Assembly: GCF_022662015.1 (NCBI RefSeq)
Contig: NZ_JAKMCM010000003.1
Location: 62,001 to 126,000 of the forward strand
Direction of reading: 5' to 3'
DNA length: 64,000 nt
DNA from: Aestuariivivens sediminicola
GTDB taxonomy: Bacteria > Bacteroidota > Bacteroidia > Flavobacteriales > Flavobacteriaceae
Each line of letters starts with the position of its first letter. Position 1 is the stretch's first letter. The notes below the pieces were generated by a model. It had not been told where the DNA came from and ran no database searches. It was given only the letters and a program-made list of their open reading frames with translations. Of the stretch, positions 1-64,000 are shown piece by piece. The position numbers and the translations under genes were made by a program.

Positions 1-300
1 AGATATGGTCGTGTCTAATGTGGTTGCATAATAATAGATACCAAAACCTATAACTAAAATAGCCGCCACACGCAGCAGGGGCTGATACCAGTGAGATTTT
101 GGTTTTGATTTATCACTTTTAATGGCCGATAATACCTTATTGAACTCCTTCCGGGAATCAAAGTCATCAGCTTTAAAACCCTGAAGTTCCCTATTTAACT
201 TCATCAAATGATCGTAATCTTCCAGCGCTTTAAATGCTAAAAGTTCATCATCAGTTAAATTATTATCTAACCATTTTGATATGAGTTTTTCTCTATTCAT
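1..300 (-). CDS. FecR-type anti-sigma factor, N-terminal part (cut by window edge)
   Basis: The gene runs off the left edge, so only about 100 N-terminal residues are visible. They begin MNREKLISKWLDNNLTDDEL, a short helical segment typical of the cytoplasmic anti-sigma domain of Bacteroidota FecR-like proteins. Near residues 76-90 comes one hydrophobic stretch (VAAILVIGFGIYYYAT) that fits the single transmembrane helix. The periplasmic FecR domain would lie outside the window. The gene follows an ECF sigma factor on the same strand after a 142-nt gap, the usual order for such pairs. By family knowledge it would hold the sigma factor at the membrane until a signal arrives. The ligand or partner cannot be told from what is visible. 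A 15-bp motif shared with the divergent lipoprotein gene lies 40 nt upstream of its ATG. Confidence 0.8.
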   Translation of the reverse strand, partial: MNREKLISKWLDNNLTDDELLAFKALEDYDHLMKLNRELQGFKADDFDSRKEFNKVLSAIKSDKSKPKSHWYQPLLRVAAILVIGFGIYYYATTLDTTIS

Positions 301-340
301 TATTCTTGTATTCGACTATATAACAATTAGGTTTCATTTT

Positions 341-355
341 TTCCTACCCCAAATC
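341..355 (-). promoter_or_regulatory. Shared motif, copy upstream of the anti-sigma gene
   Basis: Read on the minus strand this is GATTTGGGGTAGGAA, preceded by a T-rich run. The identical 15 bases, with the same T-rich run before them, lie upstream of the divergent lipoprotein gene. It ends 40 nt before the FecR start codon. A role as the target promoter of the neighbouring ECF sigma factor is inferred. Confidence 0.45.
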
Positions 356-442
356 AAAAAAAATTACGCTCGGGTTTTTTTATATTCAGTTCAATCAAAC
401 TTTCAGTAGTTCCATTTTATATTAATAAATAAAAACGTCTGA

Positions 443-958
443 CTATAACTCCTTTATATCCTTTCTCAATTTTTCTAAAGCGCCATAAATTCGTTTTTCA
501 ACAGCCTTTGTCGAAATATCCAAAAGATTTGCAATTTCCTTAAATCTTTTGCCCTCAACCCGATTCATCATAAATGCCACGCGCTGAGCTTCCGTTAATT
601 TGGATAGTGCATCCTGCAATTTCCTGCTGTATTCTTGTTCCTGCATTAAAAATTCGGGATTTTCATTGGTATGCATTTTAGGCTTGCTTTGTCTATGCTT
701 AAGCACCACTTTTTGGTGTGCCACCTCATTGAGCATTAAATTATTCGCTGTGGTAAAAACAAAACTTTTGGCCTTATCTGGAGTTACCTTGGCACAATTC
801 TGCCATAATTTTACAAATGCTTCCTGAACTTTATCTTTAGGATGTAACCGATCTCCAAACTTGTAGAATAAAAAATCATGCAAATCTTTGGAATATTTAT
901 TGAATATGGAGGCAAAAAGATGCTCTTCACAAATATTATCATGTAATTTTCTAGTCAT
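443..958 (-). CDS. ECF RNA polymerase sigma-70 factor
   Basis: A 171-residue protein with the two-domain ECF layout. Region 2 covers about residues 12-85, with the core-binding and -10 recognition helices around DKVQEAFVKLWQN. Region 4 covers about 115-168, with a helix-turn-helix around KRFKEIANLLDIS and a basic end. There is no region 1.1 or 3, and the length is normal for the family. The downstream FecR-type gene makes it a FecI-like, membrane-signal-responsive sigma factor, though no TonB receptor is adjacent here. Instead a repeat-containing lipoprotein is divergently encoded. No -7 element of the housekeeping type was found in front of it. Its own control is unclear. Confidence 0.9.
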   Translation of the reverse strand: MTRKLHDNICEEHLFASIFNKYSKDLHDFLFYKFGDRLHPKDKVQEAFVKLWQNCAKVTPDKAKSFVFTTANNLMLNEVAHQKVVLKHRQSKPKMHTNENPEFLMQEQEYSRKLQDALSKLTEAQRVAFMMNRVEGKRFKEIANLLDISTKAVEKRIYGALEKLRKDIKEL

Positions 959-1032
959 TTGTCATGGTAGTTGGTGGCTCTAAAATAAGGCTTTTTGGAA
1001 TTTGTGATTTGCATTAATAAAATTTTTTTCAT

Positions 1033-1047
1033 GATTTGGGGTAGGAA
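1033..1047 (+). promoter_or_regulatory. Shared motif, copy upstream of the repeat lipoprotein
   Basis: GATTTGGGGTAGGAA, identical in all 15 positions to the copy in front of the FecR gene, and also preceded by a run of T. It ends 59 nt before the preferred lipoprotein ATG, or 35 nt before an in-frame ATG at 1083. Two exact copies in front of two genes of one ECF cluster suggest a common promoter or operator. This is inference. Confidence 0.45.
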
Positions 1048-1106
1048 TTTTTTGAGTAATCCTGTTTTATCAACAAAACGCTATGTTGAACCCAAAATTA
1101 ATTATC

Positions 1107-2873
1107 ATGAAAACAAAAATGAAATTCTTAATCCTACTTCCTTTTTTTGCCCTCCTGATGCTGACTTCGTGCCAGGATGAAGTCACCGAAATTACAAGCC
1201 CCACAGAAACTGAAGCACTTGTTGCGGAATCCAATTTAACCGCTTTGGTAAGCGCTACATCAAAACGGGATGGTTCAATTGACAACATAATTGATAAAGC
1301 CAGTTGTTTGTCTATTGAACTGCCTGTCACCGTAGTAGTGAACAACCTAGAAATTATTGTCGATTCAGAAGAAGACTTTGACACTATTGAAGCAATTTTT
1401 GATGAATTTGAAGACGATGATGATTATCTGGAAATTATTTTTCCAATTACAATAATTACAGCAGATCACGAGGAAATCGTTATTCAAAATGCTGATCAGC
1501 TTGAGGACTTTGTGGAGGACTGCAGAGGAGAAAATGAAATAGATGACGATATTGAATGTATTGATTTTAAATACCCAATTTCATTTTCTATTTATGACGC
1601 GAACTTTCAGGTCATAGATGTTGTTTCTATTGAAAATGATAGGCAATTGCACCGCTTTATTAAGCGTGTGATAAACGCTGAAGTGTTTGCCAGCTTAAAT
1701 TTCCCTGTAACTATGGTCTTGTTTGATGGAACTGAAATCGTCGTTAATAACAATATGGAATTGGAAAGAACCATTGAAGAAGCAAAAGACGCCTGTGATG
1801 AGGACGATGATAACGATTATGGTGATGATGATTTTACTAAAGAACGTTTAGATAACCTTTTAATGTCCTGTCCATGGGTAGTACGCGAATTTGAACGCAA
1901 TGCGGTGAGCCTGGCAGATAATTACTTTGAATATGTGATGATATTTAAAGAAGAAAATGTGGTTAAGGTGCGTAAAAGAAATGGTGATATATTAACAGGA
2001 ACCTGGACGACCCGTGTTTCAGATCGAGGCGCTTTAATAAAGCTGGAGTTCGAATCATTGGTTGATTTTACATTGGAATGGTTTGTTTATGATCTGGAAT
2101 CAGGACGTATCAAATTATATCAGGAAGGTGGTAACAGAATTATATTGAAGAAAAACTGCGATATTACTTTCGATGTTACAAAGGAACGGGTTCTAAATTA
2201 TCTGCAGGAATGTTTATGGCGTGTTACGCGATTGAAAGTTGATGGTATGGATAATGAAAAAGATTATATAGGCACACCACTCAAATTCTTTGAAAATAAT
2301 GTTGTTAAAATTAGAATAAATGGCGAATTTATTCAAGGCACTTACGATGTCCTTGCACATAACAATGGATTTATATTGCAAATTAACTTAGAAGGAAGAC
2401 CCAATTTACAGTTGGAATGGTTAATTACATTCCTTGAACCGGGATTGATTAAACTGGAAAGTTTAGGTAACCCGGATAACAAATTGATTTTAGAAAGACA
2501 TTGTCCGGATGCCGATGATGATTTAAAATATATCGATGCTATTTTAATAACTAATGACTGGGAAGTGACCAGGTATTACATAGCGGAAGGGGAACAGGAA
2601 AGAGATGATGAATTTTACATGTATACATTGAACTTCTATGAATCCGGCAGAGTAAAAGTTACTGATCCCAATAATGAGACCTTTGGAGGCTCCTGGTTGT
2701 CTTACCGAAAGTCAGGCTTAAATTTAGGGCTTTACTTTGGTGATAATGCCCCGTTTAATGCCTTTAATCATAGATGGAAAATAGCTGAAATCACAGAATC
2801 AAGAATAGAATTAAAAGATTGGAGTTCAGATGGCAGTATCGAACGCATATTAGTATTGGAAAAGAAAGTATAA
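1107..2873 (+). CDS. Repeat-built lipoprotein of unknown function
   Basis: A 588-residue exported lipoprotein. The signal peptide ends in the lipobox LTSC with Cys22 as the lipidated residue. The preferred start puts MKTKMKF at the N-terminus; an in-frame ATG 24 nt upstream would only lengthen the n-region. The first half holds about four copies of a short unit of the form FPVT-x-V-x-x-DGTEIVVNN-x-x-ELE, ending in an acidic run near CDEDDDNDYGDDD. The second half holds three copies of a roughly 110-residue unit. These have the pattern W-x-V-x-R, a FYE/FKEENVVK strand, a GTW/GSW core and IKL followed by IILK, resembling lipocalin-like beta domains. No enzyme motif is visible. Location next to an ECF sigma/anti-sigma pair suggests it belongs to their regulon. 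Function unknown. Confidence 0.75.
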   Translation: MKTKMKFLILLPFFALLMLTSCQDEVTEITSPTETEALVAESNLTALVSATSKRDGSIDNIIDKASCLSIELPVTVVVNNLEIIVDSEEDFDTIEAIFDEFEDDDDYLEIIFPITIITADHEEIVIQNADQLEDFVEDCRGENEIDDDIECIDFKYPISFSIYDANFQVIDVVSIENDRQLHRFIKRVINAEVFASLNFPVTMVLFDGTEIVVNNNMELERTIEEAKDACDEDDDNDYGDDDFTKERLDNLLMSCPWVVREFERNAVSLADNYFEYVMIFKEENVVKVRKRNGDILTGTWTTRVSDRGALIKLEFESLVDFTLEWFVYDLESGRIKLYQEGGNRIILKKNCDITFDVTKERVLNYLQECLWRVTRLKVDGMDNEKDYIGTPLKFFENNVVKIRINGEFIQGTYDVLAHNNGFILQINLEGRPNLQLEWLITFLEPGLIKLESLGNPDNKLILERHCPDADDDLKYIDAILITNDWEVTRYYIAEGEQERDDEFYMYTLNFYESGRVKVTDPNNETFGGSWLSYRKSGLNLGLYFGDNAPFNAFNHRWKIAEITESRIELKDWSSDGSIERILVLEKKV

Positions 2874-2881
2874 AACTTCAA

Positions 2882-2926
2882 GGAATGCTCGACTATTAAT
2901 TTACCAGTCGAGTATTCCATTTTTTT
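2882..2926 (+). terminator. Rho-independent terminator of the lipoprotein gene
   Basis: GGAATGCTCGACT pairs with AGTCGAGTATTCC (13 bp with one G-U pair) around an 11-nt loop, followed by a T-rich tail. It begins 8 nt after the lipoprotein stop codon. Confidence 0.8.
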
Positions 2927-2971
2927 GGTAATCTGTTTGCATTAACATAAAATGGAAACTTGATAATGTTT

Positions 2972-3090
2972 AAAACATAAAGTCATTATGTTTTGGTGAA
3001 AAAGGAGAACTTCCCATATCGGTTTAAATTAGGTTAGTTAGCTAAGTCATCCTTTTTGGGCTGTCAATAATAAATTGACAGCCTTTTTTT
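2972..3090 (+). ncRNA. Candidate small structured RNA upstream of ffh
   Basis: This stretch lies between the lipoprotein terminator and the ffh promoter and has no credible reading frame. It can fold into three helices in order. The first pairs AAAACATAA with TTATGTTTT (9 bp, 5-nt loop). The second closes AAAAAGGA at 2999-3006 with TCCTTTTT at 3050-3057. The third is a perfect GGCTGTCAA/TTGACAGCC terminator hairpin followed by seven T. The terminator sits before the ffh -7 box, so it ends a transcript that is not ffh. A possible start is near 2960-2970, but the TAATGTTT there is only a partial promoter match. The alternative is a second terminator with chance pairing before it. Confidence 0.35.
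3059..3090 (+). terminator. Terminator between the candidate RNA and ffh
   Basis: A 9-bp GGCTGTCAA/TTGACAGCC stem with a 7-nt loop, then TTTTTTT. It lies about 45 nt upstream of the ffh -7 element. Confidence 0.75.
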
Positions 3091-3132
3091 ATAGATTACA
3101 TTGTCCTGTTTCGATTATAAAGTTCAAATCAT

Positions 3133-3140
3133 TAACTTTG
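3133..3140 (+). promoter_or_regulatory. -7 promoter element of ffh (TAACTTTG)
   Basis: Exact match to the Bacteroidota -7 consensus TAnnTTTG, 26 nt before the ffh ATG. A TTG at 3101-3103 is 29 nt away, farther than the usual -33 spacing. Confidence 0.6.
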
Positions 3141-3166
3141 CACTTCTTAAAAATTAAAGCACATAT

Positions 3167-4495
3167 ATGTTTAATAATTTAAGCGATAAATTAGATAAAG
3201 CCTTACATGTTCTCAAAGGCCATGGCAGTATTACCGAAGTTAATGTAGCGGAGACTTTAAAAGAGGTAAGACGAGCCCTTTTAGATGCTGACGTAAATTT
3301 TAAAATAGCTAAAGAATTTACCAATAGGGTTAAGGAAAAGGCACTTGGGCAAAATGTGTTAACCACCTTGCACCCAAGTCAGTTAATGGTTAAAATAGTA
3401 AAGGATGAGCTCACCGAACTTATGGGTGGTGAGGCGGAAGGAATTAACCTCTCTGGTGCTCCAAGTGTTATTTTGATGTCCGGTCTCCAGGGATCCGGTA
3501 AGACCACTTTTTCTGGTAAATTGGCCAATTATTTAAAATCCAAAAAAACCAAAAAGCCTTTATTAGTTGCATGTGATGTTTATCGTCCAGCCGCGATAGA
3601 TCAATTGCATATTGTTGGTGAACAAATAAACGTAGAAGTGTTCAGTGATAAAGAGAACAATGATCCCGTTGCCATTGCAAAAGCAGGTATAGCGCATGCC
3701 AAAAGTAATGGTTTTAATGTGGTCATTATTGATACGGCGGGACGATTGGCGGTCGATGAGATCATGATGACCGAAATCTCTAATATCCATAAAGCCATCG
3801 AACCACAGGAAACCCTTTTCGTAGTAGACGCTATGACCGGTCAGGATGCTGTGAATACGGCCAAAACTTTTAATGATGTATTGAATTTTGATGGGGTAAT
3901 ACTTACCAAATTGGATGGCGATACACGAGGTGGTGCAGCCATATCCATTAAATCTGTGGTGAACAAGCCCATTAAGTTTATTGGCACAGGCGAGAAAATG
4001 GAGGCTATCGATGTGTTCCATCCCTCGCGAATGGCAGACCGTATATTGGGAATGGGTGATGTTGTATCACTGGTGGAAAGGGCTCAGGAGCAGTTTGATG
4101 AGAAAGAGGCAAGAAAACTTCAAAAGAAAATAGCGAAGAATCAGTTTGGTTTTGATGATTTCCTTAAACAAATCCAACAGATAAAGAAAATGGGGAATAT
4201 GAAAGATCTCATAGGAATGATACCTGGAGCTGGAAAAATGATGAAGGATATCGATATAGATGATGATGCCTTTAAGGGTATTGAAGCGATTATTCATTCT
4301 ATGACCCCTAAAGAACGTTCTAATCCCTCTATTTTGAATGCCAGCAGAAAAAAGAGAATTGGTAAGGGCTCAGGAACCTCTGTACAAGAAGTGAACCAGC
4401 TTCTGAAGCAGTTCAATCAAATGAGTAAAATGATGAAGATGATGCAAGGTGGCGGGGGAAGAAAAATGATGCAGATGATGAATAATATGCGTTAA
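3167..4495 (+). CDS. ffh: Signal recognition particle GTPase Ffh (SRP54)
   Basis: Ffh binds the SRP RNA and nascent signal peptides and, with FtsY, delivers ribosomes to the Sec translocon. The 442-residue length is normal. The N domain (about 1-88) is a helical bundle. The G domain (about 89-300) has the P-loop GLQGSGKT at 106-113, DTAGR at 189-193 and TKLD at 247-250. The M domain (about 325-442) ends in a methionine-rich tail (MSKMMKMMQ, MMQMMNN) that supplies the signal-peptide groove. It has its own -7 promoter element and is followed 61 nt later by folD on the same strand, probably co-transcribed. Nothing unusual was seen. Confidence 0.97.
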   Translation: MFNNLSDKLDKALHVLKGHGSITEVNVAETLKEVRRALLDADVNFKIAKEFTNRVKEKALGQNVLTTLHPSQLMVKIVKDELTELMGGEAEGINLSGAPSVILMSGLQGSGKTTFSGKLANYLKSKKTKKPLLVACDVYRPAAIDQLHIVGEQINVEVFSDKENNDPVAIAKAGIAHAKSNGFNVVIIDTAGRLAVDEIMMTEISNIHKAIEPQETLFVVDAMTGQDAVNTAKTFNDVLNFDGVILTKLDGDTRGGAAISIKSVVNKPIKFIGTGEKMEAIDVFHPSRMADRILGMGDVVSLVERAQEQFDEKEARKLQKKIAKNQFGFDDFLKQIQQIKKMGNMKDLIGMIPGAGKMMKDIDIDDDAFKGIEAIIHSMTPKERSNPSILNASRKKRIGKGSGTSVQEVNQLLKQFNQMSKMMKMMQGGGGRKMMQMMNNMR

Positions 4496-4556
4496 GGTTT
4501 AGCACGAAGATGCGCAGTATAACACGCAAATCTAATTTATTAATTTCACAAAGACT

Positions 4557-5432
4557 ATGACAATTTTAGACGGCAATAAAATTAGTAATGATATTAAGGC
4601 CGAGATTACAAGGGAAGTCGAATTAATAAAATCTAAAGGCGAGAAGGTGCCTCATTTAGCTGCGGTTCTGGTTGGAACTGATGGAGCCAGTATGACTTAT
4701 GTGAATTCTAAAGTTAAGGATTGTGCGATGGTTGGCTTTGATTCAACACTCATCGATTTGCCAGAAGAAACAACACAGGAAAAACTTTTGAAGGTTATTC
4801 ATGACCTCAATACAAATGATGATATCGATGGCTTTATTGTGCAATTGCCCTTACCTGGGCATATCGATGAGCATGAAGTGCTTATGGCCATCAACCCCGA
4901 TAAAGATGTCGATGGATTTCATCCGACTAATGTGGGAAAGATGACCTTGGATTTACCTGCATTTATTTCTGCCACACCATATGGAATTTTAGAATTGTTA
5001 GAACGTTATAACATTGAGACTTCAGGGAAGCATGTCGTAGTGATAGGAAGAAGTCATATTGTAGGACGTCCAATGAGTATTTTAATGAGCCAGAAACGTA
5101 AGGCGGGTAACGCAACTGTAACAGTAGCACATAGTAGAACTGTTAATTTAAAGTCCATTACACAACAAGCAGACATTATTATTGCCGCTCTGGGTATCCC
5201 GGAGTTTCTAAGGGGTGATATGGTGAAAGATGGTGTGATTGTTATTGACGTGGGTATTACCCGCATTCCAGATAGTACCAAAAAAAGAGGTTATCGCTTG
5301 GCGGGTGATGTGCATTTTGAAAGTGTGAGTGCTAAGTCGGAATATATTACTCCGGTTCCCGGTGGAGTAGGCCCAATGACTCGGGCTATGTTGCTTAAGA
5401 ATACCTTGTTGGCTAGAAAATGGCGACTTTAA
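4557..5432 (+). CDS. folD: Bifunctional methylenetetrahydrofolate dehydrogenase / cyclohydrolase FolD
   Basis: FolD interconverts 5,10-methylene-THF and 10-formyl-THF in cytoplasmic one-carbon metabolism, using NADP and then water. The protein has 291 residues, as usual. The catalytic Tyr-x-x-x-Lys is Y48 to K52 (YVNSK). Family signatures [21 protein letters not shown], the dinucleotide-binding loop [13 protein letters not shown] and the C-terminal [15 protein letters not shown] are all present. It lies close behind ffh, with no promoter element visible in the gap, so readthrough from ffh is likely. The next gene is convergent. No clear hairpin terminator was found between them. Confidence 0.96.
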
Positions 5433-5463
5433 TTTGCGATAATTTTTTAAGCTTAAGATCTGC

Positions 5464-5883
5464 CTATTTGGCAAATAATTGATTCATATCCTTAAATGCT
5501 TTAAATTCCAACGCATTTCCAGAGGGATCTAAGAAAAACATGGTCGCCTGTTCTCCGACCAAACCCTTGAAACGTATATAAGGTTCTATTATGAATTCAA
5601 TATTCTTATGTTTTAAACGTTCCGCCAGTATATGAAAGGCATCCCAAGAAAGGACAACACCAAAATGTGGTACTGGTACGTCCTTTCCATCAACTGGATT
5701 CGTGTGCAAGTCTTTTTGATCGGATTTCGGTTTGTAATGAATAACCAATTGGTGTCCATAAAAGTTGAAATCAACCCATAACTTACTGCTTCTGCCTTCC
5801 TCACAACCTAAACTATTTTTGTAAAAATCCCTGCATGCTTCTAAATTGTCCACAGGAATGGCGAGGTGAAATGGATTACTCAT
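5464..5883 (-). CDS. VOC-family (glyoxalase-like) protein
   Basis: About 139 residues with the vicinal oxygen chelate layout of two beta-alpha-beta-beta-beta modules. An N-terminal [21 protein letters not shown] carries the first metal-ligand histidine in HLAIPV. The C-terminal half has [10 protein letters not shown] and [15 protein letters not shown], the usual last strand with a Glu ligand. Metal-dependent lyase, dioxygenase and isomerase activities all occur in this family, so the substrate cannot be assigned. The preferred start MSNPF overlaps the stop of rluF by 8 nt (ATGAGTAA), a sign of translational coupling. An ATG three codons upstream is possible. It is the last gene of a long leftward run. 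Confidence 0.8.
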
Positions 5884-6649
5884 CTTTTCCATAGTGTCTG
5901 CGTTTATCTTGTTTGGGTTTATATGTTTTGGAGGATGAGCTGAGTAAGCTTTTCAAATTTGAAAATTCCTCCTGAGTAAGTTCTCTATATTTGCCAACAG
6001 GCACATCCAGTTTAATGTTCATTATTCGAATACGCTTCAATGTTAAAACCTCATAGTTAAAATAGTCACACATCCGTCTGATCTGTCTATTCAATCCTTG
6101 AGTTAATATAATTTTAAAATTGAATTTATCTATTCTTTTTATTTTACAAGGTTTTGTGGTTTGACCCAATTCCTTCAGGTATACCCCTTGTGACATACGT
6201 TCAATAAATGTTTGTGATATTGGTTTGTTAACTGTAACAATATATTCTTTCTCATGATTATTACTGGCTCTTAAAATTTTATTTACGATATCGCCATCGT
6301 CCGTAAGTAAAATTAAACCCTCACTGAGCTTGTCTAATCTTCCGATAGGAAAAATTCGTTTAGGATAGTTAATATAATCGATAATGTTATCTTTTTCAAT
6401 ACGGGTATCTGTTGTGCAAACTATACCTACGGGTTTGTTAAAAGCAAGGTACACAAAACGCTTTTTGGTATTTTCTATGATTATACCATCAATTGCAATC
6501 TCATCGGAAGCATAAACTTTAGTTCCCATTTCGGGAATTATTCCATTCACGGTAACACGACCGGATTCAATTAGCTTATCGGCTTCCCGGCGGGAACAAT
6601 ACCCTATCTCACTTAAAAATTTATTGATGCGTTTTAATTCCTCTGGCAT
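5876..6649 (-). CDS. rluF: 23S rRNA pseudouridine synthase RluF
   Basis: This 257-residue enzyme isomerises a uridine in 23S rRNA to pseudouridine (U2604 in E. coli). An S4 RNA-binding domain (about 4-50, with [16 protein letters not shown]) is followed by the RsuA/RluB/E/F-type catalytic domain. [14 protein letters not shown] at 103-116 includes the catalytic Asp106. [10 protein letters not shown] near the C-terminus is the second family signature. The tail is basic ([13 protein letters not shown]). The start MPEELKR was chosen because it lies one nucleotide after the stop of the upstream hydrolase gene. A longer in-frame start would sit inside that gene and add a non-homologous extension. 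Confidence 0.9.
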
Positions 6650-6650
6650 G

Positions 6651-7496
6651 CTACGAAAATACAATAATCTGGTTGGATACAAATTCCAAAATATGTTCTT
6701 CAACTTCTCTGGATTTTAAGCTATGATCTAAATTTTTTGTGGAAATAACTTTAGCGTTTGGGAAGTGTCTTTTGTAATCCAGAGCATCTTGATAGGGAAT
6801 TATAGGGTCCGTCAGATCATGAATAATCAAACCACTTGAATTCAAATCCTGAGTGAATTTGGCCGCATTATAATATTCTGGTAAATGACCATACTGGTTC
6901 AAATAAAAAGCATTTATGGCTTTGATCACTTTAGAATTATAACTCATAAGCTTTGTGTATCGTTTCATAACATCCTTCAAATTAGAAGGAGCACCGAGAA
7001 GCACAATTTTTTTTAATTCAGGCAACCGATATTTATATTGAAAGCATATGGTTGCCAAACCTCCAAAAGAATGAGAAATAATGGTTTGCGTTTTGAATTT
7101 TCTCGAAACGAGATGAATATACTCGGCATAGTCAATAATGTGAAATGATTTGTCTGTGGATTTTCCATGAGCCGGTGCATCAATAGCAACTATATTGAAG
7201 TTTTTCAATTTTAATGAGTCGATTAATGATTTCCATCGGAAGGCATTACTTTCCCATCCATGAACCAATAAAATTGTTTCACCTTTTCCCGGCCATCTGT
7301 AAGTCATAATAGAGCGGTCCTTTAAAAAGACCTCCTCCTGAAAAGCGGTATTTAAAAAATCGGTTGCTTCTTCAGTATGTTTGCCTTTTCGTGGCTTTGA
7401 GAATAATCTAATGGCCAAAAACGCTGCACGCTTCGGTGAGACATAGACCAGAAGGTTAATTATGAATCCAATACTTTTCGCTAAAACCAATTTCAT
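6651..7496 (-). CDS. Alpha/beta-fold hydrolase
   Basis: A 281-residue serine hydrolase of the alpha/beta fold. The oxyanion-hole segment is LLVHGWESNAFRW (about 77-88). The nucleophile elbow is SHSFGG with Ser143; the first glycine of the usual G-x-S-x-G is a serine here. A catalytic Asp in LTDPIIPYQD and a His in NLDHSLKSREV complete the triad. An N-terminal hydrophobic segment may anchor it at the membrane. The substrate is not predictable. Its start overlaps the upstream cupin gene by 4 nt (ATGA), and rluF begins directly after its stop, so the three are translated as a unit. Confidence 0.85.
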   Translation of the reverse strand: MKLVLAKSIGFIINLLVYVSPKRAAFLAIRLFSKPRKGKHTEEATDFLNTAFQEEVFLKDRSIMTYRWPGKGETILLVHGWESNAFRWKSLIDSLKLKNFNIVAIDAPAHGKSTDKSFHIIDYAEYIHLVSRKFKTQTIISHSFGGLATICFQYKYRLPELKKIVLLGAPSNLKDVMKRYTKLMSYNSKVIKAINAFYLNQYGHLPEYYNAAKFTQDLNSSGLIIHDLTDPIIPYQDALDYKRHFPNAKVISTKNLDHSLKSREVEEHILEFVSNQIIVFS

Positions 7497-7858
7497 TCCT
7501 TTTCCCTGTTAACCGAATCCATAGAGAATGCGGGGAGACAAATAGCCAGATATTCACAAGATTCATTAAATGGGTTGGAATATTGAATCCTTGTATTTTT
7601 TTCAATTTTTATGGATTGGCCCGCCTTCAGGATTATGATTTCTCCTTCAATGTTAAACTGCTTTTTACCTTTTATAATAAAGGTGAATTCGTCGAATTCC
7701 GGAATTTGAAATGGTTCCTTCCAACCTGCCGGAGCGATCATGTGGGCTATGCTTATTTCGGAAGTACCATTACTGACTAAACCAAAATGTTCTTTAATAA
7801 TTTTTCCATCAGCAGTGTGAACGAGAAAAGGGTTTTCTTGAATGGTATATCCTTTCAT
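7493..7858 (-). CDS. Small cupin-domain protein
   Basis: A 121-residue single-domain cupin. The central barrel includes IPEFDEFTFIIKGKKQFNIEG, a weak form of the first cupin motif lacking the usual His pair, and ILKAGQSIKIEKNTRIQYSNP for the second. Loss of the histidines suggests it may bind a small molecule without a catalytic metal, which is inference. It begins 2 nt after the YitT-family gene stop and overlaps the hydrolase start by 4 nt. Its function is likely tied to those neighbours but is not known. Confidence 0.75.
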   Translation of the reverse strand: MKGYTIQENPFLVHTADGKIIKEHFGLVSNGTSEISIAHMIAPAGWKEPFQIPEFDEFTFIIKGKKQFNIEGEIIILKAGQSIKIEKNTRIQYSNPFNESCEYLAICLPAFSMDSVNREKE

Positions 7859-7860
7859 GC

Positions 7861-8835
7861 TTAATCTTTTAATGGCTTACGTTTTATTGTGCCGCCTTTA
7901 ATGTCTTTAACTATACCCATTACTAAAAAAGCATTTTTGTCGATTTTATCAATTTCAGTTTTTAGTTTTGGTATTTCAAGCCGTGTCATAACGGTATAAA
8001 TGATATTCTTGTTGAAAGGTGTCTTTCCTTGACTAAAACCACCTTTGCCAGAATAAACGGTACATGCTCTTTGGAGTTTTTCTATAATCATTACTCTAAT
8101 TGCTTCATGTTTTTCAGATATAATGGTCACACCCACGTATTCTTCGACACCATCAACTACAAAATCCACCGTTTTGGAGGCAGCTAAATAGGTAAGTATG
8201 GCGTACATAGCGACTTCTATGGATAGAATATAAGCACCAAATGAAAAAATGATAATGTTTATCAATAATAATACATCGCCTACTGTTAAGGAAAGTTTCC
8301 TGCTTAAATAAATGGCTAATACCTCGGTGCCATCAATTACGCTTCCACCTCGCATAGACATCCCTATTCCCAGACCTAAAAAGAACCCACCAAATACTGC
8401 TATGAGTAATTTATCTTCGGTAATTATAGGATAATCAATATAGTGAACCACTAAAGATAAAAGGATAATAGCAACGATACTGCGAACGGCAAATCTGAAA
8501 TTTATCGTTCTGGAGGCTAAAATGATAAACGGTAAGTTGATCACAACGAGTAAGATCTCGAGTTTAAAATGTGTAACATTTTCAAGTAACAAGGAAATTC
8601 CCGTAGCTCCACCATCTATAAACCGATTTGGTAACAAAAACCCTTTTAAGCCAAAACCTGCTGAAAAAACACCAATGATAATGAAAATGTATTTTTTGAT
8701 TGTGTGCGTTAATTCGACTTGTAGATTTCTAACAAGTGGCACTATTTCCCGCTTTCTAGCTGGCTCATTAGGGTGTTTGTGTTCAATTCTCTTACGAGCA
8801 ATATCCACTAAAAGTTTGGCGAGAAAAGGATTCAT
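7861..8835 (-). CDS. YitT-family membrane protein (DUF161/DUF2179)
   Basis: A 324-residue inner-membrane protein with a soluble N-terminal segment. About five hydrophobic helices follow between residues 45 and 205, including YIFIIIGVFSAGFGLKGFLL and GGFFLGLGIGMSMRGGSVIDG. A cytoplasmic C-terminal DUF2179 domain covers about 215-320 (VDFVVDGVEEYVGVTIISE, YTVMTRLEIPKL). YitT-family proteins are widespread and their transport function is unresolved. The 12-nt gap to the upstream lipoprotein gene and 2-nt gap to the cupin gene point to an operon. The glycine-rich GGSVIDGTEVLA between helices is the best-conserved family feature visible. Confidence 0.88.
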   Translation of the reverse strand: MNPFLAKLLVDIARKRIEHKHPNEPARKREIVPLVRNLQVELTHTIKKYIFIIIGVFSAGFGLKGFLLPNRFIDGGATGISLLLENVTHFKLEILLVVINLPFIILASRTINFRFAVRSIVAIILLSLVVHYIDYPIITEDKLLIAVFGGFFLGLGIGMSMRGGSVIDGTEVLAIYLSRKLSLTVGDVLLLINIIIFSFGAYILSIEVAMYAILTYLAASKTVDFVVDGVEEYVGVTIISEKHEAIRVMIIEKLQRACTVYSGKGGFSQGKTPFNKNIIYTVMTRLEIPKLKTEIDKIDKNAFLVMGIVKDIKGGTIKRKPLKD

Positions 8836-8847
8836 TTTAAGATGATT

Positions 8848-9411
8848 TTAGTTGTTGTTCCAGTTAATGAAAAAGTACTTTATTTTAGCTTGATCCGGAA
8901 TGTGAATGGCCTCAATTGCCAAATTTCTATCGAACCTCAGGTTAGCAGGTAGCTCTTCCTTATCTATAGTGAATGTGGCATTAATTTCATTAACTGATAC
9001 CACAACAGAATTGATCAAATTATTGATTCTATTTATTTTATAAGCGTCATTAATATCCTTAAACGTGCTTAAAAGTGAAACATTCTCGCTGGTTTTATAT
9101 CGGGAATCCATAATCTGAACGCTACCAATAACTGCTGACGAGTCCGAAACGGCCCTGGGTGAGAGCACTAATAATTTCTGTCCTTCCTTATCGAAAACAT
9201 CAATGGTATTAATGGAATTCGATAGTGTATTCCCACTGTCGAAATTCGATATGGAGTCATTGATAAAAATAGTTTTTAGATCTTTTACTTGCGTTGAGTC
9301 GGTTAATAAACCAACATGCTGTTTACCTATTTCAAATGGATTTGGTTCACTTTTACAGCCATATATTGAGTAAATTGTGATTATAAATAGGCATAAGAAT
9401 AGTCTGTTCAT
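8848..9411 (-). CDS. Lipoprotein of unknown function
   Basis: 187 residues with an N-terminal signal peptide ending in the lipobox YGC (Cys19), so it is expected to be lipid-anchored. The mature part contains IGKQHVGLLTDSTQVKDLKT and later QIMDSRYKTSENVS, a pattern of alternating strands, but no domain I recognise. It sits between the HerA-like ATPase gene (32-nt gap) and the YitT-family gene (12-nt gap) on the same strand and is probably co-transcribed with them. Function unknown. Confidence 0.7.
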   Translation of the reverse strand: MNRLFLCLFIITIYSIYGCKSEPNPFEIGKQHVGLLTDSTQVKDLKTIFINDSISNFDSGNTLSNSINTIDVFDKEGQKLLVLSPRAVSDSSAVIGSVQIMDSRYKTSENVSLLSTFKDINDAYKINRINNLINSVVVSVNEINATFTIDKEELPANLRFDRNLAIEAIHIPDQAKIKYFFINWNNN

Positions 9412-9443
9412 GAATTTCAGTATTGTTCAATTGGTTTTAGAGA

Positions 9444-10982
9444 TTATTTTTTGATCACTTTTGTAAGAATGCCGAACACACTTCTAATAAAAGTAGCACT
9501 TGTTAACACCTTAACAACCGGGTTCATTCTTGTCCTTCTTCCCGAGACAGAAGTTTTTCTTTTGGTGGCCACCCGCTTCATAGCCTCGCGTTCCTTCTTC
9601 GCTTTTTCTATAGCTTCGCTGGCCTCTGCACGTTTTATTTTCGCGTTCAACATTTCATAGGCACTTTCTCTATCAATGCGATCATTATATTTCGTAACCA
9701 ATTTAGATTGAGAGAGTAAACTGCTTAGTTCGCTAGGGGTTAAAACATCCATTCTACTCATCGGGGCACGCATCATCGTTGCAGCCAAAGGTGTTGGACG
9801 CCCTTTTTCATCAAGAGCGGAAACCAGTGCTTCACCTATACCTAATGACGTTAAAACTTCTTCAGTATTGTAAAATTCCGAGTCCGGATAGTTTTGAGCC
9901 GTCAATTTTATGGCCTTTCTATCCTTGCCCGTGAATGCCCTGAGCGCATGTTGAACTTTAAGTCCTAACTGTCCTAAAACGGCTTCAGGAACATCGGTCG
10001 GGTTCTGAGTCACAAAATACAACCCTACACCCTTACTTCTAATTAATTTAACAATACTCTCGATTTGATTCAGTAATGGCTTAGAGGCCTCATTAAAAAT
10101 CAAATGAGCCTCATCAATAAACATTATTAATTCAGGCCTATCGCTGTCGCCACGTTCTGGAAATGTAGAATAAATTTCCGCCAGCAAACTCAGCATAAAC
10201 GTTGAAAATAATTTTGGCCGATCCTGAATATCCGTCAAACGAATAATATTTATGTATCCCCGGCCGTTTTCATCAATTCGTAAGAGGTCGTCAACTTCGA
10301 AGGACGTCTCGCCAAAGAACAAATCGGCACCCTGTTGCTCCAACTCAATAATTTTGCGCAAAATCGCACCCGTTGATGACGTAGAAATCCTTCCGTATGC
10401 TTTTGTGAATTCTTCTTTGCCCTCGTTAGTAGCATAGTGGAGTATCTTTTTGAAATCTTTTAAATCCAAAACAGGTAACTTATGGTCGTCACAATATTGG
10501 AACAACACGGCTACAACGCCAGATTGAGTTTCAGACAAATCTAAAATACGCGACAGGAGGATCGGGCCGAATTCACTTACAGTGGCTCTTAGACGCACAC
10601 CTTCCTGCTCCGATAGTGTTAAAATTTCAACAGGGAAATGTTTGGATTCAAACGGTAATCCTATCTTCTTATGCCGTTCATCAATTTTAGGATGACCGGG
10701 ACTGGGTTGCGATAGGCCGCTCAAATCGCCTTTCATGTCCATCAATAAAACAGGTATGCCCTTATCACTTAAGTTTTCGGCTAAGACCTGTAATGATTTC
10801 GTTTTACCTGTGCCCGTAGCACCCGCAATAAGACCATGGCGATTCATTGTTTTTAGAGGTATCTTTACGTAAGCTCCCGTAATGGTTTCACCTTCCAGCA
10901 TTGCAGCACCAATCGGAATAAAATCACCTTTGGTGACGTTGCCTTCAGTGATGTGTTTAAAAAAAGCCTCCTTTTTACTCAT
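9444..10982 (-). CDS. HerA-like ATPase (DUF853 / YjgR family)
   Basis: A 512-residue P-loop ATPase of the HerA/FtsK-like class, similar in layout to E. coli YjgR. Walker A is GATGTGKT at 54-61 and Walker B is LIMFIDEAHLIF. A sensor-like region VGLYFVTQNPTDVPEAVLGQLG is typical of the DUF853 group. The C-terminus is very basic and coiled (KAKKEREAMKRVATKRKTS). The start MSKKEAF was preferred over an upstream ATG because family members begin just before a FxxH segment. The biological role of the family is unproven; DNA translocation is an inference from HerA. It is the first gene of the seven-gene leftward run. Confidence 0.88.
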   Translation of the reverse strand: MSKKEAFFKHITEGNVTKGDFIPIGAAMLEGETITGAYVKIPLKTMNRHGLIAGATGTGKTKSLQVLAENLSDKGIPVLLMDMKGDLSGLSQPSPGHPKIDERHKKIGLPFESKHFPVEILTLSEQEGVRLRATVSEFGPILLSRILDLSETQSGVVAVLFQYCDDHKLPVLDLKDFKKILHYATNEGKEEFTKAYGRISTSSTGAILRKIIELEQQGADLFFGETSFEVDDLLRIDENGRGYINIIRLTDIQDRPKLFSTFMLSLLAEIYSTFPERGDSDRPELIMFIDEAHLIFNEASKPLLNQIESIVKLIRSKGVGLYFVTQNPTDVPEAVLGQLGLKVQHALRAFTGKDRKAIKLTAQNYPDSEFYNTEEVLTSLGIGEALVSALDEKGRPTPLAATMMRAPMSRMDVLTPSELSSLLSQSKLVTKYNDRIDRESAYEMLNAKIKRAEASEAIEKAKKEREAMKRVATKRKTSVSGRRTRMNPVVKVLTSATFIRSVFGILTKVIKK

Positions 10983-11073
10983 GAATCTGTAGTTTTTATA
11001 AAAATAACCAATCTGAATCAATTTAAATGAACAAGATATATAAATTCTATGAATATCATGGGAGCAAAAAGAC

Positions 11074-11081
11074 TATCTTTG
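11074..11081 (+). promoter_or_regulatory. -7 promoter element of queE (TATCTTTG)
   Basis: Exact TAnnTTTG match that ends 6 nt before the queE ATG. The transcript should start at or next to the start codon, giving an essentially leaderless mRNA. It also rules out the in-frame ATG at 11049 as the start. Confidence 0.6.
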
Positions 11082-11087
11082 CGAACG

Positions 11088-11717
11088 ATGAAAAAGGCGA
11101 TCAAACAGTTAGTGGATAGCGGCAAAATGTTGCCTCTGATGGAAGCGTTTTACACCATTCAGGGTGAAGGTTACCACAAAGGCACAGCGGCGTATTTTAT
11201 ACGTCTTGGAGGATGTGATGTGGGATGCCACTGGTGCGATGTCAAGGAAAGTTGGGATGCTGAATTACATCCACCTACAGACACGCTGCAGATCGTAAAT
11301 GATGCCAAAAAATATAGTGATACCGTTGTTGTTACAGGAGGCGAGCCCCTAACTTGGGACATGACCCCGTTGACAGATTCACTGAAGGCTGAAGGTATGC
11401 AAATACATATAGAAACCTCGGGGGCTTACACCTTAACAGGATCGTGGGACTGGATATGCTTATCTCCCAAAAAGTTAAAACCTCCGACCAAGGAGATTTA
11501 TGAAAAGGCCAACGAGTTAAAAATAATCGTTTACAATGCCTCTGATTTTCGTTTTGCAGAAGAGCAGGCAGCTAAAGTGAATCCGAATTGTATCTTGTAT
11601 TTACAACCTGAATGGAGCAAAAGAGAAAAGGTCATTCCCGAAATTGTAGATTATGTTATGAAAAATCCCAAATGGAAAGTGTCCTTACAAACCCATAAGT
11701 ATTTAAACATACCATAA
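11088..11717 (+). CDS. queE: 7-carboxy-7-deazaguanine synthase QueE
   Basis: This radical SAM enzyme converts 6-carboxytetrahydropterin to 7-carboxy-7-deazaguanine in queuosine biosynthesis. It has 209 residues from the chosen start. The [4Fe-4S] cysteines are in GGCDVGCHWCD (C43, C47, C50), the CX3CX2C spacing of the radical SAM superfamily. FYTIQGEGYHKGTAAYFIR just before them and VTGGEPLTW after them are QueE signatures. No other que gene is adjacent. It is a single gene with its own promoter, converging on the DUF2911 gene, and a perfect hairpin between them can end both transcripts. Start chosen from the -7 box position. Confidence 0.92.
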   Translation: MKKAIKQLVDSGKMLPLMEAFYTIQGEGYHKGTAAYFIRLGGCDVGCHWCDVKESWDAELHPPTDTLQIVNDAKKYSDTVVVTGGEPLTWDMTPLTDSLKAEGMQIHIETSGAYTLTGSWDWICLSPKKLKPPTKEIYEKANELKIIVYNASDFRFAEEQAAKVNPNCILYLQPEWSKREKVIPEIVDYVMKNPKWKVSLQTHKYLNIP

Positions 11718-11755
11718 AAAAAGGTTTAAAAGATGATTCTTTTAAACCTTTTTTA
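11715..11755. terminator. Bidirectional terminator between queE and the DUF2911 gene
   Basis: AAAAAAGGTTTAAAAGA pairs perfectly with TCTTTTAAACCTTTTTT around a TGAT loop, with a T-rich tail in both directions. Confidence 0.8.
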
Positions 11756-11770
11756 GAAGTATTGATTTAT

Positions 11771-12298
11771 CTAGTTACTGAAAGGGACATTCACCCTAAG
11801 GGTTCCCCATCCTAAATGCATAGTCCCATTACTGAATGCAATTGAAAAAGCCTCTAATTCTTTTCCTGTTGTAACGGGAGCCGAAACGCGAATAACGTCA
11901 TTATCGGGATTATAGGAATAAGCTCCCCATACGTTTATATCCTTATTTAAAATGATGGTCCATTCTTTTTCTCCGGGTATTGTAAACAGTGAATATTCAC
12001 CTGCGCTTACCGCTTTTCCACCAATTTCAACATCTTTATAAATAATAACGTTTGCAGCTTCATTCGCACCGGTTCGCCAAACTTTCCCATTCGGTGCCAA
12101 ACTGCCTACGGAACGTCCTTTTAGTTGTGGCCTGCTGTAAATAACTTTGGCAATTACAGGTGCATTACGAGAGGTCTTATAAAGTGCTGCATCCATAGGG
12201 CTTTTGTCTAAACCGGCAAAGTCTTGAGCATTAGCATGGGAAGAAATAAGTAAAATAAATGCAAATAAAATTGAAGAAATAAGTGCTGTTTTTTTCAT
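11771..12298 (-). CDS. DUF2911 secreted protein
   Basis: 175 residues with a cleavable signal peptide ending near SSHANA/QDF. The mature part carries the DUF2911 signature: IYSRPQLKGRSVGSLAP, then GKVWRTGANEAANV, then GEYSLFTIPGEKEWTIILN and WGAYSYNPDNDVIRV. Members are small beta-rich exported proteins common in Bacteroidota; no biochemical role is established to my knowledge. It follows the gatB::aspS gene on the opposite side of a 92-nt gap. That gap holds two 9-bp direct repeats spaced 21 bp apart, possibly an operator. Confidence 0.88.
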   Translation of the reverse strand: MKKTALISSILFAFILLISSHANAQDFAGLDKSPMDAALYKTSRNAPVIAKVIYSRPQLKGRSVGSLAPNGKVWRTGANEAANVIIYKDVEIGGKAVSAGEYSLFTIPGEKEWTIILNKDINVWGAYSYNPDNDVIRVSAPVTTGKELEAFSIAFSNGTMHLGWGTLRVNVPFSN

Positions 12299-12334
12299 AA
12301 TAAAAGTTAAAAAGATTAATGTTTTAAAGGTAAC

Positions 12335-12364
12335 GGTAAAAGTTGTTAATATTTTGGTAAAAGT
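12335..12364. repeat. Two direct 9-mers upstream of the DUF2911 gene
   Basis: GGTAAAAGT occurs at 12335-12343 and 12356-12364, 21 bp apart (two helical turns), 37-66 nt upstream of the DUF2911 start. Each is followed within a few bases by TGTTAAT. The spacing suits a dimeric regulator, but this is only suggestive. Confidence 0.3.
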
Positions 12365-12390
12365 CGTTTGTTAATGTTAAAATTTAAACC

Positions 12391-15300
12391 CTATTTCTTG
12401 ATGATGCTCACATTCATTTCCTCAACTTTTTTATCAGGTAAGGGTGATGGTGAACCAAACAATAAGTCTTCGCTCGTTCCTGTTTTGGGAAATGCCATTA
12501 CCTCTCTGATAGAAACTTTTTTCTCCAGTATCATCATTAAACGGTCTATCCCCCAGGCAATACCGCCATGGGGTGGCGCCCCGTAATGAAATGCTTTGTA
12601 CATGGTGCCTACACTTTTCAACATCCCTTCTTTATCATACCCCATATTTCTGTAAGTAGCTTCCAAAATTTCCGGTTTATGGGCCCGAATCGATCCACCT
12701 CCAATTTCATAACCATTTAAAATCAGATCGTATTGTTGGGCAATGATACCTTCTATTTCATGCGGCTTACCACTTATGTGTTTTTCAATATCCTCAACTC
12801 TGGGCATTGAAAAGGGATTATGGGTAAAGGTCCAATCGCCTTCTTCAGTTTTTTCAAACATCGGGAAATCTACTATCCATGCCGGCCTTAATTCTTTAGG
12901 GTTAATGAGGTTAAGCATTTTACCCAAGGCTTGTCTCACGGCATCCAGGGCTTTATTAGCCGTTTCGTAATTGGCAGCCGAGAAAAATACAATGTCACCA
13001 ATTTTTGCATGTGTCGTATCAATAATATGCTGTGCAATCTCCTCGCCAAGAAATTTAATGATTGGAGATTGTAAATCGTTTTCATTCACGATGATATAGG
13101 CCAATCCACCTAAACCATTCTCCTGCGCGATCGATGTCAATGTTTCTATTTGGCCTTTGGAAAGCCGCTTTTTACCTTGTTCTTCGGCCGAAACTTTGAT
13201 ACATTTTACAATGCCCCCGTCATCAATGGGTTTGCTAAATACCTGGAATGAAGTTTCTTTAACAATATGTGTGATGTCCTGTAAATGTAATCCGAAACGT
13301 AAATCAGGTCGGTCACAACCATATTTATCCATAGCATCCTTGTAGGTGATCACTTCAAAGGGATGAAGAATCCACTTTTTTCCATAAATTTGGGTAACGA
13401 CTTCATTAAACAAATTGGTGTTTAAATCAATAATATCTTGCATACCTACATAGGCCATTTCAATATCCAATTGGGTGAATTCCGGCTGCCTGTCCCCCCT
13501 TGAATCCTCGTCTCTAAAACAACGTGCAATCTGGAAATATTTCTCATACCCGCTTACCATTAATATTTGTTTAAATTGTTGAGGTGCCTGAGGCAGCGTG
13601 TAAAAAGAACCGGCTTTCTTTCGGGTAGGAACAATAAACTCCCTGGCACCTTCATCGGTTCCGGCCGTTAAAATTGGCGTTTCAACTTCTAAAAAATCCT
13701 GTGTATCTAAGATATCACGAATTAATTTAATGACTTTATGTCTGTTTATTATCGCTCGACGAACATCTTTATTTCTATGGTCTAGATATTTATATTGAAA
13801 TCGAACGGATTCATTTGTTTTATGAGATCTCTTTATTTCAAAAGGAAGCGTTCTCGATAAATTAATAATGTCCAGATGGTTTGCTTCTAATTCAATAGTG
13901 CCTGTTCTTAGTCCGGGATTGAAATCGTCAGGACTCCGTTTCACAACAATACCGGATACAGTAATGACCGATTCCGGCTTTAACCTGACTAATTCATCAA
14001 GATTTGGAAAAGATTCCCTGCTCAACCGTACCTGAAATGTTTCATGACTGGAATCTCTTAAATCAATAAAGATCAATTCGCCATGATCGCGAACACTTGA
14101 AACCCATCCTGCTAAAGTTACCGCTTGAGCGATGGAACTTTCGGAAAGCTGTGATGCCTTGTGGGTGCGATATGAATTTTTAATAACAATTGGTATTTCA
14201 GGTAATTTCTCTTCCTCAATCTTACTTCCCTTAAACTCCTTTTTAGCTGAGGTGGTCTTAGTTGAAAACGACGATGTGGTTTGTACGTCCTCAGTTGCAG
14301 TTCGCAATTGATCAATGATGCTTTCACGGATCATTTTTCCTGATGCACCTTTTCCAATTATGGCTATCACTTTACCAACTAAAATACCGGCCTTACCAAT
14401 GTTCCCGGCTTTTATCTCCTTTGCTATGACATCATTTTCCTGAATGACTTTACGTATCGCAGTATCTATTTTGTCCTTTGAAATTGTATTTTTTTCAAAA
14501 TAGGAAAGGTAGTCGAAATCAGCATTTTTCAATAACATCGAAATCGCATGCTGTGCCAAAACAGGTGTCACTTGTTCATCCTTAAATAGCTTGAATATAC
14601 TTATGAAATCTGAGATGTTAGAGATTTTCGAATAGGCTTCTGATTTTATATTATTGGTTAGTGTTTTGGCAACAAACAACGGGTCTTGTAAAACGTTGTT
14701 AATGGTGACAAAAGTTCGGGAACGCACAGGATCGGCTGTAAAGAATTTCGCATCCTGAGGTAAAACGCCGCCTTTTATCAATATAGATTCAACAGCAAAA
14801 GGCAAGGCACTTATATCTACATTGATGCGACTTACAGCGTCCTTAATAGTAACGAAAGGGAGGTCTGGTTCCGAGATGAAACGGTAGTCCGCTTCGTATT
14901 CCTTTTTACGCATGGTTCGCGTTTGCTTCAAGTCTGCATCAAAAAGAACCGTTGTTTGGTCCGGTCGGAATGTCTTATGTTCTAAATAGTAATTCAGTTG
15001 CTTTTCGACCTCCTCTTTTAATGCTTCGACCATGAACTTAAAGGAGTTGAGGTTCTTGATTTCGGTACGTGGATTCAGGTTGTAACTATGTTTTTTTCTG
15101 AGAGATACCGAAACATCACTTTTAAACTCTCCTTTTTCTAAATTGGCTTCCGATATTTTTAAGTTCTGAACGATGCGTTGAATATATTGTGCATAGGTTG
15201 AAGCATCCTCAATATGTCTGATGCATGGTTCGGTTACAATTTCAATGAGAGGAACACCGGCTTTATTAAAATCAACCAAAGATATTTTTTTCTCATGGAT

Positions 15301-15732
15301 TAATTTAGCGGCGTCCTCTTCAATGTGGACCTGCGTCAGGTTGACAGTAAATTGAGAACCATCATTTCTAAAACAGGATACTTGTCCATCGGGGATGATA
15401 GGGTTATGAAATTGGGTTATTTGAATGTTTTTTGGGTTGTCCGGATACTCATAGTGTTTTCGATCCCATGAGATCACATCATTTTCAAAGGTTGATTTTA
15501 CCGCCTTACCAAAGAAGATGGCCTTTTTTACCGCCTCTTTGTTAACAGCAGGGAGTACTCCCATTTGCCCTGTGCATACGGGGCATATGTTCGTATTGGG
15601 TATATCTGATTCCTCGTTGGCACAAGAACAAAATAATTTTGTCTTGGTATTTAATCGCACATGGGTTTCTAGCCCGATGACTAACTCTATTTCGTGTGCT
15701 TTCAGAAGTTCATTCAATTGTTCCAAATCCAT
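12391..15732 (-). CDS. gatB-aspS: GatB-AspRS fusion: tRNA amidotransferase subunit B + aspartyl-tRNA synthetase
   Basis: A 1113-residue two-enzyme protein. Residues 1 to about 475 are GatB: the cradle domain has zinc ligands FCSC (35-37) and CPVC (50-53), and the C-terminal GatB/YqeY tail ends near KAGILVGKVIAIIGKGASGK. A Ser/Thr/Lys-rich linker (about 476-515) leads to a complete bacterial-type AspRS. That part has an OB-fold anticodon domain, class II motifs (FRDEDSRGDRQPEFTQLD), a GAD insertion, and motif 3 in GGIAWGIDRLMMI. In the anticodon domain the sequence is RDHG with His550. As I recall, Pseudomonas aeruginosa non-discriminating AspRS has His here and the discriminating E. coli enzyme has Leu. 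The start overlaps the gatA stop by one base (TAATG), so translation is coupled. The pair would make Asp-tRNA-Asn and pass it for amidation. Confidence 0.95.
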   Translation of the reverse strand: MDLEQLNELLKAHEIELVIGLETHVRLNTKTKLFCSCANEESDIPNTNICPVCTGQMGVLPAVNKEAVKKAIFFGKAVKSTFENDVISWDRKHYEYPDNPKNIQITQFHNPIIPDGQVSCFRNDGSQFTVNLTQVHIEEDAAKLIHEKKISLVDFNKAGVPLIEIVTEPCIRHIEDASTYAQYIQRIVQNLKISEANLEKGEFKSDVSVSLRKKHSYNLNPRTEIKNLNSFKFMVEALKEEVEKQLNYYLEHKTFRPDQTTVLFDADLKQTRTMRKKEYEADYRFISEPDLPFVTIKDAVSRINVDISALPFAVESILIKGGVLPQDAKFFTADPVRSRTFVTINNVLQDPLFVAKTLTNNIKSEAYSKISNISDFISIFKLFKDEQVTPVLAQHAISMLLKNADFDYLSYFEKNTISKDKIDTAIRKVIQENDVIAKEIKAGNIGKAGILVGKVIAIIGKGASGKMIRESIIDQLRTATEDVQTTSSFSTKTTSAKKEFKGSKIEEEKLPEIPIVIKNSYRTHKASQLSESSIAQAVTLAGWVSSVRDHGELIFIDLRDSSHETFQVRLSRESFPNLDELVRLKPESVITVSGIVVKRSPDDFNPGLRTGTIELEANHLDIINLSRTLPFEIKRSHKTNESVRFQYKYLDHRNKDVRRAIINRHKVIKLIRDILDTQDFLEVETPILTAGTDEGAREFIVPTRKKAGSFYTLPQAPQQFKQILMVSGYEKYFQIARCFRDEDSRGDRQPEFTQLDIEMAYVGMQDIIDLNTNLFNEVVTQIYGKKWILHPFEVITYKDAMDKYGCDRPDLRFGLHLQDITHIVKETSFQVFSKPIDDGGIVKCIKVSAEEQGKKRLSKGQIETLTSIAQENGLGGLAYIIVNENDLQSPIIKFLGEEIAQHIIDTTHAKIGDIVFFSAANYETANKALDAVRQALGKMLNLINPKELRPAWIVDFPMFEKTEEGDWTFTHNPFSMPRVEDIEKHISGKPHEIEGIIAQQYDLILNGYEIGGGSIRAHKPEILEATYRNMGYDKEGMLKSVGTMYKAFHYGAPPHGGIAWGIDRLMMILEKKVSIREVMAFPKTGTSEDLLFGSPSPLPDKKVEEMNVSIIKK

Positions 15733-17132
15733 TATATCACATCTTTTAAAAAGTTAGAAAACTTCAATATAACCTCATCTCTGTCTTTGGCAGCCGTTAT
15801 TTGCAAACCCGTAACGGTTCCCTGAGGTATTGTTAATGTAGGAAGTTGTCCCAGACTGAATCCCACGGTGTACGCATCAGAAAGGTACATTGCCAACGGA
15901 TCTTTTAAACTGCTTCCAATAATTGGTGGTTTAATCGGTGTCACCGGAGATATTATAATGTCAACTTCTTTGAAATCCTTTTCAAAATTTTCTTTGATCT
16001 GATCGCGTATCGCCAATGCTTTTAGGTAAATTTCATCTGAAAAACCCTGCGAAAGCACTTGGTTTCCACCAACAATCCGGCGTTTGGTTTCTTCCGAAAA
16101 ATTTTCTGACCGCGTAAGTGCATAGGTTTCTTTTAGGGATTCGGCTTCAATACGGTTGCCGTAGTTGGTGCCATCTAATCGTGATAAATTTGAGGCGGTT
16201 TCACCCATTGCCAATGTATAGTATGTCGATACCAGGGTTTCGGAATCAAAAAAATCCAATTCCTTAACCTCAATGCCTTCTGATTTCAGTTTCTCAATAA
16301 CCTCTAGAAATTCTGATTTAATCGTTGGATCAATAGCGTCATTTTCAATGAAATTCTTAAAATAACCAACCGAAGCAACAGGGTCAGCACTGTCAATACT
16401 ATCGATCGAAATGGGTTCCGAAGTATAGGTAGTTTGATCCTTGGGATCCTGACCGCTCATTGTATTCAATAGAATGCCGATGTCTTCAATACTTTTAGCA
16501 AGAGGTCCTACACAATCTGTTGAAGATGCATAGGCCATGAGGCCATATCGTGAAATGCGACCATAAGTAGGCTTTAAACCATAAACCTTATTGTAACCGG
16601 CAGGCTGACGCACAGATCCCCCTGTATCCCCTCCAATGGAAAATACGGTGTAATCTTTGGCAACATTTACTGCCGAACCTCCACTCGAGCCTCCGGCAAC
16701 CAAATTGGGATCGGTAGCATTTTTAACAGCTCCGAAAACGGTGTTTTCGCTCGATGACCCATGTCCGAAACTGTCACAGTTCTCCTTTACAATAGGAATA
16801 GCCCCTGCATCCATTAACTTTTGGATAGCTGTTGCAGTATATGCTGATGTGTAATTCCTTAACAATTTAGAACTCGCTGTAGTCCTTGTTCCCTGAACCA
16901 TAAAGACATCTTTTACACCAAAAGGGATGCCCTCTAAAAGACCAATCGTCTCTCCGGAAGCAATTTTAGCGTCGACCTTAACGGCTAATTCCAATGCAAG
17001 GTCATCCAATAAACTATTCACCGTATTATGAGTGTTCTTTTTTAGCAGATTTAATTTTTCCTGGACCAAAGATTTACAGGAAATTTTTTTGTCCACTAAT
17101 AATTGATGCAGTTTTTGTATTTGAGATTCCAT
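15732..17132 (-). CDS. gatA: Asp-tRNA(Asn)/Glu-tRNA(Gln) amidotransferase subunit A
   Basis: GatA is the glutaminase subunit that frees ammonia for the amidation of Asp-tRNA-Asn or Glu-tRNA-Gln. The 466-residue protein has the amidase Ser-cisSer-Lys triad: Lys74 in GVKDVF, the cis-Ser at about 149 in GGSSGGSA, and the nucleophile Ser173 in GGDTGGSVRQPA. It is slightly shorter than the usual 480 or so residues. It starts 2 nt after the gatC stop, and its own stop overlaps the GatB-AspRS start, so the three genes form one tightly coupled unit. Given the AspRS fused to its partner, the Asn route is the more likely main job. Confidence 0.96.
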   Translation of the reverse strand: MESQIQKLHQLLVDKKISCKSLVQEKLNLLKKNTHNTVNSLLDDLALELAVKVDAKIASGETIGLLEGIPFGVKDVFMVQGTRTTASSKLLRNYTSAYTATAIQKLMDAGAIPIVKENCDSFGHGSSSENTVFGAVKNATDPNLVAGGSSGGSAVNVAKDYTVFSIGGDTGGSVRQPAGYNKVYGLKPTYGRISRYGLMAYASSTDCVGPLAKSIEDIGILLNTMSGQDPKDQTTYTSEPISIDSIDSADPVASVGYFKNFIENDAIDPTIKSEFLEVIEKLKSEGIEVKELDFFDSETLVSTYYTLAMGETASNLSRLDGTNYGNRIEAESLKETYALTRSENFSEETKRRIVGGNQVLSQGFSDEIYLKALAIRDQIKENFEKDFKEVDIIISPVTPIKPPIIGSSLKDPLAMYLSDAYTVGFSLGQLPTLTIPQGTVTGLQITAAKDRDEVILKFSNFLKDVI

Positions 17133-17134
17133 GA

Positions 17135-17404
17135 CTATTCTTCAATTACTTTTGATACGACCAAATAGTTGTCCTTGGCTTGTGGGAAGTTTTGAATGAT
17201 GATCTTTTTTTCAACTTCAGAACTTTCAATAATGACGTCGTCCCTTAAATCATCCAATGGTACAGCATCATTATGCCTATGAGGAAAGGTATTATCTGCT
17301 GGCAAATTGGCGTTTTTAATAACTTCAAAAAGTTTATTTACTGCTTCACTGGGTACAGCACCTTTAATACTTGACAGGATGTCGACAGTCATAATTTTAC
17401 TCAT
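17135..17404 (-). CDS. gatC: Amidotransferase subunit GatC
   Basis: An 89-residue GatC, the small subunit that wraps between GatA and GatB. The sequence is divergent, but the typical end is present: a VPLDDLRDDVIIES segment matching the conserved LRxD, then NFPQAKDNYLVVSKVIEE matching the usual A-P-x-x-x-x-x-F-x-V-P-K-V-I-E tail. It is the first structural gene of the operon. It starts 18 nt downstream of an intrinsic terminator that follows an asparagine-rich leader peptide, so its expression should depend on terminator readthrough. An ATG four codons later is an alternative start. Confidence 0.85.
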   Translation of the reverse strand: MSKIMTVDILSSIKGAVPSEAVNKLFEVIKNANLPADNTFPHRHNDAVPLDDLRDDVIIESSEVEKKIIIQNFPQAKDNYLVVSKVIEE

Positions 17405-17422
17405 GGCTTTTGATTTTTAATT

Positions 17423-17500
17423 AAAAAAGCCCTCCGTATCCGGAAGGCTTAAATGATATTTTTAAACAATAACCTCCCAACCCTATTTCATAGGATTATT
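17423..17500 (-). promoter_or_regulatory. Attenuator of gatCA-gatB::aspS (pause stem, antiterminator, terminator)
   Basis: Four segments are seen on the minus strand. Segment 1 is AATAATCCT (17500-17492), inside the last two Asn codons of the leader peptide. Segment 2 is GGGAGGTTATT (17478-17468). Segment 3 is AAGCCTTCC (17450-17442). Segment 4 completes the terminator, a 10-bp stem AAGCCTTCCG/CGGAGGGCTT with a GATA loop and six T. Segments 1 and 2 pair (AATAA-CCT with AGG-TTATT, one bulge). Segments 2 and 3 pair (GGGAGG with CCTTCC, one G-U, plus TT with AA). The stem is fully paired only on this strand; on the plus strand it has a C-A mismatch. These are the mutually exclusive folds of a peptide-leader attenuator. 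That it works as such is inference. Confidence 0.7.
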
Positions 17501-17530
17501 GAAATTATTATTGTTATTATTTAATCGCAT
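17483..17530 (-). CDS. Asparagine-rich leader peptide of the gat-aspS operon
   Basis: A 15-codon frame, MRLNNNNNNFNNPMK, with eight Asn codons (seven AAT, one AAC). It begins about 10 nt after the predicted transcription start and ends in TAG. Ribosome stalling on the Asn run for lack of Asn-tRNA would cover segment 1 of the adjoining attenuator and favour the antiterminator. A ribosome reaching the stop codon would cover segment 2 and allow the terminator. The operon's enzymes can make Asn-tRNA-Asn, so codon content and product match. AT-rich DNA yields AAT runs easily, so the case rests on the combination with promoter, terminator and antiterminator. Confidence 0.65.
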   Translation of the reverse strand: MRLNNNNNNFNNPMK

Positions 17531-17546
17531 AAAAATTTTTGTGCAC

Positions 17547-17554
17547 CAAATATA
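17547..17554 (-). promoter_or_regulatory. -7 promoter element of the gat-aspS leader (TATATTTG)
   Basis: Exact TAnnTTTG on the minus strand, 17 nt upstream of the leader peptide ATG. The transcript should start near 17540. No TTG was found at the -33 distance. Confidence 0.55.
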
Positions 17555-17879
17555 TATAGAAATAACGTATTACACATAATTTTTTTCGATATAGTTCATC
17601 GTATTATGAAATTAATAGAAAACATATGAATTGTTTGATGGTATTCTAAATTTAGGTGTTTTTGGATTGTTTTTTTATATGACCAATGAAGATGGCCGCT
17701 GAAAAATATCGTGTTTAAGACATTAAAATTTTTTGAATGATTTTTAATCCTTAAAAAAATGCCCAAAATCAATTTTAAGATGGTTTTTAGGCGATTTAAG
17801 AGACTTTTAAGAAATTAACAATTGTTGATAATTATTGCTCAAACGCGTTAAAATGCTTTTTAACGGGGCTTTTATTTCG
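17555..17879. other. Gene-free stretch between the gat-aspS and gyrB promoters
   Basis: About 325 nt of very AT-rich sequence separating two divergent promoters. I see no reading frame of substance, no tRNA, and no hairpin followed by a T-run. An AACAATTGTT palindrome lies near 17816-17826, close to the gyrB promoter, but nothing else marks it as an operator. Confidence 0.4.
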
Positions 17880-17887
17880 TATCTTTG
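17880..17887 (+). promoter_or_regulatory. -7 promoter element of gyrB (TATCTTTG)
   Basis: Exact TAnnTTTG, predicting a transcript start near 17893 and a leader of about 140 nt before the gyrB ATG. Confidence 0.55.
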
Positions 17888-17896
17888 TTAGTGATC

Positions 17897-17983
17897 AAAA
17901 TGATGCTTTTGCATCATTTTTTTATGTTTTTGAATTCGGAATTTTAGTGATGGAACAGACCCCTCCGAGAGTAGGGTATGTTC
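17897..17983 (+). promoter_or_regulatory. Two hairpins in the gyrB leader
   Basis: The first is AAAATGATGC/GCATCATTTT, a perfect 10-bp stem with a TTTT loop and a run of T behind it. It starts within about 5 nt of the predicted transcript start. The second, at 17953-17983, pairs GAACA-ACCC with GGGT-TGTTC across a one-base internal mismatch. The first looks like a terminator but is too near the start to end a normal nascent RNA. A 5'-end stabilising stem is the likelier reading. Confidence 0.4.
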
Positions 17984-18016
17984 ATAGGAAAAACTAAATT
18001 TTATAAAATAAGTTAA

Positions 18017-19972
<1,956 letters not shown>

Positions 19973-20001
19973 ATGATATTGCTCTCTTAAAATTGTATTG
20001 A

Positions 20002-20036
20002 ACGTGATGATAAGATTGGTTATCATCACGTTTGCT
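20002..20036 (+). terminator. gyrB terminator
   Basis: ACGTGATGATAA pairs with TTATCATCACGT (12 bp) around GATTGG, followed by TTGCTTTT. It starts 30 nt after the gyrB stop. Confidence 0.7.
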
Positions 20037-20063
20037 TTTAAGGCTATTCCTGTTCTGAACTAA

Positions 20064-20825
20064 TTACTTACCACCGTTGGCCTTTAGGTCTTCCAAGCAC
20101 TGCATATCCAATTGTGGTACCGCGGTCATATTCCCTAAGCCAACAGCAAATTCGGATGCCCAATACATGAGACAGTTTTCATCGTTACAATGGTGTTCAT
20201 GTTCAGGATCTTCATGGTTGTTTTGCATGGGTGTACCCAAATTGGTAAGTCCCAAAATATGGCCTAACTCATGGTTAATAACAGTTGTTTCCAAAACTGT
20301 TCTGGAAGGTTCAAGTGGACTATTGCTCATAGTTCTCAAGGTCTCTTCATAAATTACAAAGGAGGTATTCCAATATGCCGTTCCAAGAACAACATTTTCC
20401 TGGGTATCTTTATCAGACTTTCCATCCGTAAAATAGGCCCAAACGGCAATAGTGTTACTTGTATTATAAAATTGACGCTGCGCTCTCTCAATATCGGCAA
20501 TGTCCTCAATGGAATAGGTGCTTTTTCCGGTCGATGGTAAGGCTCGTTTACTCACGGTGATACCCGAGGGTTTATAAATTCGATCTGCCAGAAAAGAAAT
20601 AAAATTATCTACCGACGTTTGCCTTGGTTCATATCCTTCTACATAAACCAATTCTACGATCAAACCTTTAAAGGTAGTATCCGATAAGATATCATTAGCC
20701 GAACTACCTGTACTTTGTCTGTTAATGAATACATTAATTTCATCGGGATCGTTTTCGTCCAATGTTTCATTATTGGAACACCCAAGCAACACGATGAATA
20801 AAACAAAAAAACTAAGGAATCTCAT
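20064..20825 (-). CDS. Secreted zinc metalloprotease-like lipoprotein
   Basis: 253 residues beginning MRFLSFFVLFIVLLGC, a signal peptide with the lipobox LLGC (Cys16). The zinc site is NHELGHILGLTN, with His185, Glu186 and His189, and a downstream CNDENCLMY that resembles the Met-turn of metzincins. The third expected ligand is replaced by Asn in the G-x-x-N position. Before it is an alpha/beta region (YVEGYEPRQTSVDNFISFLADRIY). It matches proteins annotated as membrane metalloprotease in Flavobacteriaceae. The start was chosen because a minus-strand -7 element at 20853-20860 overlaps the alternative start ten codons upstream. Confidence 0.8.
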   Translation of the reverse strand: MRFLSFFVLFIVLLGCSNNETLDENDPDEINVFINRQSTGSSANDILSDTTFKGLIVELVYVEGYEPRQTSVDNFISFLADRIYKPSGITVSKRALPSTGKSTYSIEDIADIERAQRQFYNTSNTIAVWAYFTDGKSDKDTQENVVLGTAYWNTSFVIYEETLRTMSNSPLEPSRTVLETTVINHELGHILGLTNLGTPMQNNHEDPEHEHHCNDENCLMYWASEFAVGLGNMTAVPQLDMQCLEDLKANGGK

Positions 20826-20852
20826 TTCGATTTTGGGGCAATGCATAGTCAT

Positions 20853-20860
20853 CAAATTTA
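20853..20860 (-). promoter_or_regulatory. -7 promoter element of the metalloprotease gene (TAAATTTG)
   Basis: Exact TAnnTTTG on the minus strand, 27 nt upstream of the preferred ATG. Confidence 0.5.
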
Positions 20861-21013
20861 GGTCGTGTTTAAATCTATAACCGGGATTAGGAGGTCATAG
20901 CTTGTTGTATATCTATAAACAAGAAAGGACGTCTAATTACTACGAAAGTAATTAAAAAATCGATGAAAAGTAATAAAATAGCGATAAAATAAAAATTTGT
21001 ATGAATTATTTTA

Positions 21014-21021
21014 TACTTTTG
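21014..21021 (+). promoter_or_regulatory. -7 promoter element of the DUF6588-like gene (TACTTTTG)
   Basis: Exact TAnnTTTG, 24 nt upstream of the ATG. Confidence 0.55.
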
Positions 21022-21045
21022 TTGAACCAAATTTATTTTTAAGTT

Positions 21046-22077
21046 ATGAAAAGAACAACACTACTTATGTTGCTTGGTATGGCAACAACAGGTTTAATCG
21101 CTCAGGATATTGATGGACTTTTAGAGGCAGGGGTACGTAATGCCGAACGCTTTACAAATGACTATTTAATGTCTGGAACGAATGGATTAATGCACAGTAT
21201 GAATACCAATTGGTTTAATACTGCGGATGCCAAACCACTGGGTGGATTCGAAATATCAATTTTAGCCAATGCGGCTACCGTAACCGATGAGCACAAGTCC
21301 TTTCTAATGACAATTGCGGACTACAACAGTGATCCTGGCCAGGATTTTACAGTGTCGTTTGAAGATCAGTCCAGTTCAAAGATGGTGGCAACTGCGCTGG
21401 GTGAAAATACGTCTGATATTAATTTAATCGTTACTTATGATGATCCTATTCTTGGTCAACAACAGGAGACTGTTACCTTACCCTCTGGCATTGGTGATGC
21501 TGCGGCCAATTTAATACCCACGGCCTTTATTCAAGGGGCTTTAGGTTTAAGTAAAGGTTTTGAAATCAAGGCACGTTTTGTGCCTAAAATAAAAACGGAT
21601 GAAGTAGATATTGGAATGTATGGAGCAGGATTACAGATTGAATTCACCAAATGGTTACCGGCAGATACTGCCATGCCTGTTGCTATATCCGGATTGGTGG
21701 CATATACCCATTTAGATGGCACCTATAATTTGATGGATTCTGGTATAAGTGGTGAAAATCAGAGATTGGAATCAGATACAAATACATGGTTACTGCAATT
21801 AATAGCCTCAACGAAACTACCCGTAATAAACTTTTATGGTGGTTTGGGGTACATAAAGGGTAAATCTGAATCGGATTTACTCGGAACCTACATCATTTCC
21901 AGTGGGCCTCTTTTAAATGAAACCCTTGTTGATCCTTTTTCTGTTTCAAGTGAAGTTTCCGATGTTCGGGCTACCATAGGAACTAAATTGAAATTGGGAT
22001 TTTTCAGGATAAATGCTGAATATCACCTTTCCAATTATAATGCCTTTTCTTTGGGATTAAATTTTGGTTTCAGATAA
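21046..22077 (+). CDS. DUF6588-like outer-membrane protein
   Basis: 343 residues with a signal peptide (LLMLLGMATTGLIAQ) and a beta-rich mature chain ending in aromatic-tipped strands (AEYHLSNYNAFSLGLNFGFR), as expected for an outer-membrane barrel. The N-terminal VRNAERFTNDYLMSGTNGLM and the ADAKPLGGFEISI segment match a family I recall as DUF6588, common in Flavobacteriaceae. No function is known. It has its own promoter and a 15-bp palindromic terminator. The gene order gyrB, this gene, mdh, secDF is familiar from related genomes. Confidence 0.75.
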   Translation: MKRTTLLMLLGMATTGLIAQDIDGLLEAGVRNAERFTNDYLMSGTNGLMHSMNTNWFNTADAKPLGGFEISILANAATVTDEHKSFLMTIADYNSDPGQDFTVSFEDQSSSKMVATALGENTSDINLIVTYDDPILGQQQETVTLPSGIGDAAANLIPTAFIQGALGLSKGFEIKARFVPKIKTDEVDIGMYGAGLQIEFTKWLPADTAMPVAISGLVAYTHLDGTYNLMDSGISGENQRLESDTNTWLLQLIASTKLPVINFYGGLGYIKGKSESDLLGTYIISSGPLLNETLVDPFSVSSEVSDVRATIGTKLKLGFFRINAEYHLSNYNAFSLGLNFGFR

Positions 22078-22102
22078 AAGAATTTGAAATATTATGGTTA
22101 AT

Positions 22103-22136
22103 AAAAGCACAGGAATTAATTCCTGTGCTTTTTCTT
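22103..22136 (+). terminator. Terminator after the DUF6588-like gene
   Basis: AAAAGCACAGGAATT is followed directly by its exact reverse complement and a T-rich tail. Confidence 0.75.
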
Positions 22137-22154
22137 TAACGCGTAATTTATTTA

Positions 22155-22162
22155 TACATTTG
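22155..22162 (+). promoter_or_regulatory. -7 promoter element of mdh (TACATTTG)
   Basis: Exact TAnnTTTG, giving a leader of about 105 nt. No conserved structure was recognised in that leader. Confidence 0.5.
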
Positions 22163-22273
22163 CTATTCAAAATTCCATGATTCTGAAGCAAACAAAAGTC
22201 ATGTTTTTTGTCTGTAATAATTGTGAATTTTGTGCAAATTTTAAAACTGATTGGTTAATTAAAAAAAAGAAAT

Positions 22274-23200
22274 ATGAAAGTTACCGTAGTTGGGGCAGGA
22301 GCAGTAGGTGCTAGCTGTGCAGAGTATATAGCGATTAAGAATTTTGCATCCGAAGTTGTATTGTTGGACATTAAAGAAGGTTATGCCGAAGGCAAGGCCA
22401 TGGATCTTATGCAGTGTGCCTCCTTAAATGGTTTTGATACCAAAATAACAGGTGTAACAAACGATTATACTAAAACAGCGAATAGTGATATTTGTGTGAT
22501 AACTTCAGGTATTCCGCGTAAACCAGGTATGACTCGAGAAGAGTTAATAGGTATTAATGCCGGAATTGTTAAAACGGTTGCTGCAAGTCTTATTGAGCAT
22601 TCTCCGAATACGATCATGATTGTAGTGAGCAATCCAATGGATACAATGACTTATTTGGTTCACAAATCTACCAACCTTCCTAAGCACAGAATTATTGGAA
22701 TGGGAGGGGCCTTAGATTCGGCGCGATTTAAATACAGATTGGCCGAAGCCCTTGGCGCTCCAATTAGTGATGTGGATGGTATGGTAATCGGCGGGCATAG
22801 TGATACCGGTATGGTTCCTTTAACCAGTCATGCCACCAGAAACAGTATTAAAGTTTCTGAATTTTTGAGCGAGGAACGCTTAAACCAGGTTAAGGAAGAT
22901 ACTAAAGTAGGCGGGGCAACATTGACTAAATTACTCGGGACTTCAGCTTGGTATGCTCCTGGAGCAGCCGTCAGTGGATTGGTTCAGGCCATTGCCTGCG
23001 ACCTAAAGAAAATGTATCCATGTTCAACATTTTTGGAAGGTGAATATGGACTAAGTGATATTTGTATCGGGGTTCCCGTTATTTTAGGTAGAAATGGTAT
23101 TGAAGACATCGTTGATGTGCCATTAAGTGAAGCGGAAAAGGATCATATGAAATCCAGCGCTGAAGGTGTTAGAAAAACAAATGGCCTACTGGAATTTTAA
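22274..23200 (+). CDS. mdh: Malate dehydrogenase
   Basis: NAD-dependent oxidation of malate to oxaloacetate in the TCA cycle. The 308-residue protein is of the LDH-like MDH type. The Rossmann loop is GAGAVGASCAEY (about 7-18), and an Asp in VVLLDIKEG explains the NAD preference. Substrate-binding arginines lie in IPRKPGMTREEL, and the catalytic His is in IGGHSDTGMVPL. It has its own promoter. A hairpin at 23276-23293 followed by a T-run ends the transcript 75 nt after the stop. Nothing odd. Confidence 0.96.
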   Translation: MKVTVVGAGAVGASCAEYIAIKNFASEVVLLDIKEGYAEGKAMDLMQCASLNGFDTKITGVTNDYTKTANSDICVITSGIPRKPGMTREELIGINAGIVKTVAASLIEHSPNTIMIVVSNPMDTMTYLVHKSTNLPKHRIIGMGGALDSARFKYRLAEALGAPISDVDGMVIGGHSDTGMVPLTSHATRNSIKVSEFLSEERLNQVKEDTKVGGATLTKLLGTSAWYAPGAAVSGLVQAIACDLKKMYPCSTFLEGEYGLSDICIGVPVILGRNGIEDIVDVPLSEAEKDHMKSSAEGVRKTNGLLEF

Positions 23201-23275
23201 AGTCTTATGTAAGTTTAAGAAACCCTTTTGGTATTCAGGGATGATCCATTTTATTGGATAACATATTTATTTAGA

Positions 23276-23304
23276 GACTGTAGTAATACAGTCTTTATTT
23301 TTTT
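23276..23304 (+). terminator. mdh terminator
   Basis: GACTGTA/TACAGTC stem (7 bp) with a GTAA loop, then TTTATTTTTTT. The T-run merges into the -7 box of the next gene. Confidence 0.65.
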
Positions 23305-23311
23305 ATATTTG
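23304..23311 (+). promoter_or_regulatory. -7 element directly before the next start codon (TATATTTG)
   Basis: Exact TAnnTTTG that ends 4 nt before the ATG of the following gene, implying a leaderless transcript if used. It overlaps the mdh terminator T-run, so chance occurrence in AT-rich sequence is possible. Confidence 0.4.
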
Positions 23312-23315
23312 GCGC

Positions 23316-23933
23316 ATGAAATTAAAAAGGTACATAGGTATACTTGTTTTTTTAGTAACCCTGATCGGGGTTGTTAGCCAACAACATACGACTTTGCCAA
23401 ATCAAGAATTGGTGTTGGAATTCACCAATTCGGAAATTACACCTTTTGAAACACAAGAGACCGTCGCCTTATTAAAAAAGCAATTAAGGGATCTCGGAGT
23501 TAAAAATATTCATGTTAAGGAGGGGCTTAATGGACAATTAAGAATACTATATCACAGCGATCATGGCGTTGAATTTATTAGAAGTGCGATTATTGAAGAA
23601 AGCCCTTTAACAGTTACTTTCACGCTGAGTGATGAAGAGCATTCCGATTCGAATGTTCCTGTACAAGAGGGTGCCGTAAGCTGTAATCTCAACATTTATG
23701 AGATTCATGAGAATAAGGATGCGTCATCTGATCTTGGTGGGCATTCCCTTATTACCGTAAACTATAAAGGGGAACGATTATTATTTCCCGAGCTGTTTTC
23801 ATTTTGTTCTTTTTTAGATAAATGCAAAATAGAAACCTTCAATTTTAATTTTAGATTATACAAACAACTTTTCCTTGAAATAGAAGAACCGTTACATGTT
23901 ATACCAGAAGTCAGAGCTGGTCCTGTATCATAA
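23316..23933 (+). CDS. Membrane-anchored protein of unknown function upstream of secDF
   Basis: 205 residues. One N-terminal hydrophobic helix (YIGILVFLVTLIGVV) without a clear cleavage site suggests an inner-membrane anchor with the rest outside. Residues about 47-90 (ETVALLKKQLRDLGVKNIHV, then GQLRILYHSDHGVEFIR) resemble the pattern of the first periplasmic domain of SecD. There, a K/R-x-L/I-x-x-x-G-V helix is followed by a G-R/Q-I/L-x-V/I strand. With secDF 244 nt downstream on the same strand, a role beside the Sec machinery is possible but unproven. No other domain was recognised. Confidence 0.6.
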   Translation: MKLKRYIGILVFLVTLIGVVSQQHTTLPNQELVLEFTNSEITPFETQETVALLKKQLRDLGVKNIHVKEGLNGQLRILYHSDHGVEFIRSAIIEESPLTVTFTLSDEEHSDSNVPVQEGAVSCNLNIYEIHENKDASSDLGGHSLITVNYKGERLLFPELFSFCSFLDKCKIETFNFNFRLYKQLFLEIEEPLHVIPEVRAGPVS

Positions 23934-24177
23934 AAAGATTATGAGGTTCTTTACTTATCGTTTCACCTTCTTCATAAAAACTGTAGTTAAACACACATTA
24001 TGGTCAGTAGGTTTAATCAGATCCGAATCTAGAAGGTAGCTTTAACAATCTCATTTTCACAGAAACATGACGTTTTAAGCGTTATGATCATTTCTTATCA
24101 TCAAAAAACTAAATAAAATATAAGACGGTCAAATAGGTGTTCCGTTGTAAGAATCTTGAATAAAATAATTAATTGAA

Positions 24178-27171
24178 ATGCAAAATAAAGGACTAGTAAA
24201 ATTATTTGCTTTGTTATTCGGTTTGGTAAGTATTTATCAATTATCGTTTACATTCAAAGCAAATCAAATAGAAGAAGAGGCTCAGGAGTTGGCAATTAAT
24301 GCTGTTTCTGACACCGAAGAGGACTATCGTGCAAAGCGAAGTCAGGAAGAAGCAAATTACCTCGAGTCAATTGCTAATGATACTGTATTTAATATTGGTA
24401 TTGCAAAATTCACTTATAATGAGGTGAAGCAGAAAGCCATGAACCTTGGATTGGATTTAAAAGGTGGAATCAATGTTATCCTTCAGGTATCGGTAAAAGA
24501 TATCTTAAAAGGACTGGCAAACAACACCAAGGATCCGGTGTTCAATAAAGCACTTGACGATGCTACAGAAATCCAAAAAAATAGTCAGAATACGTATTTG
24601 GAGGATTTCTTTTTGGCTTTTGATGCGATTAAAGGGGATACCAGGCTAGCCTCTCCTGATATATTCTATACCAAAGCCTTAGATGGCGAAATAGATGGCA
24701 CCATGACAGATGAGGAGGTGCAAAAGGTTATCGCCACCAAGATTGATGAATCAATTGTTTCTGCCTTTGAGGTGTTGCGCAAACGTATCGATGAATTTGG
24801 TGTAACCTCACCAAACATTCAACGATTGGGAACATCTGGCCGAATTTTGGTTGAACTACCCGGAGTTAAAAATATAGAAAGAGCCACCAGTTTATTACAA
24901 AGTACGGCGCAATTGGAATTCTGGGACGCTTATAAAGGGGAGCAGTTCTTTGGGTTTTTGGCACAGGCCAATGAGACGCTAAAGGATTTGGTAGAGGTAG
25001 ATACTGAAGACCTTGCTGATACAGAACCCCAGGATGAAGAAGATGCACAGGATGCTGCTATAGACGATTTATTAGGTGAAGCTGAAACCGATTCGACAGC
25101 AGTGGCGAATGTAAATCCCCTTCTAGACCTTATCAGAGGGCCGGGTTATCAGGGCGGACCAATAATTGCGCGATTTGAGCTTAAGGATAAAGAAACGATT
25201 TTAGATTATCTAAATAAACCTGAGGTTAGAGCATTATTACCTGTTGAACAGCGTTATGCTAAGTTTGTTTTTGGTAAACCAGAGAATAATAGTGAGATTG
25301 TTGATCTATACGCCCTTGTGGGCAACAGGGAAGACATTCCTCAACTTAGTGGGGCAGTAGTTACCGATGCCCGGGTTAATTTTGGTCCAACCGGAAAACC
25401 TGAAGTATCCATGCAAATGAATTCAAAAGGGGCCAAGATTTGGGAGCAAATGACGGGCGAAGCTTTTGCTCAGGGGAGTCAAATAGCCATTGTTTTGGAT
25501 AATATCGTTTATTCTGCACCTGGTGTGACTTCAGGACCAATCGCAGGTGGTAATTCTTCAATCTCTGGAAGTTTTACTCTAAATGAGGCAGAAGATTTAG
25601 CTAATGTATTGCGCGCAGGTAAATTACCGGCATCGGCAGACATCATCTCCAGTGAAGTTGTTGGTCCATCTCTGGGTCAGGAGGCGATCGACAGTGGAAC
25701 CATGTCTTTTATGATTGCCTTGGTATTGGTATTGCTTTGGATGATCCTTTACTATGGCAAATCAGGCATATTTGCCGATATTGCCATGCTATTGAATATC
25801 TTGTTGATCTTTGGTATTCTGTCAGGCTTGGGAGCAGTGCTAACTTTGCCTGGAATTGCTGGTATCGTATTGACTATCGGTATGTCGGTTGATGCGAATG
25901 TACTTATTTTCGAACGTATTCGTGAAGAACTAGCTAAGGGTAAAGGCCAAAAAGAATCTATACAAGACGGTTTTAGCAATGCCTTGTCTTCCATTTTAGA
26001 TGCGAACATTACAACGGGTCTAACAGCTTTGATATTATTTATTTTTGGAACTGGTCCGATCAAAGGATTTGCAACGACTTTGCTAATTGGTATAGGAACC
26101 TCCCTATTTACGGCAATTTTCATAACGCGATTGTTGGTAGACTGGTATGTTAACAGAGGCGGAAAATTAGAGTTCTCTACCGGTATCACGAAAAATTTAT
26201 TCAGGAATATAAATATTGCATTCTTACAAAAACGTAAAGTTGCATTAATTATTTCGGGCGTTATGATTGTTATCGGTTTAGGTTCCCTTTTAACCGTAGG
26301 TTTAAATCAAGGTGTTGATTTTGTCGGGGGTAGAACCTATCAGGTTCGCTTTGAAAATGACGTTAACGCCACGGAAGTCTCTGCGACATTAGCCGATGTT
26401 TTTGGAAGTGCTGATGCGAAGACATTCGGGAGTGCCAACCAATTGAAGATTACCACAAAATATAAGGTAAATGAGGCAAGCTCTGAAGTGGATGAAGAGA
26501 TAAGATTAATGCTGTACAATTCGATTCAGCCACTGCTATCTGGCCAAACCTATGAGGAGTTCATAGACCTGAATGATGAAAATAAGCAGGTGGGATTATT
26601 GGAATCATTCAAAGTGAGTCCTACCATTGCCGATGATATTAAACAGGCTTCTTTCTGGGCTATTTTAGGGTCTCTTATTGTAGTGTTCCTCTACATATTG
26701 ATGCGTTTTAAAAGATGGCAATATTCCTTGGGTGCTGTTGCTGCAGTTTTCCATGATGTTCTCATTGTATTAGGGGTATTCTCTCTGACCTATAAATTTA
26801 TGCCTTTTAGCATGGAAATAGATCAAGCTTTTATAGCTGCAATATTAACTGTAATTGGCTATTCCCTTAACGATACTGTGGTTGTTTTTGATAGGATAAG
26901 GGAATTTTTCAATGAACATTCCAGCTGGGAATTTAACAGGGTGGTGAACGTTTCCTTAAATAGTACCTTAAGTAGAACATTGAATACGTCATTAACGACC
27001 CTGGTGGTGTTGTTGGCCATATTTATTTTCGGTGGAGACTCGATCAGAGGATTTATGTTCGCCCTTATTGTTGGGGTGATCGTAGGTACCTATTCATCGT
27101 TGTTTATAGCAACACCTATAATGTATGACACGGTACAAAGGCTTGATAAGAAACAAAAGAAAAAGGCCTAA
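24178..27171 (+). CDS. secDF: SecD-SecF fusion, protein-export membrane protein
   Basis: SecDF uses the proton gradient to pull preproteins through SecYEG. This is a single 997-residue chain, the fused form usual in Bacteroidota. The SecD half has an N-terminal helix, the conserved LGLDLKGGINVIL, a large periplasmic region and LAGKLPASADI before six transmembrane helices. The SecF half begins near residue 665 and includes GVDFVGGRTYQV and the second helix bundle with GYSLNDTVVVFDRIRE. An Asp/Glu/Thr-rich insertion (about 285-320) in the SecD periplasmic part is lineage-specific. No promoter element was seen in the 244-nt gap upstream. A strong terminator follows. Confidence 0.96.
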   Translation: MQNKGLVKLFALLFGLVSIYQLSFTFKANQIEEEAQELAINAVSDTEEDYRAKRSQEEANYLESIANDTVFNIGIAKFTYNEVKQKAMNLGLDLKGGINVILQVSVKDILKGLANNTKDPVFNKALDDATEIQKNSQNTYLEDFFLAFDAIKGDTRLASPDIFYTKALDGEIDGTMTDEEVQKVIATKIDESIVSAFEVLRKRIDEFGVTSPNIQRLGTSGRILVELPGVKNIERATSLLQSTAQLEFWDAYKGEQFFGFLAQANETLKDLVEVDTEDLADTEPQDEEDAQDAAIDDLLGEAETDSTAVANVNPLLDLIRGPGYQGGPIIARFELKDKETILDYLNKPEVRALLPVEQRYAKFVFGKPENNSEIVDLYALVGNREDIPQLSGAVVTDARVNFGPTGKPEVSMQMNSKGAKIWEQMTGEAFAQGSQIAIVLDNIVYSAPGVTSGPIAGGNSSISGSFTLNEAEDLANVLRAGKLPASADIISSEVVGPSLGQEAIDSGTMSFMIALVLVLLWMILYYGKSGIFADIAMLLNILLIFGILSGLGAVLTLPGIAGIVLTIGMSVDANVLIFERIREELAKGKGQKESIQDGFSNALSSILDANITTGLTALILFIFGTGPIKGFATTLLIGIGTSLFTAIFITRLLVDWYVNRGGKLEFSTGITKNLFRNINIAFLQKRKVALIISGVMIVIGLGSLLTVGLNQGVDFVGGRTYQVRFENDVNATEVSATLADVFGSADAKTFGSANQLKITTKYKVNEASSEVDEEIRLMLYNSIQPLLSGQTYEEFIDLNDENKQVGLLESFKVSPTIADDIKQASFWAILGSLIVVFLYILMRFKRWQYSLGAVAAVFHDVLIVLGVFSLTYKFMPFSMEIDQAFIAAILTVIGYSLNDTVVVFDRIREFFNEHSSWEFNRVVNVSLNSTLSRTLNTSLTTLVVLLAIFIFGGDSIRGFMFALIVGVIVGTYSSLFIATPIMYDTVQRLDKKQKKKA

Positions 27172-27192
27172 CTAACCGTGAATTTTCATTTT

Positions 27193-27227
27193 AAAAAGCC
27201 CATGGACAAGGTCAATGGGCTTTTTTT
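27193..27227 (+). terminator. secDF terminator
   Basis: AAAAAGCCCAT pairs with ATGGGCTTTTT (11 bp), with a T-run of seven inside and after the stem. The rest of the roughly 310-nt gap to the convergent sulfatase gene (27228-27481) is AT-rich, and I see no gene or structure in it. Confidence 0.8.
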
Positions 27228-27481
27228 GTTTTTAAAGCTAAAATTTTAAAATTTTCCCGCTGTGTTTGACATACGATTTTTTGGACTCAATATTTTGGTT
27301 GTGGTTTATTATGAGGTATTGGAAACAACTAAGTTTCAATTTTGATCCAACGAGAGAAACAGATGCATGTAATGAAAGCCACTGAATATTAAATGCGAAT
27401 TAATATAATGACCCGGTTTAACGGTTAATTAGAAATCATATTATGTGTTGCAGGAATTGCAATCTTTAAAGCTAATCCTAA

Positions 27482-28915
27482 TTAGCGATATGCAATCTCC
27501 AGGTCGTTTGTCCGTACCTCTTTTAATTTATTTTTGAGTTCATTTTTGAAAAAAGTAACGGTTTTAGTGTATTCGGGATCATGAGCCAAATTGGTATACT
27601 GTTTCGGATCATGCTTCATATCGAATAATTCAATACCACCCGAGGCGTCTTCATTGTACTGGATAAAGGCCCAATCATCGCTTCTCAATAAGAATGAGTT
27701 TCCATTCTGACTTACACTAAAAGCCATATCTCTGACTTCATATTCCGGATTGCTAAAGGTCTTCACTAAGCTCTTACCTTGGAGATGTTTCGAATACGTT
27801 AGGCCGGCTAATTCTGAAATGGAAGGATAAAGGTCTAATAGCTCTACAAACGAATGGCACACCTGCGGTTTAATGCCTGGCACTTTAATGATTAACGGCA
27901 CGCGCACAGATTCCTCATGCAGGCTTACCTTCATCCAAAAGTCATGCTCACCTAAATGAAAGCCATGGTCCGATGTAAAAATGACAATGGTATTATCTTC
28001 CAGGCCTTCATCTTTCAGTGCTTTTAATACCTTCCCGATTTGTGCATCCATGTATGACACAGAGGCATAATAGGCTGCTACAGCTTTCTTCTGCTGTTCG
28101 ATAGACATTTGGCCATTAAAACTTGTTACATAGTTTATGCCGCGTTCCGGGATGTCATTCCAGTCATTTTTCAATTTCTTCGGCAGTACTATGTGTTGAT
28201 AAGGATAAGGGGTAAAATAGGGTTTTGGTGCGACAAAAGGTACGTGAGGACGCACAAAACCCACAGCCAAAAAGAAGGGTTCATTTTTCTTGCTTTTTAT
28301 AAGGGCAATGGCTTGTTCTGCCGTCTTACCATCTGAATGCATGAGGTCGGAGCCATCTGCTTTTACAATGGTCATCACATTACCCCCTTTACGTTCAATA
28401 CTGCCATCAGGATTGTTCTGTACCAATTCAGCATCACCTTTTGCTTTCCACTCGGGTCCCTGACTGTTGAATCGTTCTGTCCATGATGCCGCATCGTCCT
28501 GTCCGTCTGATCCTGTTTCAATATCTAAAGGGACAGCCATATGGAATATTTTACTCACCCGGGCCGTATAATAGCCATTTTCTTTAAACAGCTGGGACCA
28601 GGTTTTTCGTTCGGGACCAATATTTTTACGTCCACTAACATAACCATAGGTTGTTGTTGCCGAAGGATAATAGCCCGACATGAATGAAGCCCTAGACGGG
28701 CCGCAAACAGGAAATTGAGTATATGCTCTGGTATAGCGAATACCTTCAGATGCGAGTTGATCGATATGAGGCGTCTTACACACTTTATTTTCATAGGCGG
28801 AAACTGCTGTTGTCGTAAGATCATCAGAGATTATAAATAAAACATTCGGTTTTTTATCCTGACTTTTGGAATGCAGCCAGAAAAAAACAAATATTAGAAC
28901 AACATATCTATTCAT
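27482..28915 (-). CDS. Secreted sulfatase (iduronate-2-sulfatase-like)
   Basis: A type I sulfatase that hydrolyses sulfate esters, probably on polysaccharides. 477 residues with a signal peptide (MNRYVVLIFVFFWLHSKSQ). The start was chosen because it puts the signal peptide at the N-terminus and leaves a 13-nt gap to the upstream gene. PNVLFIISDDL supplies the metal-binding Asp pair. The formylglycine site is C71-G-P-S-R (CGPSRASFMSG), the Cys-type that needs FGE or anSME for activation. VIFTSDHGFHLGEHDFW supplies the remaining metal and sulfate contacts. There is no neighbouring polysaccharide-utilisation gene, so the substrate is unknown. Confidence 0.9.
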   Translation of the reverse strand: MNRYVVLIFVFFWLHSKSQDKKPNVLFIISDDLTTTAVSAYENKVCKTPHIDQLASEGIRYTRAYTQFPVCGPSRASFMSGYYPSATTTYGYVSGRKNIGPERKTWSQLFKENGYYTARVSKIFHMAVPLDIETGSDGQDDAASWTERFNSQGPEWKAKGDAELVQNNPDGSIERKGGNVMTIVKADGSDLMHSDGKTAEQAIALIKSKKNEPFFLAVGFVRPHVPFVAPKPYFTPYPYQHIVLPKKLKNDWNDIPERGINYVTSFNGQMSIEQQKKAVAAYYASVSYMDAQIGKVLKALKDEGLEDNTIVIFTSDHGFHLGEHDFWMKVSLHEESVRVPLIIKVPGIKPQVCHSFVELLDLYPSISELAGLTYSKHLQGKSLVKTFSNPEYEVRDMAFSVSQNGNSFLLRSDDWAFIQYNEDASGGIELFDMKHDPKQYTNLAHDPEYTKTVTFFKNELKNKLKEVRTNDLEIAYR

Positions 28916-28928
28916 CAATATCGAAATT

Positions 28929-29402
28929 TTACAATTCGGAGTACTCAATGGCATTTCCAATGTCTATAGACCAAAGGTCCGAGAGTCCGGCATTGACTTC
29001 TAAAACATATTTTGCCGGAGCATTGGATGGAAGGGACGTTTCATCAAATGGTTTTGCATTTTTCTGAAAACTAACAATCTTTTTATCCTCTGATATGTAT
29101 ATGATGTCCAGTGGAATGCGGGTATTTTTCATGTAAAATGAACGTGGCCTTTCATCATCGAAAACAAAAAGCATGCCTTGTGAGTCCTTCATGCTGCTCC
29201 GATACATCATGCCGGTTTGAGTTTCATATTCGTTATCGGCAATCTCAATGTCTAATGAAATTGTTGTTGAATCTGATTTAAAAATGGTGAGGACACCTTC
29301 TTTTTCAAAAAAGACCTCAGTTTGGCTAATGGCTTTTTTATCGTTCTTACAGGATAATAAAGCAATACAGCTACAAACAACTACAAAAACAAATCGATTC
29401 AA
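28929..29402 (-). CDS. DUF192 lipoprotein
   Basis: 157 residues, with a signal peptide and lipobox LLSC (Cys18). The DUF192 domain covers the C-terminal two thirds: ADNEYETQTGMMYRSSM, then GMLFVFDDERPRSFYMKNTRIPLDIIYI, then PAKYVLEVNAGLSD. These are the three conserved blocks of this small beta-barrel family. The function of the family is not established. It lies 6 nt after lgt and 13 nt before the sulfatase, so the three genes are likely one transcript, although their products have no evident link. Confidence 0.88.
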   Translation of the reverse strand: MNRFVFVVVCSCIALLSCKNDKKAISQTEVFFEKEGVLTIFKSDSTTISLDIEIADNEYETQTGMMYRSSMKDSQGMLFVFDDERPRSFYMKNTRIPLDIIYISEDKKIVSFQKNAKPFDETSLPSNAPAKYVLEVNAGLSDLWSIDIGNAIEYSEL

Positions 29403-29408
29403 AACAAA

Positions 29409-30341
29409 CTATTTAACTACAGTTTTTGGTTTATAAGCGAACATAAAATAAAGCCCGATTACAATGAATGGAACGCTGAGCCATTGTCCAGTTTGGAGTC
29501 CAAACCAATTAATATATTCGTCACCTTGAGGTTCTTTAACGAATTCGATGAAAAAGCGTATGGTCCATAATAATACCAAAAACAGCCCGAAAAGAAAACC
29601 GCCCTGATCTTTTTTGGAGGTTTTGGTGTAGAAATACCATAGCAGTAGAAATACAAAAATGTAACAAAACGACTCGTATAATTGCGCAGGGTGTCTGTAG
29701 GGGACGGCCTCCAATAAATTTGAAAATTGGGGATTATCTGTTACGGCATTATAGGCTTCCTGTACATTTTTAATACCGGTTGCGCGAACAATTTCATATT
29801 TATTATAATAATCTTGAATAAATCGAACTCCAAGAGGAAATTCTCCTGAGAGATTTCCAATTATTTCCGAGTTGATGAAATTTCCTATCCTGATGAAAAC
29901 GGCACCTGATGCCACTGATATAACAACACGATCTAAAACCCACAGTAGGGATTTGTATTTATATTTTTTTCGATATAAATACATGCCAATAATTATCCCA
30001 ATCGCCGCACCATGACTCGCCAATCCCTGAAAACCAGTAAACTCAAATCCTCCCTTGAATTTAAAAGGTAGAAAAATGCTGAAGAAATCTTCAGAAATCA
30101 ATTCCGATTGGTAAAATAAAACATGTCCCAAACGCGCACCGATCATGGTTGCTAAAACAGTATATATGAACAGCGGATCTAAATATTCTAAAGACACCTT
30201 TTCTTTGGTAAATATCCATTTCATAATATACCATCCCAGTATAAAAGCCACCACCCACATCAGGCTGTAAAAATGTAGTTTGAAATTACCTGCTATATCA
30301 ATACCTGTAATGGGGTTCCAATCAAATTTTAGAGGGTGCAT
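29409..30341 (-). CDS. lgt: Prolipoprotein diacylglyceryl transferase
   Basis: Lgt transfers diacylglycerol from phosphatidylglycerol to the lipobox cysteine of prolipoproteins, the first step of lipoprotein maturation. The 310-residue protein has about seven transmembrane helices. ARLGHVLFY, GFQGLASHGAAIG and the signature RIGNFINSEIIGNLS include the conserved Arg/Asn residues of the active site. RHPAQLYES follows near the C-terminus. Many genes in this window encode lipoproteins that would be its substrates. It follows the PPIase gene by 16 nt on the same strand. Confidence 0.96.
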   Translation of the reverse strand: MHPLKFDWNPITGIDIAGNFKLHFYSLMWVVAFILGWYIMKWIFTKEKVSLEYLDPLFIYTVLATMIGARLGHVLFYQSELISEDFFSIFLPFKFKGGFEFTGFQGLASHGAAIGIIIGMYLYRKKYKYKSLLWVLDRVVISVASGAVFIRIGNFINSEIIGNLSGEFPLGVRFIQDYYNKYEIVRATGIKNVQEAYNAVTDNPQFSNLLEAVPYRHPAQLYESFCYIFVFLLLWYFYTKTSKKDQGGFLFGLFLVLLWTIRFFIEFVKEPQGDEYINWFGLQTGQWLSVPFIVIGLYFMFAYKPKTVVK

Positions 30342-30357
30342 AAGTATTTTGATTTAA

Positions 30358-31506
30358 CTAATTTAAGAGTTCAAGTATTTCAACTTCGAAAATAATATTT
30401 GACTTGGGTGGAATGCCATTTCCTCCAGCCTCTCCATATGCTAAATGGTACGGAATGAAAAGTGTCGCCTTATCTCCAACATTCAATTTCCTGAGACCTT
30501 CTTTAAACCCCGGTATCATTCGCGCATCAGGGCCGATATCGCATATAATGGGTTCGTATCTTTCGGCATTTTTTTGCTGAATATCCACGGCATCAAGTGC
30601 TTTAGCCGTCTCCAGGTTACTCGTTTGCAGTAAGGTGCCATTTTCAAAGTATACGGCATAATGGGCCAGAACTTTCGATGTCTCCGAAAGTTTGGGACCT
30701 TGGCCCTTAGCAGTGATATAATATTGTAATCCTGAAGGTAGGGTAATAGCCTTGGACCGTTGCTCTTTAAATTTTTTAAGCGTCGCTTCTGTTATAGCCA
30801 GGGCTTTTGCTTCTTTTTCTTCCTTTAGCCTTTTGGCCTCTATGAAGTGGTTTTTAAAACGTTGGGCTGCGTCAAATTTTTTTGCAGCTTTTCCTTTTCT
30901 AATAATGTTAACGGATTCAATGATATCGTCTTGATTTATGGAATCAATGACTTCAAGTCCCATGATGACTTCTCCAAATACCGTATGACAGCTTACACGT
31001 CTGTTCTCACAATTTTTCAGACGTCCTTCCTCATCGTACGCATCCAGCCACGGGGTCGCTTTGTGCGTGATGTAAAATTGACTTCCGTTGGTGCCATAAC
31101 CGGAATTAGCCATGGCTAAAATACCTTTTTTGTCATGTTTCAATGACTTGTCGAATTCGTCATCAAAACGGTATCCCGGATTACCTGATCCGTCACCTTT
31201 AGGATCGCCTCCCTGAATCATGAAATCGACGATAACACGATGAAACTTTAACCCGTTGTAGAATTTTTTCTCTTTATAAGTGTCCTGGACCAAGGTATTT
31301 GTGCCTTCTGCCAAAGACACAAAATTTGCCACGGTAACCGGTGTTTTTTCAAATTCAAGTTTTGCAACCATAACACCCTTTTGTGTCTTGATTTCGGCAT
31401 AGATACCGTCTGTAAGTTCGGGGTATTGTACCTTACATGAGACTAAAATAAAGGAAAGTAAGATTGTAAAGGAGAGTAAATTTAAGACAGTGTTAAATCC
31501 TTTCAT
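30358..31506 (-). CDS. Cyclophilin-FKBP fusion peptidyl-prolyl isomerase lipoprotein
   Basis: 382 residues with a signal peptide and lipobox LVSC (Cys24). Residues about 36-200 are a cyclophilin domain ([47 protein letters not shown]). A coiled linker rich in Lys, Glu and Ala ([19 protein letters not shown]) leads to an FKBP domain at about 265-381 ([27 protein letters not shown]). Two unrelated prolyl-isomerase folds in one exported protein suggest a chaperone for envelope proteins. It lies directly downstream of gldI, another FKBP, with an 11-nt gap. Confidence 0.92.
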
Positions 31507-31517
31507 ACAAAAATTAG

Positions 31518-32060
31518 TTATTGTTCTGTTATTGAAAATACGGTCACCTCACAAATTAAAGGAGTATTACTGCCTATTTTATTCTGGTCTCCATAATACC
31601 CATATGCTTTCTGAGAAGGAAACAAAAACGTAACCGTTTCTCCGGACTTCATAAGTTTTAACCCTTCTCTCAAACCGGTGAACAATTCTTGTTGATCCAT
31701 AACATACCGCTGTGTGTTGATATCTTCCTTAGAATAAATGGTCGTTCCGTTCAAGGTTTTAACATCGTAATTGTAATCTATGATATCTCCAAAATCAGGC
31801 GTGCTCAAGGTATCACTATCTGTTTTAATATTATAGTAGTACCAAAAACCACTTTCCGAAGCTATGAAACTTTTATCCGTCTGCTCCTCAATAATTTTTT
31901 GAATGTGCGATTGTTCCCTCGCATTTAATTTTTTATTACGTTCAACAGAGTCATCGATAAAAGATCCTGTTTTAACGGAAATAGGTTGCCGTGCTTCCGG
32001 TGATTTACAACCTACGGCTAACAATAAGCTGAAAAAGATAATGATTGTTAATTTATTCAT
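31518..32060 (-). CDS. gldI: Gliding motility-associated FKBP-type isomerase GldI
   Basis: GldI is a lipoprotein FKBP required for gliding in Flavobacterium johnsoniae, thought to help fold gliding or type IX secretion components in the periplasm. It has 180 residues, with a signal peptide ending at the lipobox AVGC (Cys18). An N-terminal helical segment is followed by the FKBP domain (about 90-178): [40 protein letters not shown] and [21 protein letters not shown]. Its start overlaps the stop of the upstream DHH gene by 8 nt. The arrangement DHH gene, gldI, PPIase is familiar in this family. Confidence 0.92.
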
Positions 32061-33072
32061 CGTTTAGGGCGGTTTTATAACTAGGCAATATACTAATAAA
32101 TTTTTCAACGGTGTCGTTTAAAGAAGAATAGCTCTTACCACCGGCGGCATTGGTATGGCCACCGCCGTTAAAATAATCTCTTGATAAGGTGTTCACTGAG
32201 AAATGCCCCTTGGACCGCAATGAAATTTTTATTAGACCTTCCTGCTTGTCCTCAATGAATATAGCTGCCAGCACAACGTTCTCTATAGATAACCCATAAT
32301 TTACAACGCCTTCAGTATCTCCCTTCTTAAAATTGTATTTATTTAATTCATCTTGCGACAGGGTCGTATAGGCGGTACGAAATTCAGGGAGTAATTTCAG
32401 GTTCTTTAGGGCGCATCCCAGTAGTTGCAGCCGTTGGTAGCTGTTGGTATCATAAACTTTATTGTGAATTTCTGAATTGTCGGCCCCTTTATCGATTAGC
32501 TGGGCAATAATATGGTGTGTTGTACTTGTGGTACAATCGAACTTAAAAGAACCGGTGTCCGTCATGATGCCAACATAGAGGCAAGTGGCAATTTTAGCGT
32601 CAATAATTTCGATGTCATTCATCATATCAATGAAATGATAAATCATTTCGCAGGTCGAACTCATATGGATATCCGAAAACGTGTACTTTGCATAGTTATC
32701 CGGTGCCTGATGATGGTCTATCATAATCTTCAATGCACTGCTCTCTGATAAGGCCGTTTCCATGTCTCCTGATCTGTGCAATGCATTGAAATCCAATGTA
32801 AAAATAAGATCAGCTTCAGCTATTCTAACATCGGAGATTTCAGTATGATAATCGTATATCAAAACCTCTTCCGTACCGGGAATCCACTTTAAAAACCCGG
32901 GAAAATTATTGGGAACTATCACCGTTGAACGGTGCTTGTATTTTAGGAGATAGTGATGGAGGGCAAGCGTGGACCCTATGGCATCACCATCCGGGTTTTT
33001 ATGCGTTACAATCACAATATTTTTAGGTGCTGATAGCAGCTCTTTTACGCGTTCGGTATCTTCCTTATTCAT
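32053..33072 (-). CDS. DHH-family phosphoesterase (NrnA-like)
   Basis: A 339-residue protein of the DHH/DHHA1 type that includes NrnA, which degrades nanoRNA and dephosphorylates pAp. The manganese-binding motifs are HKNPDGDAIGS, LDFNALHRSG and the DHH in IDHHQAPDNYA. The DHHA1 domain ends with GGGHTNAAGG, the substrate-binding loop. Exact substrate preference is inferred from family. The start MNKEDTERV was chosen because a longer in-frame start would overlap the ndk promoter and coding region on the other strand and adds a Cys-rich non-homologous tail. Translation of gldI is coupled to its stop. Confidence 0.9.
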   Translation of the reverse strand: MNKEDTERVKELLSAPKNIVIVTHKNPDGDAIGSTLALHHYLLKYKHRSTVIVPNNFPGFLKWIPGTEEVLIYDYHTEISDVRIAEADLIFTLDFNALHRSGDMETALSESSALKIMIDHHQAPDNYAKYTFSDIHMSSTCEMIYHFIDMMNDIEIIDAKIATCLYVGIMTDTGSFKFDCTTSTTHHIIAQLIDKGADNSEIHNKVYDTNSYQRLQLLGCALKNLKLLPEFRTAYTTLSQDELNKYNFKKGDTEGVVNYGLSIENVVLAAIFIEDKQEGLIKISLRSKGHFSVNTLSRDYFNGGGHTNAAGGKSYSSLNDTVEKFISILPSYKTALNDE

Positions 33073-33110
33073 AAGGAACGAAGATACAATTTTTTTAAAA
33101 CTGCATCGTC

Positions 33111-33140
33111 TTGTTTTTAAATGGAAATAACTTACTTTTG
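33111..33140 (+). promoter_or_regulatory. ndk promoter (TTG ... TACTTTTG)
   Basis: The best full promoter in the window: TTG at 33111-33113, a 19-nt spacer, then TACTTTTG at 33133-33140, matching the Bacteroidota -33/-7 pattern. It puts the transcript start near 33146 and shows that an upstream in-frame ATG at 33121 is not the start. Confidence 0.7.
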
Positions 33141-33159
33141 CACAAATTTTAAAATAGAA

Positions 33160-33579
33160 ATGGCAACAAATAGAACATTTACAATGCTGAAGCCGGATGC
33201 TGTTGAAAAGGGACACATTGGCGCAATTTTAGAAAAAATTACAGCAGCTGGATTTAAAATCGTAGCAATGAAATTAACCCAAATGTCAAAATCTGACGCA
33301 GAAACGTTTTATGCTATACACAGCGAACGTCCATTTTTTGGGGAATTAGTGCAATACATGACACGAGGGCCAATTGTTGCCGCTGTTTTGGAGAAAGATA
33401 ACGCCGTAGAGGATTTTAGAACATTAATTGGCGCCACTAATCCTGCTGATGCTGCTGAAGGGACCATACGTAAACTATATGCAACTTCAATGGGTGAAAA
33501 TGCGGTTCATGGCAGTGATAGTGATGCTAATGCCGCTATTGAGAGTGCATTTCATTTTGCGGGCAGAGAGATATTCTAA
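33160..33579 (+). CDS. ndk: Nucleoside diphosphate kinase
   Basis: Transfers the gamma phosphate of ATP to nucleoside diphosphates through a phospho-His intermediate. 139 residues from the start MATNRTF. The active-site His117 is in the signature NAVHGSDS, and [14 protein letters not shown] at the N-terminus is the other family hallmark. The start was set by the promoter position and agrees with the usual length of about 140. It is divergent from the DHH-gldI-PPIase operon and followed by a hairpin terminator. Confidence 0.96.
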
Positions 33580-33597
33580 ATCATAAAGAGACGATGT

Positions 33598-33630
33598 AAA
33601 AAGGCGTTCGAAATTCACGGACGCTTTTTT
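33598..33630 (+). terminator. ndk terminator
   Basis: GCGTTCG pairs with CGGACGC (one G-U) around AAATTCA, flanked by A-rich sequence before and TTTTTT after. Confidence 0.65.
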
Positions 33631-33671
33631 ATTTCCAGCTATTGCATTCATATCGATTCCTTAAAGCGCAT

Positions 33672-33699
33672 AAAAAAAGCCTGACAACTTTTGTCAGGC
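33672..33699 (-). terminator. Cold-shock gene terminator
   Basis: On the minus strand GCCTGACA pairs with TGTCAGGC around a 5-nt loop, then TTTTTTT. It lies 34 nt after the csp stop. Confidence 0.75.
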
Positions 33700-33733
33700 C
33701 TCTTTTGTAATGTTAAAGTTTATATAATTTGTA

Positions 33734-33925
33734 TTAGATAACTTTTACGTTTACTGCGTTTAATCCTTTTCTACCTTCCTGTAAATCAAACTCAACTTCA
33801 TCACCTTCGCGAATTTCATCAATTAATCCAGAAATGTGAACAAAATGCTCTTTGTTGTTGTCTTCTTCAACAATAAATCCATAACCTTTGGAGTCGTTGA
33901 AGAACTTAACTGTACCTTTACTCAT
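33734..33925 (-). CDS. Cold-shock protein (CspA family)
   Basis: A 63-residue single-domain OB-fold RNA chaperone. RNP1 is KGYGFI (residues 13-18) and RNP2 is HFVHIS. The rest (GDEVEFDLQEGRKGLNAVNV) matches the usual end of the family. It is slightly short but complete. A minus-strand -7 element TACCTTTG at 33955-33962 puts the transcript start about 20 nt before the ATG, so there is no long cold-responsive leader as in E. coli cspA. Followed by its own terminator; monocistronic. Confidence 0.93.
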   Translation of the reverse strand: MSKGTVKFFNDSKGYGFIVEEDNNKEHFVHISGLIDEIREGDEVEFDLQEGRKGLNAVNVKVI

Positions 33926-33954
33926 TGTATTTGTATTAAATAATAATTAAGTGT

Positions 33955-33962
33955 CAAAGGTA
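33955..33962 (-). promoter_or_regulatory. -7 promoter element of the cold-shock gene (TACCTTTG)
   Basis: Exact TAnnTTTG on the minus strand, 29 nt upstream of the ATG. Confidence 0.55.
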
Positions 33963-34024
33963 GGGTAAATAATATTACTTTTTCCTTTTTTATCTATATT
34001 TTTTCTTTTTTTAAGAAAACGCAA

Positions 34025-34321
34025 TTATCGTAAAATCAGTTTTTTGATCACCTCCTTACCCAGCTCCTCATTCAGTAAATTAATTATTTTTTGTTTCCCA
34101 TAGCCTAATTCTTCTCTCAGCACACTGGAACTAAGGTGAATATACAGCGTTTCTTTTTCCAGGTATATTTCGGTAGTGTATTTGTTAACACCATTACCCA
34201 TGAGTTCATTCCATGCTTTAGCGACATTGACTTTGTCTAATCCTTTCTCGAGATTATTCGATTCAACGAAATCCTTTAAAATAGCTTTGATACTCATATG
34301 ATCATTGCGACGTGTTGTCAT
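34025..34321 (-). CDS. DciA-like DUF721 protein
   Basis: A 98-residue DUF721 protein. The sequence NVAKAWNELMGNGVNKYTTEIYLEKETLYIHLSSSVLREELGYGKQKIINLLNEELG matches the KH-like domain of DciA in pieces (W-x-x-L-x-G, the L-x-V/I-x-x-x-S-x-x-x-x-x-E-L pattern). DciA loads the replicative helicase in bacteria without DnaC. Members next to recF are standard in Flavobacteriaceae. It begins 10 nt after the recF stop. Helicase loading here is inferred from family, not shown. Confidence 0.8.
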   Translation of the reverse strand: MTTRRNDHMSIKAILKDFVESNNLEKGLDKVNVAKAWNELMGNGVNKYTTEIYLEKETLYIHLSSSVLREELGYGKQKIINLLNEELGKEVIKKLILR

Positions 34322-34331
34322 GCAGTGGAAT

Positions 34332-35411
34332 TTAAAGTTTAAAAAATTCGTATGATTGATGTGCTTGTTTTACAATGTTTTCGGTCCGCTCGGCATGGGT
34401 GTCACTAATAAAAATCTGACCAAAACTATCCTCACCGGCTAATTTAATAATTTGAGCCACACGTTCTTCATCTAATTTATCAAAAATATCATCCAGTAGT
34501 AAGATAGGTTTCACCTTGCTCTGGGTTTTTATGAAATCAAATTGGGCCAATTTTAATGCAATTAAAAATGATTTTTGTTGGCCCTGACTACCGAATTTCT
34601 TTATAGGGTAACCCTCAATATCGAAAGCGAGGTCGTCCTTATGGATACCGACACTGGTATATTGCAGTGCCCTGTCTTTATTGATCTGTTGCTCCAACAA
34701 GATCTTGAGATCATTTTCAGACAAATCGCTCTTATAAACCAGGTTAACGGTGTCATTACCATTGCTAATGTTGTGATAATGTGCTTTAAAAATGGGGATG
34801 AAGGCTTTTAAAAACGCATTTCTTTTATGAAATATTTTGGTACCGTATTCAGTCAACTGGTCATTGTAAACTGCAATGGTATCGGCATTATAGGTGTGGT
34901 TCAGGGCAAAATACTTTAAAAGGGCATTGCGTTGTGCTAATACCTTGTTGTACTTAATGATGTTTAGAAGATAGGCTTTGTCGCTTTGAGAAATGACACT
35001 ATCTATGAATTTTCTTCGGATATCACTTCCTTCAATAATAAGATCCCTATCAGCTGGTGAAATCATGACCAAGGGTAAAAAGCCGATATGATCACTAAAT
35101 TTATCATAAGCTTTCCCATTCCGTTTAATTATTTTTTTTTGTCCTTTTTTAAGGCTGATAACCACTTTCTCCGGAAGGTCATTTTTTATATAATCGCCCT
35201 GAATAACAAAAAAGTCTTCCCCATGTTTTATGTTTTGGGTGGCAACCGGATTAAAGTAGCTTTTACCAAATGAGAGATGGTATATGGCGTCTAAAATGTT
35301 CGTTTTTCCAATGCCGTTATTTCCTACGATACAATTAATATTTTTATTAAAATCGAAAGACCTATTATCCAGATTTTTGTAATTGATCAGAGAAAGTGAT
35401 TTTAAGATCAT
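34332..35411 (-). CDS. recF: DNA replication and repair protein RecF
   Basis: RecF is an SMC-like ATPase that, with RecO and RecR, loads RecA at single-strand gaps. 359 residues. Walker A is GNNGIGKT (about 30-37), a signature-like segment is [10 protein letters not shown], and Walker B is [16 protein letters not shown]. The N-terminal [14 protein letters not shown] is typical. The DUF721 gene follows 10 nt later. No -7 element with a perfect match was found upstream; CAAAATAT on the plus strand is one base off. Confidence 0.95.
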
Positions 35412-35521
35412 AAAAGCATTAACTAATATTGAGTTTTAAAGAAGAAATACTTCAATTTATGAGAAGTGCAAAATATTGAAAATTATCAAATAAATACCTT
35501 ATAATTTATAAAGAAAAATCA

Positions 35522-35529
35522 TATTTTTG
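35522..35529 (+). promoter_or_regulatory. -7 promoter element of the TPR gene (TATTTTTG)
   Basis: Exact TAnnTTTG, 21 nt before the ATG at 35551. It rules out an in-frame ATG-like start at 35527. Confidence 0.55.
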
Positions 35530-35550
35530 CGGCGCATTAATACAGATTAC

Positions 35551-36321
35551 ATGGCAACTTATAATAAAAGAGGGTATAAACCAAAAACTAAAGGACAAAA
35601 GCAACATAATATTGAAGAGGGTTCAACAACCGCGGAAGTTTTTAACACTTTAGATGAAACGGCATCTAAAACCGAGGCCTTTGTCGAAAAGAATCAAAAA
35701 TATATATTTATAATTATTGGTGTCGTTGCGGTCGTAGTTTTGGGGTATTTAGGATATAATGAATTTATTGCTAAACCAAAACAGATAGAGGCAATGAACG
35801 ATATGTTTCAGGCGCAAAAATATTTCGAGGATGCTGTAAACGGTGTTGAAAAGGATTCGCTATACAATTTAGCTCTGAATGGAGGAGAAGGGAAGTACGG
35901 CATGTTGGATATTGTTGAAGAATACAAAGGGACTCGTGCTGCTAATTTGGCTAATTACTATGCAGGAACAGCATTTTTGAGACTCAAGGACTACAAAAAT
36001 GCAGTAGAATATTTAAGTAACTTCAAAAGTGATGATGAAATTCTGGCGCCTTTGGCAAAGGGCAATATAGGTGATGCCTTTGTACAGTTAAATCAGCCTG
36101 AGGATGCTTTGGATTATTATGAGGAGGCTGCAGAAATGCGTGATAATGAGTTTACCACCCCGATGTATTTGTTTAAGGCGGGGTCGATTGCTTTAGAACT
36201 TGGACAGGCTGAAAAAGCTTTGAATTATTTTAACAGAATTAAGGACGATTATCCGAACGCCACAGAGGCTTCTAATATAGAGGTATTTATAGGAAAAGCC
36301 CAGGTATTAGCGAGTAAGTAA
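35551..36321 (+). CDS. Membrane-anchored TPR protein (YfgM-like)
   Basis: 256 residues. A basic N-terminus (MATYNKRGYKPKTKGQK) and a helical cytoplasmic segment are followed by one transmembrane helix (about 52-72, IFIIIGVVAVVVLGYLGY). A periplasmic region of TPR-like helix pairs comes next (NYYAGTAFLRLKDYKNAVEYL, NIGDAFVQLNQPEDALDYYEE, KAGSIALELGQAEKALNYF). This topology resembles YfgM, a SecYEG-associated ancillary protein. The link to Sec is inferred. ribH begins 1 nt after its stop. Confidence 0.82.
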   Translation: MATYNKRGYKPKTKGQKQHNIEEGSTTAEVFNTLDETASKTEAFVEKNQKYIFIIIGVVAVVVLGYLGYNEFIAKPKQIEAMNDMFQAQKYFEDAVNGVEKDSLYNLALNGGEGKYGMLDIVEEYKGTRAANLANYYAGTAFLRLKDYKNAVEYLSNFKSDDEILAPLAKGNIGDAFVQLNQPEDALDYYEEAAEMRDNEFTTPMYLFKAGSIALELGQAEKALNYFNRIKDDYPNATEASNIEVFIGKAQVLASK

Positions 36322-36322
36322 C

Positions 36323-36808
36323 ATGGCCACTGAAAATAAGAATTTATCAGATTACGATAAAACCACAATCCCAAACGCGAATAAATTTCGGTTTGGGATT
36401 GTCGTTTCAGAATGGAACCATGACATCACCGAAAATCTTTTTAAGGGCGCATTTGATACGCTTCTGGAACACGGTGTGTTGGCCGGAAACATTGTTAGAT
36501 GGAATGTTCCGGGTAGTTTTGAACTTATTTACGGCTGTAAGAAAATGCAGGAGCAAATGGTCAATGCAGTTATAGCCGTGGGGAGTGTCATAAAGGGAGA
36601 GACCAAACATTTCGATTTTATTTGTGATTCGGTCGCACATGGTATAAAAGATTTGAATGTTACAGGCGAAACACCTGTCGTTTTTTGCGTACTTACCGAC
36701 AATACAAAACAACAGGCCATTGACCGTTCGGGAGGAAAACATGGCAATAAAGGTACCGAGGCTGCTATTGCTGCCATTAAAATGGCTGAATTACGCAAAA
36801 ATAGCTGA
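36323..36808 (+). CDS. ribH: 6,7-dimethyl-8-ribityllumazine synthase
   Basis: RibH condenses ribulose-derived butanone phosphate with the aminouracil intermediate in riboflavin synthesis, as a large icosahedral or pentameric assembly. 161 residues. The substrate-binding FGIVVSEWNHDIT has the aromatic Trp used for stacking. VPGSFELIYGCKKM, GSVIKGETKHFDFICDSVAHGI (with the catalytic His pair region) and FCVLTDNTKQQAIDRSGGKHGNKG are all conserved, quoted here in separate blocks. It begins directly after the TPR gene and probably shares its transcript. No FMN riboswitch was seen. Confidence 0.95.
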   Translation: MATENKNLSDYDKTTIPNANKFRFGIVVSEWNHDITENLFKGAFDTLLEHGVLAGNIVRWNVPGSFELIYGCKKMQEQMVNAVIAVGSVIKGETKHFDFICDSVAHGIKDLNVTGETPVVFCVLTDNTKQQAIDRSGGKHGNKGTEAAIAAIKMAELRKNS

Positions 36809-36813
36809 AGCCT

Positions 36814-36847
36814 AAAAGACTTAGGTGATTTACACAGGTCTTTTTAT
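36814..36847 (+). terminator. Probable terminator after ribH
   Basis: AAAAGAC pairs with GTCTTTT across a 17-nt loop, with a T-run at the end. Weak stem. Confidence 0.45.
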
Positions 36848-36943
36848 CTCAATTCTCGATGTAAACAACACATACAGCCAATCCGATTACTTTCTTATTG
36901 AAAACTTGTTAAGTTAAACTTTTAAACTTAAGAGTATAGTTTG

Positions 36944-36951
36944 TATTTTTG
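36944..36951 (+). promoter_or_regulatory. -7 promoter element of the small-protein/mutL/rhomboid operon (TATTTTTG)
   Basis: Exact TAnnTTTG, 21 nt before the TTG start codon of the first small gene. The following genes are packed closely as far as 40979. Confidence 0.55.
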
Positions 36952-36972
36952 GAGGACAAGCATTAATTACAT

Positions 36973-37206
36973 TTGTTTAAACAACGTAAGCATAAAACCT
37001 TTAGTTACAAACCACGGTTTATAAAAACGGATGAAGCGCACACTCAATCGGATGCGAGAAATAAAACCGATTTCATTTCGAAGTGGAAGGCGAATCAATC
37101 GGGTAAAAGACGCGTTTCGAAAGGAGGTTTGAAATTGGGGACTTTGATATTGCTTTTGGTACTGTTATTGATCTTAATGTATGCACTGGAAAGGAAATAC
37201 ATGTAA
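36973..37206 (+). CDS. Small single-helix membrane protein, first of two related genes
   Basis: 77 residues with a TTG start; an in-frame stop lies three codons upstream, so no longer start exists. A basic N-terminus with KHKTFSYKPRF is followed by a polar stretch and one C-terminal transmembrane helix (LGTLILLLVLLLILMYAL). The next gene begins with the very similar KNKKYNYTPRF and also ends in one helix, so the two look like diverged paralogues. No function is known. Such genes have sometimes been labelled riboflavin synthase beta because of the nearby ribH, but they have no similarity to it. Confidence 0.65.
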   Translation: MFKQRKHKTFSYKPRFIKTDEAHTQSDARNKTDFISKWKANQSGKRRVSKGGLKLGTLILLLVLLLILMYALERKYM

Positions 37207-37221
37207 ATCAAAAAATATACT

Positions 37222-37509
37222 ATGGGATTACTTAAATTAAGAAAGAATAAAAAGTACAATTATACGCCGCGTTTTTACGACGACAAGGGTGAGGGTAGTC
37301 CGTTTAAAATGAAGCATAAATTTGATGCCTACAGAAAAACTGTAGGCGGTAATGCAGGTTTTAAAACAAAGATTAATAATGCCCTAGACGATTTAAAAAA
37401 TAATCCTGATCGAGAGGCAAACAGACGCATATTAATCATTGTAGGGATATTAATACTCGTGTTTCTTTTTATCATAGATTTCGATCTTTCTATTTTCTTT
37501 TCAAATTAA
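37222..37509 (+). CDS. Small single-helix membrane protein, second of two related genes
   Basis: 95 residues. The N-terminus MGLLKLRKNKKYNYTPRFYD shares the K-x-K-x-Y/F-x-Y-x-PRF motif with the preceding gene. The middle is basic and polar. The C-terminus has one helix (ILIIVGILILVFLFII). It starts 15 nt after that gene and ends 3 nt before mutL. It is a conserved-looking member of the operon with no recognised function. Confidence 0.7.
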   Translation: MGLLKLRKNKKYNYTPRFYDDKGEGSPFKMKHKFDAYRKTVGGNAGFKTKINNALDDLKNNPDREANRRILIIVGILILVFLFIIDFDLSIFFSN

Positions 37510-37512
37510 TTC

Positions 37513-39363
37513 ATGGCAGATATCATTCAGCTATTACCGGATCATGTAGCCAATCAAATTGCTGCGGGTGAAGTTGTGCAACGTCCGGCATCTGTCGTTA
37601 AGGAGCTTCTTGAAAACGCCATTGATGCTGAGGCAACATTGGTGAAATTAATTATTAAGGACGCCGGTAAAACATTAATCCAGGTCATAGATAATGGTGA
37701 TGGTATGAGTACAACTGATGCGCGCTTAAGTTTTGAGCGACATGCCACATCCAAGATTAAAACAGCTGAAGATTTATTTCAATTACATACTAAAGGTTTC
37801 CGTGGAGAAGCATTAGCGAGTATCGCAGCGATCGCTCACGTGAACCTTAAAACAAAACAGGAACGCGATGAGGTAGGTACCGAAATTACAATTGAGGGAA
37901 GTACTATTGTGTCGCAAGAGATTGTTGTAACACCAAAAGGAACTTCCGTATCAGTAAAAAATCTGTTCTTCAATATTCCAGCCAGACGTAATTTTTTAAA
38001 ATCAAATACTGTGGAGTTACGTCATGTAATTGACGAGTTCCACAGAGTGGCCTTAGCGCATCCAAAAATCCATTTTACTTTTTATAATAATGGAAGTGAA
38101 ATGTTCAATTTACCCGTTAGCAATTACAGACAGCGTATTGTGAATATTTTTGGAGCGAAAACCAATGAAAAACTCGTGCCCGTTGAGGAAGCTACCGAAG
38201 TGGTTAAAATAGTCGGTTTTGTCGGTAAACCTGAGTTTGCAAAAAAAACCAGGGGAGAACAATATTTTTTCGTTAATGAAAGATTTATAAAGAGTGCCTA
38301 TTTAAACCATGCCATTTTATCGGCTTTTGAAGGCCTGATCAGACCGGGTGCCCATCCCAGTTATTTTTTAAATTTAACTGTGGATCCCCAGTCTATAGAC
38401 ATTAATATCCATCCTACAAAAACAGAAATCAAGTTTAATGACGAGCATACACTGTATGCTATTTTGCGCTCATCCGTAAAGCACAGCCTTGGTCAGTTTA
38501 ACATCGCTCCGGTTCTTGATTTTGAACACGACTCAAATTTAGATACGCCTTATACGGACATAAAATCAGTTGTAGATACACCTAAGATTGAAGTGGATAG
38601 AAATTTTAATCCTTTTCAAGAGTCCCATTCCATGAAGGGTCAGGCAAGCGCTTTTAAAAGGCCATCATCGGGTCATTGGGATAGTCTGTACATTGGATTG
38701 GAGTCGAAGAAGATTACCCCACAGGCCGATTTTAAGGACATGCATATTGAAGGAGAGGAGGCAGCAAGTTCACTTTTCGAAGCTGAGGCATCAGTAGAGC
38801 AGGACCATAAGACCTATCAATTTCATAATAAATATATCATTAGTGCCATAAAATCAGGGCTATTGGTCATTGATCAATTTCGAGCACACCAACGTATTTT
38901 GTATGAAGAGTTTCTTAAAAATTTAACCGTGAAGGAGGGAGTTAGTCAGCAATTATTATTTCCCTTGCAGATCCACCTGCCAACACCTGAAGTGGAGATC
39001 ATTAAACAGTTAAAGGAGGACTTAGAGCATACAGGCTTCGTGTTTTCAAGTATTGGTGATGAATTAATAGAAATTATGGGTGTTCCTTTAAATGTTCCGG
39101 AGAGTGAAGTGTCTATTATTTTGGAACAGTTAATTAATGATGTACAACATGAAGTTCCTGAGGCCAGCTTCAGTGCTATTGATTTACTGGCCAAATCGAT
39201 GGCCAAAAGTTTAGCGATAAAAGCAGGGCAACCCTTAAAGAAGGACGAACAGGAATACATTGTCAATAAACTTTTTGCATGCAAAGAGCCCAATGTAACC
39301 CCCAGTAATAGATTGACTTTTGTAACGGTGGGTATTGATGAATTGGATAAAAAATTTATTTAG
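37513..39363 (+). CDS. mutL: DNA mismatch repair protein MutL
   Basis: MutL links MutS mismatch recognition to strand removal. 616 residues. The N-terminal GHKL ATPase is complete: ELLENAIDAEAT (31-42), DNGDGM (60-65), HATSKI and FRGEALASI. The C-terminal dimerisation domain begins near residue 430. There the endonuclease motif DQHA(X)2E(X)4E of MutL from MutH-less bacteria is changed to DQFRAHQ (454-460), lacking the His and the first Glu. The late Cys-Pro-His-Gly-Arg-Pro motif reads VTPSNRLTF. Nicking activity is therefore doubtful. The start lies 3 nt after the small membrane-protein gene. Confidence 0.95.
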   Translation: MADIIQLLPDHVANQIAAGEVVQRPASVVKELLENAIDAEATLVKLIIKDAGKTLIQVIDNGDGMSTTDARLSFERHATSKIKTAEDLFQLHTKGFRGEALASIAAIAHVNLKTKQERDEVGTEITIEGSTIVSQEIVVTPKGTSVSVKNLFFNIPARRNFLKSNTVELRHVIDEFHRVALAHPKIHFTFYNNGSEMFNLPVSNYRQRIVNIFGAKTNEKLVPVEEATEVVKIVGFVGKPEFAKKTRGEQYFFVNERFIKSAYLNHAILSAFEGLIRPGAHPSYFLNLTVDPQSIDINIHPTKTEIKFNDEHTLYAILRSSVKHSLGQFNIAPVLDFEHDSNLDTPYTDIKSVVDTPKIEVDRNFNPFQESHSMKGQASAFKRPSSGHWDSLYIGLESKKITPQADFKDMHIEGEEAASSLFEAEASVEQDHKTYQFHNKYIISAIKSGLLVIDQFRAHQRILYEEFLKNLTVKEGVSQQLLFPLQIHLPTPEVEIIKQLKEDLEHTGFVFSSIGDELIEIMGVPLNVPESEVSIILEQLINDVQHEVPEASFSAIDLLAKSMAKSLAIKAGQPLKKDEQEYIVNKLFACKEPNVTPSNRLTFVTVGIDELDKKFI

Positions 39364-39366
39364 GAT

Positions 39367-40116
39367 ATGATTAGAATTACAGATACTGTAAAACACCTGA
39401 TAATTATCAATGTCATTATGTTTATTGGAACCATGGCCATAGGTGGCAATACCTTTTATGATTGGTTCGCCATGCATTTCCCTAAAAATGAAGATTTTAG
39501 TTATTGGCAGATCATAACACATATGTTTATGCATGGGGGATTCATGCATTTGGCTTTAAACATGTTTGGTTTATGGATGTTTGGGACACCCGTGGAGCAG
39601 GTGCTGGGATCCAAACGTTTTTTATTTATTTATTTTTCAGCGGGTCTCGGGGCATTGGCACTGCAATTGGGAGAATACTATTTCAGATTTATGCCTTATT
39701 TTAATGAATTAATGGCTTCCGGTTATTCCAAATCAGAAATATTACAAATGCTTTCCACTGCGCGGGGTGTAAATGGAATGAGCTCTATTCAACATCAGAA
39801 TCTTCAAGAAGCATTTTATTTATACAGTGTAATCATGGTAGGGGCATCAGGTTGTTTAATGGGAATTCTGGCTGCTTTTGGCATTATGAATCCGGAAGCG
39901 AGATTGATGCTTATTTTTCTGCCCATTCCTGTAAAAGCCAAGTATTTTATTCCTGCTCTGCTCATTATTGAAACCATTATGGGATTAAAAGGGCAGTCCA
40001 TATTCGGAGGTGCAAATATTGCTCATTTTGCCCATGTAGGTGGTGCCATAACCGGAGGATTTATAATGTGGTATTGGAAGAAAAATCAGTTTAATCAAAA
40101 CAGGTGGGATTTATGA
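39367..40116 (+). CDS. Rhomboid-family intramembrane serine protease
   Basis: 249 residues with about six transmembrane helices. The nucleophile is Ser161 in GASG (159-162) and the catalytic His is H223 in the last helix (NIAHFAHVGGAITGG). HMFMHGGFMHLALNMFGLW carries the conserved His/Asn that forms the oxyanion hole. It should cleave transmembrane substrates in the inner membrane; none is known. It begins 3 nt after mutL and overlaps the next rhomboid gene by 4 nt (ATGA). Confidence 0.93.
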   Translation: MIRITDTVKHLIIINVIMFIGTMAIGGNTFYDWFAMHFPKNEDFSYWQIITHMFMHGGFMHLALNMFGLWMFGTPVEQVLGSKRFLFIYFSAGLGALALQLGEYYFRFMPYFNELMASGYSKSEILQMLSTARGVNGMSSIQHQNLQEAFYLYSVIMVGASGCLMGILAAFGIMNPEARLMLIFLPIPVKAKYFIPALLIIETIMGLKGQSIFGGANIAHFAHVGGAITGGFIMWYWKKNQFNQNRWDL

Positions 40117-40979
40117 CGTCATTATCTCAAGATATAAAGGATAAGTTAAAGCGGTTAAATGCCTTAGAGAAAATAATTGTCATTAATCTTATTGTTTTTC
40201 TTCTGGCGCTTCTATTTGACTCCCTTTTTGCCTGGTTCGAATTACCCAGTAATATTGATGCCTTTATAACTCAGCCATGGAGTCTTGTAAGCTATGCATT
40301 TCTGCATTATAACTTTTTGCACATTTTATTCAACATGTTATGGTTGTATATTATCGGACAATGGATACTAAATTTGTTTCATTCAAAATTGGCCTTAAAC
40401 ATTTATTTTCTCGGGGCCATCGCTGGAGGCCTGTTGTATTTACTGGTCTATAATCTCTTTCCTGATGTTTTTGTAAACAGCCGTTTAGTAGGTGCCTCTG
40501 CTTCGGTTAGAGCATTATTGATTTTTTTATGTGCGTATCTACCCCATAAAGAGTTTCGTTTTTTTACAATAAGTATTAAACTGTGGTATATAGGTTTGAT
40601 CATTGTAATTCTTGATGTGCTCGGCGTTATTTCGGGTATAAAGGATCCTGTTTATGGAAATTCAGGAGGTAATATTGCCCATCTGGGCGGTGCGTTTTTA
40701 GGGTATTTTTATGCAAAGCAGCTAAGCAAGGGAACAGATATTGGAAAAGGATTCGAAAAAATAATGGACACTGTTATGGCCCTTTTTAAGCGTTCAGGCA
40801 CCGGGCCTTTAAAGACAGTTCATAAAAAGAAAAGTAAGGTTGGAGGTTATTCCAAATCTGAATTTAATGAGTTCAGCAATCAGAAGAAAATCGATCTCAT
40901 ACTTGATAAGATCAGTAAAAGCGGTTACGATAGTCTGACAGCAGAAGAAAAAGAGTTTTTGTTCCGGTCCGGGAAATAG
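40113..40979 (+). CDS. Second rhomboid-family protease
   Basis: 288 residues from the ATG overlapping the first rhomboid's stop. The nucleophile is Ser129 in VGASASV (G-x-S-x). The catalytic His190 is in GGNIAHLGGAFLG. AFLHYNFLHILFNMLWLY gives the oxyanion-hole His and Asn. A cytoplasmic C-terminal tail of about 80 residues ends in KIDLILDKISKSGYDSLTAEEKEFLFRSG, a motif common at the end of Bacteroidota rhomboids. Two adjacent active-looking rhomboids may act together or on different substrates. Confidence 0.92.
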   Translation: MTSLSQDIKDKLKRLNALEKIIVINLIVFLLALLFDSLFAWFELPSNIDAFITQPWSLVSYAFLHYNFLHILFNMLWLYIIGQWILNLFHSKLALNIYFLGAIAGGLLYLLVYNLFPDVFVNSRLVGASASVRALLIFLCAYLPHKEFRFFTISIKLWYIGLIIVILDVLGVISGIKDPVYGNSGGNIAHLGGAFLGYFYAKQLSKGTDIGKGFEKIMDTVMALFKRSGTGPLKTVHKKKSKVGGYSKSEFNEFSNQKKIDLILDKISKSGYDSLTAEEKEFLFRSGK

Positions 40980-41108
40980 AATAAGTGGTCAAGGCCTTAG
41001 CCAAAAGGTGATTATTTGTCGTGTTTTAGTAAAATATAATGTATAGTCACGTTAAACAGTTAATTGTTGCTATTTTCAACGATTAGAATAACACATACCA
41101 ATTGAAGT

Positions 41109-42128
41109 GTGAAAAAGATGCATTTCCTTGATAAAGTTATATATATCGTCAATGTAATTTTGGCTACACTCCTTTTGTTATCCTATGGTTTACCCTTTCT
41201 TCCTCCAAAAACATTTTCAATTCTTGCCGTATTAAATCTGGGTGTTCCTTTTTTAATTATATCCAATATTATTTGTTTTTTATATTGGTTGATTAAGGCA
41301 AAACGGCAATTTTTATTGTCCCTGGTTGTTATATTTTTAGGGTACTTAGCCTATGGTTCCCTTTATAAATTTTCGGCAACGGAAAAGGTGGTAGACCGAG
41401 ATCATTTGACCGTCATGAATTACAATGTCAGATTATTTAATTTGTACAATTGGATCCCTGAGGAGGGTATGGAGACAAAAATTACAGAATTTATTGAGGA
41501 CGAGGCACCGGACGTATTAAGTTTACAGGAATACCATCCGCATAAAAACATTGACCTTTCGTTTTTTAAATACAAATACGAAAAATTATCCGGTAAAAAA
41601 GTGAGGTATGGTCAGGCCATTTTTTCTCAATTTCCAATTGTTAACAGTGGTTCCGTTGAGTTTCCTAATACAGCAAATAATGCAATTTATGCTGATATTG
41701 TAAAGGATGAAGACACCATTAGAATTTATAATATCCACTTAGAGTCCTTACACATCAATACCGATGTAGAAAGTCTTAAAAAGGAAGATTCGGAACGCTT
41801 ATTCAAAAGGGTGAGCAATACATTTAAAATGCAGCAGTTTCAGACAGAATTATTCCTCATGCACAAGAAAGCCTGTAAGTATAAGATGATTATTTGCGGT
41901 GATTTCAACAATACGGCTTTCTCCTATGTCTACAGGACCATTAAGGGCGAATTGAAAGATGCATTCAATGAGGCAGGTAATGGTTTTGGCCGCACCTATC
42001 ATTTTAAATTTTTTCCTGTGCGGATTGATTTTATTTTTACGGATGATGCCTTCGAGGTTTTTGGGTTTAAGACATACAAGCAACACTTTTCGGACCATTA
42101 CCCTATTATGGCCACATTGGGCCTATAG
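41109..42128 (+). CDS. Membrane-anchored endonuclease/exonuclease/phosphatase-family protein
   Basis: 339 residues. Three N-terminal hydrophobic helices (to about residue 90) are followed by an EEP-family domain: TVMNYNVRLFN, DVLSLQEYHP with the metal-binding Glu, IICGDFNNTAFS, and RIDFIFTDDAFEV with SDHYPIMATL at the end. The catalytic Asp, Asn and His pair are present. DNA, phospholipid head groups or inositol phosphates are all possible substrates. The preferred start is GTG; an ATG three codons later would also work. No promoter element was recognised. Confidence 0.88.
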   Translation: MKKMHFLDKVIYIVNVILATLLLLSYGLPFLPPKTFSILAVLNLGVPFLIISNIICFLYWLIKAKRQFLLSLVVIFLGYLAYGSLYKFSATEKVVDRDHLTVMNYNVRLFNLYNWIPEEGMETKITEFIEDEAPDVLSLQEYHPHKNIDLSFFKYKYEKLSGKKVRYGQAIFSQFPIVNSGSVEFPNTANNAIYADIVKDEDTIRIYNIHLESLHINTDVESLKKEDSERLFKRVSNTFKMQQFQTELFLMHKKACKYKMIICGDFNNTAFSYVYRTIKGELKDAFNEAGNGFGRTYHFKFFPVRIDFIFTDDAFEVFGFKTYKQHFSDHYPIMATLGL

Positions 42129-42159
42129 ATCTATTTATTGCTGTAATTTGAATAGTGTA

Positions 42160-42468
42160 CTACATGAAGCTGCAATCCACAGCGTCCGAAATAATATGAA
42201 GGACCAGGCCAATGGCCAGCAGTCGGGATTTTTTTGGCAGCATTAGGAAGACATAAAATGTTATCGCAAACCATGAATGCAAGGGATGAAAACCTATGCT
42301 GCAACGGTCAGGGTCGAAAATAGGGGTGGCAATGAAATGATCCAGATCAATAATAAATGCCGATAGCATTATAAAATAAGCCATTTTCCAAGACGATTTA
42401 AACCCTATTAAGGCCACCATAAGGGGGAGTAAAAAATGACAACCGTAATGTGCAACCCATTGTACCAT
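42160..42468 (-). CDS. DUF6122 membrane protein
   Basis: 102 residues, mostly hydrophobic, with three to four helices and conserved polar residues (HYGCHFLLP, IDLDHF, GFHPLHSW, LHIISDAVDC). The His/Asp pattern resembles YdjM-type membrane hydrolases, but activity is unproven. I recall this family as DUF6122. Its start overlaps the WbqC gene stop (TAATG), so the two are translated together. Confidence 0.75.
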   Translation of the reverse strand: MVQWVAHYGCHFLLPLMVALIGFKSSWKMAYFIMLSAFIIDLDHFIATPIFDPDRCSIGFHPLHSWFAITFYVFLMLPKKSRLLAIGLVLHIISDAVDCSFM

Positions 42469-43091
42469 TAAACACCTTGTAAAGTTTGTGATTCCAGATA
42501 GTTCACTGTATTTGGACCTTCATTGAATAGTAAATCCAAAATACTTAAGTTGGGTATAAATCCATATTTAGCATGAAAGACTTGTACGTAGGGTCTGAAA
42601 CCATATGCTTTTTCTTTTTTAGCATTTACCAAATGACGAAAGTCTGTAAAGTTCTTAACGGTTTCAGTATAACTTTTAGAAGACCTCAGATTCAATTTTA
42701 ATTGTAAACAACTGCAAATGCTTTCAAAGCAGGATAAATTAAAGTCTAAAATAAATTCATGAGGTTTCTTAAAAAGAGGCACCAGTTCATCTTTATAAAA
42801 TTCAAAAAACGGGGAATTACTGTAGGCCGTCAGAATGGACTTCCAATGGGTCTGCTGCCACTTTTGAGCATTAAAAATTTTTACATCCCTGTATTTTTGT
42901 CTGTTCTTTTGCGAATGGACTACAGGAATATTTAATACCAATTTCCCATTCGGACTGTAAATGTGCGTCCTATTTCTATAGGTCTGTTTTACAAAATTGT
43001 CGTCCGTTTCGAACATTATATTTTCGGTCTTTACGATGGCTACAAAATGAGCTATTGACGGAAAGTAAGTTGGGTGAATGATAATGTTCAT
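42468..43091 (-). CDS. WbqC-family protein
   Basis: 207 residues from MNIIIHPTYFPSI. WbqC-like proteins often occur in O-antigen or amino-sugar contexts, but their reaction is not settled. Visible family blocks are HPTYFPSIAHF, YRNRTHIYSPNGKLVLNIPV, KIFNAQKWQQTHWKSI, AYSNSPFFEFY and YVQVFHAKYGFIPNLSILDLL (its start quoted). The start was chosen because the upstream alternative adds a non-homologous stretch. It follows lepB on the same strand by 98 nt. Confidence 0.85.
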   Translation of the reverse strand: MNIIIHPTYFPSIAHFVAIVKTENIMFETDDNFVKQTYRNRTHIYSPNGKLVLNIPVVHSQKNRQKYRDVKIFNAQKWQQTHWKSILTAYSNSPFFEFYKDELVPLFKKPHEFILDFNLSCFESICSCLQLKLNLRSSKSYTETVKNFTDFRHLVNAKKEKAYGFRPYVQVFHAKYGFIPNLSILDLLFNEGPNTVNYLESQTLQGV

Positions 43092-43189
43092 TTTAAATAG
43101 CGTTACAACACCTGACACATAGGGAATAATGTATTCTCTGATTTGATCACATCCATTTGAAAGAATTACGAAATCATTTGATACTGAGC

Positions 43190-44767
43190 TTAATGAGAGG
43201 CTTTTCTACGTTTTCTCCATTTGCTTATTGCAAACCATCCAAAAAGTACGATCAAAAAAGGAATAAAGTAAGATGTGGCCTTTCCCTTACCATGAACGGT
43301 AGTAAAAAAGCGCTCCCATCGCGGGTTTTTAATGCCATCCCAACTCATCCATATGAATACGGGTTTACCTACCACGTGATTGAAAGGTACAAATCCCCAC
43401 GCCCGTGCATCAATGGAGTTGTGTCGGTTATCACCCATCATCCAATAGTAATCCTGTTTAAAGGTATAGCTATCGGTAACCGCCCCATTAATGCTAATTT
43501 GATTCCCATTTACCTGTAACGTGTTTCCTTCATATTCGGTAATGACGCGTTTATACAGCGGGAGGACCTCTAAATTGATTTTTATGGTTTTACCCTTTTC
43601 CGGGATATAAAGCGGTCCAAAAAAGTCGACATTCCAATTATAGTTGGGATGATGGGGAAAAACATTTTTATCCCGAACACCCTGTTCAGCGGTGCCCGGT
43701 GTAATGCTGCCCACGTTCGGATGGTTTTTAAATTTCGCCAAAGCGGCATCCGATATTGCTGAGAAGCGATACGTATTCTGGGCATTGACAATTCCAAAAT
43801 AATCAGTAATATCGTAACGGTCCTTTAATAGTCTTGGGTTAAATCGATTCGTTTTTGGCTGTACATAATAACTAAATTGTAATTGTGCTCTATCCGGCAG
43901 TTCATTCTGTTTCCCGTTAATGTAAACATAACCATTCCGAACCTCCAGGGTGTCTCCCGGTAATCCAACACAGCGCTTTACCAAATTGGTTTTTTTATCA
44001 ATGGGCTTATAATAATTTCGATCCGGACGAAAATCGTTCATGTCTAACAAGGTGTCCGCAGGTTGGTTAAACACAACTATTTCATTTCGCGTAATCGTTT
44101 CGAATCCCGGAATTCTCAAATAGGGTAATTGGAACTTGTTTTTCCATGATCTGCTGTCTTTATGATCGTCGAATAGATAGGATTTTGTTTTTAATCCCGG
44201 AATGGTATCATGTACCATGGGAGCTGCTACTGTTGTCATAGGTACCCTTGCCCCATAATGAAACTTGCTGACAAATAAAAAATCTCCCACCAAAAGTGAT
44301 TTTTCCAAAGAGGATGAAGGAATAGTAAAAGGCTGCATGAAATAGGTATGCACTATGGTGGCAGCTACAATGGCAAACAAAATAGAACTGGCCCACTCAC
44401 CTGAACCGGACTTCGGATGAATGCTTCTGTTTTCAATATAGTCGACATCAGCTATATAGTTTAAATAGTAGTTGTAGAATCCTAAAGAGATAATAGCCAG
44501 AAAGGTATCAAAATAGGTGTTTTTACCAAAACTCCTCGCGGTTTCTACCCAAACGACAATCAGCATAATCAGGTTTACAATGGGAAGAAACATTAAAATA
44601 ATCCACCACCATGGACGGTTAATTATCCTCATTAATACAATTCCATTGTAAATTGGAACGAAGGCTTCCCAGGCCTTTCTGCCAGCCTTAAGATATAATT
44701 TCCAAGTGCCCAGGCCGTGGATGACCTGTATAACTAATAGAAAAATAAACCATTGTGTTAAAGTCAT
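43190..44767 (-). CDS. lepB: Signal peptidase I, large Bacteroidota form
   Basis: LepB removes signal peptides after Sec export. 525 residues, about twice the E. coli-type catalytic core. It has an N-terminal membrane region with three helices (residues 5-105). The catalytic Ser is Ser153 in IPSSSLEKSLLVGDFLF, where Leu replaces the usual Met after the Ser. The catalytic Lys is Lys264 in LVKRCVGLPGDTLEVRNG. GDNRHNSIDARAWGFVP near residue 460 is the last conserved box. A C-terminal helix (SYFIPFLIVLFGWFAI) is followed by a basic tail. The long insertion between Ser and Lys boxes is usual in this phylum. Confidence 0.94.
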   Translation of the reverse strand: MTLTQWFIFLLVIQVIHGLGTWKLYLKAGRKAWEAFVPIYNGIVLMRIINRPWWWIILMFLPIVNLIMLIVVWVETARSFGKNTYFDTFLAIISLGFYNYYLNYIADVDYIENRSIHPKSGSGEWASSILFAIVAATIVHTYFMQPFTIPSSSLEKSLLVGDFLFVSKFHYGARVPMTTVAAPMVHDTIPGLKTKSYLFDDHKDSRSWKNKFQLPYLRIPGFETITRNEIVVFNQPADTLLDMNDFRPDRNYYKPIDKKTNLVKRCVGLPGDTLEVRNGYVYINGKQNELPDRAQLQFSYYVQPKTNRFNPRLLKDRYDITDYFGIVNAQNTYRFSAISDAALAKFKNHPNVGSITPGTAEQGVRDKNVFPHHPNYNWNVDFFGPLYIPEKGKTIKINLEVLPLYKRVITEYEGNTLQVNGNQISINGAVTDSYTFKQDYYWMMGDNRHNSIDARAWGFVPFNHVVGKPVFIWMSWDGIKNPRWERFFTTVHGKGKATSYFIPFLIVLFGWFAISKWRKRRKASH

Positions 44768-44912
44768 AATGTCATTAAATTGCTAATTGCCAGCGGGCAA
44801 AAAATTTATTTAGGCTTCAAATTTGCAGTTTTTTTAGATCAAATAAAAGTCTCAATGCCTTGATTTGATTCTTTTAACAAAGATTTACCATTATCAATTA
44901 TTTGGTTCCAGC

Positions 44913-45614
44913 TCATATGCCCAATACATCTTTCATGGTAAAAACACCGGTTTTACCTAAAATCCATTCCGCTGCAATTACGGCGCCAGCTGCAAAACCC
45001 TGACGGTTATGGGCCACATGCTCAATGGTAATGGTGTCTACCTCACTTTTATAGGTTATACTATGCGTTCCGGGCACCTCGTTAATTCGCTTGGACGTAA
45101 TGGGAAGGATATGATCACCGGTTTCATGTAATTTCCATTCTCTTAGATTAGTGTTATGTGCAATAATGTCCTGGGCAAGGGAAATGGCTGTTCCACTGGG
45201 AGCATCCAGCTTTTGGGTATGATGGGTCTCTTCCAGGCTCACCTGGTATTGATCGAGCTGACGCATCATTTTAGCCAGCGTTTTATTAAGCTCAAAAAAG
45301 ATATTTACACCCAAACTAAAATTGGAGGCATATATAAAAGCACCCTGTTTTTCATTGCATAGGGTGACGGCATTGTCAAAATCATTTAACCAACCGGTCG
45401 TTCCCGAAACTACCGGAACATTATTATTTAAGCAGAGCGAGATATTCTTAAATGCCACATCAGGAATACTGAAATCTATGGCCACATCGGCTTTTGTGAT
45501 ATCGTAGTCATGGTCGTCTTTGTCTATTTTAAGTACAATATCATGTCCTCTTTTAAGTGCGATTTTCTCAATGGTTTGACCCATTTTTCCATATCCTAAC
45601 AAAGCAATATTCAT
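44913..45614 (-). CDS. dapB: 4-hydroxy-tetrahydrodipicolinate reductase
   Basis: DapB reduces the dihydrodipicolinate precursor in lysine and diaminopimelate synthesis using NAD(P)H. 233 residues, shorter than the E. coli enzyme but normal for the phylum. The nucleotide loop is GYGKMGQTIE at the N-terminus. SGTTGWLND, ASNFSLGVNIFFELN and the active-site HHTQKLDAPSGTA follow. It lies 2 nt after the DUF5683 gene in the parA-parB operon. The gap to lepB is 145 nt. Confidence 0.95.
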   Translation of the reverse strand: MNIALLGYGKMGQTIEKIALKRGHDIVLKIDKDDHDYDITKADVAIDFSIPDVAFKNISLCLNNNVPVVSGTTGWLNDFDNAVTLCNEKQGAFIYASNFSLGVNIFFELNKTLAKMMRQLDQYQVSLEETHHTQKLDAPSGTAISLAQDIIAHNTNLREWKLHETGDHILPITSKRINEVPGTHSITYKSEVDTITIEHVAHNRQGFAAGAVIAAEWILGKTGVFTMKDVLGI

Positions 45615-45616
45615 AT

Positions 45617-46231
45617 TTAAAATGTGAAATTTAAAGTTAATCCTAAGTTACTCTTGGCATCCATTTCATTGAACTTGTAATGTGGTGCCAAAGATAAGTT
45701 TTTGTCTACATTGTACTGCAATAGGTGGGCGTCCACATTGGCATCGATGATGTTTAACGCATACAGACCCAGAGTGACCAAAAGCGATAATTCTTTGTTT
45801 CTTCTGTAAAACTTTTGAGCGCGTCTCAATCCATCATCCGTTATTCTGGGGGAGGTTAGGGGGTTACCCTGGGAATCAAAGTAGAATTCGTCCGTTTTAA
45901 AACCCGCTAATCGGCTTTTATAGGCATCTCTGTATCGATTATACTCATTGTTGTTGTTAATATAAAAATAGATACTCGTGCCTAAGGCGCCATACACTAT
46001 GGGAATTTTCCAGTATTTTTTATTGTAGGCCTGACCAAGACCAGGCAGCACAGCAGAAAGGAACGCCGCTTTCGCTGGTGTTAAAGGATCGATGTCATCC
46101 TTGAATTCAATCGCTTTTTCATCAATAATCTGAGGAAGATCCTCTTCCTTTTTATTCTGGTTTTCTTGAGCAAATATTGAAAAACATAACAGAAATGATA
46201 AAGCAGACGCTATAATACATTTATTTGGCAC
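45617..46231 (-). CDS. DUF5683 membrane protein
   Basis: About 204 residues from a GTG that overlaps the parB stop by 11 nt. This start puts a signal-like segment (CIIASALSFLLCFSIFAQ) at the N-terminus. A longer in-frame ATG start inside parB is possible but adds a lysine-rich leader. The DUF5683 core is PAKAAFLSAVLPGLGQAYNKKYWKIPIVYGALG, seen here in its parts AFLSAVLPGLGQAYN and KYWKIPIVYGALG. It is followed by a region of mixed helices and an end NLGLTLNFTF that suggests an outer-membrane or envelope location. Function unknown; linkage to parAB and dapB is common in the family. Confidence 0.82.
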   Translation of the reverse strand: MPNKCIIASALSFLLCFSIFAQENQNKKEEDLPQIIDEKAIEFKDDIDPLTPAKAAFLSAVLPGLGQAYNKKYWKIPIVYGALGTSIYFYINNNNEYNRYRDAYKSRLAGFKTDEFYFDSQGNPLTSPRITDDGLRRAQKFYRRNKELSLLVTLGLYALNIIDANVDAHLLQYNVDKNLSLAPHYKFNEMDAKSNLGLTLNFTF

Positions 46232-47132
46232 CTTCAACCAATTTTTTAATACGGTTAAAATCTTCTTTGGAATGGAATGGAATGGTAATTTTTCCTTTGC
46301 CATTTTTAGAAACTTTAACGTCTATTTTATGTCCAAAGTACTCAGAAAAGATGTTAATACCATTTTTAATATACTTTGGAATAGCTTCATCGCTATTTTT
46401 TTTGACAGCAGTTTTAGGCTTTTCAAGAGCAGCAAAATTACGGACTAATTCTTCTGTTTCTCTTACGGATAACTTATCGGAAAGGACTTTTTCGTAGATA
46501 GCAAGTTGAGCTGACTGATCTTCGACAGTAATTAAAGCTCTGCCATGACCCATACTGATAAATCCGTCTCGCATACCGGTCTGAATTATGGGATCTAATT
46601 TTAATAATCTCAAATAGTTGGCAATCGTTGAACGCTTTTTGCCTACACGTTCACTCATTTGTTCTTGTGTGAGTTTTATTTCATCAATCAGCCGTTGATA
46701 GGATAGGGCAATTTCAATAGGATCCAGATCCTGGCGTTGGATATTTTCAACCAAGGCCATTTCCAATGATTCCTGATCATTTGCTATTCTTATATAAGCA
46801 GGAATAGTCTCCAGATCGATAAGTTTAGCAGCCCTGTATCGACGTTCACCTGATACCAGCTGATACTTGTTAAAACCCAGTTTCCTGACCGTAATGGGTT
46901 GTATAATTCCCAATTCCTTGATCGATGAGGCGAGTTCTTTTAATGATTCTTCACTAAAATTAGTTCTGGGTTGAAACGGGTTGACATCAATATAATCGAT
47001 ATCTAATTCAATGATATTTCCAATAACCTTATCGGCATTTTTATCCTGAACCGATTTAATATCGTTTTCCGGATCTTTCAACAGTGCCGATAGCCCTCTA
47101 CCTAAAGCTTGTTTTTTAGTCGCCTTAGCCAT
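46221..47132 (-). CDS. parB: Chromosome partitioning protein ParB
   Basis: ParB binds parS sites and, as a CTP-dependent clamp, spreads on DNA for chromosome segregation. 303 residues. The N-terminal LGRGLSALLKD is the ParA-contact motif. VNPFQPRTNFSEESL and VSGERRYRAAKLI form the CTP-binding domain (GERRYRA box). Next is the HTH (LTQEQMSERVGKKRSTIANYL) in the central domain, quoted from its first half. The C-terminal dimerisation segment ends KIKRLVEGAK-like. It overlaps parA by 8 nt. No parS consensus (TGTTNCACGTGAAACA) was noticed in this window. Confidence 0.95.
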   Translation of the reverse strand: MAKATKKQALGRGLSALLKDPENDIKSVQDKNADKVIGNIIELDIDYIDVNPFQPRTNFSEESLKELASSIKELGIIQPITVRKLGFNKYQLVSGERRYRAAKLIDLETIPAYIRIANDQESLEMALVENIQRQDLDPIEIALSYQRLIDEIKLTQEQMSERVGKKRSTIANYLRLLKLDPIIQTGMRDGFISMGHGRALITVEDQSAQLAIYEKVLSDKLSVRETEELVRNFAALEKPKTAVKKNSDEAIPKYIKNGINIFSEYFGHKIDVKVSKNGKGKITIPFHSKEDFNRIKKLVEGAK

Positions 47133-47898
47133 TTGAGTCGTTTTTATTAATAATTTCCTTTGCCAAACTTAAGTAATTCGATGCACCTTTACTACTCGCA
47201 TCGTAATTAATAATACTTTCTCCATAACTCGGGGCCTCACTTAATCGCACATTCCGTTGAATTATAGTTTGAAAGACCATGTTGTTAAAATGTTTCTGAA
47301 CTTCTTCAACCACTTGATTAGAGAGTCTCAATCTGGAATCATACATCGTTAATAGCAGACCCTCAATATCCAACTCAGGGTTATGGATTCTCTGTACACT
47401 CTTAATGGTATTCAACAATTTACCAAGGCCTTCCAAGGCAAAATATTCGCACTGAATAGGAATGATTACGGCATCGGCAGCGGTTAGGGCATTTAAGGTT
47501 AACAAACCTAAGGACGGAGCACAATCTATAATGATGTAATCATAGTCATCTTTAATTACTTGTAAAGCCGTTTTCAACATGTATTCCCGGTTATCCTTAT
47601 CCACCAGTTCAATTTCTATGGCAACAAGATCGATATGAGCGGGGATGGCGTATAAGTTCGGTGTATCTGTTTTAATGATAGCTTCCTGAGCTGTATTGGA
47701 ATGTTCCAAAAGTTGGTAGGTGCCCACTTCAACTGATTCTACGTCAATGCCAATCCCGGAGGTCGCATTGGCCTGTGGATCGGCATCGATAAGGAGTACT
47801 TTCTTTTCCAGAACACCCAGGGAGGCTGCTAAATTTATGGAGGTTGTCGTTTTACCGACCCCACCTTTTTGATTAGCAATTGCAATGATTTTACCCAT
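47125..47898 (-). CDS. parA: Chromosome partitioning ATPase ParA (Soj)
   Basis: A 257-residue deviant-Walker ATPase. KGGVGKTTT (11-19) holds both lysines of the ParA signature. LLIDADPQANATSGIG and IIIDCAPSLGLLTLNAL are the switch regions, and a typical end VQKHFNNMVFQTIIQRNVRL follows. It is the first gene of the leftward run through parB, DUF5683 and dapB, with 8-nt overlap to parB. The length is that of chromosomal ParA without an N-terminal HTH. Confidence 0.96.
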   Translation of the reverse strand: MGKIIAIANQKGGVGKTTTSINLAASLGVLEKKVLLIDADPQANATSGIGIDVESVEVGTYQLLEHSNTAQEAIIKTDTPNLYAIPAHIDLVAIEIELVDKDNREYMLKTALQVIKDDYDYIIIDCAPSLGLLTLNALTAADAVIIPIQCEYFALEGLGKLLNTIKSVQRIHNPELDIEGLLLTMYDSRLRLSNQVVEEVQKHFNNMVFQTIIQRNVRLSEAPSYGESIINYDASSKGASNYLSLAKEIINKNDSNG

Positions 47899-48015
47899 TA
47901 AATGATTTGGTTTATTAAGCGGTAAAAATACAATTATTTATGAGGAATAAAAATGGAACTTGTTAACAATAACAACGGTTTTTTTAGAGTCGTCTGAATG
48001 AAAATAAGGAAACCA

Positions 48016-50835
48016 CTATTCCTCTATCAGAGGATTATGAACCCCTAAAATATAGCCTTTGGTCAAATATTTTTTAGCTACTTCCTGTACCCTTTCTACC
48101 GTCAATCCATTGATTTTTTCCTCGTACTCAAATAGTTCTGAAAGATCCATGTCACTGTAATCAGAATTCTTTAATCTACTCAACCAATAGTTGTTTTGTT
48201 CGAGATTCTGTTTCGTTTTCAGAATCTGATTTTCCTTTACTTTGGCTAAATCTTTTTCCGTTGGACCATGTGCTATAATTTTTTCAACCTCCTTAAGTGA
48301 AGCTTCAACCAATTTATCCACATTTTCCGGACCACAGGGGAAACTTATTCTAAAGGTATACCACCCATAAGGAATTTTAGAAATACGGCCACTTGCGCCA
48401 ACGCCGTAAACACCACTTTCAGCTTCCCTTAGTTCTTCCAATAATTTAATCGTCACTATTTCCCCTAAACTTTTCATGGCAAGGACCTCATCTGCATCAT
48501 ATGCCGTCGCTCCCTGGTATATCATGCGCACACTGCTTTTAGGGTCTTCTCCTTTTTCAATGATCTTCGTGTGACGTCCTGATAAGGGTCGATATTCAGG
48601 GACGATATAGTTTTCTTTTGTTCCATCTGATGGCAAGCTGGCCAAATAAGTTTCACAAAATTCTTTGAACCGTTCTTCTTCGATGTTTCCAACAAAATAG
48701 AAGTTGAAATCTCCGGCATTTTTAAAGCGCTCTTTGTATAATTTATATGCTAAATCATAATCGGCATTATTTAAATCGTCTTCGGAAGGAAACCCCAAAT
48801 AGCGTGGATTACCTTCATTTAAGAACTTACTGAATTCGTTTTGAAAATAAAATTGCGGATTGGCAAGTAAATTACCATAGAGTGCTTTTTGCTTATTGAT
48901 AAAAGAAGCAAAAGCCTTATCATCTTTGTTTAATGCAGTAAAATAAAGATGTATCAATTGGAACATCTCTTCCATGTATTTTGGTGAGGCCGAACCAGAT
49001 ATAGATTCACTGTATGTACCTATGCTAGGCCTGACCGAAACGATTTTTCCAGAAAGCATTTTGCCTAATTCTATGTAGTCAAAGTTGTTCACTCCGGCCT
49101 GACTTAAGGCGCCGTTTGCGAAGGCACTTGCACGATAATCTTCTAAGGCGTATAAGGAAGTACCGCCGTAACTGAAGGAATCAAAAAGGATTTCATCATT
49201 TTTAAAATCGGTAATCTTATACCTCACCTTCATCCCATTGCTTAAAGTAAGTGTTGTGACATCAAGAATGGTATCTTTTACTTCATTAAGTACGGCACCT
49301 TTTTCTGGAGCGGCATCCATGAGGGCCTGTGCCACTTCTTCGTCCTTATAGGGTTCAATTTTCATGGAACTCAGCATATTCAAAAGAGAGTTAACTTCTT
49401 GTTCTGTGACCTTGGTAATGCCTTCCTTTTCAGGGCCTGTAATTACGATGACCCTGTTGCTGTCTTTCAAATAGCTGTTTATAAGATTATTGACTTCCTC
49501 CAATGCAATATGTGGCAGTTCTTGTTTATAGAAATTATATTCCCAGGCTATTCCGGGAATGGGTTCGCTCGATAAGAAATGTCTGATATATTCGCCAACA
49601 ATATTTTGAGATAGGGTTTTGTCTTTGTCTTTATAGGCCTTTTCTAGTCTGGCTAGGATATTTTGTTTGGCACGATTGAATTCCCCTTCAAAAAATCCAT
49701 AACGTCTCACTCGTTCGTTTTCAATAAGTAAGGTCTTTAAAGCCTCTAATTGTCCCGTTTCACTTGAAATGGCAACGGATTGGTAAGCAGCTTTTGTTTT
49801 TGCCCATGTGTTGCCGTAATATGAGATCCCATAAACAAAAGGGGGATTTTCGCTATTCCTTAACTCATTTAAACGATTATTTATCATCTGTGTAAACAAG
49901 GATTTCACAATAGTTTCTCTGTATTGTTCAAGCGTTTTCACTGGTTTTACATTGGCGCTGTCTTTAAACAAGACCTGAACTCTTGAAAACGAGGCTTCCC
50001 TATCGGACTCAATAGCGATAAAGGTTTCTTTATGATTGGGCACGTAAAAGGTTTCTCTTTCTCTTGGATTTTTTACTGCAGGAATAGTACCGAAGTGGCT
50101 TTTGATCTTGGCCTCCAGGGTTTCAGTGTCTACATCGCCAACAGCAATAACAGCCATCAAATCAGGTCTGTACCAATCACTGTGGAATCTCCTAATGGCA
50201 TCGTAATCAAAATTTTCAAGAATGTCTTTTTTGCCAATAGGTAACCTGGAAGCGTATTTTGAGCCATATAAAACTTTGGGAAGGTAGTTCTGGAGCATAC
50301 GTTCATCGGCTCCTCTGCCGAGTCTATATTCTTCTAAGACCACACCGCGTTCTTTATCGATTTCTTCAGCATCCAGGGTAGCATTATGGGCCCAATCTTC
50401 AAGAATTTGAAACCCTTTGTCAAGCTTATCATCGTCATCAATTGGAATCGGCAGCATATATACGGTTTCATCAAAACTCGTATAGGCATTTAAATCTGCA
50501 CCGAATGAAACACCGATGCTTTGCAGATAATCAACCAGATCGTTTCTTTTAAAGCGCTTTGTGCCGTTAAAATTCATGTGTTCCATGAAATGTGCCAATC
50601 CTAACTGGTCTTCGTCCTCAAGAATGGAACCCGCCTTTATCACAAGCCTTAGTTCAAGTTTATCTTCAGGTTTAGCATTGTTACGAACGTAATAGGTCAG
50701 GCCATTACTAAGGGTTCCAATTTTTACATCTTCAGAAATAGGAATTTCCTGGGTTACAATAGTTCCCTCCTGAGATAAAAGGCTGTTTGAAATAATAAAC
50801 AAAAGAAACAGAGAGAATAGGCCTGTTTTTTTCAT
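48016..50835 (-). CDS. M16-family (insulinase-like) zinc peptidase
   Basis: 939 residues with a signal peptide (LFSLFLLFIISNSLLSQ). Two M16 halves are present. The active N-terminal half has the inverted zinc motif HFMEH (His82, Glu85, His86) in GLAHFMEHMNFNGTKRF, with the third ligand in ERGVVLEEYRLG about 75 residues later. The C-terminal half is the inactive-type domain. Pitrilysin-like proteases of this form degrade peptides in the periplasm. It is a single gene. Two 12-bp direct repeats 32 bp apart lie 29-72 nt upstream of its start. Confidence 0.92.
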   Translation of the reverse strand: MKKTGLFSLFLLFIISNSLLSQEGTIVTQEIPISEDVKIGTLSNGLTYYVRNNAKPEDKLELRLVIKAGSILEDEDQLGLAHFMEHMNFNGTKRFKRNDLVDYLQSIGVSFGADLNAYTSFDETVYMLPIPIDDDDKLDKGFQILEDWAHNATLDAEEIDKERGVVLEEYRLGRGADERMLQNYLPKVLYGSKYASRLPIGKKDILENFDYDAIRRFHSDWYRPDLMAVIAVGDVDTETLEAKIKSHFGTIPAVKNPRERETFYVPNHKETFIAIESDREASFSRVQVLFKDSANVKPVKTLEQYRETIVKSLFTQMINNRLNELRNSENPPFVYGISYYGNTWAKTKAAYQSVAISSETGQLEALKTLLIENERVRRYGFFEGEFNRAKQNILARLEKAYKDKDKTLSQNIVGEYIRHFLSSEPIPGIAWEYNFYKQELPHIALEEVNNLINSYLKDSNRVIVITGPEKEGITKVTEQEVNSLLNMLSSMKIEPYKDEEVAQALMDAAPEKGAVLNEVKDTILDVTTLTLSNGMKVRYKITDFKNDEILFDSFSYGGTSLYALEDYRASAFANGALSQAGVNNFDYIELGKMLSGKIVSVRPSIGTYSESISGSASPKYMEEMFQLIHLYFTALNKDDKAFASFINKQKALYGNLLANPQFYFQNEFSKFLNEGNPRYLGFPSEDDLNNADYDLAYKLYKERFKNAGDFNFYFVGNIEEERFKEFCETYLASLPSDGTKENYIVPEYRPLSGRHTKIIEKGEDPKSSVRMIYQGATAYDADEVLAMKSLGEIVTIKLLEELREAESGVYGVGASGRISKIPYGWYTFRISFPCGPENVDKLVEASLKEVEKIIAHGPTEKDLAKVKENQILKTKQNLEQNNYWLSRLKNSDYSDMDLSELFEYEEKINGLTVERVQEVAKKYLTKGYILGVHNPLIEE

Positions 50836-50863
50836 ATCGCAATTGATTTTTTTTAAATGATTC

Positions 50864-50907
50864 GAATAAGGCGCACTGAAAATATTAAAATATTGGAATA
50901 AGGCGCA
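50864..50907. repeat. Two direct 12-mers upstream of the M16 peptidase gene
   Basis: GAATAAGGCGCA occurs at 50864-50875 and 50896-50907, 32 bp apart (about three helical turns), with the palindrome AATATTAAAATATT between. Their position just upstream of the coding start suits an operator. No regulator is identified. Confidence 0.4.
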
Positions 50908-50967
50908 ATCAAAACGGACTATTTAACGCCAGTTTAACTTTAGGATTTAAATGTGCTGGTGAGAAGA

Positions 50968-53103
50968 TTAATCAATCAAAATCTCTAAAATTGTAATGGC
51001 AGTATCACTTATTTTAGTGCCAGGCCCGAAAACAGCTATGACCCCGGCATCAAATAAGTACTTATAATCCTGCTTGGGTATGACACCTCCGACGATGACC
51101 ATAATATCATCGCGACCGTATTTTTTTAACTCCTTAATAACTGCAGGGACCAGGGTTTTGTGTCCTGCTGCCAATGAGGACACCCCCAATACATGAACAT
51201 CGTTCTCAACGGCTTGTTTTGCCACTTCCTCAGGTGTCTGGAACAACGGGCCAATATCTACATCAAACCCGATATCGGCATAACCCGTGGCAACAACTTT
51301 GGCTCCACGATCATGACCATCTTGTCCCATTTTTGCAATCATTATTCGAGGTCTACGGCCGTCTTGTTCGGCAAAAACATCGGCTAGCTGCCGGGCCTTT
51401 TTAAACGATGCGTCTTCTTTAATTGCTTTACTATACACTCCGGAAATCGATTTTATTTCAGATTTATAACGACCATAGGCGGCCTCCAGCGCCATGCTAA
51501 TTTCACCAAGAGTAGCACGTTCACGGGCAGCCTCGATGGCCAGAGCCAACAAATTGGTATCGCTACGGTTCGAATTTAAGGATTTTTTCGCTGCTTCGGA
51601 TAATCGCTGAAGGGCAGCGTCTACTTTAGCCTTGTTTCGTTTAGCCTTTAGGGTGTTTAATCGTTCTATCTGCTGCCTTCTCACCGTTTGGTTATCTACC
51701 TCCAGCGTTGCAATAGGATCTTCTTTTTCCAATTGGTATCGATTTACACCCACGATAATATCTTGTCCCGAATCTATTCGTGCCTGTTTTTTGGCAGCCG
51801 CCTCTTCAATTCGCAATTTCGGAATACCGGCCTCAATGGCCTTTGTCATACCTCCCAATGCCTCGATCTCTTCAATATGCTCCCAGGCCTTGTGTGCGAT
51901 TTCATGAGTTAATGATTCCAGATAAAAGCTACCAGCCCAGGGATCAACTGTTTTTGTGATTTTTGTTTCTTGTTGTAAAAACAATTGCGTATTTCGAGCT
52001 ATACGTGCTGAAAAATCCGTTGGCAAAGCAATAGCCTCATCCAGGGCATTGGTATGTAAACTCTGAGTTCCTCCAAATACGGCCGCCGCTGCTTCGATGG
52101 TCGTTCTCGCCACATTATTGAACGGATCCTGTTCGGTTAGGCTCCATCCCGAGGTTTGGCAATGCGTGCGCAAGGCGAGGGATTTATCATTTTTGGGATG
52201 AAACTGTTTTACCAATTTGGCCCAAAGCATTCGAGCTGCTCTCATTTTGGCTATTTCCATGAAATGATTCATACCGATGCCCCAGAAGAAGGAAAGTCGG
52301 GGTGCAAAGGCATCGATATCCATTCCGGCCTTGATTCCTGTCCTAAGATACTCAAGACCATCGGCCAGCGTATAGGCCAATTCGATATCACAACTTGCAC
52401 CGGCTTCCTGCATATGGTAACCGGAAATACTGATACTGTTAAATTTAGGCATGGCTTTGCTGGTAAATTCGAATATATCAGAAATAATTTTCATTGAGGC
52501 CTGAGGAGGGTAGATGTAGGTATTGCGAACCATGAACTCCTTGAGTATATCATTTTGAATGGTTCCGGATAAGTGTTCCAATGCCACCCCTTGTTCTTGT
52601 GCAGCCACTATATAGAAAGCCATTATGGGTAGCACAGCACCATTCATTGTCATAGAAACAGACATTTTATCTAATGGGATCTGGTCGAACAGAATTTTCA
52701 TATCTTCAACCGAATCAATAGCCACGCCGGCTTTTCCAACATCGCCCAGTACACGCTCATGGTCACTGTCGTATCCTCTATGCGTAGCTAAATCAAATGC
52801 TACGGAAAGCCCTTTTTGTCCGGCGGCCAGATTTCTACGGTAAAAGGCATTGCTTTCTTCGGCCGTCGAAAATCCCGCATATTGCCTTATGGTCCAGGGC
52901 CTTCTTACATACATGGTGCTGTAAGGTCCGCGTAAATAAGGCGGTATTCCAGCTGCAAAGTTGAGGTGTTCCAAAGGGTTTAAATCTTCTTTAGTGTAGG
53001 TAGATGAAATGCTGATGTCTTCGGCCGTATTAAAATTAGGTTCCTTATGGACCTGCACAGGGTCTTTGGTCTGTAATTCTATATGTTGAAGATTTTTTCG
53101 CAT
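50968..53103 (-). CDS. mutB: Methylmalonyl-CoA mutase large (catalytic) subunit
   Basis: A coenzyme B12 enzyme that interconverts methylmalonyl-CoA and succinyl-CoA. 711 residues. The TIM-barrel substrate domain has [23 protein letters not shown] in parts ([15 protein letters not shown]) and [20 protein letters not shown]. The C-terminal B12-binding domain carries the base-off motif [13 protein letters not shown] with the cobalt-ligand His, then [17 protein letters not shown]. It pairs with mutA upstream on the same strand, with one lipoprotein gene between them. It supports propionate use or propionate formation. Confidence 0.96.
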
Positions 53104-53144
53104 TTCTATATACAGGGCCTTAGAGGCAGAATCATTTATTAAAA

Positions 53145-53777
53145 TTAGTTTGGAATTTTATTGAAATCTACAGCCGCAGCAGGTTTCTCCATGTTGACCT
53201 GTGTTAAGTCAACATCGAACAACTTGGCATAAAATAGATCAAAAGCCACGTAAGCTGCTAAATATTTATCTCTTATGGCCAGGCTGTACATCGACATTAA
53301 TGGGGTTCCAAAAAGTTTGGGGCTCATGCTATTGGTGGATACCAATGCATTGAGGGTTGTTTTGAGATCCTTGTTTTGAATATGATCACCAATGCATTTG
53401 AAAAAGGGGCTATTGTAGTTTAAATGGCTATTCGGATTATTGGCATCCCACAAACTGTTGTCCTTTTTTAAGGCCTCGAAAACTTTTACTGTATGGGGTG
53501 ACAACATATCAGTGTATTTCACGCGATTGTTCACAGCCGATCTCACGAACTGGGAATAGGCCCTGACCTGATTGGGATTATCTTTACCGTAGAATGTCAT
53601 CACATCATTTTCGAAAGCAAATAAGGCTTCATTATAAAGTTTGGTGTCCAAATTATCACAATTTAAAACGATGCCTTTTTCTGAAAACTTGTAATCATTG
53701 AAAGGTTGTTCATTATTTTTACAACTTGCAAGACCTAAACATGCTGTAAAAACGATTAATTTAAGTTTAGCATTCAT
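53145..53777 (-). CDS. Lipoprotein of unknown function between mutA and mutB
   Basis: 210 residues with a signal peptide and lipobox LASC (Cys19). The rest is mainly helical ([40 protein letters not shown]) with a Cys in LNCDNLD and another in FFKCIGDH that could form a disulfide. No known domain. It sits 41 nt upstream of mutB and 95 nt downstream of mutA on the same strand, splitting the mutase pair, though an extracytoplasmic lipoprotein has no obvious place in a cytoplasmic mutase. Confidence 0.65.
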
Positions 53778-53872
53778 ATGTCAGTATTTAAATTCACTCT
53801 TAATTTTTAACACATTAAAAAACCATCTTTAACTGTTACTTATAGGAGGAGGTTAAAAAATTTTCCCATAGG

Positions 53873-55282
53873 TTAGGATTCCTTTTTTAAACGTTCCTGT
53901 TCCAATTTCTCTGATAGGCGATGTTCTATAATCGGTTCAATAAGTGTTTTTCTGGGTTTCACTTTTACAAAAGGATAAATTTCCAATTCGTGTTTCATTT
54001 TATCATTTGAATTCGGATAGGCATTCGAGCCAATAAGCAGGTCTTCACCGTCGTTAAAGTTCTGCTGCTCTTTTTTTGCACTTTCTTTTATTTTACGCTG
54101 AATGGTCCCCTCCTTAAGTTGCTTTAAAAAACCACCATGTAACTCGATGTCCTTGAAGAGCTCCAGTGCTTTCGTAGCCAGTTGCTGCGTCAGGGACTCG
54201 ATATAATAGGCCCCGTCGCATGGATTATTAACCATCTTGAAAAAACTCTCATGCTTTAGAATTAATAACTGATTTCTGGCAATACGCTCCCCAAAATCAT
54301 TCGATCTATGGAAAATGGCATCGTAGGGCATGTTGCAAATGGTATTCGCTCCTCCCAATATGGCGCTCATACATTCTGTCGTGGTACGCAACATATTGCT
54401 ATTGTAGTCATAAAGCGTCTTATTTCGTTTCGTCGGGGTAACAAAGATATGGCAATCTGGCGTTATGTTGTAGGCCTTAGCCAAAGTTCTCCATAGCATT
54501 TTCAGTGCTCTGAGCTTTGCTATTTCAAAGAAATAATTGGATCCCACAGCCACCTTGAACATCATATTTACGGGTTGCTTCGATGCTGTTATCTTGGAAA
54601 AATCATGTTCAGAATCTATGAAATTAAGGTATTCATTGGCATGGGCCAGACAATAGGCCAGTTGCTGAACCATTGTGGCCCCTGCATTTTGGTATACTGA
54701 TGCATTAACAGTTATAGAATGGATACTCTTGAAAATTTCTGAGAACTGTTCAAAGTCCTCATGGATATTCGTGTACCAGTTACCCGAGCTTGCCAGATGA
54801 CCAATAATATCGGTATCAAAATAAAACCCTGGTATTAATGCCATGCTGCCTGTTGAACGTTTTCGTGCTTCCAGAAGGCGTTTTATAAAATCCGGAGACA
54901 GAAATTGCAGTTCAAAATGGAGGTTGATGTCTTCTAAACTCACATTTCTTAAGAGCGCGTCAACGGAAATGGCATCAGACGGAATAACGAACTTGACACT
55001 CTCGGCTCCGCGTTTTAGTGCATTTTGAGCCTTCAGATTTGCCTTTTCAGCATGTTGAACGAACAGTGGTTCGCAGATGTCCCACTGACTGGCTCGCGTA
55101 CCCGAAGCCAGCGGAAGCTCATTGAAATCATCAGCATGATAGAAGGGTTTAACGGCAATATCTTCATTGGAATTCCAAATAAGGGTTTTGTTATAATCTG
55201 CTCCTTTGAGGTCATATTGAATTTTTTGTTTCCACTCTTTGGCCGAAACCTCATGAAAATCATCAAATAATGTTTTACTCAT
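53873..55282 (-). CDS. mutA: Methylmalonyl-CoA mutase small subunit
   Basis: 469 residues, the non-catalytic partner of MutB, which lacks the B12-binding domain. Matching barrel segments are present: KVAVGSNYFFEIAKLRALKMLW (quoted from VGSNYFFEIAKLRALKMLW) and TTECMSAILGGANTICNMPYD. It is shorter than the roughly 600-residue actinobacterial form because the C-terminal vestigial B12 domain is largely absent, which is usual in Bacteroidota. It overlaps the upstream septum-protein gene by 8 nt. Confidence 0.92.
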   Translation of the reverse strand: MSKTLFDDFHEVSAKEWKQKIQYDLKGADYNKTLIWNSNEDIAVKPFYHADDFNELPLASGTRASQWDICEPLFVQHAEKANLKAQNALKRGAESVKFVIPSDAISVDALLRNVSLEDINLHFELQFLSPDFIKRLLEARKRSTGSMALIPGFYFDTDIIGHLASSGNWYTNIHEDFEQFSEIFKSIHSITVNASVYQNAGATMVQQLAYCLAHANEYLNFIDSEHDFSKITASKQPVNMMFKVAVGSNYFFEIAKLRALKMLWRTLAKAYNITPDCHIFVTPTKRNKTLYDYNSNMLRTTTECMSAILGGANTICNMPYDAIFHRSNDFGERIARNQLLILKHESFFKMVNNPCDGAYYIESLTQQLATKALELFKDIELHGGFLKQLKEGTIQRKIKESAKKEQQNFNDGEDLLIGSNAYPNSNDKMKHELEIYPFVKVKPRKTLIEPIIEHRLSEKLEQERLKKES

Positions 55283-55598
55283 CCTCTTTGACCTTTAAAC
55301 TGTCTTCGTATTCTATGATATAAATTTCCTCATTTTCACGTTTCATATAGTATTCCTCACGTGCAAATTTTTCTAGGCCTTCTTCCGTCTGTAAATTATT
55401 AATAGCTTCCTTGTCTTTTTTAATTTCCCTCTCGTAATAGTCTTTTTCAGCCTCCAAAGCCTCAATATCATTGTTGAGTTCGTTATGGATAAACCAGGAG
55501 TTAGCATCGAAGAATACCATCCAAATAGCAAAACCCACCAGTATAATTACAAACCAGTTTTTAAATGGCTTTAAATATTTTTTCTTCAGGACAGCCAT
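55275..55598 (-). CDS. FtsB/DivIC-like septum formation protein
   Basis: 107 residues with one transmembrane helix (WFVIILVGFAIWMVFF, about 15-30) followed by a periplasmic coiled coil (LNNDIEALEAEKDYYEREIKKD) and the conserved LEKFAREEYYMKRENEEIYII end of FtsB/DivIC proteins, here as EKFAREEYYMKRENEEIY. It should act with FtsL and FtsQ at the division site. It starts right after udk and overlaps mutA; this gene order is standard in Flavobacteriaceae. Confidence 0.9.
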   Translation of the reverse strand: MAVLKKKYLKPFKNWFVIILVGFAIWMVFFDANSWFIHNELNNDIEALEAEKDYYEREIKKDKEAINNLQTEEGLEKFAREEYYMKRENEEIYIIEYEDSLKVKEDE

Positions 55599-56204
55599 TT
55601 ATAATGTGTTATTAATAATGGTTCTCACAATATCAATGGCCACGGTATTGTACTTGTTGTTTGGTATGATGATATCGGCATATTCTTTCATAGGTTCAAT
55701 AAATTGGTCATGCATTGGTTTTAGGGTGGTTTGATAACGTGTCAGCACTTCATCTATATCTCTTCCGCGTTCCGAAATATCACGTTTTAAGCGTCGAATA
55801 AGGCGTTCATCTGTATCGGCGTGAACAAATATTTTTATGTCGAACATCTCGCGTAAGTCCGGATTCGTTAAAATCAATATCCCTTCCACAATCATAACTT
55901 TTCTGGGATGTGTTAGTATGGTGTCGCCTGTTCTATTATGTTTAACGAAGGAATATACAGGTTGGTGTATGGGGGCATTGCTTTTAAGTTCTTTCAAGTG
56001 CCCGGCCAATAGATCAAAATCGATGGACCTTGGATGGTCAAAATTGATTTTTTCACGCTCCTCGTAGGACAAATGAGAGGTGTCTTTGTAATAAGAATCT
56101 TGAGAAATTACACCTACTTCCCCTTCAGGAAGTTCATTTAGTATTTGATTTACAACTGTAGTTTTTCCGCAGCCAGTACCTCCAGCAATTCCTATAATTA
56201 ACAT
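55599..56204 (-). CDS. udk: Uridine kinase
   Basis: Phosphorylates uridine and cytidine in pyrimidine salvage. 201 residues. The P-loop is GIAGGTGCGKTT (about 5-16). The substrate-binding SQDSYYKDTSHLSYEE, FDHPRSIDFDLL and LIRRLKRDISERGRDIDEVL are all typical. It is first in the operon udk-ftsB-mutA. A minus-strand -7 element TAACTTTG lies 24 nt upstream of the ATG. Confidence 0.95.
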   Translation of the reverse strand: MLIIGIAGGTGCGKTTVVNQILNELPEGEVGVISQDSYYKDTSHLSYEEREKINFDHPRSIDFDLLAGHLKELKSNAPIHQPVYSFVKHNRTGDTILTHPRKVMIVEGILILTNPDLREMFDIKIFVHADTDERLIRRLKRDISERGRDIDEVLTRYQTTLKPMHDQFIEPMKEYADIIIPNNKYNTVAIDIVRTIINNTL

Positions 56205-56227
56205 AATTGGTCGTTAAGATTGCTTTA

Positions 56228-56235
56228 CAAAGTTA
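56228..56235 (-). promoter_or_regulatory. -7 promoter element of udk (TAACTTTG)
   Basis: Exact TAnnTTTG on the minus strand, predicting a transcript start near 56222, in the 46-nt gap after the cytochrome c gene. The udk operon is therefore separate from the sugar dehydrogenase operon. Confidence 0.55.
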
Positions 56236-56250
56236 GTTAAATGTCGAAAC

Positions 56251-56670
56251 TTATTTTTTAATTTCAGAAACTTCTTCCACGGTTACTATCTGGTCATTTT
56301 TATTGCCCCAACTATTAGTTATGTAATTCATGACATCGGCAATCTCATCATCGGCCAAACCGGGTGGATCCATTTTACTATCATAGACTTTACCATTAAC
56401 CGTAATTTTACCTTCCTGACCAAATTTAATACCCCTGATACTTTCTTTACGATTATTTAAGAGGTAATCTGAATTTGCCAGAGGAGGATAGAGATTTTCA
56501 ACACCTTTACCGTCCGGTGAATGACATGTGACACAAAAATCATTATAGATCTCAATGCCCCGTTTGATACTTTCTTTTAATTCGTCCTGCTGTGAATAGA
56601 CATCATAAAAATTGTGGTTGGACCAGTACAGGAATAAGCATACTATGAAGCTTATTGTGGTTAATTTCAT
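56251..56670 (-). CDS. Mono-haem cytochrome c
   Basis: 139 residues with an N-terminal export signal (TTISFIVCLFLYWS). The haem site is C46-V-T-C49-H50 (FCVTCHSPDGKG). A class I fold is suggested by YPPLANSDYLL and the end DEIADVMNYITNSWG, with the axial Met probably in SKMDPPGLAD. Its place 33 nt downstream of a PQQ sugar dehydrogenase on the same strand makes it the likely electron acceptor of that enzyme. Confidence 0.9.
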   Translation of the reverse strand: MKLTTISFIVCLFLYWSNHNFYDVYSQQDELKESIKRGIEIYNDFCVTCHSPDGKGVENLYPPLANSDYLLNNRKESIRGIKFGQEGKITVNGKVYDSKMDPPGLADDEIADVMNYITNSWGNKNDQIVTVEEVSEIKK

Positions 56671-56703
56671 AGCGATTATTTTAAGCTTTCAAATTGACTT
56701 CGA

Positions 56704-57822
56704 TTAATTTACTATTCTATAGATGCCTTTCCCCTCCACAGCCATATAAATAAAGCCATCCGGAGCTTGAATCACATCTCTCAACCTGCCAATGCCTTCA
56801 AACAACTTTTCACGTTTTACAACCACATTGTTTTCAAGGATCAAACGTTCCAGGTACTGAAATTTCAGCGATCCCACGAGAACATTGGCTTTCCAGTCCG
56901 GGTACGCTTCAGATGATACTATGGCCATACCACTTGGTGCGATCGAAGGCACCCAATAGAAAAGGGGCTGTTCCATACCTTCCTTTTCGGTGATATCGGT
57001 AAATGTAGTACCGTTATAATTAATGCCATAGGAAATCACAGGCCACCCATAGTTTTTACCTTTCTCAACAACATTAATTTCGTCTCCACCTCGCGGACCA
57101 TGTTCATTGACCCAGATGGCACCGGTGAATGGATTCTTCACCATACCCTGAGGATTGCGATGACCATAACTAAAAATAGCTGCTTTTGCATTGTCTGAAT
57201 TAACAAAGGGATTGTCTTCCGGAATGCGTCCGTCATCATGCAGGCGGTAAATTTTACCGCAGTCTCTTGTGATGTCTTGAGGGTTGACATCCCTATTTCC
57301 GCGATCACCAACAGAAAAATATAAGTAGCCCTCATCGTCAAATTCTATTCTGGAACCCCAATGTTGCCCCTTTTTTGAATTCGGTTCTGCCTTGTAAAGT
57401 ATCTCTTTTTCCACCAGAGTATTATCAACAAGCTTGGCTCTCATTACAGTGGTGTTTCCCCCATCACCCTCACCGCTTGAAGATCCGAAAGACATATAAA
57501 TCCAACCATTGGTTTCATAATCGGGATGCAGTTTTAGGTCTAAAAATCCGCCCTGACCGCGAACATAGATATCGGGCACGCCATTCACATTCGATTTGAC
57601 ACCATCCTTAAAGTGAATGAGTTCTCCCGATTTTTCTGTAATCAGAATGCTGTTATCAGGTAAAAAGGCCATACCCCATGGAATATTTAAATCGGGTACG
57701 ACGAGTTCTGTAGAGTATGTCAGGTTTACAGGATCTTCGGCCTTAACCTCAGATTCCAATTGCTGCGCACAGGCAAAAATGGTTAGTAGGGTTGCGCTTA
57801 ATAAGATAATATACGTTTTCAT
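56704..57822 (-). CDS. PQQ-dependent soluble aldose sugar dehydrogenase
   Basis: 372 residues of the glucose/sorbosone dehydrogenase (GSDH) family, a six-bladed propeller that oxidises aldoses with PQQ in the periplasm. It has a signal peptide with a possible lipobox (TIFAC). PWGMAFLPDNSILITEKSGE, GQGGFLDLKLHPDY, KKGQHWGSRIEFDDEGYLYFSVGDRG (in parts HWGSRIEFDDEGYLYFS) and GHRNPQGMVKNP are family blocks. The His in QHWGSR is the general base by homology. It lies between a TonB receptor and a cytochrome c gene, which together make a plausible respiratory sugar-oxidation unit. Confidence 0.92.
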   Translation of the reverse strand: MKTYIILLSATLLTIFACAQQLESEVKAEDPVNLTYSTELVVPDLNIPWGMAFLPDNSILITEKSGELIHFKDGVKSNVNGVPDIYVRGQGGFLDLKLHPDYETNGWIYMSFGSSSGEGDGGNTTVMRAKLVDNTLVEKEILYKAEPNSKKGQHWGSRIEFDDEGYLYFSVGDRGNRDVNPQDITRDCGKIYRLHDDGRIPEDNPFVNSDNAKAAIFSYGHRNPQGMVKNPFTGAIWVNEHGPRGGDEINVVEKGKNYGWPVISYGINYNGTTFTDITEKEGMEQPLFYWVPSIAPSGMAIVSSEAYPDWKANVLVGSLKFQYLERLILENNVVVKREKLFEGIGRLRDVIQAPDGFIYMAVEGKGIYRIVN

Positions 57823-57840
57823 AAGGTTAATGTTTCTTGT

Positions 57841-60129
57841 TTAAAATACATAATTTAAATCACAACCAGCAAAATAGTTAAATGGATTCCCAGGATAGTA
57901 ATATCGTGGTGGGCTACCATTAAAACTCGTGGCATTGATTAAAATTTGAGAAGCGTAATGCTCATCTAATATATTATTTAAACCCAAATAAATATTAAGT
58001 TTTAAGGTTTTCTTAAGATTTGACATGAAACCCATTTTTAGGTTGGTCAAACTGTAACTGTCTGAATACAGGCTGTTGCTATCGTTCATTGGCATTCGCC
58101 CGACTGCAGAATAATTGATGGTGCCGTAAAAGCCGAAATGACTAAAATCGATACCCGCATTAAAAATGTGCGAAGGAACTCCGGTTAAGTCATTTCCGGA
58201 GTAATCGTTAGTCTCATCGACAAACTGTTGAAATTTAAAGTGGTTTAAGCTATGGCTTAAAAAGACATTCAAATCGGATCTTTCTTTTTTGAATACCTTG
58301 TAATTCAACTCCAATTCCAGGCCGTCATGTCTTGTTTTTCCCGCATTGACACCAATGAATTCATCCTCACCCGTTCTACGCGATACCAACAGGTTCTTAA
58401 TGGCAAGGCGATACAAGGACAATTGAAACCAAAGGGATTTATTGAGGGTGGTTCCCCTTGTTCCAATTTCAAAATTCCAACCGGTTTCGGGTTTTAAGTC
58501 ATTGTTTATTTGACCATTCGGTAATAAGGTTTCATTTGCAGAAAGTGGTGAAAAGCCATGAGAGGCATTTGAAAACAAACTCATGTTTTCTGAAATTACA
58601 TAGGTCGCTGCAATTTTAGGTGAGAAAATGTTCTTATAACGATAGGTTCCTGATTGATCAGGGTTTTGTTCGGAAACAGGAAAGTTATCGGTTAATTTGT
58701 AATAGGTTTTATTAAGGTTTGCCCCAAATGATAGGGTTGTATTTTTAAGCAGAGCTAAATTGAGCTCAGCAAATAGATTGTAATAGTTTCTGTTTTCTAT
58801 GAAGTTCGACAGAATGGCGCCTTCCAGACTTGCCCCATTTGCTGCATCATCCTGGTACAAATTTTCGAAAGTACTGTACTTATACCGGTCATTGAAAACT
58901 TCACCTCCGAAGGTCCAATGCACCCGTTTCTTAAAAAGCGCCGATTCGCCTACGAGACGCGATCTTATGCCAAATGCCGTTGTGTTTTCTCGAAGGATAT
59001 TAAATGGTCTGGGTTCGTAGGCATCTCTAAACGACGTAAAGAGACTTGTGTAAAGTTTTGTTTTTGCATTCCATCTATGTTCCCATGATAATCCTAGAAT
59101 CCCTCTATTGGAATCTTCAAAGCCCTTGGCCTGTTTCCAGGTGAATGCAGCGGATTTTGGGTTATTGCGATAGGTTTCTTCATTCAAGGAACTTGGGATA
59201 TACGCTTTTAAGTTGACAAAACTCGCCAGGACGGATAATTCATTTCTTTCGTTGATATAATGCGCGGTATTCGCAGTAAAAGTGGACCGGCTGTATGCGT
59301 TATTTTCTCGATATCCGTCACTCAGTGTATTACTGTAAATGGCATTAAAACTATTGGACTTAAACCCTAAGTTCATATCGACAATCGTTTTAGACAGGCC
59401 GAACGACCCAATTACATATTCCGAATTCAAAGCGGACTGGTTTAGAGCGGCCTGTTTGGGGTTTAACTTAATGACGCCTCCTAAACCTGCACCGTAAATA
59501 CTGGACCCATTGCCCTTGATGATCTCAATTCTGGATAAGGAAGAAAGTTCAAAATCTTCAATTGTGGTTTCACCGCTGCCATTTGTTAAGGGTATATCTT
59601 TAAAATAGGCTCTGATTTTCGATGTCCCAAATAAATTTCTGGAACCTATCCCACGAATTGTTATGCGGTTGGTGTTAAGGGTCGCATTTTGCATGAAAAT
59701 ACCTGGAGTTCTATTTAAAACAGGGGCATAATCTGTATGATTTGAACGCTTTATGTCCTTCAATGTAATTAACCCCACCGACGCTGAAACATCCTTAAGC
59801 GATTTAGGATACTGGTCAACATTCACAATAACCTCACTTAACTCCTGGGGATTAATAGATAAGCGCAGGGTATAATATGTATCCGCAGTGAGATGCATTG
59901 TTTTTTGAATATAGCCCTCTTTGTTAAACACATACATCCCCGGTGCATCTAATTTAAAAGAACCATCAGAATTGGAATACCTTATTGTTTTGCTGTTTAA
60001 CTGCTGTATTTTAACACTATCCAAACTATGGTTGCTAAACGCATCAATTATTTTTCCCCCTACAGTCTGACCATCTATTCGAAGCATAATAAAAAGAATA
60101 AACAGCAAGGAGAATATTTTTTTCGACAC
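57841..60129 (-). CDS. TonB-dependent outer-membrane receptor (possible PQQ receptor)
   Basis: 762 residues with a signal peptide. A carboxypeptidase-like beta domain (about 22-95, GGKIIDAFSNHSLDSVKI) is followed by the plug (about 110-220: TPGIFMQNATLNTNRITIRG, SSIYGAGLGGVIKLNP) and a 22-strand barrel ending in NYVF. In the plug, RGIGSRNLFGTSKIRAYFKD and IPLTNGSGETTIEDFELSSL resemble, as far as I recall, the plug of E. coli YncD/PqqU, a PQQ receptor. It is the first gene of an operon with a PQQ-dependent dehydrogenase (18-nt gap) and a cytochrome c, which suggests it imports PQQ or the sugar substrate. Confidence 0.92.
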   Translation of the reverse strand: MSKKIFSLLFILFIMLRIDGQTVGGKIIDAFSNHSLDSVKIQQLNSKTIRYSNSDGSFKLDAPGMYVFNKEGYIQKTMHLTADTYYTLRLSINPQELSEVIVNVDQYPKSLKDVSASVGLITLKDIKRSNHTDYAPVLNRTPGIFMQNATLNTNRITIRGIGSRNLFGTSKIRAYFKDIPLTNGSGETTIEDFELSSLSRIEIIKGNGSSIYGAGLGGVIKLNPKQAALNQSALNSEYVIGSFGLSKTIVDMNLGFKSNSFNAIYSNTLSDGYRENNAYSRSTFTANTAHYINERNELSVLASFVNLKAYIPSSLNEETYRNNPKSAAFTWKQAKGFEDSNRGILGLSWEHRWNAKTKLYTSLFTSFRDAYEPRPFNILRENTTAFGIRSRLVGESALFKKRVHWTFGGEVFNDRYKYSTFENLYQDDAANGASLEGAILSNFIENRNYYNLFAELNLALLKNTTLSFGANLNKTYYKLTDNFPVSEQNPDQSGTYRYKNIFSPKIAATYVISENMSLFSNASHGFSPLSANETLLPNGQINNDLKPETGWNFEIGTRGTTLNKSLWFQLSLYRLAIKNLLVSRRTGEDEFIGVNAGKTRHDGLELELNYKVFKKERSDLNVFLSHSLNHFKFQQFVDETNDYSGNDLTGVPSHIFNAGIDFSHFGFYGTINYSAVGRMPMNDSNSLYSDSYSLTNLKMGFMSNLKKTLKLNIYLGLNNILDEHYASQILINATSFNGSPPRYYYPGNPFNYFAGCDLNYVF

Positions 60130-60218
60130 AAACTTTCGTTAAAGATTTACCAGTTAAATATAAAGTTTTAATTCTTAAATATTTTCAGCAAATGCGTTTT
60201 TAAAATTAATATTTCATC

Positions 60219-60226
60219 TATATTTG
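60219..60226 (+). promoter_or_regulatory. -7 promoter element for the tRNA-Pro locus (TATATTTG)
   Basis: Exact TAnnTTTG on the plus strand about 670 nt upstream of the tRNA and just ahead of the repeat array. No other -7 match was found between here and the tRNA. Confidence 0.45.
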
Positions 60227-60244
60227 CATGCCGAAAAGTGTTGT

Positions 60245-60289
60245 CCTTATGGTCCCTGACTGAGATAATGGGTTAATGAGGGCATAAGG
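60245..60289 (+). other. Nested hairpin at the start of the tRNA-Pro transcript
   Basis: CCTTATG pairs with CATAAGG and, inside it, CCCT with AGGG, in the first 60 nt after the predicted transcript start. There is no T-run after it, so it is not a terminator. Confidence 0.35.
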
Positions 60290-60300
60290 TGATACAGAGG

Positions 60301-60513
60301 GCACAGGCTCCGCCTGGTCATCGCGTCACTCCGCGGGCGTGAAGCCTGCCTGCCGCAGGCAGGGTCGCAGGTTCTTCTCACCTGCTAAAAGAATGAGGAA
60401 AAGATATTGATTGAGTTAATAAAGGCCGGCACACCGTCTGGCCCTTTGTTAAAAAAGGTCTACAAGACCTTTTTTGGACACTCAGTCCGGGGTGTAGCAC
60501 CGCGATAAACTCG
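60301..60513 (+). repeat. tRNA-Pro-linked tandem repeat, copy 1 (213 bp)
   Basis: Starts GCACAGGCTCCGCCTGG and ends with CGGGGTGTAGC followed by a short CGATAAACTCG tail. It contains tRNA-Pro-like pieces (GGTCATCGCG, GTCGCAGGTTC, CGGGGTGTAGC) in scrambled context. A 19-nt palindrome CCTGCCTGCCGCAGGCAGG at 60345-60363 is absent from copy 2. A perfect 11-bp hairpin AAAAAAGGTCT/AGACCTTTTTT lies at 60451-60475. Confidence 0.85.
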
Positions 60514-60707
60514 GCACAGGCTCCGCCTGGTCATCGCGTCACTCCGCGGGCGTGAATGTCGCAGGTTCTTCTCACCTGCTAAAAGAATGGGATGAAGATA
60601 TTGATTGAGTTAATAAAGGCCGGCACACCATCTGGCCCTTCGTTAAAAAAGGTCTGCCAGACCTTTTTTGGACACTCAGTCCGGGGTGTAGCACCTCGAT
60701 AAACTCG
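60514..60707 (+). repeat. tRNA-Pro-linked tandem repeat, copy 2 (194 bp)
   Basis: Nearly identical to copy 1 but lacks the palindromic insertion (GAATGTCGCAGG in its place). The terminator-like hairpin is at 60645-60669. It ends in CGGGGTGTAGC, the first 11 bases of the tRNA, without the rest of a tRNA. Confidence 0.85.
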
Positions 60708-60894
60708 GCACAGGCTCCGCCTGGTCATCGCGTCACGCCGCGGGCGTGAAGCCTGCCTACCGCGGGCAGGGTCGCAGGTTCTTCTCACCTGCTAAAAGAA
60801 TGGGATGAAGATATTGATTGAGTTAATAAAGGCCGGCACACCATCTGGCCCTTCGTTAAAAAAGGTCTACCAGACCTTTTTTGGACACTCAGTC
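60708..60894 (+). repeat. tRNA-Pro-linked tandem repeat, copy 3, running into the intact tRNA
   Basis: Carries a variant palindrome CCTGCCTACCGCGGGCAGG at 60752-60770 and the hairpin at 60858-60882. Its final CGGGGTGTAGC continues into the complete tRNA-Pro, so the intact tRNA occupies the position that is degenerate in copies 1 and 2. Confidence 0.85.
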
Positions 60895-60972
60895 CGGGGT
60901 GTAGCGTAGCCCGGTCATCGCGCCTGCTTTGGGAGCAGGAGGTCGCAGGTTCGAATCCTGCCACCCCGACCA
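60895..60972 (+). tRNA. tRNA-Pro(UGG)
   Basis: A full cloverleaf: acceptor CGGGGTG/CACCCCG, D arm GCG/CGC, and anticodon stem CCTGC/GCAGG with loop TTTGGGA (anticodon TGG at 60930-60932). The T arm is GCAGG-TTCGAAT-CCTGC, with discriminator A and encoded CCA. It lies only 12 nt after a terminator-like hairpin, so its transcription must read through the repeats or be served by processing. A terminator follows directly. Confidence 0.95.
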
Positions 60973-61035
60973 TAAAAGCCGAACCTAGTGTTCGGCTTTT
61001 TTTGTTTGAGCGCAATCGAAGCGTGCTTCCAGATT
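60954..61035 (+). repeat. 82-bp direct repeat, first copy (tRNA 3' end plus terminator)
   Basis: From AATCCTGCCACCCCGACCA of the tRNA through the terminator to GCGTGCTTCCAGATT. The second copy at 61117-61198 differs at one base. Confidence 0.85.
60974..61003 (+). terminator. tRNA-Pro terminator
   Basis: AAAAGCCGAAC pairs with GTTCGGCTTTT (11 bp, 5-nt loop), followed by TTT. Begins 1 nt after the CCA end. Confidence 0.8.
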
Positions 61036-61116
61036 GAAGCGAAAACAAGAAAGATTGAAAAGCATCGCTTTTCGGCTTTTATGAGCAACACCCACAATTT
61101 CAGGATCACGGCAGGT

Positions 61117-61198
61117 AATCCTGCCACCCCGACCATAAAAGCCGAACCTAGTGTTCGGCTTTTTTTGTTTGAGTGCAATCGAAGCGTGCTTCCAGATT
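61117..61198 (+). repeat. 82-bp direct repeat, second copy with a tRNA-Pro 3' remnant
   Basis: Repeats the last 19 bases of tRNA-Pro including CCA, then the terminator (61137-61166) and flanking sequence. Before it stands GGCAGGT, like the T-arm start with TCG deleted. There is no 5' half, so this is a pseudo-tRNA fragment. The 81 nt between the two copies show no gene. Confidence 0.8.
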
Positions 61199-61274
61199 AA
61201 AGAGAAAATAAAAAATAGAAAGCAACTTTTTTAGGGGTAAACTGGCTTTAAAAATGCCTGCAGATAAAATAAAA

Positions 61275-61314
61275 ATTTCATGCCTAGAGAAAAGGAATTC
61301 TATCGGCATGAAAT
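61275..61314 (-). terminator. Terminator on the minus strand downstream of a small reading frame
   Basis: On the minus strand ATTTCATGCC pairs with GGCATGAAAT (10 bp), followed by TTTTTATTTTA. It lies 23 nt after the stop of the short frame at 61337-61429. Confidence 0.5.
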
Positions 61315-61336
61315 GGGAAAAACATAGGTAGAAAAT

Positions 61337-61429
61337 TTATTTTCCTAAGCATGTTTCCCAGGCCTGATAAACACTGGTTCTTCCAAAGGTTTTTTTGAAT
61401 TTGGTCAGTGTTTTGAAGAGCGGTACCAT
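61337..61429 (-). pseudogene. Short frame, possible C-terminal gene remnant or micropeptide
   Basis: Thirty codons: MVPLFKTLTKFKKTFGRTSV continuing to YQAWETCLGK and TAA, followed by a terminator. An in-frame stop lies just upstream of LNFLILM. The composition looks more like a real protein end than random AT-rich sequence, and the terminator fits, but there is no promoter element. It could be what is left of a gene lost during rearrangement at the tRNA locus. Apart from this frame and hairpin, the gap 61199-61510 shows only an AGGGGT/ACCCCT pairing just before the HAD gene. Confidence 0.3.
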
Positions 61430-61510
61430 AAGTATAAGAAAGTTCAGTTAAACGCGATAAAACACTTATATTAGCAGGGGTAAATTAAAAAGAAATCACC
61501 CCTTGAATGA

Positions 61511-62152
61511 ATGAAATATAAGTGTATCATCTTTGATTGTGATGGCGTTCTTGTTGACAGTGAAGGCATTTCAACCAGGATACTCGTGGAAATGTCCAGA
61601 GTATTAGGAGCGGAAATTGAAATGAATTTTGCTCTAGACTATTTCTCGGGAAAATCACTGCATAGTATATTGGAATTCATTGAAGGCAGGATCAATAAAA
61701 AACTTCCTGGTCATTTTGAGCAAGAATTCAGAAAACAAAGTTTTAGGGCCTTCAAGACAGAGTTAAGGCCAATCAAAGGAATCGTTAATGTTTTGAACAA
61801 CATTACTGTTCCTTATTGCGTGGCTTCAAGTGGACCACCGGAAAAAATAAGGTTAAATTTGACAACGACCGGACTCATTGAAAAGTTTGAGAACAGGATA
61901 TTCAGTAGTTATGAAATCGGAAGTTGGAAACCTGACCCTGGAATTTTTAAGCATGCAGCCAGGACCATGGGGTTTAAGCCAAGCGAGTGTGTTGTTATTG
62001 AGGATAGCGTGGCTGGAATTAAAGCGGCGAGAACAGGTGGATTTGATGTTTTTGGCTTTGCCAAAGGGAATAATCATTCTGAACTTGAACGTCTGGGAGC
62101 ACAAATATTCTTTGAAATGGAAAAGCTGTTGGACATGTTAAATGAACACTGA
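61511..62152 (+). CDS. HAD-family phosphatase
   Basis: 213 residues of the beta-phosphoglucomutase/YqaB-like HAD subgroup. Motif I is IIFDCDGVLVDSEG (Asp nucleophile and acid/base Asp). Motif II is CVASSGPP with the Ser. Motif III Lys is in GSWKPDPGIF, and motif IV is CVVIEDSVAGIKAARTGG. A helical cap of the C1 type lies between motifs I and II. Substrates are probably small phosphorylated sugars or nucleotides. It stands alone next to the tRNA locus. Confidence 0.9.
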   Translation: MKYKCIIFDCDGVLVDSEGISTRILVEMSRVLGAEIEMNFALDYFSGKSLHSILEFIEGRINKKLPGHFEQEFRKQSFRAFKTELRPIKGIVNVLNNITVPYCVASSGPPEKIRLNLTTTGLIEKFENRIFSSYEIGSWKPDPGIFKHAARTMGFKPSECVVIEDSVAGIKAARTGGFDVFGFAKGNNHSELERLGAQIFFEMEKLLDMLNEH

Positions 62153-62270
62153 CTAATGACTCATTGAGTTTACCTGAGTTTCAATTGGATAATTGATCTT
62201 CGAAATGGGTGCTACAAATTGTTTATAGGATTTGCTCTGGTTTCCGCATTCAGTGCTGTTTTAAAAGATT

Positions 62271-63128
62271 TTACAAGGAAATTTGTGCATATATGGGGCA
62301 ATGATCCGATAAAAATAATTCATTAAGCGTTTCGGCAAGTACCGCATATCTTTTTACACTATCAACATTTCTGATAAAAATATAGTCAATAAGTTTGCGC
62401 TTTTCAAACGGTCGGTGATCAAAACCACAGGTCGACCAGTCGGGTCCGTAGGTAAAGACTGCTGCCTTTTTTGAATCGACGAAAGCCCCTTTTTCCTTTG
62501 GATCTATTAGGGATTGAATACCTTCCGATTCCGGTGTGAGATTAAAATCGCCAGTCAGTATAACCGGCATATCACGGGCTATGGAAATGGATTTTTGTTT
62601 AATTAATTTAGCACTTTCAATTCGTGCCTGCTTGCCAATATGATCAAAATGGGTATTAATCACAACAAATTTTTTACCGGTTATTTTGTCTTTAAGAAGC
62701 ACCCAGGTAGCAATTCTTTCCAGATCGGCATCCCAACCTTTACTCACTTTTTTAGGGGTTTGACTGAGCCAAAACGTGTTACTTTTCAAAGCTTTGAATC
62801 TATCTTTGCGATAAAATATTGGAGCATATTCGCCTTTTTCCTTTCCGTCTTCCCTTCCAACACCGACAAAATCGTAGTCTTTTAAATTGGTTTTTAAATA
62901 ATTAAGTTGGTTTACCAGGACCTCCTGCATACCAATAATATCCAGATCGTAAAAGTGGAACATACGTATGATATTTTCTTTTCTGTAATTCCAATTTTGC
63001 TTGCCATCTTCAGGATTGTCATATCGTATATTGAATGACATGATTCTTAAATCGCTGGTCGTCTGCGCGAATAATAAGGGTGAAGAAAGAAATAAAGCGA
63101 GTATTAAAGTTAGCAGTTGTTTTTTCAT
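62271..63128 (-). CDS. Secreted endonuclease/exonuclease/phosphatase-family protein
   Basis: 285 residues with a cleavable signal peptide (LILALFLSSPLLFAQ). EEP-family motifs are LRIMSFNIRYDN, DIIGMQEVLVNQL with the metal Glu, VINTHFDHIG, VILTGDFNLTPES and KLIDYIFIRN, ending in LSDHCPIYAQISL with the catalytic His. It resembles extracellular phosphodiesterases of Bacteroidota. The exact substrate is unknown. The upstream gene, 36 nt away on the same strand, encodes an acyltransferase-like membrane protein. Confidence 0.9.
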   Translation of the reverse strand: MKKQLLTLILALFLSSPLLFAQTTSDLRIMSFNIRYDNPEDGKQNWNYRKENIIRMFHFYDLDIIGMQEVLVNQLNYLKTNLKDYDFVGVGREDGKEKGEYAPIFYRKDRFKALKSNTFWLSQTPKKVSKGWDADLERIATWVLLKDKITGKKFVVINTHFDHIGKQARIESAKLIKQKSISIARDMPVILTGDFNLTPESEGIQSLIDPKEKGAFVDSKKAAVFTYGPDWSTCGFDHRPFEKRKLIDYIFIRNVDSVKRYAVLAETLNELFLSDHCPIYAQISL

Positions 63129-63164
63129 AAGTCCTTTTTTTAGTATTCAGGTGATTAGAATGTC

Positions 63165-64000
63165 TTAAATTTTGATGAGAATCTTATTGCGGTACATCCA
63201 GAGCAGCAAAAGGGATTCAAGGCCCAATACTGCTAAAGCATTACATAGCAAAACCCAGTGCTCACTTAAAATGTTTCCAAGGGAAGCACTTGTAAAAATG
63301 TAAATAACTTCGTTGAACCACTGTTCTCCGATGGTAAGACTGAAATAATATATGAATATGGGATTGGTTCCAAAGAGTACGAAATAGACAGTCCAGTTTT
63401 TAATATTTTTTATGTCCACCAACCAGAAAAACAAGCTTAAAACCAATAATGCCCAACCTCCGGAAGCAAAAATGAAGGCCATTGAACAGATTCTTTTTAT
63501 GATTAAGGATATACCCGTAAAATCTAAAGCATAACCCAACATTAGAAAAATAATGCCTGCTGTTATTAAATAATTCAGTTTCTTTTTATTTTCCCAGGAA
63601 TTCAGCAAAATTTGTCCGGCCATAACGCCCCAAATCGTATGTGCTGCTGATGGGATTGCATTAATGGCCACCCAGCCATCCGAATTTATCTTTCCCATTA
63701 AAACCATATCCATCCAAGACCCGAAATTTTGACCCATGACCCAGGGATTATTAAAACCCTCGAGAGGAAAGAAGCGGTACAAGAGATCCGTTATTAATAC
63801 AAGGGACAAGGAAGCTATAAGCTGTTTTGTTAAACTAAAGCGCATTAAAAAAAATGCAATGAGTATGGTAACCGACAATTGACTCAGGACATTCCACAGT
63901 TCCCAAACCACCGCCTTACTATGAATGCAATGCAGTAAAACACCCAGAAATAAAAGGATTATACACCGTTTTACGATGTGTTTAAGTATTTGATTCTGGG
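63165..64000 (-). CDS. DUF5009 / NagX-like membrane acyltransferase (5' end outside window)
   Basis: The frame is open to the right edge, so the N-terminus is missing. A GTG at 63909-63911 lies inside the frame and is not the true start. About 278 residues are visible with seven or more helices. The upstream part reads KHIVKRCIILLFLGVLLHCI, typical of the second helix of this family. SGGWALLVLSLFFWLVDIKN (seen as GGWALLVLSLFFWLVDI) followed by VLFGTNPIFIYYFSL matches the end of heparan-alpha-glucosaminide N-acetyltransferase-like proteins. These are linked to amino-sugar uptake in Bacteroidota. The missing start would hold the acetyl-acceptor His loop. Confidence 0.75.
   Translation of the reverse strand, partial: QNQILKHIVKRCIILLFLGVLLHCIHSKAVVWELWNVLSQLSVTILIAFFLMRFSLTKQLIASLSLVLITDLLYRFFPLEGFNNPWVMGQNFGSWMDMVLMGKINSDGWVAINAIPSAAHTIWGVMAGQILLNSWENKKKLNYLITAGIIFLMLGYALDFTGISLIIKRICSMAFIFASGGWALLVLSLFFWLVDIKNIKNWTVYFVLFGTNPIFIYYFSLTIGEQWFNEVIYIFTSASLGNILSEHWVLLCNALAVLGLESLLLLWMYRNKILIKI

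Follow-up and report, generated by a model that had tools for sequence, protein, structure and literature searches.

Peptide-leader attenuators are the textbook means of control of the trp, his, phe and branched-chain amino acid operons. The asparagine genes of Firmicutes are preceded by T-box leaders, which sense the status of Asn-tRNA and act by antitermination, through direct binding of the tRNA and with no peptide ORF. Among the Bacteroidota, a 'Bacteroidete tryptophan peptide leader RNA' (Bacteroid-trp, RF01692) is listed in Weinberg et al. 2010 (PMC2864571), and for Flavobacterium psychrophilum there are clues to leader-peptide attenuation at amino-acid biosynthesis operons, together with structured 5' elements before pheA, hisG and others (PMC9723704). 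As for the synthesis of asparagine itself, Deinococcus, Thermus and Bdellovibrio possess AsnRS, GatCAB and AspRS with no asparagine synthetase and make asparagine on the tRNA; some Bacteroidetes are named among the genera with AsnRS and GatCAB that have no asparagine synthetase, and a second AspRS was found among such genera only in Deinococcus-Thermus, where it is of archaeal type (PMC4206432). The passages of that article devoted to these two-route organisms describe neither an attenuator nor a gatB::aspS fusion.

The window analysed here, a stretch of 64,000 nucleotides from Aestuariivivens sediminicola (Flavobacteriaceae), carries on its minus strand a leader that, with a probability of roughly 0.88, is a ribosome-mediated transcription attenuator with asparagine as the regulatory codon, placed before a probable operon for tRNA-dependent asparagine synthesis. 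The first-pass annotation of this DNA had proposed such an element and had named no precedent known to it, either for an Asn-tRNA pathway or in this phylum. For the phylum this has to be given up in view of Bacteroid-trp and the F. psychrophilum leaders. For asparagine, no Asn-specific peptide-leader attenuator was found in a literature search whose coverage of subscription journals was poor, and Naville and Gautheret 2010, in its main text, uses no word starting with Bacteroid, asparag or gatC. Bacteroid-trp itself has no match in the window at its gathering score and none at 17380-17640 up to an E value of 10. The best Rfam match of the leader is Phe_leader (RF01859), which reaches 30.5 bits where the gathering score is 55, a resemblance of layout only; T-box likewise has no match over its gathering score in the window, where a tRNA alone passes. 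The parts of the locus are as follows.

17554-17423, minus strand: putative attenuator leader as a whole, read from the sequence, preceding gatC-gatA-gatB::aspS
17547..17554, minus strand: -7 promoter element TATATTTG, fitting the flavobacterial sigma-A pattern TAnnTTTG (sequence)
17483..17530, minus strand: leader peptide ORF MRLNNNNNNFNNPMK, 15 codons with eight Asn, ATG at 17530 and TAG at 17485-17483 (sequence)
17501..17515, minus strand: segment 1, AACAATAATAATTTC, within the Asn codons (RNAalifold consensus and pair counts)
17481..17495, minus strand: small hairpin TCCTA...TAGGG containing the stop codon (consensus fold, with 99.2% of cells paired across 72 leaders)
17465..17478, minus strand: segment 2, GGGAGGTTATTGTT (consensus fold and alignment)
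17478-17473, minus strand: GGGAGG, the start of segment 2, 4 nt past the stop codon (sequence)
17442..17447, minus strand: segment 3, CCTTCC, common to the antiterminator 2:3 and the terminator 3:4 (alignment)
17427..17450, minus strand: intrinsic terminator (3:4), stem AAGCCTTCCG/CGGAGGGCTT, 10 pairs, 6 GC (sequence and covariation)
17423..17428, minus strand: T run of the terminator, six T (sequence)
17135..17404, minus strand: gatC, 89 aa, first gene of the operon (position before gatA and gatB)
15732..17132, minus strand: gatA, 466 aa (TIGR00132 at 440 bits, below the cut-off of 481)
12391..15732, minus strand: gatB::aspS fusion, 1113 aa in a single frame (GatB at about residues 14-477, AspRS at about 519-1112)

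The -7 box, the 15-residue peptide with eight Asn and the 10-bp terminator with six T before gatC had all been named in the first-pass annotation and were confirmed on the sequence. The pattern TAnnTTTG is the flavobacterial sigma-A -7 consensus (PMC9723704), and a TAT[AC]TTTG box is present in all 21 leaders of the first sample of genomes, 16-19 nt from the ATG; a sigma-70 promoter scan returned nothing above chance. The 118-nt leader of the window has a minimum free energy of -34.7 kcal/mol, against a mean of -17.1 for shuffled sequences (z = -6.35; none of 200 shuffles as low). Because its energy lies below that of all shuffles and because the 37 strong matches of a covariance model, described below, all precede gatC, the leader element is real and not a product of chance.

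Also present in the window, on the plus strand at 17897-17920, is a 10-pair hairpin (AAAATGATGC/GCATCATTTT) followed by T, about 110 bases before a gyrB-like ORF at 18032; immediately 5' of this hairpin, the gyrB coding strand has no ORF reaching 60 aa. The hairpin may be an attenuator or regulator of gyrB.

A search for GatC in 199 genomes of the family found it in 33. The search returned 30 gatC loci, 21 with an Asn-rich leader and nine lacking it; of the remaining three gatC-positive genomes, G051 has the leader and G113 and G180 do not, which gives 22 of the 33 with a leader and 11 without. A covariance model (R1) built from the 21 leaders and run over 397 genomes of the family matched 37 places at 86.8 bits or more, the next match scoring 57.7 and those that follow 46.4 or less. 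All 37 lie directly upstream of gatC, 35 as recognized by motif and two by eye. Eighteen weaker matches, none above 57.7 bits, do not count among the 37; 11 of them were searched again and six of these were read as alignments, which looked terminator-like with no Asn run. In public genomes of named species, 228 stretches encode a GatC relative, and among the best 80 of the 228, which overlap in species with the 397 family genomes, R1 matches 56 and has no match in 24. The gatC operon can thus do without the leader, since it is absent from 11 of the 33 genomes and from 24 of the 80 named loci. Removal of near-duplicates left 72 distinct leaders, named relatives included, which were aligned. In another family of the same class, eight GatC-like loci (L180-L187) have neither a leader-like Asn ORF nor an R1 match, and a ninth (L188, E value 8.6e-4) has no R1 match.

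All nine leaderless loci of the first sample (L010, L013, L015, L016, L019, L022, L025, L026 and L029) share another upstream stretch near gatC, AAA[AT]CTTT[CT]GTAATTTT; it is as if the attenuator and the promoter had been swapped out together in these operons.

Every one of the 72 distinct leaders encodes 7-10 Asn codons within 14-17 codons. Among the 1002 codons of these leaders (start codons excluded), 638 are AAT or AAC (64% Asn) and 21 are AAA or AAG; the gatA and gatB::aspS genes of the window together use 73 AAT/AAC and 131 AAA/AAG. The choice between the two Asn codons varies along the peptide. Counting back from the stop, codon -11 is AAT in 42 leaders and AAC in 26, and codon -12 is AAT in 51 and AAC in 12, an exchange which indicates that Asn decoding has been kept and not one particular string of nucleotides. 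Codons -9, -7 and -4 fall within or next to paired segments and read AAT in 71, 72 and 72 of the 72; codon -10 is AAC in 59. The stop is TAG in 71 leaders and TAA in one, the TAG forming part of the small hairpin CCTA...TAGG. In the aligned leaders, then, positions at which the RNA may vary preserve the amino acid, and positions that pair preserve the letters. Relatives have conserved both the Asn-rich frame and the paired segments, the comparison that the first-pass annotation had proposed as a check, and enrichment of the leader ORF in codons of the pathway amino acid, kept as codons, is found in 72 of 72. It weighs against an attenuator that Asn codons are AT-rich and that the genome is AT-rich as well.

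The consensus fold comprises a 13-pair helix of segment 1 (AACAATAAT..TTTC) with segment 2 (GAAGGTTATTGTT), the stop-codon hairpin and the terminator. In the window the best 1:2 helix pairs AACAATAAT-aa-TTTC (17515-17501) with GGGAGGTTATTGTT (17478-17465) and encloses the stop-codon hairpin. The 1:2 pairing named in the first-pass annotation, AATAATCCT:AGGTTATT, is possible, with 96.8% of cells paired, although it is a shorter register than the best consensus helix, and it displays no covariation above shuffles in the 72 sequences. For the 1:2 helix with the hairpin, 95.7% of cells are paired, a figure that drops to 43-64% when the segments are slid against each other; the 1:2 helix, too, has no covariation above shuffles in the same 72. 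The 2:3 pairing, which shares segment 3 with the terminator, has 89.9% of cells paired, and 21 of 500 shuffles reach its covariation score, while the terminator 3:4 has 95.4% of cells paired and a covariation score above all 500. Covarying stems, proposed at the outset as a further check, were therefore found for the terminator, but 1:2 and 2:3 are not clearly above shuffles, for which reason these two helices rest on sequence conservation. All six letters of segment 3, CCTTCC, are identical in 72 of 72 aligned leaders. Between the leader ORF and the first structural gene there is thus an intrinsic terminator, with its stem, T run and covariation, as an attenuator requires. The stop codon had been placed before segment 2, and so it is: the gap is 2-5 nt in 70 of 72 leaders (two unscored).

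Mean fragment energies over the 72 leaders are -11.6 kcal/mol for 1:2 with the hairpin, -11.6 for 2:3 and -16.7 for 3:4. Competition between the pairings was modelled by folding a transcript that ends just past segment 3, with a ribosome assumed to mask 15 nt on the 5' side and 12 nt on the 3' side, counted from the start of the A-site codon. Over the 72 leaders, a stall anywhere from codon -13 to codon -4 yields a mean predicted probability of 2:3 of 0.94-0.95, the weakest leader going down to 0.17. The mean is 0.90 at codon -2 and 0.15 at codon -1; with the ribosome at the stop, where the 12 nt footprint covers segment 2, the probability is 0.00 in all 72. A footprint of 15 nt ahead also gives 0.00 in the stop state in 72 of 72, and one of 9 nt makes the stop state leakier (mean 0.15, maximum 0.62), which counts against an attenuator. 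So does the mean of 0.89 with no ribosome, equilibrium folding predicting 2:3 in most species. In the window itself the probability of 2:3 is 0.98-1.00 at codons -11 to -3 and 0.31 at -13; it falls to 0.00 with the ribosome at the stop and stands at 0.04 when no ribosome is present. According to this model, the stall and stop states differ as attenuation needs, since 2:3 under the mask is probable in a stalled leader and 0.00 at the stop; the state with no ribosome is ambiguous.

Downstream of the leader, the product of the first gene matches no NCBIfam model at an E value of 1e-10, and gatC therefore takes its name from its position ahead of gatA and gatB; the match of GatA is diverged and stays below its NCBIfam cut-off. 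The long frame that follows matches GatB at 391.8 bits (cut-off 338) and AspRS at 707.7 bits (cut-off 443). Its AspRS part scores as a bacterial AspRS and reaches 182.9 bits, below the cut-off of 368.4, with the non-discriminating model TIGR00458, a point against the proposed pathway. That model represents archaeal-type enzymes, however, and the fused AspRS may still be non-discriminating, charging Asp onto tRNA(Asn). In the genome of the window, AsnRS is found at 599 bits, a stand-alone AspRS at 716.5 bits and the fused AspRS at 646.7 bits; no asnB-family match passes the cut-off of 267.1, the best reaching 58.8, and asnA is without a match at an E value of 1e-20.

Gene content was compared in 80 genomes, the 33 with gatC and the first 47, by number, without it; as the genomes are related, the counts that follow are not independent trials. 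Any match to TIGR01536 over its cut-off occurs in 12 of 33 gatC-positive and 44 of 47 gatC-negative genomes, but this model mixes the AsnB of the E. coli type with paralogs, and matches were accordingly split by the matched span, 1 to about 385 marking the 554-aa type. The E. coli-type span is found in 0 of 33 gatC-positive and 40 of 47 gatC-negative genomes (one of the 40 incomplete), asnA in 0 of 33 and 5 of 47, and either of them in 0 of 33 against 44 of 47; the gatC-negative exceptions (G022, G041 and G055) are genomes 88, 93 and 86% complete. The split was checked on four proteins by NCBIfam and on two of these (L191 and L192) by PDB: with NF006949 (cut-off 499), L191 scores 960 bits, as expected of the E. 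coli type, and its best PDB match is 1ct9, the E. coli-type AsnB, while L192, L193 and L194 score 304, 252 and 235 bits, below the cut-off. L192 and L194 lie amid glycosyltransferase-like genes and L193 adjoins an epimerase-like gene, as judged by eye. The other asnB-family proteins over the TIGR01536 cut-off in 12 of the 33 gatC-positive genomes might make asparagine. Against the contrast in gene content, sixteen further gatC-positive genomes, picked from the named loci, include one with an E. coli-type asnB, the leaderless Flavobacterium agrisoli (span 2-388, 356 bits). Two full AspRS are present in 31 of 33 gatC-positive genomes, the other two being assemblies of about 160 and 460 contigs, and in 0 of 47 gatC-negative ones. 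A pattern search for the U1-A72 pair of tRNA(Asn) found no place, the allowed gap probably being too long. Since gatC-positive genomes mostly have a second AspRS and no E. coli-type asnB or asnA, the operon is, by gene content, probably an asparagine route, and the view that the enzymes downstream of the leader can produce Asn-tRNA(Asn), put forward in the first-pass annotation, agrees with this. On gene content, likewise, the operon would supply the amino acid to be sensed, or the tRNA charged with it.

Diverged, Asn-rich leaders (for example MTNNAQNNNWNGNNLNY) also precede gatC in three Paraglaciecola (Gammaproteobacteria), with the elements in the order peptide, TAG, GGAAGG, CCTTCC, GGAAGG and T run, as in flavobacteria; folding of one fragment (L171) did not find a 1:2 helix. 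At one of the loci gatA and gatB follow gatC, gatB running past the end of the stretch, so that an aspS part would lie beyond view. Each of the three genomes has one asnB-family match, the frames measuring 639-647 aa. In the family to which Paraglaciecola belongs, 3 of 246 genomes contain a GatC relative, all three being these Paraglaciecola, which suggests that the operon was gained horizontally. A transposase-like ORF, recognized by eye (L151:232-1410, minus strand), lies upstream of a Paraglaciecola gatC operon and fits horizontal gain. A quick 85-row tree of GatA unites the three with full support and sets them next to the flavobacterial rows, the fork there being open. The presence of the leader requires at least 9 changes on this tree (mean of 24.4 when shuffled), four of them forced by well-supported branches, which implies repeated losses, gains or transfers of the leader.

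The combination of a conserved Asn-rich leader and an operon that is probably an asparagine route makes a classical ribosome-mediated attenuator with Asn specificity probable. RNA polymerase would start just 5' of the leader ORF with a ribosome trailing it. With ample Asn-tRNA(Asn), the ribosome would pass the Asn codons and reach the TAG stop, where its leading edge would cover segment 2 (GGAAGG, about 4 nt past the stop), leaving 3:4 to pair and transcription to terminate before gatC. If Asn-tRNA(Asn) ran short, the ribosome would stall in the Asn run and cover segment 1, whereupon 2:3 would pair, no terminator would form and polymerase would enter gatC-gatA-gatB::aspS. The fused AspRS would then load Asp onto tRNA(Asn) and GatCAB would amidate the resulting Asp-tRNA(Asn). 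Termination and readthrough in the cell, and their response to the level of Asn-tRNA, are what the leader would be expected to display. As there is nearly no E. coli-type asnB or asnA in these genomes, the GatCAB operon is probably their main way to make asparagine, and the switch would thereby sense the product of its own operon.

More tentatively, and with the odds against it, the switch might read amidation and not merely charging, and might also travel between phyla with the operon as a self-contained asparagine-synthesis cassette. Elongation factor Tu rejects Asp-tRNA(Asn), and a tRNA(Asn) that is fully aminoacylated but un-amidated would, on such a reading, stall the leader ribosome. The attenuator would then report GatCAB flux, and hence glutamine or nitrogen status as well as asparagine, and a closed loop would result in which the amidotransferase controls its own synthesis via the tRNA species that it makes.

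Attenuation by ribosome position on Asn codons has to be weighed against other ways of reading the leader. The tail of the peptide, FNNP, is nearly invariant in flavobacterial leaders, as would be expected if the nascent peptide stalled the ribosome, perhaps upon binding free asparagine, as TnaC does with tryptophan. The corresponding codons, TTC-AAT-AAT-CCT, fall in segment 1 and the stop-codon hairpin, however, and pairing of the RNA can explain their conservation because they sit in paired segments. Paraglaciecola leaders, moreover, keep many Asn codons but not FNNP, and, in leaders generally, Asn is retained at positions distant from the tail with AAT or AAC as the codon, all of which makes peptide arrest quite improbable. 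The terminator could also be constitutive and partial, setting a basal level, with an ORF that has no function or that senses general translation and so any slowing of the ribosome. The gatC operons that have no leader, and the folding model, in which any stall upstream of the last codons yields 2:3, speak for this possibility; the proportion of Asn codons (64%), the synonymous exchange of AAT and AAC and the retention of Asn codons in the diverged gammaproteobacterial copy speak against it, and it deserves very little credence.

An RNA-only switch, be it T-box-like, a riboswitch or a protein-binding leader, might instead sense tRNA(Asn) or a metabolite, the Asn codons being a by-product of AT-rich pairing. 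Segments 1 and 2 are indeed AT-rich and constrained at the nucleotide level, but AAA and AAG, equally AT-rich, are almost absent, the frame is kept alike in leaders of 14, 15, 16 and 17 codons, and the window holds no Rfam family over its gathering score except a tRNA; such a switch is extremely improbable.

An attenuator with asparagine as its regulatory codon would place tRNA-dependent amidation under a control whose signal and regulated product are one and the same molecule. The leader would also be evidence that GatCAB serves asparagine supply in these Bacteroidota and could be used as a natural reporter of the level of Asn-tRNA in marine flavobacteria. A single putative attenuator layout is common to related operons in Flavobacteriaceae and a few Paraglaciecola.

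In a Polaribacter locus (L099), RF01692 matches at 1865-1978 of the minus strand with 56.2 bits (gathering score 49), about 400 bases from the Asn leader and on the opposite strand, so that two peptide leaders, Bacteroid-trp and Asn, stand side by side.

Bacteroid-trp belongs to the same phylum and is likewise a peptide leader, but according to its Rfam description it senses tryptophan. The leaders of F. psychrophilum come from the same family of bacteria; the word asparagine is absent from the main text of their description, and its passages on leader-peptide attenuation mention no gat operon (PMC9723704). The second AspRS of Deinococcus-Thermus is described as archaeal in type, whereas the one encoded here scores as bacterial and is fused to GatB. 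With the T-box leaders of asparagine genes in Firmicutes, the present leader would share the sensing of Asn-tRNA and antitermination, and it differs from them in its peptide ORF. The closest likeness is to the trp, his and phe attenuators, with which it has in common a short ORF rich in codons of the product, pairings 1:2, 2:3 and 3:4 that are predicted to be mutually exclusive, a stop codon just before segment 2 and a terminator; unlike in those systems, the codon is that of Asn and the enzymes would make the charged tRNA itself and not the free amino acid. The leader is thus most probably a known mechanism applied to a new amino acid and to a new kind of target.
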